The notes under the pieces were generated by a model. The model saw only the letters and a program-made list of their open reading frames with translations. It ran no database searches and was not told the DNA's origin. From positions 1 through 64,000 of the forward strand of contig JAPEHQ010000002.1 of the NCBI GenBank assembly GCA_027405735.1: DNA of 64,000 bases. Reading direction: 5' to 3'. A program made the translations under genes and the position numbers. This document shows positions 1 through 64,000 of the stretch, piece by piece. The stretch's first letter is position 1. Each line of letters opens with the position of its first letter. This DNA comes from Mucor racemosus (Eukaryota; Mucoromycota; Mucoromycetes; Mucorales; Mucoraceae).

Positions 1-3000
1 AAAAATAAGTCGAAAAGATACTAAGGTATTGCAATGATGGTTATTAAGTAAAGTCTACGTTTATTTTCATTCTCTATCAGGATATCTAGTTTTGGATCGT
101 TGTGGAGACTTTTTTATTTTTTTAAAATTTTGTGAGAGCACTTTTTCTGTTATAGAGATCCATGAAGGGATGACAGGTATGCAAAGCTAAAACCATAGGA
201 TAGTCTCATTAGCATCTATCTAACGAATTTTACCTCGTCAAAAAATATTGATTTTCCATCGAGAGAGATTGAATGAGGACTGATTTGGTGATGACAAAAA
301 GGATCCATTTTGGACGAGGATATACAAGGGTAAATTTTCGCCGACCAAAAAAATGATCAAAAAAATTAATATCCCCACAAAATAGGGCTACAGCTACGTA
401 TAAATACTCATTTTGTAGATAATTTTGTTGCGCATAATGTAAAAATAAAATATTTAGGGTTGCATTTGAATGAAGGGTGCTTTTTGATCAAAAACCGTTA
501 AAATTTGACATTAAATTTACTAGGGATTTTATGAGAAAAATATTTTTAAAATTTACACAGATCGATTCAGAATTAAAAACTGAACCTAAACATTTAATAC
601 GCTAGTTCAACTTACTATGTGTTTTTGTGAGTAATTAAACATACAAGGTTTTTTTTGGATTTTTTTGGATTTTTTTTTCCATTTGAACACTTTTTTGAAT
701 TGAAGCTCAGTCACCTGTGCATATCTGATTATACAATTTTATATGGTGATATTCAAAATCGGAGCGTGCCCCCATTTCAATAGATAATCAGGAAATGAAA
801 ATGTAAGATATACTTGAGATGCTATAGAATATTGACAAAAAAGTTATTTCTATTCATCTTGATTTTTCAGCGAGTATAAAGGTTTCAAAAGTGAAACACT
901 TGTTTTCTCCCCGCTTAAAATCTCAATCTAAGATGTCAAATATCTCGAGTTTTTATAGGCTTGAAAATAATAGTTTCTAAGCTAAATCTTCTTGTTTTTC
1001 AATGTTTTATTACATATTAAAGTTTCATGGATGGTTTTTTTTTTGGACCCCCAAACCTCATAATTGTAAATCCTGTTTTTTTTTTTTTTCTATTTTGTAG
1101 TTTTAACAATTTGGAGAATTTTCACGTTTTTTTACAAAAGTATCGCTAGGAATTAGGCAACCAAGTTTTCTGGGGTAAAATTGGCTGCTAAAAACGAATC
1201 TGCAATTTATTTTATTGTATCTATCAATTTCACCGAGATTTTTGTGGTATAAATTTTGCTGGATTCTAGTATATACGCCTATGGCAACCCTTAAATTTCA
1301 TTATAAAGTCTTACTTGAACACATAATAAAAGTTGTTGAACAATTTATTTCACACATTTTGATATATAATTCTAAACGTCAAGTCTAGTTTCAACAATTT
1401 TAGAAGGAGAAAACCAGTCAAAAAGCGTGAATATTTGTACTGGTAATCGATTTTAGCAGAACCTTGTTTTCAAAAACGGTATCTATCCATTCAACATTGT
1501 CCCGGCTACAAATTTTATTAAATGAAGCAAGGATGGTTACTATAGTGATTGTTTCATAAATTTGAATGATGCAGAAATGGCCAGCTTAAAATTGAGAAAG
1601 CGCATTTGAAATAAAAATAAGTCGAAAAGATACTAAGGTATTGCAATGATGGTTATTAAGTAAAGTCTACGTTATTTTTCATTCTCTATCAGATATCTAG
1701 TTTTTGGATCGTTGTGGAGACTTTTTTATTTTTATAAATTTTGTGAGAGCACTTTTTCTGTTATAGAGATCCATGAAGGGATGACAGGTATGCAAAGCTA
1801 AAACCATAGGATAGTACTCATTAGCATCTATCTAACGAATTTTACCTCGTCAAAAAATATTGATTTTCCATCGAGAAAATGAGATTGAAGGACTGATTTT
1901 TGGTGATGACAAAAAGGATCCATTTTGGACGAGGATATACAAGGGTAAATTTTCGCCGACCAAAAAAAATGATCAAAAAAAATTAATATCCCCACAAAAA
2001 ATAGGGCTACAGCTACGTATAAATACTCATTTTGTAGATAATTTTGTTGCGCATAATGTAAAATAAAATATTTTAGGGTTGCATTTGAATGAAGGGTGCT
2101 TTTTGATCAAAAACCGTTAAAATTTGACATTAAATTTACTAGGGATTTTATGAGAAAAATATTTTTAAAATTTACACAGATCGATTCAGAATTAAAAACT
2201 GAACCTAAAACATTTAATACGCTAGTTCAACTTACTATGTGTTTTTGTGAGTAATTAAACATACAAGGTTTTTTTGGATTTTTTTGGATTTTTTTTCCAT
2301 TTGAACACTTTTTTGAATTGAAGCTCAGTCACCTGTGCATATCTGATTATACAATTTTATATGGTGATATTCAAAATCGGAGCGTGCCCCCATTTCAATA
2401 GATAATCAGGAAATGAAAAATGTAAGATATACTTGAGATGCTATAGAATATTGACAAAAAAGTTATTTCTATTCATCTTGATTTTTCAGCGAGTATAAAG
2501 GTTTCAAAAGTGAAACACTTGTTTTCTCCCCGCTTAAAATCTCAATCTAAGATGTCAAATATCTCGAGTTTTTATAGGCTTGAAAAAATAGTTTCTAAGC
2601 TAAATCTTCTTGTTTTTCAATGTTTTATTACATATTAAAGTTTCATGGATGGTTTTTTTTGGACCCCCAAACCTCATAATTGTAAATCCTGTTTTTTTTT
2701 TGTTTTTCTATTTTGTAGTTTTAACAATTTGGAGAATTTTCACGTTTTTTTACAAAAGTATCGCTAGGAATTAGGCAACCAAGTTTTCTGGGGTAAAATT
2801 GGCTGCTAAAAACGAATCTGCAATTTATTTTATTGTATCTATCAATTTCACCGAGATTTTTGTGGTATAAATTTTGCTGGATTCTAGTATATACGCCTAT
2901 GGCAACCCTTAAATTTCATTATAAAGTCTTACTTGAACACATAATAAAAGTTGTTGACAATTTATTTCACACATTTTGATATATACTAAACGTCAAGTCT

Positions 3001-6000
3001 AGTTTCAACAATTTTAGAAGGAGAAAACCAGTCAAAAAGCGTGAATATTTGTACTGGTAATCGATTTTAGCAGAACCTTGTTTTCAAAAACGGTATCTAT
3101 CCATTCAACATTGTCCCGGCTACAAATTTTATTAAATGAAGCAAGGATGGTTACTATAGTGATTGTTTCATAAATTTGAATGATGCAGAAATGGCCAGCT
3201 TAAAATTGAGAAAGCGCATTTGAAATAAAAATAAGTCGAAAAGATACTAAGGTATTGCAATGATGGTTTTAAGTAAAGTCTACGTTATTTTTCATTCTCT
3301 ATCAGGATATCTAGTTTTTGGATCGTTGTGGAGACTTTTTTATTTTTTTATAAATTTTGTGAGAGCACTTTTTCTGTTATAGAGATCCATGAATGACAGG
3401 TATGCAAAGCTAAAACCATAGGATAGTACTCATTAGCATCTATCTAACGAATTTTACCTCGTCAAAAAATATTGATTTTCCATCGAGAAAATTGAGATTG
3501 AAGGACTGATTTTTGGTGATGACAAAAAGGATCCATTTTGGACGAGGATATACAAGGGTAAATTTTCGCCGACCAAAAAAATGATCAAAAAAATTAATAT
3601 CCCCACAAAAAATAGGGCTACAGCTACGTATAAATACTCATTTTGTAGATAATTTTGTTGCGCATAATGTAAAATAAAATATTTAGGGTTGCATTTGAAT
3701 GAAGGGTGCTTTTTGATCAAAAACCGTTAAATTTGACATTAAATTTACTAGGGATTTTATGAGAAAAATATTTTAAAATTTACACAGATCGATTCAGAAT
3801 TAAAAACTGAACCTAAAACATTTAATACGCTAGTTCAACTTACTATGTGTTTTTGTGAGTAATTAAACATACAAGGTTTTTTTTGGATTTTTTTGGATTT
3901 TTTTTCCATTTGAACACTTTTTTGAATTGAAGCTCAGTCACCTGTGCATATCTGATTATACAATTTTATATGGTGATATTCAAAATCGGAGCGTGCCCCC
4001 ATTTCAATAGATAATCAGGAAATGAAAAATGTAAGATATACTTGAGATGCTATAGAATATTGACAAAAAAGTTATTTCTATTCATCTTGATTTTTCAGCG
4101 AGTATAAAGGTTTCAAAAGTGAAACACTTGTTTTCTCCCCGCTTAAAATCTCAATCTAAGATGTCAAATATCTCGAGTTTTTATAGGCTTGAAAATAATA
4201 GTTTCTAAGCTAAATCTTCTTGTTTTTCAATGTTTTATTACATATTAAAGTTTCATGGATGGTTTTTTTTTGGACCCCCAAACCTCATAATTGTAAATCC
4301 TGTTTTTTTTTGTTTTTCTATTTTGTAGTTTTAACAATTTGGAGAATTTTCACGTTTTTTTACAAAAGTATCGCTAGGAATTAGGCAACCAAGTTTTCTG
4401 GGGTAAAATTGGCTGCTAAAAACGAATCTGCAATTATTTTATTGTATCTATCAATTTCACCGAGATTTTTGTGGTATAAATTTTGCTGGATTCTAGTATA
4501 TACGCCTATGGCAACCCTTAAATTTCATTATAAAGTCTTACTTGAACACATAATAAAAGTTGTTGAACAATTTATTTCACACATTTTGATATATAATTCT
4601 AAACGTCAAGTCTAGTTTCAACAATTTTAGAAGGAGAAAACCAGTCAAAAAGCGTGAATATTTGTACTGGTAATCGATTTTAGCAGAACCTTGTTTTCAA
4701 AAACGGTATCTATCCATTCAACATTGTCCCGGCTACAAATTTTATTAAATGAAGCAAGGATGGTTACTATAGTGATTGTTTCATAAATTTGAATGATGCA
4801 GAAATGGCCAGCTTAAAATTGAGAAAGCGCATTTGAAATAAAAATAAGTCGAAAAGATACTAAGGTATTGCAATGATGGTTATTAAGTAAAGTCTACGTT
4901 ATTTTTCATTCTCTATCAGGATATCTAGTTTTTGGATCGTTGTGGAGACTTTTTTATTTTTTTATAAATTTTGTGAGAGCACTTTTTCTGTTATAGAGAT
5001 CCATGAAGGGATGACAGGTATGCAAAGCTAAAACCATAGGATAGTACTCATTAGCATCTATCTAACGAATTTTACCTCGTCAAAAAATATTGATTTTCCA
5101 TCGAGAAAATTGAGATTGAAGGACTGATTTTTGGTGATGACAAAAAGGATCCATTTTGGACGAGGATATACAAGGGTAAATTTTCGCCGACCAAAAAAAA
5201 TGATCAAAAAAAATAATATCCCCACAAAAAATAGGGCTACAGCTACGTATAAATACTCATTTTGTAGATAATTTTGTTGCGCATAATGTAAAAATAAAAT
5301 ATTTTAGGGTTGCATTTGAATGAAGGGTGCTTTTTGATCAAAAACCGTTAAAATTTGACATTAAATTTACTAGGGATTTTATGAGAAAAATATTTTTAAA
5401 ATTTACACAGATCGATTCAGAATTAAAAACTGAACCTAAAACATTTAATACGCTAGTTCAACTTACTATGTGTTTTTGTGAGTAATTAAACATACAAGGT
5501 TTTTTTTGGATTTTTTTGGATTTTTTTTCCATTTGAACACTTTTTTGAATTGAAGCTCAGTCACCTGTGCATATCTGATTATACAATTTTATATGGTGAT
5601 ATTCAAAATCGGAGCGTGCCCCCATTTCAATAGATAATCAGGAAATGAAAAATGTAAGATATACTTGAGATGCTATAGAATATTGACAAAAAAGTTATTT
5701 CTATTCATCTTGATTTTTCAGCGAGTATAAAGGTTTCAAAAGTGAAACACTTGTTTTCTCCCCGCTTAAAATCTCAATCTAAGATGTCAAATATCTCGAG
5801 TTTTTATAGGCTTGAAAATAATAGTTTCTAAGCTAAATCTTCTTGTTTTTCAATGTTTTATTACATATTAAAGTTTCATGGATGGTTTTTTTTTGGACCC
5901 CCAAACCTCATAATTGTAAATCCTGTTTTTTTTTTGTTTTTCTATTTTGTAGTTTTAACAATTTGGAGAATTTTCACGTTTTTTTACAAAAGTATCGCTA

Positions 6001-9000
6001 GGAATTAGGCAACCAAGTTTTCTGGGGTAAAATTGGCTGCTAAAAACGAATCTGCAATTTATTTTATTGTATCTATCAATTTCACCGAGATTTTTGTGGT
6101 ATAAATTTTGCTGGATTCTAGTATATACGCCTATGGCAACCCTTAAATTTCATTATAAAGTCTTACTTGAACACATAATAAAAGTTGTTGAACAATTTAT
6201 TTCACACATTTTGATATATAATTCTAAACGTCAAGTCTAGTTTCAACAATTTTAGAAGGAGAAAACCAGTCAAAAAGCGTGAATATTTGTACTGGTAATC
6301 GATTTTAGCAGAACCTTGTTTTCAAAAACGGTATCTATCCATTCAACATTGTCCCGGCTACAAATTTTATTAAATGAAGCAAGGATGGTTACTATAGTGA
6401 TTGTTTCATAAATTTGAATGATGCAGAAATGGCCAGCTTAAAATTGAGAAAGCGCATTTGAAATAAAAATAAGTCGAAAAGATACTAAGGTATTGCAATG
6501 ATGGTTATTAAGTAAAGTCTACGTTATTTTTCATTCTCTATCAGGATATCTAGTTTTTGGATCGTTGTGGAGACTTTTTTATTTTTTTATAAATTTTGTG
6601 AGAGCACTTTTTCTGTTATAGAGATCCATGAAGGGATGACAGGTATGCAAAGCTAAAACCATAGGATAGTACTCATTAGCATCTATCTAACGAATTTTAC
6701 CTCGTCAAAAAATATTGATTTTCCATCGAGAAAATTGAGATTGAAGGACTGATTTTTGGTGATGACAAAAAGGATCCATTTTGGACGAGGATATACAAGG
6801 GTAAATTTTCGCCGACCAAAAAAAATGATCAAAAAAAATTAATATCCCCACAAAAAATAGGGCTACAGCTACGTATAAATACTCATTTTGTAGATAATTT
6901 TGTTGCGCATAATGTAAAAATAAAATATTTTAGGGTTGCATTTGAATGAAGGGTGCTTTTTGATCAAAAACCGTTAAAATTTGACATTAAATTTACTAGG
7001 GATTTTATGAGAAAAATATTTTTAAAATTTACACAGATCGATTCAGAATTAAAAACTGAACCTAAAACATTTAATACGCTAGTTCAACTTACTATGTGTT
7101 TTTGTGAGTAATTAAACATACAAGGTTTTTTTTGGATTTTTTTGGATTTTTTTTCCATTTGAACACTTTTTTGAATTGAAGCTCAGTCACCTGTGCATAT
7201 CTGATTATACAATTTTATATGGTGATATTCAAAATCGGAGCGTGCCCCCATTTCAATAGATAATCAGGAAATGAAAAATGTAAGATATACTTGAGATGCT
7301 ATAGAATATTGACAAAAAAGTTATTTCTATTCATCTTGATTTTTCAGCGAGTATAAAGGTTTCAAAAGTGAAACACTTGTTTTCTCCCCGCTTAAAATCT
7401 CAATCTAAGATGTCAAATATCTCGAGTTTTTATAGGCTTGAAAATAATAGTTTCTAAGCTAAATCTTCTTGTTTTTCAATGTTTTATTACATATTAAAGT
7501 TTCATGGATGGTTTTTTTTGGACCCCCAAACCTCATAATTGTAAATCCTGTTTTTTTTTTGTTTTTCTATTTTGTAGTTTTAACAATTTGGAGAATTTTC
7601 ACGTTTTTTTACAAAAGTATCGCTAGGAATTAGGCAACCAAGTTTTCTGGGGTAAAATTGGCTGCTAAAAACGAATCTGCAATTTATTTTATTGTATCTA
7701 TCAATTTCACCGAGATTTTTGTGGTATAAATTTTGCTGGATTCTAGTATATACGCCTATGGCAACCCTTAAATTTCATTATAAAGTCTTACTTGAACACA
7801 TAATAAAAGTTGTTGAACAATTTATTTCACACATTTTGATATATAATTCTAAACGTCAAGTCTAGTTTCAACAATTTTAGAAGGAGAAAACCAGTCAAAA
7901 AGCGTGAATATTTGTACTGGTAATCGATTTTAGCAGAACCTTGTTTTCAAAAACGGTATCTATCCATTCAACATTGTCCCGGCTACAAATTTTATTAAAT
8001 GAAGCAAGGATGGTTACTATAGTGATTGTTTCATAAATTTGAATGATGCAGAAATGGCCAGCTTAAAATTGAGAAAGCGCATTTGAAATAAAAATAAGTC
8101 GAAAAGATACTAAGGTATTGCAATGATGGTTATTAAGTAAAGTCTACGTTATTTTTCATTCTCTATCAGGATATCTAGTTTTTGGATCGTTGTGGAGACT
8201 TTTTTATTTTTTATAAATTTTGTGAGAGCACTTTTTCTGTTATAGAGATCCATGAAGGGATGACAGGTATGCAAAGCTAAAACCATAGGATAGTACTCAT
8301 TAGCATCTATCTAACGAATTTTACCTCGTCAAAAAATATTGATTTTCCATCGAGAAAATTGAGATTGAAGGACTGATTTTTGGTGATGACAAAAAGGATC
8401 CATTTTGGACGAGGATATACAAGGGTAAATTTTCGCCGACCAAAAAAAATGATCAAAAAAAATTAATATCCCCACAAAAAATAGGGCTACAGCTACGTAT
8501 AAATACTCATTTTGTAGATAATTTTGTTGCGCATAATGTAAAAATAAAATATTTTAGGGTTGCATTTGAATGAAGGGTGCTTTTTGATCAAAAACCGTTA
8601 AAATTTGACATTAAATTTACTAGGGATTTTATGAGAAAAATATTTTTAAAATTTACACAGATCGATTCAGAATTAAAAACTGAACCTAAAACATTTAATA
8701 CGCTAGTTCAACTTACTATGTGTTTTTGTGAGTAATTAAACATACAAGGTTTTTTTTGGATTTTTTTGGATTTTTTTTCCATTTGAACACTTTTTTGAAT
8801 TGAAGCTCAGTCACCTGTGCATATCTGATTATACAATTTTATATGGTGATATTCAAAATCGGAGCGTGCCCCCATTTCAATAGATAATCAGGAAATGAAA
8901 AATGTAAGATATACTTGAGATGCTATAGAATATTGACAAAAAAGTTATTTCTATTCATCTTGATTTTTCAGCGAGTATAAAGGTTTCAAAAGTGAAACAC

Positions 9001-12000
9001 TTGTTTTCTCCCCGCTTAAAATCTCAATCTAAGATGTCAAATATCTCGAGTTTTTATAGGCTTGAAAATAATAGTTTCTAAGCTAAATCTTCTTGTTTTT
9101 CAATGTTTTATTACATATTAAAGTTTCATGGATGGTTTTTTTTTGGACCCCCAAACCTCATAATTGTAAATCCTGTTTTTTTTTTGTTTTTCTATTTTGT
9201 AGTTTTAACAATTTGGAGAATTTTCACGTTTTTTTACAAAAGTATCGCTAGGAATTAGGCAACCAAGTTTTCTGGGGTAAAATTGGCTGCTAAAAACGAA
9301 TCTGCAATTTATTTTATTGTATCTATCAATTTCACCGAGATTTTTGTGGTATAAATTTTGCTGGATTCTAGTATATACGCCTATGGCAACCCTTAAATTT
9401 CATTATAAAGTCTTACTTGAACACATAATAAAAGTTGTTGAACAATTTATTTCACACATTTTGATATATAATTCTAAACGTCAAGTCTAGTTTCAACAAT
9501 TTTAGAAGGAGAAAACCAGTCAAAAAGCGTGAATATTTGTACTGGTAATCGATTTTAGCAGAACCTTGTTTTCAAAAACGGTATCTATCCATTCAACATT
9601 GTCCCGGCTACAAATTTTATTAAATGAAGCAAGGATGGTTACTATAGTGATTGTTTCATAAATTTGAATGATGCAGAAATGGCCAGCTTAAAATTGAGAA
9701 AGCGCATTTGAAATAAAAATAAGTCGAAAAGATACTAAGGTATTGCAATGATGGTTATTAAGTAAAGTCTACGTTATTTTTCATTCTCTATCAGGATATC
9801 TAGTTTTTGGATCGTTGTGGAGACTTTTTTATTTTTTTATAAATTTTGTGAGAGCACTTTTTCTGTTATAGAGATCCATGAAGGGATGACAGGTATGCAA
9901 AGCTAAAACCATAGGATAGTACTCATTAGCATCTATCTAACGAATTTTACCTCGTCAAAAAATATTGATTTTCCATCGAGAAAATTGAGATTGAAGGACT
10001 GATTTTTGGTGATGACAAAAAGGATCCATTTTGGACGAGGATATACAAGGGTAAATTTTCGCCGACCAAAAAAAATGATCAAAAAAAATTAATATCCCCA
10101 CAAAAAATAGGGCTACAGCTACGTATAAATACTCATTTTGTAGATAATTTTGTTGCGCATAATGTAAAAATAAAATATTTTAGGGTTGCATTTGAATGAA
10201 GGGTGCTTTTTGATCAAAAACCGTTAAAATTTGACATTAAATTTACTAGGGATTTTATGAGAAAAATATTTTTAAAATTTACACAGATCGATTCAGAATT
10301 AAAAACTGAACCTAAAACATTTAATACGCTAGTTCAACTTACTATGTGTTTTTGTGAGTAATTAAACATACAAGGTTTTTTTTGGATTTTTTTGGATTTT
10401 TTTTCCATTTGAACACTTTTTTGAATTGAAGCTCAGTCACCTGTGCATATCTGATTATACAATTTTATATGGTGATATTCAAAATCGGAGCGTGCCCCCA
10501 TTTCAATAGATAATCAGGAAATGAAAAATGTAAGATATACTTGAGATGCTATAGAATATTGACAAAAAAGTTATTTCTATTCATCTTGATTTTTCAGCGA
10601 GTATAAAGGTTTCAAAAGTGAAACACTTGTTTTCTCCCCGCTTAAAATCTCAATCTAAGATGTCAAATATCTCGAGTTTTTATAGGCTTGAAAATAATAG
10701 TTTCTAAGCTAAATCTTCTTGTTTTTCAATGTTTTATTACATATTAAAGTTTCATGGATGGTTTTTTTTTGGACCCCCAAACCTCATAATTGTAAATCCT
10801 GTTTTTTTTTTTTTTTATTATTTTGTAGTTTTAACAATTTGGAGAATTTTCACGTTTTTTTACAAAAGTATCGCTAGGAATTAGGCAACCAAGTTTTCTG
10901 GGGTAAAATTGGCTGCTAAAAACGAATCTGCAATTTATTTTATTGTATCTATCAATTTCACCGAGATTTTTGTGGTATAAATTTTGCTGGATTCTAGTAT
11001 ATACGCCTATGGCAACCCTTAAATTTCATTATAAAGTCTTACTTGAACACATAATAAAAGTTGTTGAACAATTTATTTCACACATTTTGATATATAATTC
11101 TAAACGTCAAGTCTAGTTTCAACAATTTTAGAAGGAGAAAACCAGTCAAAAAGCGTGAATATTTGTACTGGTAATCGATTTTAGCAGAACCTTGTTTTCA
11201 AAAACGGTATCTATCCATTCAACATTGTCCCGGCTACAAATTTTATTAAATGAAGCAAGGATGGTTACTATAGTGATTGTTTCATAAATTTGAATGATGC
11301 AGAAATGGCCAGCTTAAAATTGAGAAAGCGCATTTGAAATAAAAATAAGTCGAAAAGATACTAAGGTATTGCAATGATGGTTATTAAGTAAAGTCTACGT
11401 TATTTTTCATTCTCTATCAGGATATCTAGTTTTTGGATCGTTGTGGAGACTTTTTTATTTTTTTATAAATTTTGTGAGAGCACTTTTTCTGTTATAGAGA
11501 TCCATGAAGGGATGACAGGTATGCAAAGCTAAAACCATAGGATAGTACTCATTAGCATCTATCTAACGAATTTTACCTCGTCAAAAAATATTGATTTTCC
11601 ATCGAGAAAATTGAGATTGAAGGACTGATTTTTGGTGATGACAAAAAGGATCCATTTTGGACGAGGATATACAAGGGTAAATTTTCGCCGACCAAAAAAA
11701 ATGATCAAAAAAAATTAATATCCCCACAAAAAATAGGGCTACAGCTACGTATAAATACTCATTTTGTAGATAATTTTGTTGCGCATAATGTAAAAATAAA
11801 ATATTTTAGGGTTGCATTTGAATGAAGGGTGCTTTTTGATCAAAAACCGTTAAAATTTGACATTAAATTTACTAGGGATTTTATGAGAAAAATATTTTTA
11901 AAATTTACACAGATCGATTCAGAATTAAAAACTGAACCTAAAACATTTAATACGCTAGTTCAACTTACTATGTGTTTTTGTGAGTAATTAAACATACAAG

Positions 12001-15000
12001 GTTTTTTTTGGATTTTTTTGGATTTTTTTTCCATTTGAACACTTTTTTGAATTGAAGCTCAGTCACCTGTGCATATCTGATTATACAATTTTATATGGTG
12101 ATATTCAAAATCGGAGCGTGCCCCCATTTCAATAGATAATCAGGAAATGAAAAATGTAAGATATACTTGAGATGCTATAGAATATTGACAAAAAAGTTAT
12201 TTCTATTCATCTTGATTTTTCAGCGAGTATAAAGGTTTCAAAAGTGAAACACTTGTTTTCTCCCCGCTTAAAATCTCAATCTAAGATGTCAAATATCTCG
12301 AGTTTTTATAGGCTTGAAAATAATAGTTTCTAAGCTAAATCTTCTTGTTTTTCAATGTTTTATTACATATTAAAGTTTCATGGATGGTTTTTTTTTGGAC
12401 CCCCAAACCTCATAATTGTAAATCCTGTTTTTTTTTTGTTTTTCTATTTTGTAGTTTTAACAATTTGGAGAATTTTCACGTTTTTTTACAAAAGTATCGC
12501 TAGGAATTAGGCAACCAAGTTTTCTGGGGTAAAATTGGCTGCTAAAAACGAATCTGCAATTTATTTTATTGTATCTATCAATTTCACCGAGATTTTTGTG
12601 GTATAAATTTTGCTGGATTCTAGTATATACGCCTATGGCAACCCTTAAATTTCATTATAAAGTCTTACTTGAACACATAATAAAAGTTGTTGAACAATTT
12701 ATTTCACACATTTTGATATATAATTCTAAACGTCAAGTCTAGTTTCAACAATTTTAGAAGGAGAAAACCAGTCAAAAAGCGTGAATATTTGTACTGGTAA
12801 TCGATTTTAGCAGAACCTTGTTTTCAAAAACGGTATCTATCCATTCAACATTGTCCCGGCTACAAATTTTATTAAATGAAGCAAGGATGGTTACTATAGT
12901 GATTGTTTCATAAATTTGAATGATGCAGAAATGGCCAGCTTAAAATTGAGAAAGCGCATTTGAAATAAAAATAAGTCGAAAAGATACTAAGGTATTGCAA
13001 TGATGGTTATTAAGTAAAGTCTACGTTATTTTTCATTCTCTATCAGGATATCTAGTTTTTGGATCGTTGTGGAGACTTTTTTATTTTTTTATAAATTTTG
13101 TGAGAGCACTTTTTCTGTTATAGAGATCCATGAAGGGATGACAGGTATGCAAAGCTAAAACCATAGGATAGTACTCATTAGCATCTATCTAACGAATTTT
13201 ACCTCGTCAAAAAATATTGATTTTCCATCGAGAAAATTGAGATTGAAGGACTGATTTTTGGTGATGACAAAAAGGATCCATTTTGGACGAGGATATACAA
13301 GGGTAAATTTTCGCCGACCAAAAAAAATGATCAAAAAAAATTAATATCCCCACAAAAAATAGGGCTACAGCTACGTATAAATACTCATTTTGTAGATAAT
13401 TTTGTTGCGCATAATGTAAAAATAAAATATTTTAGGGTTGCATTTGAATGAAGGGTGCTTTTTGATCAAAAACCGTTAAAATTTGACATTAAATTTACTA
13501 GGGATTTTATGAGAAAAATATTTTTAAAATTTACACAGATCGATTCAGAATTAAAAACTGAACCTAAAACATTTAATACGCTAGTTCAACTTACTATGTG
13601 TTTTTGTGAGTAATTAAACATACAAGGTTTTTTTTGGATTTTTTTGGATTTTTTTTCCATTTGAACACTTTTTTGAATTGAAGCTCAGTCACCTGTGCAT
13701 ATCTGATTATACAATTTTATATGGTGATATTCAAAATCGGAGCGTGCCCCCATTTCAATAGATAATCAGGAAATGAAAAATGTAAGATATACTTGAGATG
13801 CTATAGAATATTGACAAAAAAGTTATTTCTATTCATCTTGATTTTTCAGCGAGTATAAAGGTTTCAAAAGTGAAACACTTGTTTTCTCCCCGCTTAAAAT
13901 CTCAATCTAAGATGTCAAATATCTCGAGTTTTTATAGGCTTGAAAATAATAGTTTCTAAGCTAAATCTTCTTGTTTTTCAATGTTTTATTACATATTAAA
14001 GTTTCATGGATGGTTTTTTTTTGGACCCCCAAACCTCATAATTGTAAATCCTGTTTTTTTTTTGTTTTTCTATTTTGTAGTTTTAACAATTTGGAGAATT
14101 TTCACGTTTTTTTACAAAAGTATCGCTAGGAATTAGGCAACCAAGTTTTCTGGGGTAAAATTGGCTGCTAAAAACGAATCTGCAATTTATTTTATTGTAT
14201 CTATCAATTTCACCGAGATTTTTGTGGTATAAATTTTGCTGGATTCTAGTATATACGCCTATGGCAACCCTTAAATTTCATTATAAAGTCTTACTTGAAC
14301 ACATAATAAAAGTTGTTGAACAATTTATTTCACACATTTTGATATATAATTCTAAACGTCAAGTCTAGTTTCAACAATTTTAGAAGGAGAAAACCAGTCA
14401 AAAAGCGTGAATATTTGTACTGGTAATCGATTTTAGCAGAACCTTGTTTTCAAAAACGGTATCTATCCATTCAACATTGTCCCGGCTACAAATTTTATTA
14501 AATGAAGCAAGGATGGTTACTATAGTGATTGTTTCATAAATTTGAATGATGCAGAAATGGCCAGCTTAAAATTGAGAAAGCGCATTTGAAATAAAAATAA
14601 GTCGAAAAGATACTAAGGTATTGCAATGATGGTTATTAAGTAAAGTCTACGTTATTTTTCATTCTCTATCAGGATATCTAGTTTTTGGATCGTTGTGGAG
14701 ACTTTTTTATTTTTTTATAAATTTTGTGAGAGCACTTTTTCTGTTATAGAGATCCATGAAGGGATGACAGGTATGCAAAGCTAAAACCATAGGATAGTAC
14801 TCATTAGCATCTATCTAACGAATTTTACCTCGTCAAAAAATATTGATTTTCCATCGAGAAAATTGAGATTGAAGGACTGATTTTTGGTGATGACAAAAAG
14901 GATCCATTTTGGACGAGGATATACAAGGGTAAATTTTCGCCGACCAAAAAAAATGATCAAAAAAAATTAATATCCCCACAAAAAATAGGGCTACAGCTAC

Positions 15001-15528
15001 GTATAAATACTCATTTTGTAGATAATTTTGTTGCGCATAATGTAAAAATAAAATATTTTAGGGTTGCATTTGAATGAAGGGTGCTTTTTGATCAAAAACC
15101 GTTAAAATTTGACATTAAATTTACTAGGGATTTTATGAGAAAAATATTTTTAAAATTTACACAGATCGATTCAGAATTAAAAACTGAACCTAAAACATTT
15201 AATACGCTAGTTCAACTTACTATGTGTTTTTGTGAGTAATTAAACATACAAGGTTTTTTTTGGATTTTTTTGGATTTTTTTTCCATTTGAACACTTTTTT
15301 GAATTGAAGCTCAGTCACCTGTGCATATCTGATTATACAATTTTATATGGTGATATTCAAAATCGGAGCGTGCCCCCATTTCAATAGATAATCAGGAAAT
15401 GAAAAATGTAAGATATACTTGAGATGCTATAGAATATTGACAAAAAAGTTATTTCTATTCATCTTGATTTTTCAGCGAGTATAAAGGTTTCAAAAGTGAA
15501 ACACTTGTTTTCTCCCCGCTTAAAATCT
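1..15528. repeat. Tandem satellite array, about 1.6 kb unit, nine full copies plus a partial tenth
   Basis: Units start at 1, 1613, 3227, 4840, 6465, 8090, 9715, 11341, 12967 and 14593, giving lengths of 1612, 1614, 1613, 1625, 1625, 1625, 1626, 1626 and 1626 bp; the tenth stops near 15528. Units are in the same orientation and almost identical, differing mostly in homopolymer lengths and a few small deletions, which concentrate in copies 1-3. No long reading frame runs through a unit; the short frames inside it break between copies, so I see no gene. AT-rich with several T-runs and a duplicated GGATTTTTT motif. The array begins at base 1 and so probably extends leftwards. A satellite with a subtelomeric, centromere-flanking or other heterochromatic role is possible, but nothing in the sequence decides which. 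Confidence 0.97.
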
Positions 15529-15930
15529 CAACTTAAAATGTCAAATACCTCAAACTTGTTATATTTCTGAAGAGAATAAGGGGTTACGATTATATATTCT
15601 ATTAAATCGTACAGCTTCTTATACAGTTTACTTTTGAAATACCTTTCTTGGGCTTTAAAATATTTAACTATAACTTTATGATAATAAGTTAAATTAGTAG
15701 TAAAAATCTGAAACATTAACGTTAAAAATAATATTCCTCTTGCTAGAGATAGAATATTTGAGGATACTTGTTTTTGAATTAAAGTTGAACATCTCAGGTA
15801 CATTGGCATATAATTTTTTCTTAATATTATTTAATGAAAAAAAAAGCTTAACAGAGATGAAAATGAGATCTAGTTTTTAATGAAAAGCAGTATCTTTTGT
15901 GAGATATAAAATAAATACAAAAACAGGTGG
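15529..15930. repeat. Diverged satellite-family flank
   Basis: At about 15528 the clean tenth unit changes into sequence that still follows it at first (TCAAATACCTCAAACTTGTT against TCAAATATCTCGAGTTTTTA in the array) and then drifts. The stretch 15700-15920 closely matches 63755-63990 in the same orientation and 42960-43180 in inverted orientation; the block around 15788-15815 is nearly identical to 63845-63872. A 93-codon minus-strand frame here (15528-15809) is judged fortuitous because it is not kept in the other copies. Confidence 0.7.
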
Positions 15931-16189
15931 CATAACCTGGCCAATCTATATCTATTGAGAACGGGTTTATTTACTGTCCTTAGTAGGCGTGAATAGCAGC
16001 CAACCAGCTTGTTTTTCAAACTTACTGAATGCACAATGGCCCATGGAAGCTAAAACTCGAAGCATTTATTCATCAAATATAGTACTAACTGCTCTCCCTA
16101 CAGAGTCAAAGAATTGAAATTGCTGTGAAAAAGTATAATTTAGAAGATTTTTCTGAGAAATTTATTTATGAGATATTTTGGGCCTGATA

Positions 16190-16420
16190 AGATGACTTTT
16201 TTTTACAAGACAAGAAAGGAAGAAAAGTAAGAGCGATTCTACATGGTTATCAATTGGTCGAAAGCTATTTCTTCTCTTGTGTTCCAGTGTACGTATATTA
16301 CAGCACTTAGGCTATATATCGGCGATTCTTTCAAGGTGCATACAGATAATAAACTTTGGCAAATGATACCAATAAAAAAAATTGATTGATTTCGGATCAA
16401 TCGTTTAAATGAATCAAGCG
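16190..16420 (+). pseudogene. Decayed Ty3/gypsy RNase H fragment
   Basis: Plus-strand translation with frame changes gives the order expected of a Ty3/gypsy RNase H: DKKGRK...ILHGYQL, then LRLYIGDSFKVHTDNKL, resembling the family pattern of a variable 'fr.YL.G..f.v.TDH.aL' block. A stop follows soon after and no intact integrase or protease is visible nearby. I read it as an old retrotransposon relic of which only this part is still recognisable. The rest of 15931-17386 has no gene I can support; it holds a short CAACAGCAACCGCAACCGC run near 17083 and an A-run at 17275-17302 just upstream of the PMT start. Confidence 0.4.
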
Positions 16421-17386
16421 TATGTTGAAAATAATCATGCAATATCTTGGCATGTACAAATAAATTACTCAGTTAATACACACCTCCCCAATACCTCCCA
16501 CAAATAAAAAATGATTGATGTCTGAATATACACCTGAATTCAAACATGTATAAAGGATTTGTGCTTCATCGGAGTCCTTTAATGTAAACGTGTAAAAAGA
16601 AACTCGAGAAACCTGATGTCAAAAATGGTTTAACAACAATGGATTTTGTTGATATTGTTTATAATTGTATGCATATGATGTATTAAATATTGGAACTGCA
16701 TTCGATATTTTTTTGCTTGGATACACATATTATGTAATGAACAATTTAAAAGGTGTAGTCGTATGATGGAAACTCCACACTCTTTGATTGTAAATGAATG
16801 ATACGACACAACATCTGTTAGCCAATAGTAATTTAATCTGATAAAACTCGTATGAGTTTGGATCCATCAAACTTGTTGTCAAACATTATTACTTTATACT
16901 CTCCAAACAAAATCTCACATTCCACAATATAGCAGTAAAAATGCAATACATGCATGAAAAAAGAAAAGAACCATCAGAGCATATAATTTTATACTAGCAA
17001 GATAGATCTAAATTCAAATCTTTGTTGTACAAGCAATAGGTTGATGAAATTGTTTAAAAGTCAATATTTAACACATGTCAACAACAGCAACCGCAACCGC
17101 AACAAATTGAAGTAAACATATTTACATAAACATACCAAATAAAATTTTAATTAAACATTCTTTACAGATCCGTATAAACGAATGAATTGAGTTTGACGTG
17201 GCCAAAAAGTATTGTATAATAATGTCAATATGAAGCCAAGAAGTTCAAGTGTTACATTTCAATCTAAATCAGGGAAAAAAAAAAAAAAAAAAAAAAAAAA
17301 AAGACGGGCTAAAAAGGGAGTTTTTTATTATTATTATTTATTCTTCTCTTTTTTCATATCTAAAAGGAAACAACACCCTTTTTGAC

Positions 17387-20300
17387 ATGACTATAGATTA
17401 TTCAAATAATCCATCACCACCAGATAGGATGGATTCGCTTTATTATAAACATTTGCAGCAACCACCATTACAGGAAAAACAAGACCACGTTCCAGTTGCA
17501 ATTGGTGACGACGTTGCTTATACGACAGGCTTAACTACTACAACAGATAACTTTCGCAAAAGAAATAACAATCATTATGCACGAAGACCAAACAGCGATT
17601 ACGATGATTCTGATTTAGATTTAGCTAATCACAAAACTGATAAGCTTCGACAAAGAAAAGATGCTGTAAAGAGACAATCTCGTACAAGAGATTGGTATAT
17701 TGCGTTAGCTTTAACGTTGTGGGCTATTTATATTCGATTATATAAGATATCGCAACCTCCTTCTGTCGTGTAAGTTGGTGTTTTTCATTTTGTGTGTGTT
17801 TTATTCTGACTTCAATTATAGTTTTGATGAAGTTCATTTTGGCGGATTTGCTACAAAATATATCAAAACTAGATTTTTCATGGATGTTCATCCACCTGTA
17901 AAGTATCAATATGTAAAAATATATATATGTGTATATATTAAACTTGTTGTATAGCTTGCAAAAATGCTAATTGCCCTTGTTGGTAAATTGGCTGGTTTAG
18001 ATGGTTTTGATTTCAAGGATATTGGAAAGTAAGTAGATTTTACACATTGTGAAATTACATTTTTAGCTAATATTGTTACCAGGGATTATCTTGAAGAAAA
18101 TGTCCCTTATGTAATTATGCGAGTATTTTGTGGCCTTACAGGTTTATTGGTTGTACCAATTGCCTATCTTACAGTTCGTGGTGCTGGACATTCAATTGCT
18201 GCTGGTTTAGTTGCTGCTTTCATGGTTTGCTATGGTAATGTGTTATATTATGTAGTTGATATTACAAAATTAACAATTGTATAGATAATGGTTTGATTGC
18301 AAATAATCGTTTAATTTTATTGGATCCTCCACTTTTATTTTTCACTGCTGCAACTACTCTCATGTGGGTTAATTTCCACAATCAAAAACGCAAGTAAGTG
18401 TTTATATAACAGTATGCAATACATGGGACTAATTGAGACTTTAGGCCCTTTCAATTCTGGTGGTATGTTTGGTTATTCATGACTGGACTTGGTTTGGGTT
18501 TGACTGTAAGTTGTAAATGGGTTGGATTATTCACAATTGCAACAATTGGTATGTCTACAGTAAAAGGATTATGGGAACTGTGGGGAAATACACGTATTCC
18601 AAAGGTAAGATATGAAAAATAAGAAATCAACAAAAAAATATTAACAAGCACACTCAGTCTGTATTCCTTCGTCATTTTGGTGCTCGTGCGGTAGCATTAA
18701 TTGTATTACCAATGTTCATTTACATGCTCATGTTTCAAATTCATTTCCATTCCTTACCAAATAGTGGAGAAGGAGATGGATTCATGTCACCTGAATTCCA
18801 GCAAACATTAGATGGTCATACAAGCATTGATACACCAATTGATATTGCTTTTGGCTCTAAAGTATTTATTCGTCATGTTGCAACTAGAGGAGGATATCTT
18901 CATTCACATCCACATAATTACCCTAGTGGTAGTAAACGTGAGTATATATATTTTTTTTAATATCTACCAAATACTTTGTAGTATTTAACCCCAAAACTGT
19001 TTACAGAACAACAGGTTACGTTATATCCTCATCGTGATGATAATAATTGGTGGACAATTAGAAAAGTGAATGATGAAGAACCAAATGGAATCGAATATGT
19101 CAAACATGGCGATATTGTGACACTACAACACGCTGATTCCAATAAACGTTTACATTCACACGAAATTAGACCACCAATGACAGATGTCGAATATCACAAT
19201 GAAGTTAGTGGTTATGGTTTTGATGATTTCTCAGGCGATAGTAACGATCAATGGAGAGTTGAAATTATTAGTGGCGAAAAATCAGATCCTGAATCAAAAG
19301 AAAGACTTAAAACTATTCATACAAAATTCGCTTTGGTTCATGTCATGTCTCAATGCTCTTTATTTTCCCATTCAGTCAAATTACCTGATTGGGGATTTGA
19401 TCAACAAGAGGTTACATGTATCAAAAATGGTAAAATTGCAAAGACTGTTTGGTATGTTGAATCAACCGAAAATAAGCTATGTAAGTGATTTTGTGCGTGT
19501 GTGTGAATATATGTGTATTAATTAACAATGCATTCAGTACCCGAAAATGCTGAAAAGGTTACTTATAATAAATTGAGTTTCCTAAGTAAGTTTACCGAAT
19601 TAAACAAGGTCATGTGGGATACAAACAAAGGATTAACATCTACACATCCCTACGATTCAAGACCTGAGGTATGTATATATATTGTATATTTTGTTGTGCG
19701 TGTGTAACAGACCAAATTCTCTTATAGTCTTGGCCTCTTTTAAGACGTGGAATCAATTTCTGGTCTAAGGATAAACTTCATATTTACTTGCTGGGTAATC
19801 CATTAGTATATTGGTCTGCTTCTACAGCTGTCTTGGTTTGCATTATTTTGAAATCAGTGTTTATCATATTAGATAAAAGAGGCATTGCTCAAAAAGACTT
19901 TGGAGGTAAATTCATATAAAAGAAATCATAGACAAAAATGCGCACTGACACACACATTTGTAGAATTAAGGAAGTTCTATGATGAATCAGCTGGCTTCTT
20001 CCTAGTTGGGTGGTTCTTCCATTACTTCCCCTTTTTCCTTATGGGTAGACAGCTCTTTTTGCATCACTATATGCCAGCACTTTATTTCTCCATCTTGTTA
20101 TTCAGTGTTGGATTTGATCTGTTAACTATTAAATTAGTCAATAGAAAAAGATTGATTGCTGCTGCTTTGTTTATTTTGTCTGTCAATTATGTCTATCGAT
20201 CTTTTATTCCAATTACTTATGGTGAACCCTGGACACAATCACTTTGTGAAAAAGCAAAATGGAGATCTACGTGGGATTTCGACTGTGCTCAGTAAGTTTT

Positions 20301-20582
20301 TTTTTTTTAAGGTTTTAATTTGTGTATCCCATACTTATTCTCCATCCTCCCCCCAATAGATATCATCATGATATCGAAAGTTACAATATACCAAAACCCT
20401 TGATCATTGAAGGATTTGGCAAGGTCAAAGATGCAGTTAGTTCGTATTTAGGTGGAGCAGCAGCACCCGAGGTCGTAGATGGTGTGAATATTGTATCTGA
20501 TGGAAACAATTTACCTTTAGTAGATAAATCCGCTGAAGATGTTCTTATTACTGCTACACAATTACTTCAAGAAGAGGCTTAA
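17387..20582 (+). CDS. PMT: Protein O-mannosyltransferase (PMT family), 12 exons, 855 aa
   Basis: ER-membrane enzyme that transfers mannose from dolichyl-phosphate mannose to Ser/Thr of secretory proteins. Exons: 17387-17769, 17822-17897, 17955-18028, 18083-18234, 18285-18393, 18445-18604, 18658-18937, 19007-19480, 19538-19668, 19728-19905, 19964-20291, 20360-20582. They sum to 2568 nt, an exact multiple of three, and every intron is GT-AG, 50-69 nt. Family landmarks: first membrane segment near residues 105-122, the Asp-Glu motif in FDEVHFGGF (residues 130-131), MDVHPPLAKML, LLDPPLLFF, MIR repeats about 370-550 (LHSHPHNYP, RLHSHEIRPP, LFSHSVKLPDWG), then C-terminal membrane helices with FFLMGRQLFLHHYMPA. 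The charged N-terminus is cytosolic-like. The start was chosen at MTIDYS; the upstream frame runs through an A28 tract and is unlikely to be translated. Subfamily (PMT1, PMT2 or PMT4) is not settled; several blocks read closest to PMT1/PMT4. The tail after the last helices is longer than in yeast Pmt1. Confidence 0.95.
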
Positions 20583-20881
20583 GCAAGAATTGGATGTGCT
20601 ACCATACTACTTTTTTTTTTTTTTGATATTTTGGTGAGAACAGCATATGTTTCTTTTTTTGCTGCTGCTGCTGCTTTTACTATTTCACATCTTTCTCTCT
20701 CTTTTTCTATTCTTCCATCTCTCTTTCTTTCCTTTCTTTTTTTTTTTTTTTTTTTTTATTTTTCTTTTTCATTTACATTTAGAATCTTGCCAGTAGTAAA
20801 TCAACTATATATATATATATATATAAAAACCTCCCCCTCATTTGAAATCAGATCGACCGCATAATTATTACGTTATATAAA

Positions 20882-22984
20882 ATGCTGATCAATACATTTA
20901 AATCGACTATTGCCCTATTAATCTCAACATCAGCATCTTTCATCGTTCATGCTCAATCTGGTATATAATTTGGACTTGGAATTGAGAATAAACTTTCTTG
21001 TCATACTGAATCTAAATTTAACAAATAGTTAAGAGTTCTGGAAGTTGCAATGCCTACCCAACCAATGCAACTTGTTCTGTAAATTATGGATGTTCTATAT
21101 AGAAATATTCCTTGTTACTAACTGTCATTTTTGATTTAGAACTACGTAGACTATAGCGTATTCCTACCCGATAAAGTAGCCATGTCTCAAGTGGAATCCC
21201 AATTACAACCGCTCGTTCAATTAGGGTCTTTACTTGGTGAAGTTAGTCCTGTTTGTTTTGATACATTTGCTCGATATCAATGTTCAAAAGCCTACCCAAA
21301 ATGTGTAACAACTAACTCTACTACAGGTAAATTAATTCTAAAATAACAATTTATAGTTGCATTAACCTTTTTATTTGTTATTTAGACATTAGTGTTTATT
21401 CTGCTTGTAGTTCAACATGTGAAGCAGTTAACATTGTCTGCGCTAGTCTTTTTGAAATGGCTGGCCAAACATCGCTTTTACCTAATTGCAGTACTGAAAT
21501 AACAAGTACAGGATTTGGATTACAAGCCGACGATGTGTGCAACAATATACCAACCAAATGTAATTAAATTCGTTATACAAAATTAATAACAGAACAAGTA
21601 ACTAAACCTTTCTTTTTATAGTGACTGAAGATCAAATCAAGAATGAAAAATTAAATTTATCTGCTGTACCTGCAGGTTTTGTTATGGCTAAATGTCCTGC
21701 TCCGTTTTTCACTGATCCTTTAGCCGCTGATAATTCAACAATCGATGACAAATACTGTCGATATGGCTGTTGTATTCCATGTCCAGCACAAAACTTGGCA
21801 AGTGCTCTCAAAATTAATTAAAAAGAGTATCACAATTAACGCTTGTTTTTAGTTTTACAAGGAAAATTGGGCTACAAGAGGATTTTTAGCAACTGATGTG
21901 ATACGTTTTGTATCAGCTGTTCTATCGCTCATTTTAGTAATTAGTTATTTAGTTTTACCCGACAAAAGAAGACATCCTTCGTTATTGATCCTCAATTTAT
22001 CCATCGCCATCTTTTTGTTCAGCATGGTAGTCTTTTTTTCGGTGGGTGATCCAAAGCGACTTCAATGTGCTGCTAATGGAATTTCTCCAGGCGAAATGGG
22101 CAACAATACATTATGTGCTGCTCAGGGCGCTATTTTGATCTTTGGTTCATTTGCAACATGCCTTTGGTGCGCTGCTTTGATTTTTAATTTACACGTACAC
22201 ACAGTTTGGAACTCTAATTTCTTTACAAATCGATACATTCTTTTGAATATTATTTGTTGGGGTATTCCTGCTGCTATCATGTCTATTGCTTTAGGATTAC
22301 ATGCCGTCAAATTTGAATTTGCTAATCTTTGTGTTGTGTCCATGAATTACATTTTCCCATTGTTTTTTTATCCATTAGCGGCAATTGTTTGTCCTAGTTT
22401 CCTTGTCCATATTGGAACTTTCTTTTATATTGCAAGAATTGCTGTTCGTGAAGGACTCGAATCTGACATGACACAGTCTCTATCAACAGGTACCATGACG
22501 GATCGTGCACCTGGTGTAAGTAGAAAGCATGTTATGGTGGCTGTCAAAATTCAATGGAGAGCATTGCTATTGGCTGTTGTAGCTATTGTTACTGTGTTGT
22601 TTTACTGGGTAAGTTGATTCATTCTATATATTAAGATACACATGTACTCAAATATACATTGCGCAGTTGTTCTACATGACACAGATGAGCCGCATGACAG
22701 AGTTACAAAATAATCCAACTCTTACATTGGATTGGCTTGAATGCATGTTGACACCTGGAAACACTCAAAACCAATGTGCTGATACAATCAGTTCTCATTT
22801 ACCTCCATTTTCTCTAATTATTGTTGCTGAAACATTAGTTAGTTCTATTGGTATTTGGTTGTTTATCATGTTTGGAAAGAGATCTTTATGGCGTGAATGG
22901 AATGATTTGATCTATGATATGAGAGTCAAATTTGGTACACGTGGAAGAGCCGAAAAAAATGGCGAACAGTTCTTTGCTCTTTAA
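20882..22984 (+). CDS. Frizzled/Smoothened-like seven-transmembrane receptor with cysteine-rich domain, 579 aa
   Basis: Predicted plasma-membrane GPCR of the fungal Frizzled-like class. Exons: 20882-20960, 21029-21078, 21140-21326, 21386-21559, 21622-21797, 21853-22608, 22667-22984; total 1740 nt, divisible by three. The intron after 21797 starts with GC (GCAAGT...TAG); all others are GT-AG. Residues 1-26 form a signal peptide. Residues about 30-180 carry ten cysteines in the order and spacing of a Frizzled CRD (SGSC, ATC, PVC, YQC, PKC, SAC, STC, IVC, PNC, DVC). A second Cys cluster (YCRYGCCIPCP) precedes seven hydrophobic segments starting near residue 236. The C-tail is short (KRSLWREWNDLIYD) and lacks the canonical KTxxxW Dishevelled-binding motif, so coupling differs from animal Wnt receptors. 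The start codon lies 299 bp after the PMT stop, same strand, suggesting a compact shared intergenic region. Ligand unknown. Confidence 0.88.
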
Positions 22985-23190
22985 ATGTATACTTTTTATT
23001 GTTATTATTATTATTATTTATTATATTCCTCTTTTTTTTTTTTCCCCCTATTTTTAATGTACTATCGTTTTTTATCATCATTCTTTAATCGAAAATATTA
23101 TAACTTCCTCTTTCTTCTTTTTATCAAAATCCACAAGTATAGATAACATTTAGTTTATATTATTAAATCATACAATAAAAGCATCACATC

Positions 23191-23254
23191 TTTTATTTTA
23201 TTTTATTTTATTTTATTTTATTTTATTTTATTTTATTTTATTTTATTTTATTTT
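23191..23254 (+). repeat. TTTTA pentanucleotide microsatellite
   Basis: About 12-13 uninterrupted copies of TTTTA lie 200 bp downstream of the receptor stop. Between them is a run of ATT triplets and T-rich sequence that probably holds the receptor's 3' end. Confidence 0.95.
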
Positions 23255-23841
23255 CAAGCGTATCCAAACTCTTGGTTTTGGGATTTTTCTATAGATGCAT
23301 TTGATATTCTCTTTGATTTCGATCTACTACGTTGTACAAATTCGTATTCAAACAAAGGATCATTTATGGACTTAAAGCCGAAGTGCTCCTTGTTTACTTT
23401 TTGCTTGATGTACAATGCTTTCTTGTCGCATTTAGTATTTATAACCTGGATCTAGTGTAATAATATCTCGATACTTAATTACTTTTAACCAAATGCATTC
23501 ATCGTTTGAAACAATAAATCATAATACATTAAATGACACAAGCTTTCACATTCATGTTCTTTCTTGCTTAGCCTCATAAAATTTCTCAGGGCAATTAATC
23601 ATCTCTTTGGCTAAATCAAATCAGCTTAGTACGTTCATTGATCTGAGTCGATTCATTCAAACAAATAATTTTGATCATTTATTCTGACAAGTAAATACCT
23701 AACTATCTTGTTTTGATCTAAATATGCATTATTTTTTCTCGTGTTTGTATATTTTAATGACAATGATAGAAATTGAATTAATCGCTGTTTCCTGTCTTTG
23801 AATCGGGGTACTGCGTCGAGTATCATTTCCCATACACTCAT
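23255..23841 (-). pseudogene. Decayed protein-coding remnant of unknown family
   Basis: The minus strand reads as coding in patches. At 23255-23430 a 58-codon open stretch ends in a stop (KCDKKALYIKQK ... NASIEKSQNQEFGYA). Just upstream, in another frame, is RDIITLDPGYKY; further upstream are DLAKEMINCPEKFYEAKQE and a 62-codon piece starting MSVWEMILD (23653-23841). The frames are joined only through stops or shifts and no consistent splice set removes them. The LDPG block is reminiscent of the first RuvC motif of TnpB/Fanzor-type proteins, which occur in these fungi, but this is one short motif and I do not assign it. Confidence 0.35.
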
Positions 23842-24429
23842 TTAAAACCAATATTTTATCAGTGAAAAATGGTTTTTCATTCAACAAAAAAGTAAAAAAA
23901 ATATATTCATGTTATCATAAATACACTCTCATAACATCAATACATTCGAAATGAAATTTACAGAGAAGAAAATCTTGAAACAATTGACATTGCTTCTCTG
24001 ATATTAAATTTGTGTGTAAAACGGAGTCTGGTAGCCTTTTAGCTCACTTAACTAATCAATCCATTATTATACATTATTCTTCGCAACATACATACAGTAC
24101 TGTAAGTTTATGAATTTGTTGTAAGGAGTTAACTTGGATACTGTTATATATAAGATCTATAACAGCAGTCTGTCAATACTATAAATTGAACTTAAGTATC
24201 TTTGAAGAATTCTTTCAATCCTTTTCAGTACATTTAAATTATGAAGCAAGTACTGAATACAATTCAAATAATGTACTTTATACCGGCATATTCAAAAACC
24301 CCCCCCCCCCATTCGTAAGAACAATCCTTAGATAACTTCATATATCTCCAATTGATTGATTTATTTGAGCTCAAAATGTTCAAACAAACAAGCGAAGAGA
24401 CGCAGAAATGTTTAGACAACCAATCAAAC

Positions 24430-25500
24430 TACGCACTACGACTAATTCTCATAGAATATGCAGGGAATACGCAGGTAATACGAATATATTGACTTACGAA
24501 GGAATATGGTGTGGTAATACGGTCATATCACCTTGCGGAATACAACGGTAAAACTCGCGTATTACGTGCATACTCCAACGTTTTACTAAACATTCGATAC
24601 TTTCTATTTTCTACTGGCACTCTATATTCCCAAATCTTTTTTTATTCACTCATTTTAGCCATATTATGTTGTAAATGTATGTAATAAAGAAAGATAAGTA
24701 CGTGAGAATTGGTCAATCTTTATTAAATATAAAAACGAGATGGGGAAATCAAATGAAGGGTGAATGTCTACTGCTATTTATATTTGATTTAAGGATTGCT
24801 TACACACCTGTCTAGAACAGTGTTCTCATACTAAAATTTAGTGTCAATCCTCACTTATGCTAATGTAATTATATTCAGATATAGATGATCAGTCTAAGGT
24901 CTTTAGTTGCTCTTGGAAACACTAATTATTAATATTCTTTACTTTCTATCTTTTGTTGTAAGTCTAGATTATCAGAACTTAGCTTATGTGATTATCAGGG
25001 TAATCATTTACAGTGTTTATATGACACATATGCTAAATATGTTAAGGCATAGTTTATTGTCATATTTAAACTACGATTTAAGGTACATTTATATATGCAA
25101 ATACAACATATTACCACGGTATTACGCCGTTTCAGTTGAAATTAGGGTTGCTGTAGAGCCCAGCTTATTCTATTAAATATGGCTGGAAAAACCCGGCTCG
25201 ACACCAATACTAGTTAAAATATGCCACTACTATTGTCATTACATGAAAAAAAATATCATTCTATTTACTAGTATTCTTTTAATTTTACTGCATATTCACT
25301 TATTACCAGTTTGTATTAAATTGTATCATTCAGATGTTATTGCTTCATTGGATGATCTACTATTAACGTTATTCATTTATTGGGTTGATTTAACATCTAT
25401 TATTTAGATCCTTTACTTTCGTTGAGTTTATATTGTTTGTACACTTTCTGATCATTCGATAAAATCACTTTTTTTTGGATCCATAATAATTAAAGTAATG
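24430..25500 (-). repeat. Dispersed repeat family E1, interrupted copy
   Basis: Two blocks on the minus strand, about 25500-25090 and 24664-24430, together match the plus-strand copy at 41508-41960; the second block also matches 37600-37860. Shared features are runs such as GCGTATTACC/GTAATATG and the conserved AAAATGAG(C/T)GAATAAAAAAAGAT. The 24665-25090 segment separates the halves and may be a later insertion. No coding capacity is evident. The surrounding 23842-26870 interval has no intact gene; a C-run occurs at about 24300. Confidence 0.65.
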
Positions 25501-25974
25501 GATGAGTTTTTTGTCAATCATTGCAGAGCAGTTTATTAAATAGGATTGCCCTTAATAAGCACTTTTCACATGCATTTACTGAGTGCTGTAAGAACGTCTT
25601 GACATGCTCGCATCTGCCTCAACTCAAACAACTCTATATAATCTCCATAAAAACCCACTATTATTGCAAGCATTGAAAAAAAAAGCATTTGCAAAAGAAA
25701 TCAGAACTTCAAAGTAACAATTTGCAAAACGTTCTTATTTATTAGTTAAATAGTATAGATGCAAAAAGATTTAAACTTCCTTTAGTCCTCAAAATAACTA
25801 TTTATTTATAATGATTAACAGAACCAACCACAAGAAGGTAGAAGTTCACCTGATCCCAAAAAGTAACAATACCAAAAAATTAAATCAACAATCAGAGTCC
25901 CGTGTTAGTTTCTAATGCAATGAAAAATTTGTTAAACATGTATCGTAATTACAATAGGGCTTTATGAATAAAAG

Positions 25975-26830
25975 ATCTTCATGAATGAAATGAAGACAAC
26001 CTAATAAAATGGTGTAAAAATTATAATCAAAAGCAGTACTATCACATTTATTTTTTTCAGCTCAAATTAAAAAGATTAAAATTGAAAGAAAATAAATTGA
26101 ATCCACAGAATTTTTTTGGCTCATTTATAAACTCCTGAGTGTGGTTTTAAAAAAAGATGTTTTTTTATAGTAAACTAAATATATGATGCACATTTTTGCC
26201 AATGGCCATTCCTCCAAAAAAAATGCCGAACAATATCTGGATGCGGCCATTTAATAATATTTCCAGGCTATACATTTCTAAAAAAAAGTCACCGGACAAC
26301 CCGGACGCGGCTGTTTAAATATCTCAAGCAGCTGTGAGATACAGGTATCGAAATTTCGTACAAAATTAAGGCTCAACTGTAATTGTATAAGCAATTATTA
26401 TTCAAAGAAGGTTTATTTTATGTAAAATATAAAATACAACATACAACATACAACATTAGCCTGATAAAAGGTTTAACTTGGAAACCATAATATGGCACAA
26501 ACGGATTCGAAAAAAAGTCTACAAAATCACAAATTTTAAAGAATTTATAAAAGTAAAATATACATGATAATCTTCGTTTAATTCTAAAATATATATACAT
26601 CTTTGCATTGAGATACATACTAATATTTTTCATTTGAGAAAGATTTTTTATAAATTGTTTTCGTATTTTTAAAAAGGAAGCGGGTTTTTGAAATTTTAGG
26701 AAAATGCATTTTTTAAAAATTTACCCAGAAGTAAGCAAATTTCTCATAATTTTTTGACAACTTACAGCATTTACTCCACTACTAAAAAAAATATGGATGT
26801 ACTACCTGGTAGTAAACTACATATACCAAC
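25975..26830 (-). repeat. Dispersed repeat family E2, copy 1
   Basis: The reverse complement matches 56790-57430: shared pieces include CACCATTTTATTAGGTTGTC, TGAGATACAGGTAT with CAGCTGTGAG, the CGGACAACCCGGACGCGGC segment and CTTACAGCATTTACTCCA. An extra block at roughly 26400-26640 is not in the other copy. No gene is seen in it; the small minus-strand frame at 26418-26633 lies in the extra block and looks fortuitous. Confidence 0.6.
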
Positions 26831-26869
26831 TTTGTTTAGTAATCAAATTGATCTTAGTTAACATCTATC

Positions 26870-27135
26870 TAGTAACTTTAAATCACAAAAACATTAAAAT
26901 GTCAAATTGTACCACTGGTACTTCCAAACTAGGAACTAAACCACGAAGATCTTGCTGAGCTTCAAGATCTTATTACTGTATTATTAATAGAATTAGAAAA
27001 TAGTATATACGGTATATCACAAAGGCTATGGTAATTCAGAAACCTTTGCTTTTACTTTATATTTTAATAAATATCAAAGGGTTATAATTGTATTCGCAAC
27101 GCTTTTTTTGTTAAATTACTATTTTTTGTAGCATT
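26870..27135 (+). repeat. LTR-like fragment, family C (3' half)
   Basis: Matches 58360-58625: AATCACAAA near the start, GAAGATC...ATTACTG, then TTTACTTTATA, AATAAA, GGGTTATAATTGTATT and a shared end in TTTTTGTAGCA. The layout (TATA-like stretch, AATAAA signal, abrupt CA end) suggests the 3' half of an old LTR. Internal sequence and target duplication are not recognisable. Confidence 0.4.
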
Positions 27136-27174
27136 ACCTGTAGGGAAAACGAGGTAATACGCACTTTAATTGCA

Positions 27175-27234
27175 GTGGGGCAGAAAAGTAGTCAAAATGA
27201 AAACGATATCTAAATTCATGTGGTGAGCATACAC
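27175..27234 (-). mobile_element. LINE fragment (C-terminal part of RT ORF)
   Basis: About 60 bp matches 29640-29696 inside the RT ORF of the neighbouring LINE (shared ACGATATCTAAATTCATGTG). It ends abruptly at the tRNA-Val 14-mer at 27235, just as a 5'-truncated LINE should. Its own 3' half is missing on the left. It is the oldest visible layer of the LINE stack. Confidence 0.7.
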
Positions 27235-27248
27235 GGTTTCTTGGTGTA
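27235..27248 (+). other. tRNA-Val nt 1-14, target-site duplication
   Basis: GGTTTCTTGGTGTA, identical to the first 14 bases of the intact tRNA-Val at 31561, followed directly by the LINE 3' tail (AATTAAAGTTTATTTATTTA on the plus strand). Confidence 0.9.
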
Positions 27249-27265
27249 AATTAAAGTTTATTTAT

Positions 27266-27730
27266 TTATAGAAAGAGAAGTATAGGCAAGGCGTGCAATG
27301 GCACATTATTTGCGGCTTCTAGAAGAGAATCCAAAATTAGATAATGGATAAAAGAAATTGAAAACTCTAAAGAAATAGACTCCAGGACTCGCAAAGTATC
27401 ATGAATAGGAAGAGAAGGAAGTATATACAAACAGGTAAGAGTCAAAGGACCCAACCGAATAGAAAGAGAATAAAGGCTATCCACCGTTAACCTGGAAACA
27501 GGGAGAGGGCAATCAGGATTTACAAGACAACAAATGCCTTTACTTCCCGGAGGTCCATACACATGCTCTTGACGCCAATCAGTAGGAAGCAGAGAAGACT
27601 TGGGAAGCCAAGTTTCCGTAATAAAGAGAACAGAGTAACATAAACAGTGTGAAAGAACATCCTGAATGACCTTGGTACTAAGACAACGGGCATTCCACAA
27701 ACCAATTGTAATGGGTACCGAGGTACTCAT
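27266..27730 (-). pseudogene. LINE ORF2, truncated endonuclease fused to 3' tail
   Basis: Begins MSTSVPITIGLWNARCLS and contains LFITETWLP and GICCLVN, the N-terminal blocks of an apurinic-like (APE/EEP) endonuclease (N and E of the catalytic set). After about 130 codons the reading frame runs into 3'-tail sequence shared with LINE copy 2, so the GDFN and SDH blocks and all of the RT are absent. It starts within the ORF1 stop codon (TAATG). Confidence 0.8.
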
Positions 27731-28632
27731 TATAATTCGGTTGAAGTAAGAGCAGAAGAAGAGACTGATGCAGCATCATTCATATCTTGATCACCAGAGC
27801 CAGAGTAGTTTGAGGAATTCTTGTCACCAAGAGTAGCCTGAGCATCCTCCTCATTGAGCCCGCCAATTTCCACAAAGAAACGAGCAACAGAGGGGGCAAC
27901 CGAAGGGCGGAGATACTTCACGACACGAATGCAACGTTCGTTCATGATATATTGCATTTTCGTTACCTTTTGATCATGAGAGAGGGTAGAGAGAGCAGGA
28001 TCACCAAGGAGGTCAGGGTTAGTAGGATCAAAGCCCTTAAGAATATCAATCTTAGCAGTGCTAAGAAGATCGAGCAAAGCAGGGATGTACTGGACATGTA
28101 CAAGAAGACCAGCAACGGAGCGACAAGGGAATGAGATGTCGAGGATACGAGATTTTTCAATCCCAAAAGAGGCGAGATCACTGCGGATTACACCACGAGT
28201 GAGACGCTTAGATAGGTGAAGGTAGATGTAATCATAACCTTTAGGGCCATTGTTGACTTGGTAGTGGCGGGCTTTAGCAGCGCGCTTCCTGGTGGAGTTA
28301 TTGGAAGGACTGGGGCGCTTAGCACCAACAGTAGCCCATGATGAGGCAGAGGTACCATTGGAAGCAGGAGGGTTAGTTGCAGGAGGTGGAGTGGTAGTAG
28401 CAGGTTGAGAGGTCTTGGAATTGGCCTGAGAATTTTTCTTAGTTTGGTCCTTGCTATTCAAAGCCTTGCTGAGAGCAGCTTCGAGATGAGCGACTTTGGA
28501 GCGAAGTTGAGTGTTCTCTTCGGCCAAAGTAGCTAGGTGAGTGACTTGGACTTGGAGGTCCGAGATAATAGTTGTCAAGTGGGGAATTTGCTGCAAAAGA
28601 GCAGTAATCTCCTCAGACGTGAAATTATCCAT
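27730..28632 (-). CDS. LINE ORF1 protein, 300 aa
   Basis: Nucleic-acid-binding structural protein of the LINE. The start at MDNFTSEE (28632) is chosen over the more upstream Met because the same start is conserved in the relic at 42156. Residues about 10-75 form a heptad-like coiled coil (LLQQIPHL...LATLAEENTQLRSKVAHLEAAL), followed by a Ser/Thr/Pro/Ala-rich linker, a basic patch (RKRAAKARH) and a globular region. There is no CCHC knuckle in this ORF. The stop overlaps the next start as TAATG (27730-27732), the arrangement used for stop-start translational coupling in some non-LTR elements such as SART1. The frame is fully open, so the copy is not old. Confidence 0.8.
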   Translation of the reverse strand: MDNFTSEEITALLQQIPHLTTIISDLQVQVTHLATLAEENTQLRSKVAHLEAALSKALNSKDQTKKNSQANSKTSQPATTTPPPATNPPASNGTSASSWATVGAKRPSPSNNSTRKRAAKARHYQVNNGPKGYDYIYLHLSKRLTRGVIRSDLASFGIEKSRILDISFPCRSVAGLLVHVQYIPALLDLLSTAKIDILKGFDPTNPDLLGDPALSTLSHDQKVTKMQYIMNERCIRVVKYLRPSVAPSVARFFVEIGGLNEEDAQATLGDKNSSNYSGSGDQDMNDAASVSSSALTSTEL

Positions 28633-29124
28633 CTGTCTAACGTCGTAAAAAAAGTCGAATAGAAGATGAACTAGTAGTTGTAGAAGTTTCAAAATTGGAC
28701 TGTAGGTTAATAAGAAGTACTAGTATATAGTTTCCAAATGTGAGAGATGGATGGACAAAATTGAGATGGATGGAAGAGTTTAAAGTTCACGATGAATCGA
28801 GGTAAAGGCTTCCCAGAGAAAAAGTGTTCAGAAAGTGAAATGTCATTACTGTAATGTACCTATAGCCGAAGGCTATTAGGTATTTTAGTTATGTTTTATA
28901 TGTTTAGTCTGTAAGGAACAACTATTAATAAATGTAGTAATAATAGATTAATATTAGAAAGAAGTAAAGTTTATTATTGAAGTATATACTCATAACTAGT
29001 AATGACTAAATACCGAACAGATCTATCGAACCGAACAAGCCGGAATGCACGTGACATAAATCACGTGAGCAAAACAATTTACCCTGACTATTTATTACAT
29101 CTAGCGCTTGCAACTAATATGAAA

Positions 29125-29138
29125 GGTTTCTTGGTGTA
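29125..29138 (+). other. tRNA-Val nt 1-14, target-site duplication
   Basis: Second copy of GGTTTCTTGGTGTA. Its left neighbour is the 5' end of LINE copy 1 and its right neighbour is the 3' tail of LINE copy 2. It pairs with nt 1-14 of the intact tRNA at 31561 as the duplication flanking LINE copy 2. Confidence 0.92.
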
Positions 29139-31560
29139 AATTAAAGTTTATTTATTTATAAAAGAGAAGTATAGGCAAGGCGTGCAATGGCACATTGTTT
29201 GCGACTTCTAGAAGATATTCTAAAGGTAGAAAATAGATAAAAGATAATGAAAACCCTAGTAAACAAAATAGGGAAAAAAAGAAAGAGTGTAGAAAACTAG
29301 CTAATGATAAATCTTAAGAGAATACAGGAAGATCAGTCCAGACCACTTGTTGTGTTAATTAAATGTGCACAATGTGGGGGAGCAGATCAACGAGATACAA
29401 TTAAGAAGTACGGAGACAGAGAGAAGCTTGAGCCTGAGCCCATTTTGTACCAGCATCTTGTTCTTCCTTGAGGACAGCCGAAGGTTTACAGATAGATTCA
29501 ATGTACCACAGAACTTGTAGGAGATCAGACCAAAATAGTGGAATAGGATCCAAAACCGAGGTAGGCAGAGCATTCAGAGCAGCATCAATACAGCAGTGAT
29601 TTTTAGGCACAACTGGGAAATTTTGAAACAAAATTTCAGGAATGGCAGGACAGTAATCAAAATGGAAACGATATCTAAATTCATGTGGTGAGCATACACA
29701 GGAGACAGGACGACCAGGGAGGAAATTAAGACGCCAACGAATCAGACGACTACGTTCTAACCGAGTAGCAGGCAGGTACAGAATAGGATCAACTTCCCAA
29801 CGAGGACGACAGACCATAAGGAGACGACCAACAAGATGTTTCTTGCTAGAATCAGATTCATTTAGAGCAATATCCCTTTCATCAAGAAATTGCTGTTCAT
29901 ACCGAGATAGAATAAAATTGCGAACATTGATCTTGGAGGTTTCATTAGCAATAGCATCCTTGTAGGCAACGTACGAACTATTTTGTAAGATCATACGATT
30001 CATACGACCACCAGGGTAACGAGCAGATATCCGTTTAAGTAGACAATTAGCAGAGAGAGATTCATAACGTAACGCATACTTTGTACGACAAATTTGAGTT
30101 CGCACCGCCATAGAGGGTAGATTGGTAATATGGCGAAGAGTAGCTACAGCTGTGTTTGGTCCACCACTGACCAACAAACGAAGACAACGAGATTGAGCAG
30201 CTTCCAAGGTTTTCAGGGCATGGCTGGTAAACTGAGTAATAGCCAGTCCATATTCCAGTTTTGGACGCACGAATGTTTGGTATATTCGAGTACAGAGAAG
30301 GAGAGAGAAACCAGAACGATTGACACCAACACGATTCAGCATTCGCATTGTGTTGATAGCACCAGGAGAACGAAGAGAAACCATTTCCATGGGAGCAAGA
30401 CCTTTATAGTCAAACGGCATTCCAAGGTACTTAAAAGTAGTAACAATTGGGAGAAGCTCGTTGTACAGTGTCAATGGTAGAATAGTATCTGAAATTCCAG
30501 TAACAGCGGGAGGTGCACCAGGAATAACCGCACATTTGGAGGGACTCCAGCGAAAGCCAAGAGTATCCGAGTGGTTAGCAGCAACCGTTAGCATAGATTG
30601 AACATCTTGAGGAGAGCCTATGAGCGCAACATCATCTGCAAAGAGAAGAGAGTTCACAAAAAGACGAGATCCACTTGTAGGATTAATAGAAGCAGCAGTA
30701 GTGTCAGGATTAGCAGCAGCAATAGTACGAAGTATATCTGGTAGAGAGTTGATATAAATTGAGTACAGTTGTGGAGATAGCACTGAGCCTTGAAGTACAC
30801 CAGTAGTCAGAGAAAAAGGTCTTGAAGAATGATTATCTATACATACTGAAACGGAAACATCCTCAAAGAGATGAGCAATTAGACCAAGAAATGGAGATGT
30901 AGCACCAGATAACCGAAGCTGTTCCCAAACTACTCGTCGATCAACTGTATCATAAGCTGCCGCAATATCTAGAAAACAGATATAAGGATAAGCACCATTT
31001 TTTCGGCGATAAGCACCAATTAGCTCGTGTAAGCAAAGAGCCTGATCTAACGGAGAACGACGAGCACGAAAGCCACCTTGAGCAATATCAATTTTGGGAG
31101 AATAATGTTGTAACAGAGGTGTAATAGCGACTTCGAGAATTTTTCTAAATACAGATGTTAAAGAAATTGGACGAAAGTTGCCAGGCTGTTTAGGATCACC
31201 CTTTTTGAATATTGGAAATACCGTAGCAGAACGCCAAGAGTCTGGAACGAAGCAATAACGCCAACAAAGGCGAAACAGGACACAGAGAAAAGCACTTAAA
31301 GGGCGAGCAATTGGACGCAGCATTTCAGCACAAATGTGATCAGCACCAGGAGCCTTTCTAATCGGAATCAATTTTAGAATAATATGTTCAATATTCCAAG
31401 CATCAAATTCAGAAAAGGTTTCCAAAGGAAAAGGAGTTGCAGGTGATACAGGTGGAGCTGGAGGACGACTAGTAGGAAGCAAATTACCAGAGAAAGTTTG
31501 AGCCAGATGAGAAGCCATGACAGAAACAGCTGAGGCAGGACCATCAGGGTGACTAAAAGT
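29139..31560 (-). mobile_element. LINE copy 2, 5'-truncated with intact RT
   Basis: 2422 bp inserted into tRNA-Val, 3' end at 29139 and truncated 5' end at 31560, where the complete tRNA-Val resumes. It is flanked by 14-bp duplications (29125-29138 and 31561-31574). It lacks the 5' UTR, ORF1 and endonuclease, keeping the RT and the cysteine/histidine C-terminus. The open RT frame and clean duplications suggest a recent insertion, the youngest layer next to the intact tRNA. Confidence 0.9.
29401..31560 (-). CDS. LINE ORF2 fragment: reverse transcriptase and C-terminal Cys/His region
   Basis: Open for about 720 codons within the element; the frame continues 25 codons further into antisense tRNA sequence, so there is no natural start. 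RT blocks in order: SATVFPIFKKGD, RPISLTSVFRKILE, QGGFRARRSPLDQALCL, FLDIAAAYDTV (motif A with catalytic Asp), GVLQGSVLSPQLYSIY (motif B), LLFADDVALIG (motif C with the FADD box), FKYLGMPFDYKG. The C-terminus has a Cys/His cluster (CVCSPHEFRYRFHFDYC) where LINEs carry a zinc knuckle. The catalytic aspartates are present, so the domain looks biochemically intact, but the 5' truncation makes the copy non-autonomous. Confidence 0.9.
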   Translation of the reverse strand, partial: TFSHPDGPASAVSVMASHLAQTFSGNLLPTSRPPAPPVSPATPFPLETFSEFDAWNIEHIILKLIPIRKAPGADHICAEMLRPIARPLSAFLCVLFRLCWRYCFVPDSWRSATVFPIFKKGDPKQPGNFRPISLTSVFRKILEVAITPLLQHYSPKIDIAQGGFRARRSPLDQALCLHELIGAYRRKNGAYPYICFLDIAAAYDTVDRRVVWEQLRLSGATSPFLGLIAHLFEDVSVSVCIDNHSSRPFSLTTGVLQGSVLSPQLYSIYINSLPDILRTIAAANPDTTAASINPTSGSRLFVNSLLFADDVALIGSPQDVQSMLTVAANHSDTLGFRWSPSKCAVIPGAPPAVTGISDTILPLTLYNELLPIVTTFKYLGMPFDYKGLAPMEMVSLRSPGAINTMRMLNRVGVNRSGFSLLLCTRIYQTFVRPKLEYGLAITQFTSHALKTLEAAQSRCLRLLVSGGPNTAVATLRHITNLPSMAVRTQICRTKYALRYESLSANCLLKRISARYPGGRMNRMILQNSSYVAYKDAIANETSKINVRNFILSRYEQQFLDERDIALNESDSSKKHLVGRLLMVCRPRWEVDPILYLPATRLERSRLIRWRLNFLPGRPVSCVCSPHEFRYRFHFDYCPAIPEILFQNFPVVPKNHCCIDAALNALPTSVLDPIPLFWSDLLQVLWYIESICKPSAVLKEEQDAGTKWAQAQASLCLRTS

Positions 31561-31634
31561 GGTTTCTTGGTGTAGTCGGTTATCACATCTGCTTAACACG
31601 CAGAAGGTCGCCAGTTCAAGTCTGGCAGAAATCA
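31561..31634 (+). tRNA. tRNA-Val(AAC), intact
   Basis: Full cloverleaf: acceptor GGTTTCT/AGAAATC with one G-U, D arm, anticodon stem TCTGC/GCAGA around the loop TTAACAC (anticodon AAC), T arm GCCAG/CTGGC with loop TTCAAGT, discriminator A, then a T-run terminator. No intron. Its first 14 bases are also the LINE target duplication, so the gene was left complete by the insertion on its left. Confidence 0.97.
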
Positions 31635-33099
31635 TTTTTTTGCATTTTTTTCTATTGATTTTAAAAAACGTCTTGCGAAATGCTGTTGCAAATCAATCAG
31701 CAATTTTCCTTTTTTTCTTAAATAAATTATCTGTCAAAAATAAACAAACAATCTTGATCCCCAAAAGTTATATTATACTTCCAGATTCTAGTTCAGAAGT
31801 AACACAAATCATACACGAAATTCACCAAACCTTATATACTATTGATTTAATCTCCCATTGTATTATTTTACAACTCATACAAAAGAACAACAGATTCAAT
31901 TACCATAAATACAACATAACCGAATATTGACAGGATCAATATCTGAAATCTTTGTCTAATCTTTCCAAATCTTTACTCAGTGATTATAAATCAACACATA
32001 TTCATGGAAATATACGGATGTAACAACATCTCATATCATTATAATCTACAAACTCAACTTTTTCTTTAGATGTCAGTAAAGACATTTTATTATCAAATTC
32101 AAATAACATTATCAACATCAAGGATGTTCTAACAGACAAACATTAGTATAAATAACAGCATTTAAAAAGAACAGTTAATAAACATATTGATGTATCATTC
32201 TTAAACCGGATCATGTCAAATCCAAAAAAGTAAACAATAACAGATCCGGAACCGGAAGTTTCTTAATTAAATATTAACTATACAAAATACAGTGCTCCTA
32301 AAAGCATGGTATAGAAGCATGGTACAAAGCATGATACTCCAGTGCGATATTCCAACATGATATACCAATATAACACATTACTACTATTAAATAATATCTA
32401 AACTACCTTATCACATCATTAATTCCCCAAATCAAACAGTATATAAACCCCATTAATTTCATTCCAATAAACGATATCTCTTTACTTGATTAAATTTCTA
32501 GTTTTTATTTAACCTAAGCATATTTTGATAGATCACATATCTTATTTCTTACTTATATTTTGATTGTATACTATTCTTCATATCATTTTTTATATTCTTT
32601 ACTTTATATTTACTATTTTATATAATCCCTTAAACTATTTTATATATATTTTATTGTACATTTTTTATTTTTCTTTATTCATTTCGTTTTATATAAAACA
32701 TTTATTATAGTTGGTGTTATATCAGAATCTAGATATAGCGCTACAGTAGTTGTATTATCAGGATATTGTTATTGTTACACCATCAATAACTATTGTATCA
32801 CTTGATAATCTCTTCTATATATAATCTCATTCTCTACATTGAATAAAACCACACCTTTTACTCTTGTCTAATTCTTATTAGTTTTGGTAAAACAGTTGGA
32901 CAACTTAAAACCTGGTGCTCATTTAATAGATATAACTGCATTGGCTATACTCTATTCTCTTATTCTTTATTTTATATTCACTTTACTACAATCTCAATTG
33001 TAACATTATATTAAGAAAAAAAAAGGAAAATTGCTGATTGATTTGCAACAGCATTTCGCAAGACGTTTTTTAAAATCAATAGAAAAAAATGCAAAAAAA

Positions 33100-33173
33100 T
33101 GATTTCTGCCAGACTTGAACTGGCGACCTTCTGCGTGTTAAGCAGATGTGATAACCGACTACACCAAGAAACC
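33100..33173 (-). tRNA. tRNA-Val(AAC), intact second copy
   Basis: The reverse complement is identical to the tRNA at 31561-31634, with the same anticodon AAC and a T-run terminator (A-run at 33084-33098 on the plus strand). The plus-strand LINE starts at the base next to its nucleotide 1. Confidence 0.97.
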
Positions 33174-33376
33174 TTTCATATTAGTTGCAAGCGCTAGATG
33201 TAATAAATAGTCAGGGTAAATTGTTTTGCTCACGTGATTTATGTCACGTGCATTCCGGCTTGTTCGGTTCGATAGATCTGTTCGGTATTTAGTCATTACT
33301 AGTTATGAGTACATAAGCTCATGTTATATACTTCAATAATAAACTTAACTTCTTTCTAATATAAATATATTACTAC

Positions 33377-33535
33377 TGTTGTATTCCACCTACTAGTATC
33401 GTACATTATCACTTTCTACAGTATCAATACATCTTACAATCTATTGACTACGACATGTATTGAAGTGCAAGTCTTGATATCGGATATAAGAAACTCCTAG
33501 CGTACCAAGTTTAATCCAGTAATTACCAAGAACGC
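33377..33535 (+). mobile_element. LTR-A 5' fragment inside the LINE 5' UTR
   Basis: Starts TGTTGTATTCCACC and follows the first 159 bp of the solo LTRs at 40308 and 43191 almost base for base, then breaks at AAGAACGC into LINE sequence (AAAGGGTAAGAGC). The likely history is LTR insertion in the 5' UTR followed by a deletion that removed the rest of the LTR and most of LINE ORF1. Confidence 0.85.
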
Positions 33536-33724
33536 AAAGGGTAAGAGCATTAACCTAGTTATTGCTCTTTCATCTACATCTTTTTGATATAGTACAGTGT
33601 CCTTATTCATTTAGTCACCACTCTCTCATCCACACCACCTTCAGCCTCTGCTTCCCAAGAGCAAGCTCTCCAATCACCCCAAGCGGCAAGTGACACAACC
33701 TCACAGTTATAAACGAATCCCTAG

Positions 33725-34835
33725 GGATAACCTTGTGGAATGCTCAGGGCATCACAAGTGAAACAATGGATTTTATATTCGAAAACCTACCTATGCAAAC
33801 TAACTTATTTTTCATTACCGAAACATGGCTTTCGGTTACACCGCTCTCTATCCACTACATGGTCCCAAATCCATAATTTTGGCATTAACGTTGAAAGGTC
33901 TAGCCGAGGACAACTTGGTATATCCCTACTCATCAACCCATTATTTCCATATACCGTCCTCCCTCTACCTGTTTATCAAGATTCCAATTATATCCTCCCC
34001 TGTCAATGCCAAACTTATTTGATTATATGTACATATTTACCTCCTACCCTAGATGATCAATTCAGCTTTGATCTTTTAACAGACTCACTAGAACACTACT
34101 ATGCTAACAACTATGAATTTGAGCACCTCCTGCTTTGCGGTGATTTCAACACAAGACTAGGTGATTACGTTGGAGATAAACGTCAAAATAGCAGGTACCA
34201 TCTCTTTTTCGAGTTCCTTCAAGCACATAGCCTTACTTTATTACACAATGCCGACCATGCCTTCCGCGTTCCCACATATATTAAAGGAACTGAAGCTAAC
34301 CCAACAGACAAGACCAGTATCATTGATTTCTTTCTCACCACCCATCCATCTGACATGACTGGTATATCCATGAATATTAACACTGAAACATACTTGGGAT
34401 CAGACTATAAAATATTCTATTTTGAATTACCCCACTATTTTAATGAACCTCCTATTACTAACACTCATCCACGTATTCTTTGGAATATAAACAAGTTCAA
34501 ACCTTCTAAACGTCAACCCACTCGTCATCTCGGATTCATTCTAAAGTATTGTGATTCTATTACACCATCTTTGAATAGTTTTTCAGAGCTAGTAGATCCT
34601 ATATTTTTGTCCTCTATACCCGATCACCACAGCAAACAAGAATATATCGATGAAATGAATACCAAATTGATTAGCATTATACATAGCTCATTGGATGCTA
34701 CCATCAAGCGAAAGATCCCACGCCCTAGGACCTGGAAATGGTTTTATACACAGCATCTAGCTGATGCTTGCCATAAACGGGAGAGTTTATACAAAAAATG
34801 GAAACATGCTAATTATATTAACAAAATCTTATATT
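33725..34835 (+). pseudogene. LINE copy 3 endonuclease, frameshifted
   Basis: Starts with LWNAQGITSET and LFFITETWLS in one frame, then shifts into the frame that carries RGQLGISLLINP, LLCGDFNTRLG, DFFLTTHPSD and LGSDYKIFYFEL. These are the blocks of an APE-like endonuclease. The terminal catalytic His of the SDH box is Tyr here (GSDYK, near 34400), so the nuclease is probably dead even apart from the frameshift. Confidence 0.8.
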
Positions 34836-37208
34836 GGAAACAGTTTCAAGAGGCTGCAGATATTGTCAAATCTTTAGTTCAAAAAAACAAGCACCATTAT
34901 TTCAAAAATTTTGTGAAAAACTCTCCACGTCTGAATTTAGCAAAGCATCTAATAAGCTCAAAAACATTAAGCGTAGTAAGGCTCATGTATTTAGTAATGT
35001 ATTTCAACATATTGATGGTCGTCAAGCTGGGGTCAACTCAATCACCACATCATGGCAAGATACGTATGATGGTAAGTATATCAATCCTGATATTGAACAG
35101 GTACCAGTTGCGATGCCCCCTTGTTACGAGGGTTTTGATACTACTATCTTATTTGACATCGACAATGTTACACATGCCATTAAATGTTTACCAACAAGCA
35201 AAGCACCAGGGTTTGATCATATCAAATCTGAAATGCTGAAACCCATTATTGACCTCATATCTCCTATTTTACATCAACTTTTCTCACTATGCTGGAAGTA
35301 TGCTCTCATACCCTCAGCCTTTAATCATGCTCAAGTCATACCAATTTACAAAAAAGGGCCAGTAAATGATCCAAAAAATCATAGACTCATCAGCCTTATA
35401 TGTACATTCCGCAAAATTTATGAAATTTATCTTTACAATGTACCTCCACCTCGTTCTGTGCCACTTGACCCTGTACAAGGTGGTTTTCGACATCAACGTA
35501 GCACATTGGATCAAGCATTATGCCTTCAGGAACTTACAATCAGGTACAAACACAAAAATAGGGAATTTCCTATTCTTTTATTTTTAGACATCAAATCCGC
35601 CTATGATACAGCTGATCGAAATATAATGTGGAAGACTCTTCGTGATCAAAATATTGATACACCACTACTAACAACTATGCAATTATTATTTAACCAAGTC
35701 CACATAGAAGTTCTACTCAATGGACATATCTCATCCGCTCCTTTTATGCCTTCAACAGGTGTTCTTCAAGGTTCAACTCTCTCTCCCCACTTATATTCAA
35801 TCTATATCAATTCACTCGCTCAGACTCTCCGCAATGAGCCCCTCTCCACGCATTCCATTTATTCACAAGTTTGTGCACCATCCTCCATAATGGTTCCTGG
35901 TAATAACAATTCACTCATTTTAAACTCACTATTTTTTGCAGATGATGTAGTCATTCTAGGAAATGCTAATAATGCTCAAGCCCTTCTCAATTTAGCGGAA
36001 CAACACTCAATTTCCTTAGGTTATAGATGGAATCCTCTCAAATCCGCTTTAATTCTCCTCCTCACCTAATCTCCGCTATTCCAACCCCCATCTATACCAT
36101 ATATAATCAATATATACCCTCTGTCAATAACTTTAAATACCTCCGTATTTATTTCAACCACAAAGGAATTGATAACAAGCAAATGCTACTCCACAATGCT
36201 ACTAAAGGGTCTCAAGCCATGAACCTTTCACACTCATTGGGGGCCAATGCCACTGGGTTTGACAAACAATTATCATTTAAAATTTACAAATGCTTTATTA
36301 GACCAATACTTGAATATGCTCTCCCATTACTAACCCCCACTAATACCGAATTTAAACCTATAGAAAAAGCACAGGACAATGCATGCCGTCTCATTATGGA
36401 TGGTCATAAATCCTCTTCAACACAAGTAATAAAGCATATGAATAATATGGCCAATATGAGTGATCGTATGGTCGCATTATGTGCAAAAAATCTTGTGCGG
36501 GTCAACCAACTACCATCTGATAATTTACTTTCATTATTCATACAACTACTCACCACCCAAGCTTGTCATCTTAAAAAGCTTCAACGTCGCAACCATATTT
36601 GGCAACAATTGATTGCATCTCTCACAATAAATAGATCAACTCGTCAGATTATTATCGCAACACCTGATCTCAAAGATCAAATCAACCGATACCTCTTAGA
36701 TCAATGGCACAAAACTCAAGATAAATTTGTTTACGCTGGTCACTGCCGTCCTACTCTGGGAATAGATCCAATCATGCACTTACCAATGACCAACCACGAA
36801 AGAAGCCGCTTACTCCGTTGGCGCATGGGATGGCTTCCTGACAAACCACAAGCTTGCCGTAATTGTAATCAACTCAATACACTCACTACTCAACATCATG
36901 TTGTAGCGTGTTATCAGATCAACGAAAATTTGAATTCAGAAATTAATGCATTTTTGAATACTATTCCAAGATTACCACCAACATCCTCAGCAGCTAAATT
37001 TTATTGGAAAACCCATTGGGCTGTTTTACAGCAATTTTTGTTCAACGTAGAAGCTATCTGCCTACCACCAGATAAAGTTATCAATCCCGACTCCTATACA
37101 GATCATTCTCCTTTTATTGATTGGATCAATAACTTATCTAGATTATCTTCTCCGGAACCGGCTCACACGGCTCCCATTCCGGAAGCTGAGACTCAACATT
37201 CTGCATAA
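34834..37208 (+). pseudogene. LINE copy 3 reverse transcriptase and zinc knuckle, frameshifted
   Basis: Two overlapping frames (34834-36069 and 36027-37208) carry QVIPIYKKGP, HRLISLICTFRKIYE, QGGFRHQRSTLDQALCL, FLDIKSAYDTA (motif A), GVLQGSTLSPHLYSIYINSL (motif B), LFFADDVVILG (motif C), then NNFKYLRIYFNHKG. The C-terminal piece has a CCHC knuckle CRNC...HHVVAC. A frameshift near 36050 and another where this frame joins the endonuclease frame break the ORF. Family membership is clear and activity is lost. Confidence 0.87.
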
Positions 37209-37411
37209 CTTTTCTTTCTTGTACCTGCGATCATTACTGCTTTTTTTTCCTTTTATTTTTTATCATCGATCAGATGATTTTTTCGATCCATTGCTCATTA
37301 TAAAAAGTCGGGGGGGGAGTAACTAGTACTCACGGGTCCATTTCATGGATATCCACCTTATCCGCAATTCATTACATATAACTTCTTTTATAATAATAAA
37401 GCTTATACTTT

Positions 37412-37428
37412 GACTACACCAAGAAACC
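37412..37428 (-). other. tRNA-Val nt 1-17, target-site duplication
   Basis: GACTACACCAAGAAACC on the plus strand, the reverse complement of the tRNA-Val 5' end. It is followed by TTTCATATTAATGTCAAGTG, which resembles the LINE 5' end (TTTCATATTAGTTGCAAGCG), so an older LINE 5' remnant may lie to the right, degenerating by about 37475. Confidence 0.88.
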
Positions 37429-37479
37429 TTTCATATTAATGTCAAGTGTCATTTATAATAAATAGGAATAATGAGAATA

Positions 37480-37870
37480 TTAAGCCACTGCAAATAAAGT
37501 CCTTGTTACCTCGTTTTTCTTGCAGGTAATGTGTCGTCCATATTTTTTTTTAGTGTAGAGAACATTATGTAAGCAATGAAAAAATTTGAAAACATTGTAA
37601 TATAATGGAATATTTTCAAAATGAGCAAATAAAAAAATATTTAGGAATATAGAGAGCCCATAGAAAGTATAAAATCTTGAATAAAACGTTGGAGTATGCA
37701 TGCAATATGCGAGTTTTACCATTGTAATATGAGCGTATTATTATTACGCCGTATTCCGCTGTAAGATAATATGTTAGTATTACCCTTTACTGAATACGGA
37801 AGTAATATGTTCATTTTACCATGAGTATTACCTGCGTATTCAGTGAGAATTAGTTGCAGTTAGCGTTCGC
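37480..37870 (+). repeat. Dispersed repeat family E1/E2 mosaic copy
   Basis: 37515-37600 resembles E2 (CGTCCATATTTTTTTT, TGTAAGCAATGAAAAAAT as at 56900); 37600-37860 matches E1 (AAATGAGCAAATAAAAAAATAT, AAAACGTTGGAGTATGCATG, GCGTATTATTATTACGCCGT). No gene; the minus-strand 80-codon frame at 37480-37722 lies wholly in repeat. Confidence 0.6.
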
Positions 37871-38470
37871 GAGCGCAAGCAATTTCAGCAAGCATTTGCC
37901 GAGCATAAAATATTTAAAAGTTACTCAAGCAAGCCCGAGCCTAAGCAACGGTTTGTCGAGCAGTTGCATATCGAGTATTCTCAGTTTTGAAAGCAAGCAA
38001 GCAAGCATAAATTAAACACTGTATAATTTTCAAAAAATCAAGCAAGTTGAGCATATAAGCAAGCGAGCAAATCTGAGTGCAAGCGAGCAGATCTGAGTGC
38101 AAGCAAGCAAATCTGAGTGCAAGCGAGCAAATCTGAGTGCAAGCGCAAGCATGATGCTATATAATTTCGGTCTGATATTGGTTCAAAATGTAATGAATTT
38201 TGACATTTTTAAAGTTAGAATTACGTAAATCGAATAAATTTTCCCTGTGTTACATGCTTGCTTACTTGATTTGAAAGCACGCAAGCAAGTCCATTTCAAT
38301 TTGAAGCAATGCGAGCAAGCATATAAGCAAGCTTTCAATGTTTTCGTCGAGCGCCAAGCAGGAAATTGCTAAAAAAATTTAATCAAGCAAGCCAAAGCAA
38401 GTAATAACCTGAAAAAGCGCAATTCAAGCGAGCCCAAGCATAGGGCTTGCTGCCTTGCATATGCTCGCGC
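37860..38470. repeat. AAGC-rich degenerate tract with a 20-bp minisatellite
   Basis: About 600 bp dominated by variants of CAAGCAAGCGAGC separated by unique AT-rich bits. At 38061-38140 it is an exact-length tandem of four 20-bp units (AAGCGAGCAAATCTGAGTGC with one or two changes per unit). Faint similar pieces occur at 44980-45065 (CAAGTCAAGCTAAAC, CAAGCAAGCTAAAG). No reading frame uses it. Confidence 0.8.
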
Positions 38471-40286
38471 TGCTCGGTTGCGATCACTAGTTGCAGTGAC
38501 ATCGCGCGTTGAAAACCTCTCAATATTTATACTTTTTACAAACCTCCTCACGTGATTACACAACATTTACCAACCTTCCACCAAAAAACTAACTAAGAAC
38601 ATTCACATGAGTGGTGTTCCTATCTATCCACCAGGTACTAACAGGCCGGGTGCGAGATCTCCACATGAAGTCCAAAAAAATACACAAAAAAATACAAAAG
38701 AAATAGTTCCAAAAAAAGTCAGATAATAATACAGAAGAACAAGAAAAAAAGAAAAAGAAATAAAGGAAAAAAAATGATACAAAAAATAACATACTCATTG
38801 GAAGGATCATCTCAACCCCAACAGCGCATGCGAAAATTGCCAATTTCCATCAATACATCAAATGTAATGTTACAACCAACACCTTCTTTTGGTAAGCAAA
38901 AGCTTATCAAAACCCCCATCACCGCAAATATTTTGGATCGACTTTCTGGAGCACTTTCCTTTTCACAAAATAAAATTGTTGTTAAATTTGGCAAACAAAA
39001 ACACAGTTTAATCTGCAAGTACTGCACTAATCAGGGTTGTATAAGCATCACCTCTATTAAACACGACTCTGATTCTGATTCTGATTCTGATGACCATCTT
39101 CATTTAGAATTCCAATGTACCATTTGTCGTACAACCCAATCACTTGCATACATGCATCAAGAGCTTGGTATCACTAACAAGAAATTCAAGACAATTGCAC
39201 CGGTCCCCGCACCATCACTATCTACTCCACTTCCAGGTACACCGGCATCAATGGTGTCCCCCCAAGATATCGCATATTCTGAAAAGTATATGTAACTTAA
39301 AACTATAATAGCCTGTATGGAGTGTGAAGCCCAAGGATCTTTGGTCAAATTTGGGTTTACCAAAGCAACACCCCACAACCTCGTTTCAAGTGTAATCAAT
39401 GTACTACCATTTTCCGTATTGATCATGTCATTCAAATGATGTCCAACGCTCATTCCCAGACACAGGAATTAGAAACTCCCATTGTAGATCATAATATTAA
39501 TATTAAAAATACTGAATTTAACACTACTGACTCCCTTGAAGCAGGCGAGTTTATTACTGCTACCAATCCGGCCATTATTGACGAAGATGATATCATTCAT
39601 GATGCTCAATACGTTCATGAGGACAGCTTAGATAACATGCCTATCTTGCTTGACGTTGATACACCACCATCACCCTCGTCCAATCAAGATGCCATCGCTT
39701 TCTTGCTCGATACTGTGAATAAATTAACAGATTAAGCTACAGATAATCAAAAGAAATTTGATTACATTTATGTACTTGTGGAACAAAATGAACAACTGAA
39801 AAATGAACTAAAAAAACAAAAAAACGAAAATGAATTGCAAAAAAAAAGAAATTGAACAATTGAAAGCCATGATAAAAGAACAAAAAAATAACAATATGAA
39901 TACGACACAAAATAATATAAAAAATACTGGCAAAAACACAGACAAAACTACAGACAAAACTACTAAAAAAACACTTATATTGAAACAAACGTGCAACAAA
40001 CTGACTCTACTGACTCATCCTTTCCTCCTTTAGCAGCTACATTTGCCCAACAGGTCAAAAAGCCAAAATATGCACCTGGTCAATATCAATCACATCAACC
40101 AACAGCCAAAAATTTGGAGCTTGCCGCTCAAATTTTCAATGATACACAACTCACACCTACGACGGAATGTAGTACTTTCTATGTTGCCTCTTCTAATGGC
40201 TCTAGTCGTCTTTTCATCAACTCTCTTCTCTTTGCTGATGATGATGTTAAACACTGATCAAATCGGCTCAGGATATTCAATTCATG

Positions 40287-41092
40287 TGTTGTATAATTAT
40301 CACCTTCTGTTGTATTCCACCTACTAGTATCATACATTATCACCTTCTACAGTATCAATACATCTTACAATCTATTGACTACGACATGTATTGAAGTGCA
40401 AGTCTTGATATCGGATATAAGAAACTCCTAGCGTACCAAGTTTAATCCAGTAATTACCAAGAACGCTTGGACCTCAATTATGACACCACATTATTTCATC
40501 CCAGCAGTTAACCAATCAAGTAGTTATCAAATCAACATCCAAGCATATTTAGCGCAGCATTGAAACAACACAACTCACAAGCTCTGCAAGAACGGTTAAA
40601 TTATGATTGATCCATTTCAATCCATAGATTACTATCAAACAGATCCAATAGTTCAATAGTGCCTTAAATTACATCTCAGGATCTCAATGTCTAATCAATA
40701 TAAAAGGCCATACTTTTACATCTAAATAAACGATATCTTGTTTTTATTATACAGTTGAAGAACTGATTAATTACTCATTCTTTTATAATTGTATTCTTTT
40801 TTAAGTAATATTTATCAATCCTGAAAATATACGACACCTTCTACTATCTATACACACTACCTTTGGTTACACTCCATGAATCTCATTATTAATTTATACT
40901 GTCACTTCAAGCAGTCCTTATCTACTAGTCTGCCATTAGTATATAAACCACATCTCATGAATAAAAGAATAAGGATTAGTTTAGTTTTGATCCTTTAGTT
41001 TGACCCACAGTTGGAAAGCTGACATTTATCAAGACTTTTGTTTTATTATTTTTAATTATTCTAGCATATCAGATATATGTTAGAATAAAACA
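40287..41092. mobile_element. Solo LTR-B (about 272 bp without the nested LTR)
   Basis: Begins TGTTGTATAATTATC and ends GTTAGAATAAAACA (TG...CA, inverted TGTT/AACA). Flanked by perfect 5-bp duplications TCATG at 40282-40286 and 41093-41097, inside LINE-B RT sequence whose frame is continuous once the LTR is removed. Contains TATATAAACC and GAATAAAAG signals. LTR-A sits inside it. Confidence 0.9.
40308..40836. mobile_element. Solo LTR-A (529 bp) nested in LTR-B
   Basis: Begins TGTTGTATTCCACC and ends AATATACGACA; flanked by perfect 5-bp duplications CCTTC at 40303-40307 and 40837-40841. Nearly identical to 43191-43720 and, for the first 159 bp, to 33377-33535. AATAAACGATATC near the 3' third is a probable RNA start or end signal. 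No internal retrotransposon sequence is attached, so it is a recombination-derived solo LTR. Confidence 0.93.
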
Positions 41093-41507
41093 TCATGCCT
41101 ACTATTGCGTCAAATCACTTTGGTTCTCTTGGTTTTTTCTGGAGTCCATCCAAATATGCTGTTATCCTGGTGATTCACCTGCTGCCACTGGTCTTCCTGT
41201 CTTTGTTGCTACCATTAATTAAGTTATATGGTTACCATGAAAAGCTCTTTATTCGAAGTGCTACGTTCTTAATACATACATAAATGTTTATTCACCCTTG
41301 AAGGCTTGTCTGACTGCTTATATATCTAATGATATGCTCTATAATTGTGTTATCTGTAGTAGTGTAAAGGTAAGTGTATTGTATCTGGCTGAGACCCATC
41401 CAGAAGTGGTCAAATCGGTACCAATCTAGTATAATATACGTTATACTACATTTTCATACATTTTTCCAAATAAATTTTTTACCCCTTCATTCTATTAATA
41501 TCAATCC

Positions 41508-41960
41508 AAGAAAAGTGATTTTATCAAATGGACAGAAAGCATGCAGATAATATAAGCCCAATGAAAGTAAAGGATTTAAATAATAGTTGTTAAATCAACC
41601 CAATAAATAAATAATGACATTAATAGTAGATCATCCAATGAAGCAAAATATCTGGGTGTTACAATTTAAAACAGATCAGTAATAAGCAAATATTTGTTGA
41701 AATCAAAAGAATACTAGCAAATAAAATGACGTTTTTTTCTCATGCAAATGCCAATAATAGTGGCATAATATTTTAGCTGAACACGGTGTAATACTGTGGT
41801 AATATGGCCAAAATGAGCGAATAAAAAAAGATTTAGGAAAATAAAGAGCCAATAGAAAGTATCGATTGTTGATTAAAACGTTGAAATATGCACGTAATAT
41901 GCAAGCATTACCATCGTATTCCGCAAGGTATTATGAGCGTATTACCACACTAAGAAACCA
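41508..41960 (+). repeat. Dispersed repeat family E1, most complete copy
   Basis: Matches the inverted two-part copy at 25500-24430: AAGTGATTTTATC(A/G)AA, AAGTAAAGGAT, AACCCAATAAAT, TAGTAGATCATCCAATGAAG, AATAGTGGCATA, then GGTAATATGGCCAAAATGAG and AAAACGTTG. Ends near GTATTACCACAC. Non-coding. Probable non-autonomous element, but I could not define terminal inverted repeats. Confidence 0.65.
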
Positions 41961-42665
41961 CCTTTCTTTCACTGATTGAACTTTTTTTTCTCGAAAAACG
42001 TTTAACCCGATTCATCGTGAACTCCAAGCTCTTCCATCCACCTCCCACATTTGGAAACTATATACGAGCACTTCTTATTAACCTACAGTCCAATTTTCAA
42101 ACTTCTACAACTACTAGTTCACCTTCTATTCGACTTTTTTTACGACGTTAGACAGATGGATAATTTCACGTCTGAGGAGATTACTGTAATTTTGCAGTAA
42201 ATTCCCCATCTGACAGCTACTATCTCGGACATCCAATTGCAAGTCACTCACCTAGCTACTTTGGCTGAAGAGAACACTCAACTTCGCTCCAAAGTCGCTC
42301 ATCTCAAAGCTGCCCTCAGCAAGGACCAATCTAAGAGAAATTCCCATACTACCCCAAAGCTACTCCTCCCTCTCAACCTCTTGCTTCCAATAATTTAACT
42401 CGTAAGCGTGCTGCTAAGGTTCACCATTATCAAATTAATAATGGCCCTAATGCTCTTTTAGGAGTACAAAATGGACTAATATGGAAATTTGAAAAATTTA
42501 GAAGTACCGTTACTTATGAACATTTTACCAACACAGGTTGCATTAATATCACTTCTCTTTGCCATCCGCCATTATTTGGATTCTGATGAGAACGAAGAAA
42601 TTTGTGATCATTATTTGTCTTTGGAGTTCCAATATATTAATAGCATAGTGTATGCTGCTGGGTTA
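41947..42665 (+). pseudogene. Chimeric LINE relic: LINE-A 5' UTR and ORF1 start joined to LINE-B ORF1 piece
   Basis: 41990-42450 matches the 5' UTR and first third of ORF1 of LINE copy 1 (MDNFTSEEIT at 42156, coiled coil, basic RKRAAKVHHYQINNGPN), with an in-frame stop after ILQ and internal deletions. At about 42460 it switches to sequence like LINE-B ORF1: the LEFQ motif near 42622 and the GCI/LNIT-like block before it parallel 39030-39110. The bases ACACTAAGAAACC at 41947 resemble a mutated tRNA-Val 5' end, suggesting yet another insertion at the same target. Confidence 0.65.
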
Positions 42666-42949
42666 ACGTAATTTAGTTTCAATTATTTTATTTGTATGAA
42701 TGCAATGCCTACCCATTTCAATGAAAAACATTCCTATACAGTATTGTAAAAGAACAGTTCAATTCCAAAAAAAAAAGTTGTCGCAATTATAGCGCTTGGT
42801 ACTACTATTCGAAAATAGTTATATACAGAGATTGTTAATTAACAAAGATATTGCAGCGCCTCATTTGCTCTAATAAACAGTACCTTAGACAGTGCAAAAC
42901 AGATACAAACTGATCACATTATGCTACCTACTCCTAAGTTTATTCTATA

Positions 42950-44600
42950 TATTTACAAAAGACACAAAAACGCGAAAAATTTGCTGCTCTTTCCTTGAAA
43001 ATAGGGTCTTAGTTTTTATCCCTGCCTAAAAATGTTTTTTATTAAATAACAATACGAAAAAATTATATGTAATGTACTTAAGATGTTCAATTTTAATCCA
43101 AAAATGTGTTTTTGGAAATATCCTATTTTTTTTGCAGATGGTGTTAATTTTTCAGATCTAATGTTTCAAATTTTTAAGCGTGTTTCATTGTGTTGTATTC
43201 CACCTACTAGCATCATACGTTATCACCTTCTTTAGTATCAATGCATCTTACAATCTATTGACTACAAAATGTATTGAAGTGTAAGTCTTGATATCGGATA
43301 TAAAAAACTCCTAGCGTATCAAGTTTAATCCAGTAATTACCAAGAACGCTTGGACCTCAATTATGACACCAATACTATTTCATCCCAGCGGTTAATCAAT
43401 CAAGTAGCTATCAAACCAACATCCAAGCGCATTTAGCGCAGCATTGAAACAAGACAAATCACAAGCTCTGCAAGAACGGTTAAATTATGATCGATTCATT
43501 TCAATCCATAGATTACTATCAAACAGATCTAATGGTTCAATTGTGCCTTAAATTACATCTCAGGATCTCAATGTCAAATCAATATAAAAGGCCATACTTT
43601 TATATCTAAATAAACAATATCTTGTTTTTATTATACAGTTGAAGAACTGATTCATTACTCATTCTTTTTTGATTGTATTCTTTTTTAAGTATTATTTATC
43701 AATCCTGAAAATATACAACACATCGTTGAAAATTGAAAACTTTGAGATTTCATATTTCTACAAAAAACTAAGCTATACTAACACTTTTTAATAATAAAAC
43801 TTACTTGTTTTGAAGCATTTTATAACATATTTAAGTGTGAAAAAATTTTGTGTACTTTTATTTTTCTCATTTTTTTTTGATATTTTTTAGTAGATTTTAA
43901 TATATTCGATAAATTGAGCAGCATTTTTTTTTGGATTCATTTCATAGAGCTCCTTGATCTCTACTTGACCCAATTTAGATTTTTTCAAAATATTAATTTT
44001 TCGTGGAGATATCGTCAAAAATGTGTACAAAGTCATACTCGTTTCTAGCTTCAATTTTTTTCCTGTATACCCTCATCCCAAATTTTGAAATCAAAAATTT
44101 TTTGGACAAAAATCTCATTTTCTTTACGAAAAATGAAGCTAGAAGGTTCATCAATGGCTCGATCGATAGATAATTTTGCTTTGCATTATCTTCATTATTT
44201 ATATTTGAAATATACCTATAAAAAGTGATTTGTATCTTCAAAAACCTTCCAAAATTTTAATTGCATTTTACGCAAAATTTAATACAAAACATTTGTCCAA
44301 ATTTTGTTTAGATGGATACAAAATTCAGAACTGTATATAAAATATTCAATACGCTAGGTTTACTTCCTTTTCAGTTCATGATCTATTAAATAATTTTGTT
44401 TTTTTAATTATTTTCTGGTCGATTTGACAAATAAATTTTGGAACTCAGCTATCATAGGCTGTAAGCTGCAATGCGAACTATTATTTTGATTATCTCGACG
44501 AAAAATTAGTATTTTTCCTTGAAACAAAAAATGCAGAGTAGCTTTCAGCTAGATTTATTTCATGAATACTAAAACTTAATACTTCTGCTACGGGATCTAA
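42950..44600. repeat. Diverged satellite-family copy, split by a solo LTR
   Basis: 42960-43190 plus 43721-44560 is the inverted counterpart of 62925-64000. Parts also resemble the 1.6 kb array in the forward direction: GATAATTTTG(T/C)T.GCAT at 44168 and in the unit, AATTCAGAACTG...TTCAATACGCTAG at 44322, AAAATATTAATTTTTCGTGGAGA at 43987. The 82-codon minus-strand frame at 43993-44241 has a counterpart at 63316-63561 only because the DNA is homologous. Confidence 0.75.
43191..43720. mobile_element. Solo LTR-A, second full copy (530 bp)
   Basis: Starts TGTTGTATTCCACC and ends AATATACAACA. Flanking pentamers are CATTG (43186-43190) and CATCG (43721-43725), one mismatch. The homologous region at 63700-63780 (inverted) runs straight across this point without the LTR, giving a natural empty site. 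The LTR carries the same AATAAACAATATC signal as the 40.3 kb copy. Confidence 0.93.
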
Positions 44601-45773
44601 ATTTACGACCAACTTTGGGCCAATTTAGGTCAATATTGGGTAGGGATGCTCTCGAGCCGAGCTTGCGTTAGTACATTTGGCTGATAACACTAATATCGGA
44701 TGAATTCTAGGTTAAGCACTTATAGTTTGATAATAATCTTTTGTTTTAGGACATATATCCATAGCCAATTTTAGATTTGATGAGTGTAGTAGATATAAGT
44801 TTAAAGTTCGCTCTTTTTTTGAAGGGTTTAGTCATTTTATAACGTGTGTTTTATGTTTGCCTTAAAAAATAGATTGAAAGGCTGCAAATTGAACCTTAGT
44901 TCTAAAAAAATTCTAAATATACATTAAATATGGCTATCTCCCTCTTGTGAATTTGTTAACCTGTATGTTATTTTGAGCGAGTCAAGTCAAGCTAAACAAT
45001 GCTCAAGAAACAAATAAGATGTCAAAAAATGTTCAATTCAAGCAAGCTAAAGCACACAAAGCTCGATTACGATCTCTACTTGAGAAAAATGTTATGAGAA
45101 TCGGTGACGAGCGATAGATTATCAGTCAAACTCAAAACAATAGAAATGATTAGAAACAAGTACTATTTAAAATATTTAAAATTAGTATTTCAGGAAATTT
45201 AATGCCTTTTTATCACTTAGAGATTTCTCTACTTTAACTAAATAAAAAAGATAATTACTAACCATTTATGCATACATATAAATACAACGTACAACTGATG
45301 CAATAAAAGAATAAAATAATAATAGCCTGTTTCTACCGTATGAATTTAATCCAAGTTATAAAACATCTAATCCCACTTTTATATTTATGTGTGTCATGTT
45401 GCCTTTGCATAAACAAACAATCGAATTGATCTTCGATTAAATATACAAGCCTCTGATGAAAAGGGCATGTAGAACATTCATTTTGACAAGCTCATCAATG
45501 CATGTGTACGATAGTTTTAAGCTTCATTAGACTTTTTTTTTAATCAAGAACATGTGTGGTTACAACAGAAATGCGTATTGATTTGAGGTTTTACTATAGC
45601 AAAATTTATAGTAAATCGAGATTAAAATTTTGGTAGTTTTTGGGCGAAAACGTACAGATACAGATCAAGGGGTTGCTTGCTTTTGTAGCCTCATTTTTTT
45701 TTTTTTTTTTTTTTTTTTTTTGAAATACATTATAAAATATAAAAAAAATCAAGCTAATTATCCCAAATTAGTT
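44601..45773. other. Gene-free interval
   Basis: AT-rich with no supported gene. It holds weak AAGC/CAAG pieces (44980-45065), and a T-run of about 30 bases at 45692-45721 that is shortly downstream of the minus-strand gene's stop. The small plus-strand frame 45630-45986 runs through that T-run and is antisense to a real exon. Confidence 0.6.
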
Positions 45774-48700
45774 TTATTTTTTATTATTTCTAGCACGAAT
45801 TGCTGCTACAAGTCTCTCTTCTTCTGCTTTCGCTTCTTCTTTAGTGTATGTTTTTGCTTTTGCTTTAGTTACATTTTTTGGTTTCTTTTTGGGCTGAACG
45901 GGAGGGTTTGTCTTGGCCTTTCGCTTTGTTTTAGAAGGACTCGAATCAGGAGCAGTAGGATTGAATTCTTGATCAGACGTATTTAAAGTGGAGGAGGAGC
46001 CTACCTTCCTTAATGATTGTTGGGCTTGTTCCTGCACTGGCCTTAAATCATATTTCGATTGACTATCAGCATCTAATTCATTGATCTTATTAAGTAGTGC
46101 AGATGTATGTTGACTTTCGGGTGTACCGGGAATAGGCTATATATTATATAAAATATCAGAAATTAAGGACATATAAGAAATTCAAAGTGAAAATACCTTT
46201 GTTAACTTTCTGATTTTTCGTCTCGGCCGGATTGGCTTTGCGAAAGATATAGAATCGTCCTTTTCAGCAAGATTTTGAATCAAAGATGGTTGATCAATTA
46301 CTGGCTGTGAGTCAGGCTCAGGTGAAGCTAAAGGTAAAATAGGCGATGCAAAGTCATCATCACTGTTGGAAGAAGGTTTTTCTATTTGAGGAGATGCGAT
46401 TACAGGCGGTGGTGGTGGTGGTTTTTTATTATTAGCTTTTCTAGGTGTAGGTTTTTCTGTAGGTTTTTCAACTTGTTTGGCTGATTTGGTATTTGTTTTA
46501 TGAGAAATCGTTTCCACAGAATCATCAAATTTTTCAAAAGTATCTAGTTTCATAATATAAGCAGCTTCCTCATTTAGATCATCACTGTTTTTGATGGGAT
46601 TAGTCTTTCTGTTGGAGGCAGCTCTCGTAGTAGGACCTTCATCTTCATCTTCATCTTCATCTACTAATACTTCTTCCTCCTCTTCTTCTTCTACTTCTTC
46701 TACTTCTACTTCCTCTTCTTCTTCTTCTTCCTCCTCCTCACCTTCTTTTTCATTTGACTCTGTTATTTTTGCAAAAGAACCAACATTGCTATTACGATTA
46801 TTCCTCCTTGGCGTTATATAAGCAGAAGGGCCATCTTCGTCAGAGTCAATTATTTTATGGGTAGAAGTTCTATTAACGGAAGGGCGTATTTTCTTGGAAG
46901 GGGCGGTATCCATTGCCATTCTAATGGACTCTGCTTTCTTTAAACTCACTCGAAGTTCCTTCACGGTTCGCTATGATTTCATAAGATTAAAATCAATCTT
47001 ACAATTCATTTGTATTGTACTCACTCTTAAATCCGAGCATTTGTTGGTCAAACCATCTAAATCATAACGAAGCTGTTGAGTTTCCTTTGAACAATTTGCC
47101 TTCTCCACCTCCTACAATAAATGCATTTTCAGCCTTGATTAAATTTAAAATTACTATATTTTCCTTTTACCCTAACAAGATCCAGATCTTCTTGGTGATT
47201 TTTCTTCATTACTTTGATTGTTTCCTTGTAAGAGTCCTTTATATTCTCTAATTTTGTCTTGTAACCAGCAAATAGATCTTGATATTTTTGGTCGTATTTA
47301 GTATCATATTCTTTCTCTAACCTTGCATTTATATTTCTCTCTAGATTTTCGGCATTTACACTATTTAAATTGGCTCTTTCTCTCAAATCCTTCTCGTATT
47401 GCTTTTCAAGATTCTCCATTTGTGCTGCAAGCTGCTTACATTTTTTATCTGATTCCTCCAAGGCTTGTTTGAGTTGCTTGAAATTTTGATCTGATTCTTT
47501 CAATGCGTGTTCCAGTTGCAGAGATTTTTGATTCGATTCTTTTAGCGTGTGTTCCAGTTGCAGAAATTTTTGATCTGACTCTATCAAAGCTTTTTCAAGT
47601 TTTGGTATTTCAATTGTTGTATGTCGTTTGCATTCCATTTCTAAAAGTTGATGCTTAAAATCCAGATCTTTATTATTGTTCTTTTGCAAATCTATAAAGT
47701 TTGTGGTAGTTAATAAAAAATGCTTTAATGTTAGGATTAGAACACTACCGAGTGCGAGTTGTAGCTTCAAAACTTGCATACTAGGTCTATTTGACACTTC
47801 ATCATGACAGGCTTCCAAATACCCCACTTGCTTTTCTCTCACTTTCAAAAGGTTTGTAAGGAAAGCAATCTTTTCATTTTTTTGATTCAATTCAGCTTCT
47901 TGGGATGTCAACCTAGTTTCATGAGACACCAGCAACTCACGAGCCTATAAACATAAGATGTGAAATTGAATTCTTTTTATAAAAGTGAATATTTGTTAAT
48001 CTACCTTTTTCTCTTTGGCTCTGAAAGTCTCAGTATCTTGCGCTAATTTTCTATATTCTGTTGTATAAAACGCAGGCAAAACGGGCATTGTGCGTATAGG
48101 TATATATTTTAAATTTGATACAAGGTTCAAGAGTGATACAGTATCTTTTAATCTTTGTTGTTGAATTCGATCCTAACACAAATTATACAGTTGGTATTAT
48201 CGTTATTTTTTCTCCAATACTATATACTTACATTGAAATAGAGAAATATACTGAGCTTTTCATGTCCACACATGCAATGCGATAATAAATTAGTGAGGAC
48301 ATGTTCATTACTCGATAAATGTCCGTGATAAGATGTTGATAATGTTTTAGTCAAATTTACTGTATTTTTTTTTTTTTTTTGCATGAATTAGTAAAAACCT
48401 AAAAAAAAAAAAAAAGCATAATTTCTCTCCATACCAAAATGACTAAATGAGCGATATATAGTTCGACCTGGAACCGGCAAGGTAAATGGAACGTTAAGTA
48501 GATCAAACATCTGAAATCGACCTTGTTTCAAGGTATTCAAATGTGTAATTTTGATACTCAAAACAAACGGTAAAGTAGATCCTCGACTTACTCTAGTCCA
48601 AATTATATCCAAATTATCAACCTCTTTCATAATTGACTCTAATCCTCTGTGTAATATTCTATCATCTATTGTTCAAATGAATTTTTAATATATGTGATTC

Positions 48701-49392
48701 CTCAAAAGCGGCATAAATTTCACTTTACTTGATCGTTGTAAATCTTTTCGAAAATCGTATATAAAAGCATCGTCTAATCCAACAAATGCATATTCAAATC
48801 GAACTGATAAGTTTGCATTTTTGATTGCTTCTTTTAACAACTTGATTGTCATTTCTAAATCTTTTTGTCGTTGATCGTATGTACTGCTGCGTTCACTAAT
48901 GAATAATTTATGCGGACAGATCAATAAAATGCTGTTGTTGATAAACATGAACGCCTACCCTTGACTCATTGATAACGATGTAACATTATAACCTTTTTCA
49001 AATAAATTAGTGCACAAGAATATTCCTGTCCTTACAAAATGAATAGTTTACCTTGAAGCGCGAGATCTATCAACCGTTTTCTTTCTACAATCGAAGCTTC
49101 ATTATTTTCAGGTGTGATACAGTTATTAATATTCCATGAACGTCTAATTTGAATTAATCTATTGTAAACCACTAAAAAGTTATCGAAAGAAACTTACTCT
49201 TGATCAGAATCTAGCAATAAAGATTAAATATACAAGACAACAATAATCAGAAAATTAAACATTTTTACCATTCAACATTAATTTGAAGTCTTCATCACTA
49301 GGACTCACTATTACTTGCTGGCTCTTGAATTTATCAATTGGGACCTGTGGTTTAACCAAACAGACAATGGCATTAACAGGACAAATTTCCAT
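45774..49392 (-). CDS. Coiled-coil protein with acidic and Lys-rich tail, 993 aa; possibly HDA2/3-like
   Basis: Thirteen exons, high to low: 49392-49269, 49210-49198, 49158-49052, 49025-48959, 48931-48729, 48665-48435, 48359-48232, 48172-48005, 47944-47749, 47691-47171, 47111-47025, 46970-46197, 46136-45774; total 2982 nt, in frame. Start MEICPVNAIV. Residues 1-350 are globular (LLICPHKLFI, FEYAFVGLDDAFIYDF, LPFVLSIKITHL, SNEHVLTNLLSHCMCGHEKL); about 360-660 is a long coiled coil with LE(H/K)(T/A)LKESDQ repeats; then an EEEEVEVEEVEEEEEE stretch and a Lys/Pro-rich C-terminus. An N-terminal helicase-like fold followed by a coiled coil is the layout of class II HDAC complex subunits 2/3, but no diagnostic motif is certain. 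Introns 2-4 are only 39, 26 and 27 nt, so exons near 48930-49200 are the weakest part; a 57-nt intron (47692-47748) has no stop and could be retained. Confidence 0.8.
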
Positions 49393-50383
49393 AATATTTC
49401 TTGAAATAGTGAAAGAGCTGTATTTACGAAAAAAAAAAATTGTTTGGATTGCCTTTCCCAAAAGTAACAAGAATCAGGTTAATTTAAGGGACCGCGCAAT
49501 TTGCGCTTTCTGTCTTTGGTACCACTACCTCTTTCTTGAATTGAAAACAGCGATGATACGTTGCTTTTATGTGTGGTTTATAGTAAAATAAACTTTAAAA
49601 TAAAGTCTCATTACATTAGTTGTAAAATTAATGGAATTAAACAGCTCCAAATCTCAGGACTGGCGACGATTTTCATGTAAATAAAACATTAAAAAGTTTT
49701 TGCTACTTGAAATTTCTAGTTTATATCCCATTTTTTTATTTTATCATATGCACCCGGCCCAGGGCTTTATAACCGTATTTTTTATATTGGAAGTTTAATA
49801 GTATTTGTTGGGTTAATAGATAAAAAAACGCTTTCTTGTATATTTTTATTTCAAAATTTCATCCTTGCTACTTGCTCAATAGTTGTAATAGACTTGCAAT
49901 ACAGACCCTTACATGTTATATGCGATATTTCTCTATCCATATTACAGATCAGTATATAAATAACACTTTCTCTGATGGTTTTTGATGATTTTATAATGCA
50001 AGTAGCAAATTTACTTTTGTCAGCAAAAATGTGATGATCTCTTGTTTCCTTTCTTGACTCATTTACTACAATGAAGCTATGTAAATGAAAACCTATCAAA
50101 GACACTCTTTAGTGATATATGTAGATTTAGACTAACCAATTCCTATTGCATTGAATGTCTATGCACAGACAAAAACTTGTGTATTCTCATGGTTATCAAT
50201 TTTCCAAAATAAACAATTGCTGTTTATCAGTCTTAAGAATTGAGCACACGCATATTTTTTATTATATTATTTTAAATACATAGGTTGATCGATACTCTTT
50301 GTGATGTATTATATCCGACTTGATAGTAATTTTCTCATTGTTGTAATCTCTGTAGGTTGTTTCGGCTACTAATTTTATGATTT
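49393..50383. other. Intergenic, promoter side of the coiled-coil gene
   Basis: 991 bp between the start of the coiled-coil gene and the 3' end of the telobox gene, both on the minus strand. It should contain the coiled-coil gene promoter and the telobox gene 3' end. No further gene is supported; the 49851-50105 minus-strand frame has no recognisable features. Confidence 0.6.
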
Positions 50384-52491
50384 TCAAGGTATGGGATTCT
50401 CAGCATAATAGAAACCACCCAAAGGTAAATTTGCTTTTTTACGTCTTATAATTTCGTTCCTAGCTTTGTCTTTTAATTGCGCCTGTGTGTGGTCTCCTAA
50501 TCTTGATTTATAGTCCTCCAAAATTTTTACCCACCATCTCTTCTTAAATTGCTTTAAACCGTCTTCTAACGCTTGAACTTCATCAGGTGTCCAGAACAAT
50601 GCCTTTTCTCGAGTTTTTGGTATCTTTCTTCTTTTTTGTGTCTTCTGATCATGATAGTATCCATCAGGTATGGGTTCCTCATTGTCTTCACTACCAGGTG
50701 ATGGACTTGCAGGACGTTTTCTATTTTTTATTGTGCTGCTTCTGCTGCTATTTTCATCTTGATTATTTGAGATATTAGAGTTGCCGTTCCTTGATGAGCT
50801 ACTAGGAAGTCGTCGATTACTGTGAGCAGTCGATGATACACTTAGGGAGCGACTACTCTGAGGCAATGTTTGAGGTTCATTAGCAGGTGTTTGATTCTCT
50901 TCATCATCATCTTCAAGGCCTGGAACTATCAAATATTTATTTTTTGGAAGTTCATTGTCTATAAAAAAGAAGAGGATTGAGGAATTTGCGCTTAATCTAA
51001 CGATTGATGCGTACCTGAAAAATCTGCTTCTTCAGCCGTTAAAACATGCGCATTTGGTTGTTCATCCACAATACGACGTTTAGCTTTAGTTTTTACTGAT
51101 TGAATCGATTTGATTGTCTCGGTTTCATTATCACTTTTGTCATTTGCTAATTCGTCTTCCTCACTATCTGTATTCAATTGAACATCGACATTAAAGATAT
51201 CTTCATCAGCAGCAGAATGAAACGATTCTTTATCGCTACTTTTATCGTTATCGTCTGAACCTGCGTTATTAGATTTTTCGTTATTGTATACTATAACACC
51301 GTTATTATCTGAATTTTCAGCATTAGCTTCATCGTTATCGTATACTTCAACGCTGTCTTCATCTGGTTTTTCACTATCACTATCACTGTTTTCCTCTGAT
51401 TGTTCGCTATCGCTATTTTCCTCTGGTTGTTCGCTATCACTATTTTCCTCTGATTGTTCATCATCATCAATTGCTTCGTCGTTATAACGCTTTTCTTCTA
51501 ATTCTTCCTCCTTATGAAAAGCATCAGTAGCAACACTAGTTTTGAAAAGGTTTCCTACTAGCTCTCTCAATTCTTCGATACTGGTAGGGTATACTTCAGA
51601 TCCTTCACGATATTCGCTACCAATACGTTCCTAGATCTAATGGTTATATAGACTAGTTAAGCATATGTAGATTTGAAAGCGTTACCATTCTGTATTCAAT
51701 AAAGCTACGTAAAAATGTATTAACTAATGCTCTACCGCCAAATCTGATACTACCAAGGTCCTTAAGTGAGACGGAGCGAAACTATAGTAAAGTTTATGAA
51801 TATGCATTCTAAGACTTTGTTTATATACGTACAAATCTTAAGATAGCCTCAACTGCATTCATTATTTGATCTTCTCCCTTCTTACTGCCTAAGAAATAAT
51901 AGCTTTTACGTAATTTTGGAAAGCATTGATTTATGAGTTGTCGTCTTTCTGTATCTAGAAGTTTTAGTCTTTCTGTATCGGTAAGTTGTCGTCTTTCTGC
52001 ATCTGCTTTTGCTTTTACATCATTAAATTGTACTCTCAAACGGAATAAACGCATTGCCAAATATAACGATATTTCTTCTCCTGTGAATTCATCAAAATAG
52101 GGCAAGATGCTTCTAAAGTATGTATTGACACATGTATCAAATTCTTTTTCTTCTCGTAAAACATTATATGCAAATGTAGCCAAGTTAATCCTTTCGATTT
52201 GAAATCTCATATCCTTCTCATCCACATCAGTGTTTTCTGCAATTTTAATGGTCTCTATTAAAGTATTCGCATCCATAAATAGGGCGTTGTGGTATAATGG
52301 GCGTTTAGCACCTATGTTTCGCATTATAAGCTTTGTCTGTAGTAGAGGTCAATTTTTAAGTTACCTAGCAATTCTTTGTATTTTTTATCAAGAATATCAT
52401 AATGAGAATTGTATTTGATTAAATTTACAAGTTCTATAGCCTTGACATCACAACTTTCCAATCCTCTCTTTGAAGGTTCGGTTGTTCCCAT
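50384..52491 (-). CDS. TRF/Taz1/Tbf1-like telobox DNA-binding protein, 630 aa
   Basis: Nuclear protein expected to bind telomeric or TTAGGG-like DNA as a dimer. Five exons, high to low: 52491-52365, 52311-51833, 51781-51686, 51630-51015, 50958-50384; total 1893 nt, in frame, GT-AG introns of 49-57 nt. Residues about 40-240 are helical and resemble a TRF homology/dimerisation domain (FRSILPYFDEFTGEEISLYL, AMRLFRLRVQF, LGSIRFGGRALVNTFLRSFI). A Glu/Ser/Asp-rich segment with ENSDSEQ(P/S)EE repeats follows (about 265-420), then a Ser-rich linker and a basic NKRKRP-type patch. The C-terminal Myb/telobox is at about 561-615: FWTPDEVQALEDGLKQF, WWVKILEDY, and LKDKARN (601-607), the telobox core form found in Taz1 and Tbf1. 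Which of the two roles applies (telomere capping or transcription/insulation) cannot be told from sequence. Confidence 0.85.
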
Positions 52492-53280
52492 TTATCAAGT
52501 TTTTTGATTGATCAATTGTTTGATTGATTGATTGAACACGATAAACATCTGTTTTCGTACTGTTTTATTCAGTAAAAATTTTGGGACTTGGAAATTGGCA
52601 GGTTGAGATATTGTTCGGATTGAAAAAAACCATGATTGTTTTGCATCGTAGTGGTATTTTTTAAAGAGTTTTTGCAAATTAAAAAACACATGTTTTAGAG
52701 TATAAAATAAATGCAAAATGATTGCCAGATGCTATTATTTTACATGGTATTTTTTTTTTTTTTTTTTTTTTTGGCAATTTATTTGTAAACAATTAACGTT
52801 TCGTAAGGAATATGGAAATTTCATTCTTTCTCATATTGATTGTTGTGGTCAAATTGATGAAAAATACATCCAGGTTTCTTTTCATAAAAACTAATAGATT
52901 CTACCTATTGCCTGATTTTAAATTACTGTTCCAAATATTTATTTGGAGCTTTGGGTTCTTTTTTAAAGTCTAAAGCAAGTGTAACATTTGCAAGAATATA
53001 AAGGAATATGAAAGAATAAATCGATAAAAAAAATATGTCTCAATATAAATGATTTTTAATGAAATAAGGCACCAAGAATTAAAGACTAATTTAAATGATT
53101 TCCCAATATGTTTTCTATTTTCAAACTTGATATTGTAGCATGGACAACTGACACATTTAGTTATCTACCATTCTGAGAACAAAAAAAAGTGCCCAAAATC
53201 CGCGTATTTTCTAATGAAAAAAGAGAGGGTGTTGGTCCTACTCTGTTCTTCTTCTTTCTATTGTTTTTATATTGATAATA
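52492..53280. promoter_or_regulatory. Divergent intergenic region between telobox gene and SEC24
   Basis: 789 bp separating two divergent genes, so it must hold both promoters. Contains a T-run of about 22 bases at 52751-52772 and no extra gene; the minus-strand frame at 52495-52716 has no recognisable features. No specific binding site is asserted. Confidence 0.5.
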
Positions 53281-56270
53281 ATGAACAATAATCCACCTTA
53301 TAATGGTACACCACAGTATCAAAATCAACAAGCCCATGTGGTTTCTCCTTTAGGCACACCTCAACAGCAAGCTTCTCCTTCTCCTCAGTTTGAAGCTAGA
53401 AGACAAAAGAGACATTATCCTCGTATTCAATCACAAGATGTCCCTACTGCTAATTACCCGCAACAACAGCCACAATCTAGAACCGCTTCTCCATATCAAC
53501 AACAACAACAACACCAACAATACCAACATCAACAGCCTCAACAATTTCAACAACCTCAGCAGTTCCACCAACCACAAGCTTACCAACAACCTGCTTATGC
53601 TTCTCCTACACCTCCTCCTCTTCAACCTAATGGATACACTAGTGGCTATGATCAAACCTTGAATGGTATGGCCAACATGTCATTGAATCAACAGTCATCA
53701 AGACAAGATGTATCTCTTGTCGGACAACCTGCCCTGATTGAAGATTTACAACATGAAACAAATACACCCGAGATTCCTCCTAATGTAAATCAATGATTTA
53801 AATAGTAACCATATCAACTTTCTTGGCAACTAATGTAATATTTCTTGAATTAATAGTTTACAGCAACTGGCTCATCCAATGCTCAAGTCAATGGTTGTTT
53901 TAATCATTCTACTGTCAATGCATTTCCATATAATAATGCACTTTTGAAAAAATCCAAGCTATCATTAGGTTTAGTTTTACAACCTTATCTTAGTAACAAA
54001 GTAGAAAAGGTAAGATTATTCAATTAGCAAAGAATCTCAACTCATATTCTGATTTTCAGACGGAGGTCCCCGTTGTTCCTGATACTGTTGTTACACGTTG
54101 TTCTCGTTGTAAGACATATATTAATCCATTTGTTCAATTTACGGCCGGTGCTTTACAATGGAAATGTAACATGTGTGATATGGAAAATGATGTACCTCAA
54201 GCATTTGATTGGGATGTTATTAGTCAACAACATGCTGATCGCTATAGTCGACCTGAACTTAATTATGGATGTGTGGATTTTATCGCCCCTGCTGAATACA
54301 CTATTCGTCCACCTCAACCACCTGTATACGTGTTTGTCTTAGATACGTCTTATCAGGCAGTCCAAACAGGTATGCTGGCTGTCGTGGCTGATGCAATTCA
54401 TGCTTCACTGGATAAAATTCCCAATGAAGATGGTCGTACCAAGGTAGCTTTCATTACAGCTGATAATGCTGTAGGTTTTCATACCTTGACAGGTAATGAG
54501 CCCGAGATTTTGGTTGTGGGTGATTTGACAGACATGTATTTACCTCGTTCTTCATCGGAACTGATGGTTAATTTGGTCGAGAGTAGAACTGCTGTCGATG
54601 ATTTATTACAAAAAATGAAGACCATGTACACAAATACACACACGCCAGCTAATTGTCTAGGTGCTGCATTGCAAGCCGCTCGTAAATTATTGGTAAGTTG
54701 TAGTGTAAAAATGTAGAGGTGTTGAAAATTTATAAAAAATTAGTCTCCTACAGGTGGTAAAATTGTGTGTTTCCAAGCTAGTATACCTAATGTTGGTGAT
54801 GGTACAATCAAGACAAAACCAGATATTGGAAATAAATCTATCTTGGATTTACCTCTCATGTCTGCTTCTGTTCCCTTTTATAAGAATTTTGCTGCAGAGT
54901 GTACAAAATCACAAGTTTGTGCTGATATGTTTATTTTGGGCGATGCTGTTGATGTGGCAACATTGAATATAATTCCTCGCTTTACTGGTGGACAAACACA
55001 TGTTTTCCCCGGATTTAATGCTGCTGCTAAACCTGCTGAATGCTTACGTCTTAAAGAAGAGGTAATTTCACTTTTGTCTGAACAAATTGGTTTGGAGGCT
55101 GTCATGCGTACTCGTTGTTCTCAGGGCATCGTCTGTCATGCCTTCTTTGGTAACTGTACAACTCGTATTCCTGATATCATGGCATTACCTAACGTTCCCC
55201 GGGATCAATCTTATTGTGTTGAATTGGCTATTGAGGAAGAGATCAAAACCCAATTTGTGCATTTCCAAACAGCTTTGTTGTATACCACTTGTTTCGGTGA
55301 ACGTCGTATTCGTGTCATGAACTTGTGTCTTCCTGTAACTAAGAGTATTTCTGAATTGTTTGCTTCAGTGGATCAAGTGGCTATGGCAAGGCTTCTTTGT
55401 CATCAAGGTATGTTTTATGTATAGCAATGTTTTAATCTTATTAATCCTCATCATGCATGTGCTTTTTTCTATTCTCCAGCTATTGATAAGGGAGCTAATG
55501 GTAAATTGCGTGATGGTAGAGATCATTTATCTAAGCAAACAGTTGACATATGTGCTGCTTATGGTAAGGAAGTAATGGGCATTAGTGCTGCTAATGCACA
55601 ATTGAGTGTTTGTCGCCCAATGAGTCTTTTACCTCTTTTGGTTCTGGGCATTTTGAAATCCCCTGCTTTCCAGGATACACCTATTCCTGCTGATGTGCGA
55701 TCTCAATCAGCCATATTGCTTCGTACATTACCTACAACAACCTGGTTACATTTTGTGCATCCCAATTTTTATTCACTTCATAATATGCCTCAATTAGCGG
55801 GCACCTTAGACGCCACTACTGGTCAATGCATCATGCCACCTCTAATTCATTTATCCAGTGAAAAGATAGAAGCTCATGGTTGTTATTTGTTAGAAGATGG
55901 ACAAAGTATTTATATTTGGATTGGAAAGCAAGCTGTACCTCAACTTTGTAAAGATCTATTAGGTGTATCATCTATTAATGAAGTGACATCTGGACAGGTT
56001 CCTATGTTGCCAAATGTTAAATCACCCATTTCAGAAAGACTTGGAAAGATGGTTAAGCATTTACAAACTGATCGCCAAGTAACTTATTACCCTACAATTT
56101 ATATCATCAGAGAAGATGGTGATCCAATGCTTCGTAGTCGATTCTTGAGTCATCTTATAGAAGATCGTCAACCCACAGGTCCAACAACAGCTGGTTCAAA
56201 TCAACAAAATGTAAGCTCTGGTATGAGTTACTTCCAGTGGTTAGGTTATATTAGATCAAAATGTCAATAA
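53281..56270 (+). CDS. SEC24: COPII coat subunit Sec24, 914 aa
   Basis: Cargo-selecting subunit of the COPII inner coat, working with Sec23 and Sar1 at ER exit sites. Exons: 53281-53784, 53857-54009, 54060-54692, 54744-55407, 55480-56270; total 2745 nt, in frame, GT-AG introns of 50-73 nt. Order of domains: Pro/Gln-rich disordered N-terminus (1-165, many QQ runs), zinc finger with Cys 233/236/255/258 (CSRC...CNMC), trunk domain from about 285 (PPVYVFVLDTSYQAV, VAFITADNAVGFH, GGKIVCFQASIPNVG), beta-sandwich and helical domains (CFGERRIRVMNLCLPV), and a C-terminal gelsolin-like domain near 780-890 (GCYLLEDGQSIYIWIGKQA, DPMLRSRFLSHLIED). The ATG is at MNNNPPYNG; a near-cognate TTG nine bases upstream was not used. 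The order and size match yeast Sec24 well. Confidence 0.96.
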
Positions 56271-56660
56271 AAAAAGAAATAAAGTAGTATTCATACATCA
56301 TAGTAATAATAATAATAATTAATAAAGCGAGATCATTATCTTAGAATATTAATGTACAATAATTAGCTGAAATGTCAAAAGCAGATGGCATCTTGATTCA
56401 ACGCAATCTGTCGAATGTGATCAATTTACATGTTCCGTAGGCCTATTGTTGTTAATGTGTATAGTTACCGGGGTTACTAAATCATTTCATCACGAGTGAT
56501 CTAAATGTAAAAAAGTAATGATCAATTCCTTGTCTTGCCTGGATCTGCTAAATCATTTCTATAAAGTTATCACACATTACAAACAACAAAATGAGAGAAT
56601 CTAAAAAAAAAAAAAAAAGCTTCTTAAACGTCTCACGTAAAGCGTCGTTCAGAAAAAATA
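56271..56660. other. SEC24 3' region
   Basis: Contains ATAATAATAATAAT followed by AATAAAG about 45-60 bp after the SEC24 stop, a plausible polyadenylation region, then unremarkable AT-rich sequence and the T-run terminator of the minus-strand tRNA (A-run at 56653-56658). Confidence 0.5.
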
Positions 56661-56733
56661 AGCCCAACGGGGGGGTCGAACCCCCAACCTTGAGATTAAG
56701 AGTCTCACGCTCTACCGATTGAGCTAGCTAGGC
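56661..56733 (-). tRNA. tRNA-Lys(CTT)
   Basis: On the minus strand: acceptor GCCTAGC/GTTGGGC (two G-U pairs), D arm AGCTCAATCGGTAGAGC, anticodon stem TGAGA/TCTCA around CTCTTAA (anticodon CTT), T arm GGGGG/CCCCC with TTCGA loop, then TTATTTTTT as terminator. No intron. Confidence 0.95.
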
Positions 56734-56779
56734 TTTTTGATATTATTACATTCTGTAATATTAATATAAGCAAAAGGTA

Positions 56780-57430
56780 AACAAATTCGATCCGCGACAC
56801 TGCAATTACGGCGCGTATTCCGGCGCGTATTCCCTCTCTTTCTCTGCAGTTAACACGTCCATATTTATTTTTCATTGGTAGAGTAAATGCTGTAAGCAAT
56901 GAAAAAATAATGAAATATTTGCTTACCTCTGGATAAATGTTAAAAAATTAGATTTTGTCTGAAATTCCAAAATACCTGTTTACTTTTTTTTTGAATCCAG
57001 TTGTACCATCTTATATTTTCCAAGTAAAACCCTGTTATGAGACTAATGTTGTATAAAATTTCTATACCTGCATCTCACAGCTGCTTGATATATTTGAACT
57101 GCGCGTCCGGACTGTCCGGTGATTTTTTCTAAAAATTTACAGCTTAGAAATATTATTAGGTGGCCGCGCACGGAGATTGTTCGGCAATTTTTTTTTGGAA
57201 GTGACTACTGGCAAAAATGTGGATCACGTATTTAATTTATAATAAAAAACGCTTTTTTTAAAACAGCACTCAGGGATTTATAAAATGAGCCAAAAAAAAT
57301 TTCTGGATCTGATTTTTTAATTTGAGCTGAAAAAAAGGAAGTATGATATACTGTAGTAGTTCTACTTTTGATTGTAATTCTTACACCATTTTATTTGGTT
57401 GTCCTCATTTTAGTAAAATGAGGGGTAAAA
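56780..57430 (+). repeat. Dispersed repeat family E2, copy 2
   Basis: Inverted counterpart of 25975-26830, with GTAAATGCTGTAAGCAATG, CCTGCATCTCACAGCTGCTTG, GTCCGGACTGTCCGGTGA, TTTATAAAATGAGCC and ACACCATTTTATTTGGTTGTC in the same order. Non-coding. The GC-richer GGCGCGTATTCC pair near 56812-56832 resembles the TGCGTATTACC motif of family E1, so E1 and E2 may be parts of one larger element. Confidence 0.6.
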
Positions 57431-57814
57431 AGCGATAAAAAATACCGTTAAAATATGGATAATGCGCAATAAAATGGTTATTGTTGCATCTGTGCTGAAC
57501 TAGGATACTATTTCCCCACATAAGAAATTAAATGTTATCTCACATAAAACCATGCTCTAATATTTCAATAGAGATAACATGAATTTAACAGTAAATACAG
57601 AAAGTATTAGTAATTTAACATATAAATAAAATAGACCGAATCATAAACAAAGCAAATTGATTCATAAAATAAGCTGAAGAAACACATAGATCAAAGTAAG
57701 GATTGCTCTATGCGGATCATTAACAAATATGCCAAAAACGGGCATTAAAAGACCGCCTTGATTATGTAAATCAAGAAGCTCAATATAAACTTTAAAATCA
57801 CAAACAAACTAATT

Positions 57815-58625
57815 GATTTACCAAAAAGAATAAACATATGGATATTGCATGAAGACAATGGAATCATGCTTCAATCATTTAATAAGTAGCATGATGATAT
57901 ATGTATGGAATGCAGCATTGTCTGATTCGCATGTTAAACATCACGGTTTGACAGAAGTCCTAAGTTGGTAATTCGGTTATTCCTAATTCTGATAGATCAC
58001 TGACAGTTACGGTGCAACTCCCAGATATAACAAAAGCACAACTAATATAAATAGAGTAGAAATATAGACCTATTGCACACTATCCATTTTTTGAATAAAG
58101 AAGGATTTAAACTGTATCTTTTTTCAAAGCTTTTATTCTACATTTTACTGCAGCATCCACAGATCTGGGTGCATTCCTTGGTTAAGATTACGACACAGTT
58201 TGATATGTTAAGTTCTACATTGCTGTGTAGTATGATATGAAGCTCCGTGTATGCAGGAATATGGTGATGTGAACTACTGGCAGTCTTTCACACATCAAAT
58301 TGAATTAGTAATGAATAACATGAATCTGGTGTGAGAACCAAGATCATGAAATATAGAAACTTAACTATAATTTAAAATCACAAACAACAATTATAGATAA
58401 TTGTATAACCTGAATTAGTAATTGCTGATCCCTTTTCCCATCAGCTTTAAGACCAAGAAGATCAAATTACTGCATTAGTAATTTGAATTAGACATTTAAT
58501 ATAAATACCACAACGATCCATCGAGTAGATGAATGGTTGCTTTACTTTATACCTTTAATAAACTTAGAAGAGTTATAATTGTATTTCCCATCGCTTTTTT
58601 ATAATTACGTTTTTGTAGCATATGG
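57815..58625 (+). repeat. LTR-like repeat family C
   Basis: 5' portion 57825-58005 matches 62725-62895 (CATATGGATATTG, ATCATGCTTC, TAGCATGATGATA, CATCA(C/T)GGTTTG). The 3' portion 58360-58625 matches 26870-27135 and has TATAAATACC, AATAAA and a TTTTTGTAGCA end. Together they look like one old solo LTR of about 0.8 kb; a target duplication was not found. Confidence 0.45.
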
Positions 58626-60280
58626 AACTAGTGTGTGTCACCTAGATTTGATTGGATATATGTATATATATAAATAGACTCATTTAAACAGGTCATATAA
58701 TTAGAGAATGTGAATATAAAAGAAGATGGTTCGATCTTATAATAAAGTCCTTTAGTTTTGGTGTGCTCTTTCATTTTATAACAGTTTTCCTTTATTTTTA
58801 TTAAATGATTTAGTACATATTTTAGCTTTGAGATTGATATAATCTTCTGGCGTAACAGTTGTATCCACTGAATATGATGGCTAAAAAGATGAAAAGATGC
58901 ACATGGTGTAATGATCTGTAACTCGGACTAACAACAAAGGTGGATAATATGCTTATAGATATTATTCTTGTTATTATAAATTGGTGATCACTGGATTGAT
59001 GAAGGTTGGTGTTTTTATTTGTAAAATTAGATATTTATTAGTGAATAAATAAAAGTAAAAGGAGTGTAACAAGACAGATAAATCTACAAGGGATCATGTA
59101 ATGATTTCCTTGTAGTATTTATACAAGGAATGAGGAGGCAAGGTTTTGCATGAATTAAACTGAAATGTTTGACTCATTACACGTACTCATATAAAAAAAA
59201 GAAAAGAATACCAGCTTGATAGTCTGATATGCCTTATAAAATGGTGAATATATCCTTGAAATATGAAAAAAAGAGAGAAACAACGCACGTAGAAAAGGAT
59301 TTTCAAGGCTTTGCATTATTTAGCGCAATTAAACCCCTGCTAAATTGCTCATTTCAGCCAATGTAAAAGTAGCATTACAGCACATGAGCCATAAACTAAA
59401 CGAAATAAGCAGTATCTGTTATCATAGAAACATACATTTTCTTACCAGAAAAGCCGTCTGTCATATCATACTATACATTTATTAAAAAATTGAAAAAGCG
59501 ATCCCGTAGAGCGACGCCGTAATTGAGCATAGCAAGATTGAACGACTAAGTCTCTTATACAATGGTATATCTAAGTTTTAAATAAAAATGAGGCGTTTTT
59601 GTTCAACTTTTCTTATATCTAGACATATACGGTCTGAAAATTCAGACTTTGTAGCGGACATTTTCTGGGCTCATTTTATCCTTACCAACCCTCATGATTT
59701 ACATCAAAAAACAGAAAAATCAATTTTTGATACCAAAATCAACGTTTAAATATACTAAATTATGAGAGAAAATTGTAGCCATAGTTAATACGCATTTTAT
59801 AAAAGCTTAATATTAAATGGTAAGTAATGAAACTTTGTACTTTTGGCCCAAAAAACGGAATTTTGGTTAAAGGATTTTCATGTAATATTTTGCAATGAAA
59901 ATGTTTGATATTTTTTATTGAGCAAATAGAGCGCTTAATTTTGCATATGTGCATATTTTTCTTTTCATAATTGGTAGTATAATTAATTCTACATTTGCAA
60001 AACCAAAAAAAAAAAAAATTAAAAAATGTCAAAATTGATGATCTGGACAAGAATAATTTTCGAAATTAATATTCCGCTTATAAGCCTTGTGAGTCTTAAA
60101 AATAAGAAATTTTATAATACTTGAGAATGTTTTTAAGAATTTACAATGTTGTACCCACTTGATTCAAGCTTCTTACTGCAAATCTTTATGCATTTCAATA
60201 TTGTGCGGTAGTTTATTTGATGATAATATAGTCTTACTTTATAGTTAATACACTAGAGGTAATTTACATTAATTTTTAGT
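58626..60280. other. Gene-free interval
   Basis: About 1.65 kb of AT-rich sequence. I see no gene, RNA gene or recognisable repeat; the 96-codon minus-strand frame at 59760-60050 is low-complexity and unsupported. Confidence 0.55.
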
Positions 60281-60530
60281 CTTATCTCTCCAATATCATA
60301 AACATAAACATAAACGTAAACATGGCCATCACTGGAACCTATTGCCACCTTTTACCCTCTTTGTCCCAAGCCAATTTATTCAATGCTTCACTAGAACCAA
60401 CTTAAATACTTGCAAATCGTTCCTCGGTATTTGCATTTAAATTCCATAAATTAAATCGACTGATTTTATCTACAGTAGTATCAAACATCTCATCAGCCCG
60501 CCTTATGATAAATGTCAATCTAAAATCAGA
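60280..60530 (-). pseudogene. Decayed C-terminal fragment of a dynein intermediate chain (WD40)
   Basis: Minus-strand translation gives TVDKISRFNLWNLNANTEE, then (after a stop) VGSSEALNKLAWDKEGKR, then in another frame VAIGSSDGHVYVY...YDIGE. This follows the last WD repeats of cytoplasmic dynein 1 intermediate chains, whose family pattern is RLDLWNLN.DTE, .ALN+..W...G+.IA.GDS.G.I.IYDVGE. A stop and a frameshift break it, and a GTTTAT triplication expands the VY pair. A TTTTAG just upstream (near 60521) could be an old intron acceptor, which would favour a DNA-level duplicate over a processed copy. No upstream exons were recognised. Confidence 0.6.
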
Positions 60531-62086
60531 AACATCACATTGTCATTATTATAAGATACGAAGAGTTTGATTTTAATAATACAGCAATTAAATAAAAAAC
60601 AAGATGATACTAATAACACGTGGTGAGTATTTAACATCTAAGTAAGTTTGATGAAGTATGCAGCTTAAACTCTTTTGAAAATCCTGAGGCAAATACAACA
60701 TCTCGGTCCTGTAATTTCTATTAATCAAAATGCTGCAATTTCCACTATACAATGAATACACATTTCATCAATCTTGACCTCGATGTATATTGGGTATCAG
60801 TTTTTTACCAGTTGCATTTTCTCTGATTCATTAATAATATTCAGTCATATTGAACGATGATTTGTAGTATTGCCAAAAAAAGAAAAGAATAAATGCTTCA
60901 AGTGTTTTCTGCGTATCAGATTATGCAATTTAGTAGCAATGATTGCTTTTTGAAGAGCCTGCTGATGTTAATCAAAATAATTAGTACTTTCATTCAAAAG
61001 TAAGCTTTGCTTTGTACATTTTATTTACCCATTTAATAAATGACATTGCATTTATTATCCACTATATCAAATTATCAATCAACCAACTTCATCTTGATTG
61101 AGAAATTTGACAATTTAATGCCTAAATGACATCACCTGAGCTACCAGGTATCGCCACAAAAAAATTTCATACAGGTCAACGAAGCATCACGATTTGGATT
61201 ATTTTTTTTGTGTTATTACTACAGATCTGAGCTCTCTCTCACATTCATAGATCTCTGCATGAACCATATATCTATCTATTCAATTTAACTGAAATATATT
61301 GAACGCCAACATCTTATTACTTGATAAAACGCCTTATTTTATTGCGAGTCAACACTACTAATTTAATACTAGTTTAGCATTAGCAGTTGAATCAGATAAA
61401 TTTGAGATTAGGCGACCCCTTTTAATAATCTTGCACATAATGAGCTAACAATTGATCGTTATTATAGATACGCTAATCAAGGATGGTGAGTTAACTCTAA
61501 TGGTCAAACGAGTCGATTAGGAGTATAATAAACGAAATATTAAAATCAAATATAGCAATTGAATGATGAGAAAGAGATGATAAACCATGTAAATTAGCAT
61601 AACTGATTTGTTTTAAGCCATTAAGCGTTTTAAACTGAATACGTCTTTACGTTTGATCTATAAAAATTCATTTATTAGTAAAACCAATTAACACGTAATT
61701 TATTATGGTGTACCTTTGATAGTTGGCAGTGATATACATACTGTACTTTTATAATCGCCAATTTTCTGCAGGCAGATATTGACCTTAGATTAAAAAAGCA
61801 TTGATTATTATAACGTAAATGATGGAACGAAATGACTAAGTCTTGGATGCTTTTTTTGTTCGAGAAAAACATTATAACGCGCCCTAGCATTAACAGTTAA
61901 TAACTTATTTCCAAATAAACAATAGGGAAAACATGTACTTGTACCTGTTACTTGATTTCAGTTTATAAAAAATATTAATCTTTTTGTTGTAGTTTTAAGC
62001 ATAAATAAAAGAATTGAGGAAAGAGTGGGGGAGAAAAAAGAAAAATAATTCTAAATCAATTGATTTTGTGTGTTACAAACAGAAAC
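60531..62086. other. Gene-free interval
   Basis: About 1.55 kb of AT-rich sequence in which I see no gene, tRNA or clear repeat. The short minus-strand frame at 61675-61890 has no recognisable motif. Confidence 0.5.
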
Positions 62087-62332
62087 TTACAAAAGCATAA
62101 ACACTTTTAGTGTTGCTAAACAGGTTGTTGTCGTTGTTCCCATTTGGCCTCCGAAAGAAGAACATGGACAGAACTCTTTCAAACCCCAGGTTTCAAATTG
62201 ATATATCTCGTCAATAAAACAATTTTGTTGAATCAGAGTAACGCGCATCTGCTTTAAAACGTTCAAATTATCTTCGTTACTGATTATATTACGATTGATA
62301 TACTTTAGTAAATTGACTAAAAAACCTTGGGC
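62087..62332 (-). pseudogene. Unassigned ORF fragment, about 81 codons
   Basis: An open minus-strand stretch without a good start reads GFLVNLLKYINRN, NVLKQMRVTLIQQN, FIDEIYQFETWGLKEFCP, FGGQMGTTTTTCLATLK and stops at 62087. Composition looks protein-like rather than random AT sequence: an amphipathic helix, then a Cys/Gly/Thr-rich end. It may be a last exon or a gene relic. An AG just upstream of its first codons (near 62333) could be an acceptor, but I found no partner exon. Family not recognised. Confidence 0.35.
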
Positions 62333-62724
62333 TCATTGATCTGCTCATCTGGGCTGCCTGATCTGCACAAAATTTTTCATTCTGCCTATCTGTGCAGATC
62401 ATTATGTCCATGGGAAGCATAGTTTTTCCGTAGACCGTAGTGATTTACTGCAATATTAAAAATCAAAATAATGTTACTTTCAAGATATCAAGTAGTTGCA
62501 TTCTCCTCCAAAGTATAAAGAGTGTATTGACTTGACCTAACATTGACTTAAAATTGATTGTAAAAATTAAAACCATTAAATAAAGTATTATTGATTTATC
62601 GAAAGGAAAATCGTATGAAATTAATCAAATAAAAAAGTACCGTTGTTTTATTATGAGCTTATAGAGAGGGTTTATGGTTTATATACTAATTGGATGAGTG
62701 TATTAAATGTGAATGATAATATAA

Positions 62725-62900
62725 TTAGAATGAACATATGGATATTGTGTGGATATATTGGGATCATGCTTCTATGATTCAATAGTAGCATGATGATAGA
62801 CGCATGGAATATAGCCTTGTTTGATTTGCATGTAGAACATCATGGTTTGGCAGATGTTCTAATTGGTAATCCAGTAATTCTAATTCTAATAGATCAATTA
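62725..62900 (+). repeat. LTR-like repeat family C, 5' portion
   Basis: Direct repeat of 57825-58005, sharing CATATGGATATTG, TAGCATGATGATA and TTCTAATAGATCA-like ends. It stops where the diverged satellite copy begins (about 62925). Confidence 0.5.
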
Positions 62901-62924
62901 TATTTTTTGTATTCAAAAGATAGA

Positions 62925-64000
62925 TCCTCATGTTGAAAGCTACTCTGCATTTTTTATTTCAGTAAAAGATATTGATTTTTTGTCGAGAAAATCAAAATTA
63001 TAGTTCATAGTGTATGCCAACTGAGTTCCAAAATTGGTTTGTAAAAACCGGTCGAAAAATGATTCAAAAAACAAAATCGTTTTATAGCTCATGAGCTGCA
63101 AAGCAAATAGACGTAGCGTTTTAAATAGTTTTTGTACAGTTTTAAATTATGCATCCGTCAAAACAATATTTAGCTAAATGTTTCACATTAAAATTTGCTT
63201 AAAATACAATTGAAATTTTGGAGGTTTTTTAAAGATACATAGTACTTTTTATAATTATGTTTTAAATAAAGGTAATGAAAATAATGCACAAAAAAATTAT
63301 CTATCGCTCTAGCCATTGCAAAAACTTCTAGCTACATGTTTCATGGAGAAAATGAGATTTTTGACAACTTTTTTTTCAGATTCAGAATTTGGGATGAGGG
63401 TATACAGGGAAAAAATGGAAGCTAGAAACGAAGGTATTTTTTTGTACACATTTTTGAGGATATCTCCACGAAAAATCAATATTTTGAAAAGAATTAAATT
63501 AGGTTCGGTAGAGCTCATTGAGGTCGATGGCATGAGTGTAAAAAATTGCTGCTCAATTTAATGAATATATTGATTTCCACTACAAAAAGGTCAAAAAAAG
63601 TCAAAAAAATAAAACTGCTCAGAATTTTTTTATACTTAAATATGTTATAGAGCACTTCAAAACAAGTAAGTTTTATTATTAAAAAGTGTTAGTATAGATT
63701 AATATTTCACAGAAATATGAAGGCTCAAGGTTTTTAATTTTAGCAGTGAAATACCTGTAAAAATCTGAAACATTAGTACTGCAAAAGTTATACCAACTGC
63801 AAAAAACAGGGTATTTTTAAATACTTATTTTTGGATTAAAGCTAAACATCTCAGGTACATTGGCATATAATTTTTTCCTGGTGTTATTTAGTGAAAAAAA
63901 AAAGTAAAGTAAGGATAAAAAGTGAGACCCAGTTTCTAAGAAAAAATCATTGGATTTACGTGTTTTTGAGCCTTTCGTGGAATATAAAATAATTTTAGGA
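62925..64000. repeat. Diverged satellite-family copy, inverted, running off the window
   Basis: Reverse complement of 42960-44560 without the solo LTR: GTCGAGAAAATC near 62978, TGAGTTCCAAAATT(G/T), AGCTCATGAGCTGCAAAGC, TGGGATGAGGGTATACAGGG near 63390, AAACAAGTAAGTTTTATTATT near 63660. The final 250 bp matches the array's right flank (15700-15920). The 81-codon frame at 63316-63561 has a homologous frame in the other copy but no sign of selection can be judged from two copies. Confidence 0.8.

Follow-up and report, generated by a model that had tools for sequence, protein, structure and literature searches.

Here, we observe that LINEs of Mucor racemosus are located inside tRNA genes. Their 3' ends join the gene directly after nucleotide (nt) 14, and the LINE 5' side is flanked by a complete tRNA gene in head-to-head orientation. 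Judging from the sequences, APE-type LINEs of the Mucorales very probably land in the A box within tRNA genes, and the target is regenerated upon insertion. The window analysed here comprises 64,000 nucleotides, i.e., the first 64 kb of contig C2, and searches covered the genome of 53.2 Mb in 54 contigs. The host is a Mucor-like member of the Mucorales, since a Sec24 protein assembled from exons of the window shares 88% identity with Mucor lusitanicus and 83-84% with Parasitella parasitica. A preliminary description of the window had proposed insertion at one site within tRNA-Val(AAC) that leaves the target complete. This is borne out by all four 3' ends found of the LINE family concerned, termed V, and by two comparisons of empty with filled sites. 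tRNA-Val as the target holds for family V, but not for the lineage, which comprises at least four families and uses the A box of several tRNA genes.

The genome contains ten complete tRNA-Val(AAC) genes, which are identical at 74 of 74 positions. Two of them, both complete according to ARAGORN, lie in the window. The gene at 31561..31634 (+ strand), identical to the other nine complete copies, is the regenerated one adjoining the 5' end of LINE copy A, while the gene at 33100..33173 (- strand) belongs to the opposite arm of an inverted repeat, and the arm alignment identifies it as the empty paralog of the 31561 site. The preliminary description rightly called both genes intact and identical; its statement that a full tRNA remains on the LINE 5' side applies to the first gene and not to the second, the empty paralog. 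The tRNA-Val genes here are located in inverted repeats. The 14-mer GGTTTCTTGGTGTA, which represents tRNA-Val nt 1-14, has 16 occurrences genome-wide: the ten complete genes, five LINE 3' ends (window positions 27235, 29125 and 37428, C2:87000 and C10:2115198) and one unrelated place (C7:415370). The reversed pattern, taken as a chance control, does not occur in the genome. At seven of the ten complete genes, a V element is absent from nt 1.

Copy A of family V (29139..31560, - strand) is 5'-truncated and comprises most of ORF2 with the RT domain (RVT_1, E=3.1e-23) as well as the 3' UTR. It is 100% identical over 2422 bp to a long copy at C2:82205-86986. Its 5' end abuts tRNA nt 1 (31560/31561), its 3' end joins nt 14 (29138/29139), and its target-site duplication is tRNA-Val nt 1-14 at 29125..29138 (+ strand), exactly the 14 bp by which empty and filled site overlap. 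The adjacent stretch 28838..29124 (- strand) consists of 27 bp of host tRNA 5' flank (29098-29124), then a dispersed repeat (approximately 28838-29097) that is present at many other places, and flank and repeat follow in the same order next to the empty gene (33174-33377). What lies left of 29125 and right of 33173 is thus not LINE, since both sides have this host flank and dispersed repeat in common.

Copy B (27249..28840, - strand) is older (89-93% identical) and internally deleted. The segments 27368-28840 and 27249-27369 correspond to two distinct regions of the full copy, and ORF1 and the start of ORF2 are fused to the 3' end. The latter joins nt 14 (27248/27249) of a tRNA-Val nt 1-14 stub (27235..27248, + strand); at the 5' end of copy B, a tRNA is absent. 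The nt 1 of this stub is abutted by a 56-bp remnant of the ORF2 region of family V without a 3' end (27179..27234, - strand, 93% identity over 56 bp). The 5' part of an old V copy lies at 41960..42450 (+ strand), with segments 79% and 76% identical and an ORF1 match of 72-74% identity, and directly at its 5' end a decayed tRNA-Val nt 1-14 (41946..41959, - strand) agrees at 12 of 14 bases. Four element 5' ends had originally been placed at tRNA nt 1. The one at 31560 stands, those at 29124 and 33173 proved to be host flank plus dispersed repeat, and at 27234 a family V piece does abut nt 1, but it is the ORF2 remnant lacking its own 3' end.

A second LINE family, LINE+, was located by Pfam and genome searches at 33536..37411 (+ strand, left boundary approximate). 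Its 3' part occurs once in the genome. Both an EN and an RT region are present, the reading frame is broken into three overlapping ORFs, and the identity to V ORF2 is 42% or 28%, depending on the segment. The neighbouring stretch 33374-33535 is an abundant unrelated repeat; no tRNA is found at the LINE+ 5' end, whose junction is lost among other repeats. At the 3' end lies a stub of tRNA-Val nt 17-1 (37412..37428, - strand). The junction (37411/37412) is after nt 17, or else after nt 14, as the match of nt 15-17 could be a chance overlap with the element's own end. The three 3' junctions first reported after nt 14-17 are hence confirmed, two at nt 14 and this one at nt 17. The duplication, given as nt 1-14 or 1-17, amounts to exactly 14 bp in both empty/filled comparisons, and nt 15-17 possibly agree by chance.

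A genome search with the 3' UTR of family V collected four 3' ends, all of which join tRNA-Val(AAC) directly after nt 14; unrelated V flanks were not met. Besides the C2 copy of 4782 bp, there is a second long copy at C10:2110505-2115184 (4680 bp). The two are mutually 99.8% identical over 4675 bp, and ORF1 (300 aa from the first ATG) and ORF2 (1126 aa) are open in both. Three V copies have the complete 74-bp tRNA gene on their 5' side. The three V copies whose 5' junction is intact begin at different positions within the element, each abutting tRNA nt 1, and in the three V copies read at both ends the first 14 nt of the complete tRNA equal the stub at the opposite end. The filled C10 locus has its empty paralog at C10:2100798. 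Alignments of this pair (2316 bp at 99.8% and 659 bp at 99.4%) overlap at positions 2799-2812 of the empty locus, which is exactly tRNA nt 1-14. The window arms exhibit the same exact 14-bp overlap at 33160-33173, where the right arm aligns from 33377-33160 with 28936-29138 and from 33173-33006 with 31561-31725.

Sister families S1 and S2 were identified by a protein search of the genome, in which 60 of 165 candidates were scored; among these 60, S1 and S2 proteins are 47-48% identical to V. A DNA search yielded at least 29 3' ends of S1 and S2 (40 rows minus 11 that match 5' sequence only), and among the matches listed 27 out of 29 join tRNA nt 14. They run into TGAGCTACATCCCC and similar sequences, which represent the reverse complement of tRNA nt 1-14. 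Twenty ends were read by letters, 18 of them joining nt 14 with T8 and A14 present, and nine further ends were judged by identity, i.e., a 100% match over the whole junction-bearing query. As for the misfits, the end at C5:1106729 joins TGGAGTTCAAGTCA, where A14 is present, T8 is absent and no tRNA was seen, and C10:158922 has a broken 3' end.

Approximately the same picture is obtained at the 5' side, where 26 of the 27 S1 and S2 ends found lie at tRNA nt 1. Eleven abut a complete tRNA predicted by ARAGORN, namely Ala(AGC) in seven cases and Thr(AGT), Thr(TGT), Ile(AAT) and Phe(GAA) in one case each; a stub is abutted by six ends according to the letters and by nine according to identity, and one end (C1:3121289) is without a tRNA. 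Extra bases occur at the 5' junctions of C1:4461319 (six) and C8:11737 (one), and one S copy is about 10 bases short at its 5' end. All eight sister copies read at both ends carry identical 14 nt at both. At both C7:2646874 and C7:2651667 the site is GCCTAGCTAGCTCA, which equals nt 1-14 of the tRNA-Lys(CTT) in the window; neither place showed a complete tRNA. By type, the S targets are tRNA-Ala, Thr(AGT), Thr(TGT), Ile, Phe and Lys-like. By family, V is found only in Val(AAC), S1 mostly in Ala and S2 in several tRNA genes. Two windows at guessed 5' ends (L107, L108) show no tRNA; these copies look 5'-truncated and the guess is probably off. One of 14 flank windows (L089) fell inside an element.

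These junctions bear on two other readings. The tRNA could be carried as a part of the element, which would then be a tRNA-LINE chimera, and tRNA sequence is indeed seen at both ends of every well-preserved copy. Yet within one family the tRNA varies from copy to copy, in each case in agreement with the stub at the opposite end (8/8), the flanks beyond the tRNA differ between most loci, and empty paralogs carry the same tRNA without a LINE. The empty sites refute this reading, which we regard as hardly conceivable. The tRNA piece is not the element's own, since it changes from locus to locus (Val, Ala, Thr, Ile, Phe, Lys-like) and, wherever both ends were read, repeats the beginning of the complete tRNA opposite; the caveat raised in the preliminary description is thereby settled. 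The second reading explains the joins by segmental duplication and recombination between repeats, without retrotransposition. It could draw on the tRNA-Val genes within inverted repeats and on the rearranged left arm of the window, with a dispersed repeat between copy B and the tRNA. However, a base-exact junction is common to four families and many loci, 14 bp are duplicated, and V copies truncated at three different 5' points without exception abut nt 1. On these grounds recombination alone was rejected; it is very improbable.

Insertion by retrotransposition is in good agreement with the class of the elements. RVT_1 is found by Pfam in V and in LINE+ (E=1.4e-20 in the latter), and the nearest solved chains to the RT are the R2 and human L1 ORF2 proteins. 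PF14529, an APE-type endonuclease, is found in LINE+ (E=4.3e-11) and is also annotated on P0002, whose sequence matches V ORF2 at 100% identity. V ORF2 contains uninterrupted EN- and RT-like motifs. Target-site duplications of 14 bp are accompanied by 5' ends at different element points, i.e., 5' truncation, and no LTRs were seen in the element ends read. By these features the elements would be classified as APE-type non-LTR retrotransposons (LINEs). Three other classes were considered and rejected: an R2-type LINE with a restriction-like endonuclease, as an APE-type domain is present; the Dictyostelium TRE class, as the junction lies after tRNA nt 14 within the gene; and the Dada class, as the duplication is 14 bp and an RT is present. 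With Pfam, an RNH domain was not found in V, and PF13966 (zf-RVT) was not reported at E<=0.01 in a 744-aa V stretch or in the LINE+ ORFs. Close protein homologs exist in Rhizopus, Mucor and Phycomyces; a scan of viral contigs found no relatives. A control LINE family (L103, L104) ends in poly(A), followed by differing DNA. The control flanks L105 and L106 stay alike past a poly(A)-like stretch, no clear end being reached, and ARAGORN reports no tRNA in any of the four control flanks (L103-L106).

Repeat copies are stacked head to tail with the 14-nt tRNA stub alone between them. A single complete tRNA-Ala on C8 is adjoined by a stack of an S2 and an S1 copy, and some S relatives stand head to tail with a period of 4806 bp on C8, C35 and C37. 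On C22, an S1 copy is linked via a tRNA-Thr stub to the 3' end of another element, whose ORF resembles V ORF1 (29%, E=9e-17); no ORF2 was seen in the 4.2 kb read. Such stacks are what repeated insertion into a regenerated gene predicts. The newest copy would stand next to the tRNA, as the order in the one window stack suggests (A 100%, B 93%, remnant 93%). Among the S1 arrays, similarity is too high for an age order to be read.

Nearly all tRNAs have A14 and T8, both of which belong to the A box. From the insertion products we infer a nick strand, a priming step and a second cut as follows. The endonuclease would nick the tRNA sense strand directly after A14, every target seen having this A and T8 six bases before it, and the LINE RNA would be reverse-transcribed with the freed 3' end as primer. 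A cut of the other strand would follow 14 bp away, at tRNA nt 1, and repair would duplicate nt 1-14. In the sense strand, GGTTTCTTGGTGTA is continued directly by the complement of the LINE 3' end, in line with a nick after A14 and priming. As no more than nt 1-14 would end up on the far side, the tRNA would remain whole together with its internal promoter and could be hit again, which would produce head-to-tail stacks with the newest copy adjoining the tRNA. Such a site may constitute the low-cost niche suggested at the outset.

What directs the nick to A14 allows a different view. The LINE machinery could dock on Pol III factors (TFIIIC/TFIIIB), with a fixed offset that places the nick, in the way proposed for Dictyostelium TRE5. 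This would accommodate that one position is used in seven kinds of tRNA gene, that the insertion site lies within the factor-binding box, and that the S families tolerate quite different nt 1-7. On the other hand, the junction is base-exact with no spread over a range, and V occurs only in Val(AAC) (4/4), though the same factors bind all tRNA genes. Moreover, the fitting S targets read by letters all have TRGCTCA at nt 8-14, in contrast to TGGTGTA in the V target. Factor docking is possible but rather unlikely in our judgement, and the choice of tRNA by family favours a reading of the DNA by the LINE machinery.

R-elements interrupt the rRNA gene. SLACS and CRE reside in spliced-leader genes, near the start of a small-RNA gene and with a duplication, and possess a restriction-like endonuclease; near-start insertion and duplication resemble the Mucor LINEs, whereas target and endonuclease type differ. 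In the open-access literature searched, we found no LINE inserted inside tRNA genes, although one may already be on record in Repbase or in subscription papers. PMC8869645 states in general terms that tRNA genes are a target of some non-LTR lineages. According to PMC3706591, TRE5-A is not inserted inside its target and Dewa resides in a tRNA-Leu spacer. PMC5006619 places dictyostelid elements outside the tRNA, either ~50 bp upstream, ~100 bp downstream or 2-6 bp upstream. The dictyostelid LINEs TRE5/TRE3 and NLTR-A are non-LTR elements tied to tRNA genes like the Mucor elements, and NLTR-A, 2-6 bp upstream of the mature tRNA, takes the nearest position described there. These LINEs remain outside the tRNA, whereas the Mucor LINEs stand within the gene after nt 14 and duplicate nt 1-14; NLTR-A also has the RNH domain (PMC5006619), which Pfam did not find in V.

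Dada DNA transposons are likewise located inside tRNA genes, several families at A-box nt 8-13 with a TAGCTC duplication. Unlike the Mucor LINEs, they have a DDE transposase, duplicate 6-7 bp and do not reverse-transcribe (PMC3706591 and PMC8869645). A duplication of 6-7 bp at nt 8-13 could not restore the whole tRNA gene. R1/R2, Mutsu and Keno (PMC3706591), Utopia and further LINEs specific for RNA genes share base-exact insertion into multicopy RNA genes with the Mucor LINEs, but these elements and Dewa use other RNA genes or a tRNA spacer. Closer by taxonomy, PMC2699053 reports Ty3-like LTR elements of Rhizopus near tRNA genes, and Grem-LINE1 of Mucor is a LINE from the same fungal order. 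Compared by its description in PMC7377519, Grem-LINE1 is pericentromeric and has zf-RVT, which was not found in the scanned V stretch.

The Mucor LINEs thus represent a target solution for which we found no description: they insert inside an essential gene, and the gene is not lost. Paralogous LINE families that differ in their choice of tRNA and keep one cut position are useful for learning how LINE endonucleases read their targets, and a relative order of insertions is obtainable from stacked copies. The complete tRNA gene kept beside each insertion may be of interest for harmless integration sites. From a biological point of view, we tentatively consider a Mucorales LINE lineage dedicated to the tRNA A box, although we would not yet count on it. 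Its paralogous families would switch between tRNA species and keep the A14 cut, the tRNA would serve as a self-renewing dock and, given its head-to-head position with each LINE, possibly as a promoter source, and a stack would be a time-ordered record of insertions. If true, the tRNA would be both landing pad and power supply for the LINE.

LINE family V of the window carries its ORF1 stop and ORF2 start codons in a TAATG overlap (sequence stretch L029, about 5340-5346), an arrangement that suggests coupled translation of ORF1 and ORF2. The last bases of the 3' ends, adjoining the inferred priming site, exhibit a common CTTTAA-like motif in V and in S1 and S2, the sister families that insert into other tRNA genes. 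Contigs C8, C16, C35 and C37 of the same genome end within stacked, head-to-tail LINE arrays, where the assembly breaks, and thus the contigs do not give the full array lengths.

tRNA-Val genes form inverted pairs at several loci, namely in the window (31561-31725 / 33006-33173), on C10 (2100798 / 2110504) and on C4 (324498 / 325666), the latter with arms of 4443 bp and 99.9% identity. In the 3' flanks of tRNA-Val, tRNA-Ala and tRNA-Lys (e.g., 56580-56659), an ACGTCTYRCG-like motif recurs in either orientation, some tens of bases beyond the gene. The window also holds an exon of a Frizzled/cAMP-receptor-like membrane protein (21898-22617).

The repeat at 33374-33535, about 160 bp long, is very abundant; 40 of its 1755 first-look candidates in the genome were scored. 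In both arms of the window's inverted repeat, tRNA-Val is preceded, at a distance of 27 bp upstream, by a dispersed repeat about 260 bp long (28838-29097; 33201-33377), and C17 has a similar sequence upstream of its tRNA-Thr site (stretch L076). This dispersed repeat may represent the solo LTR of a tRNA-seeking element.
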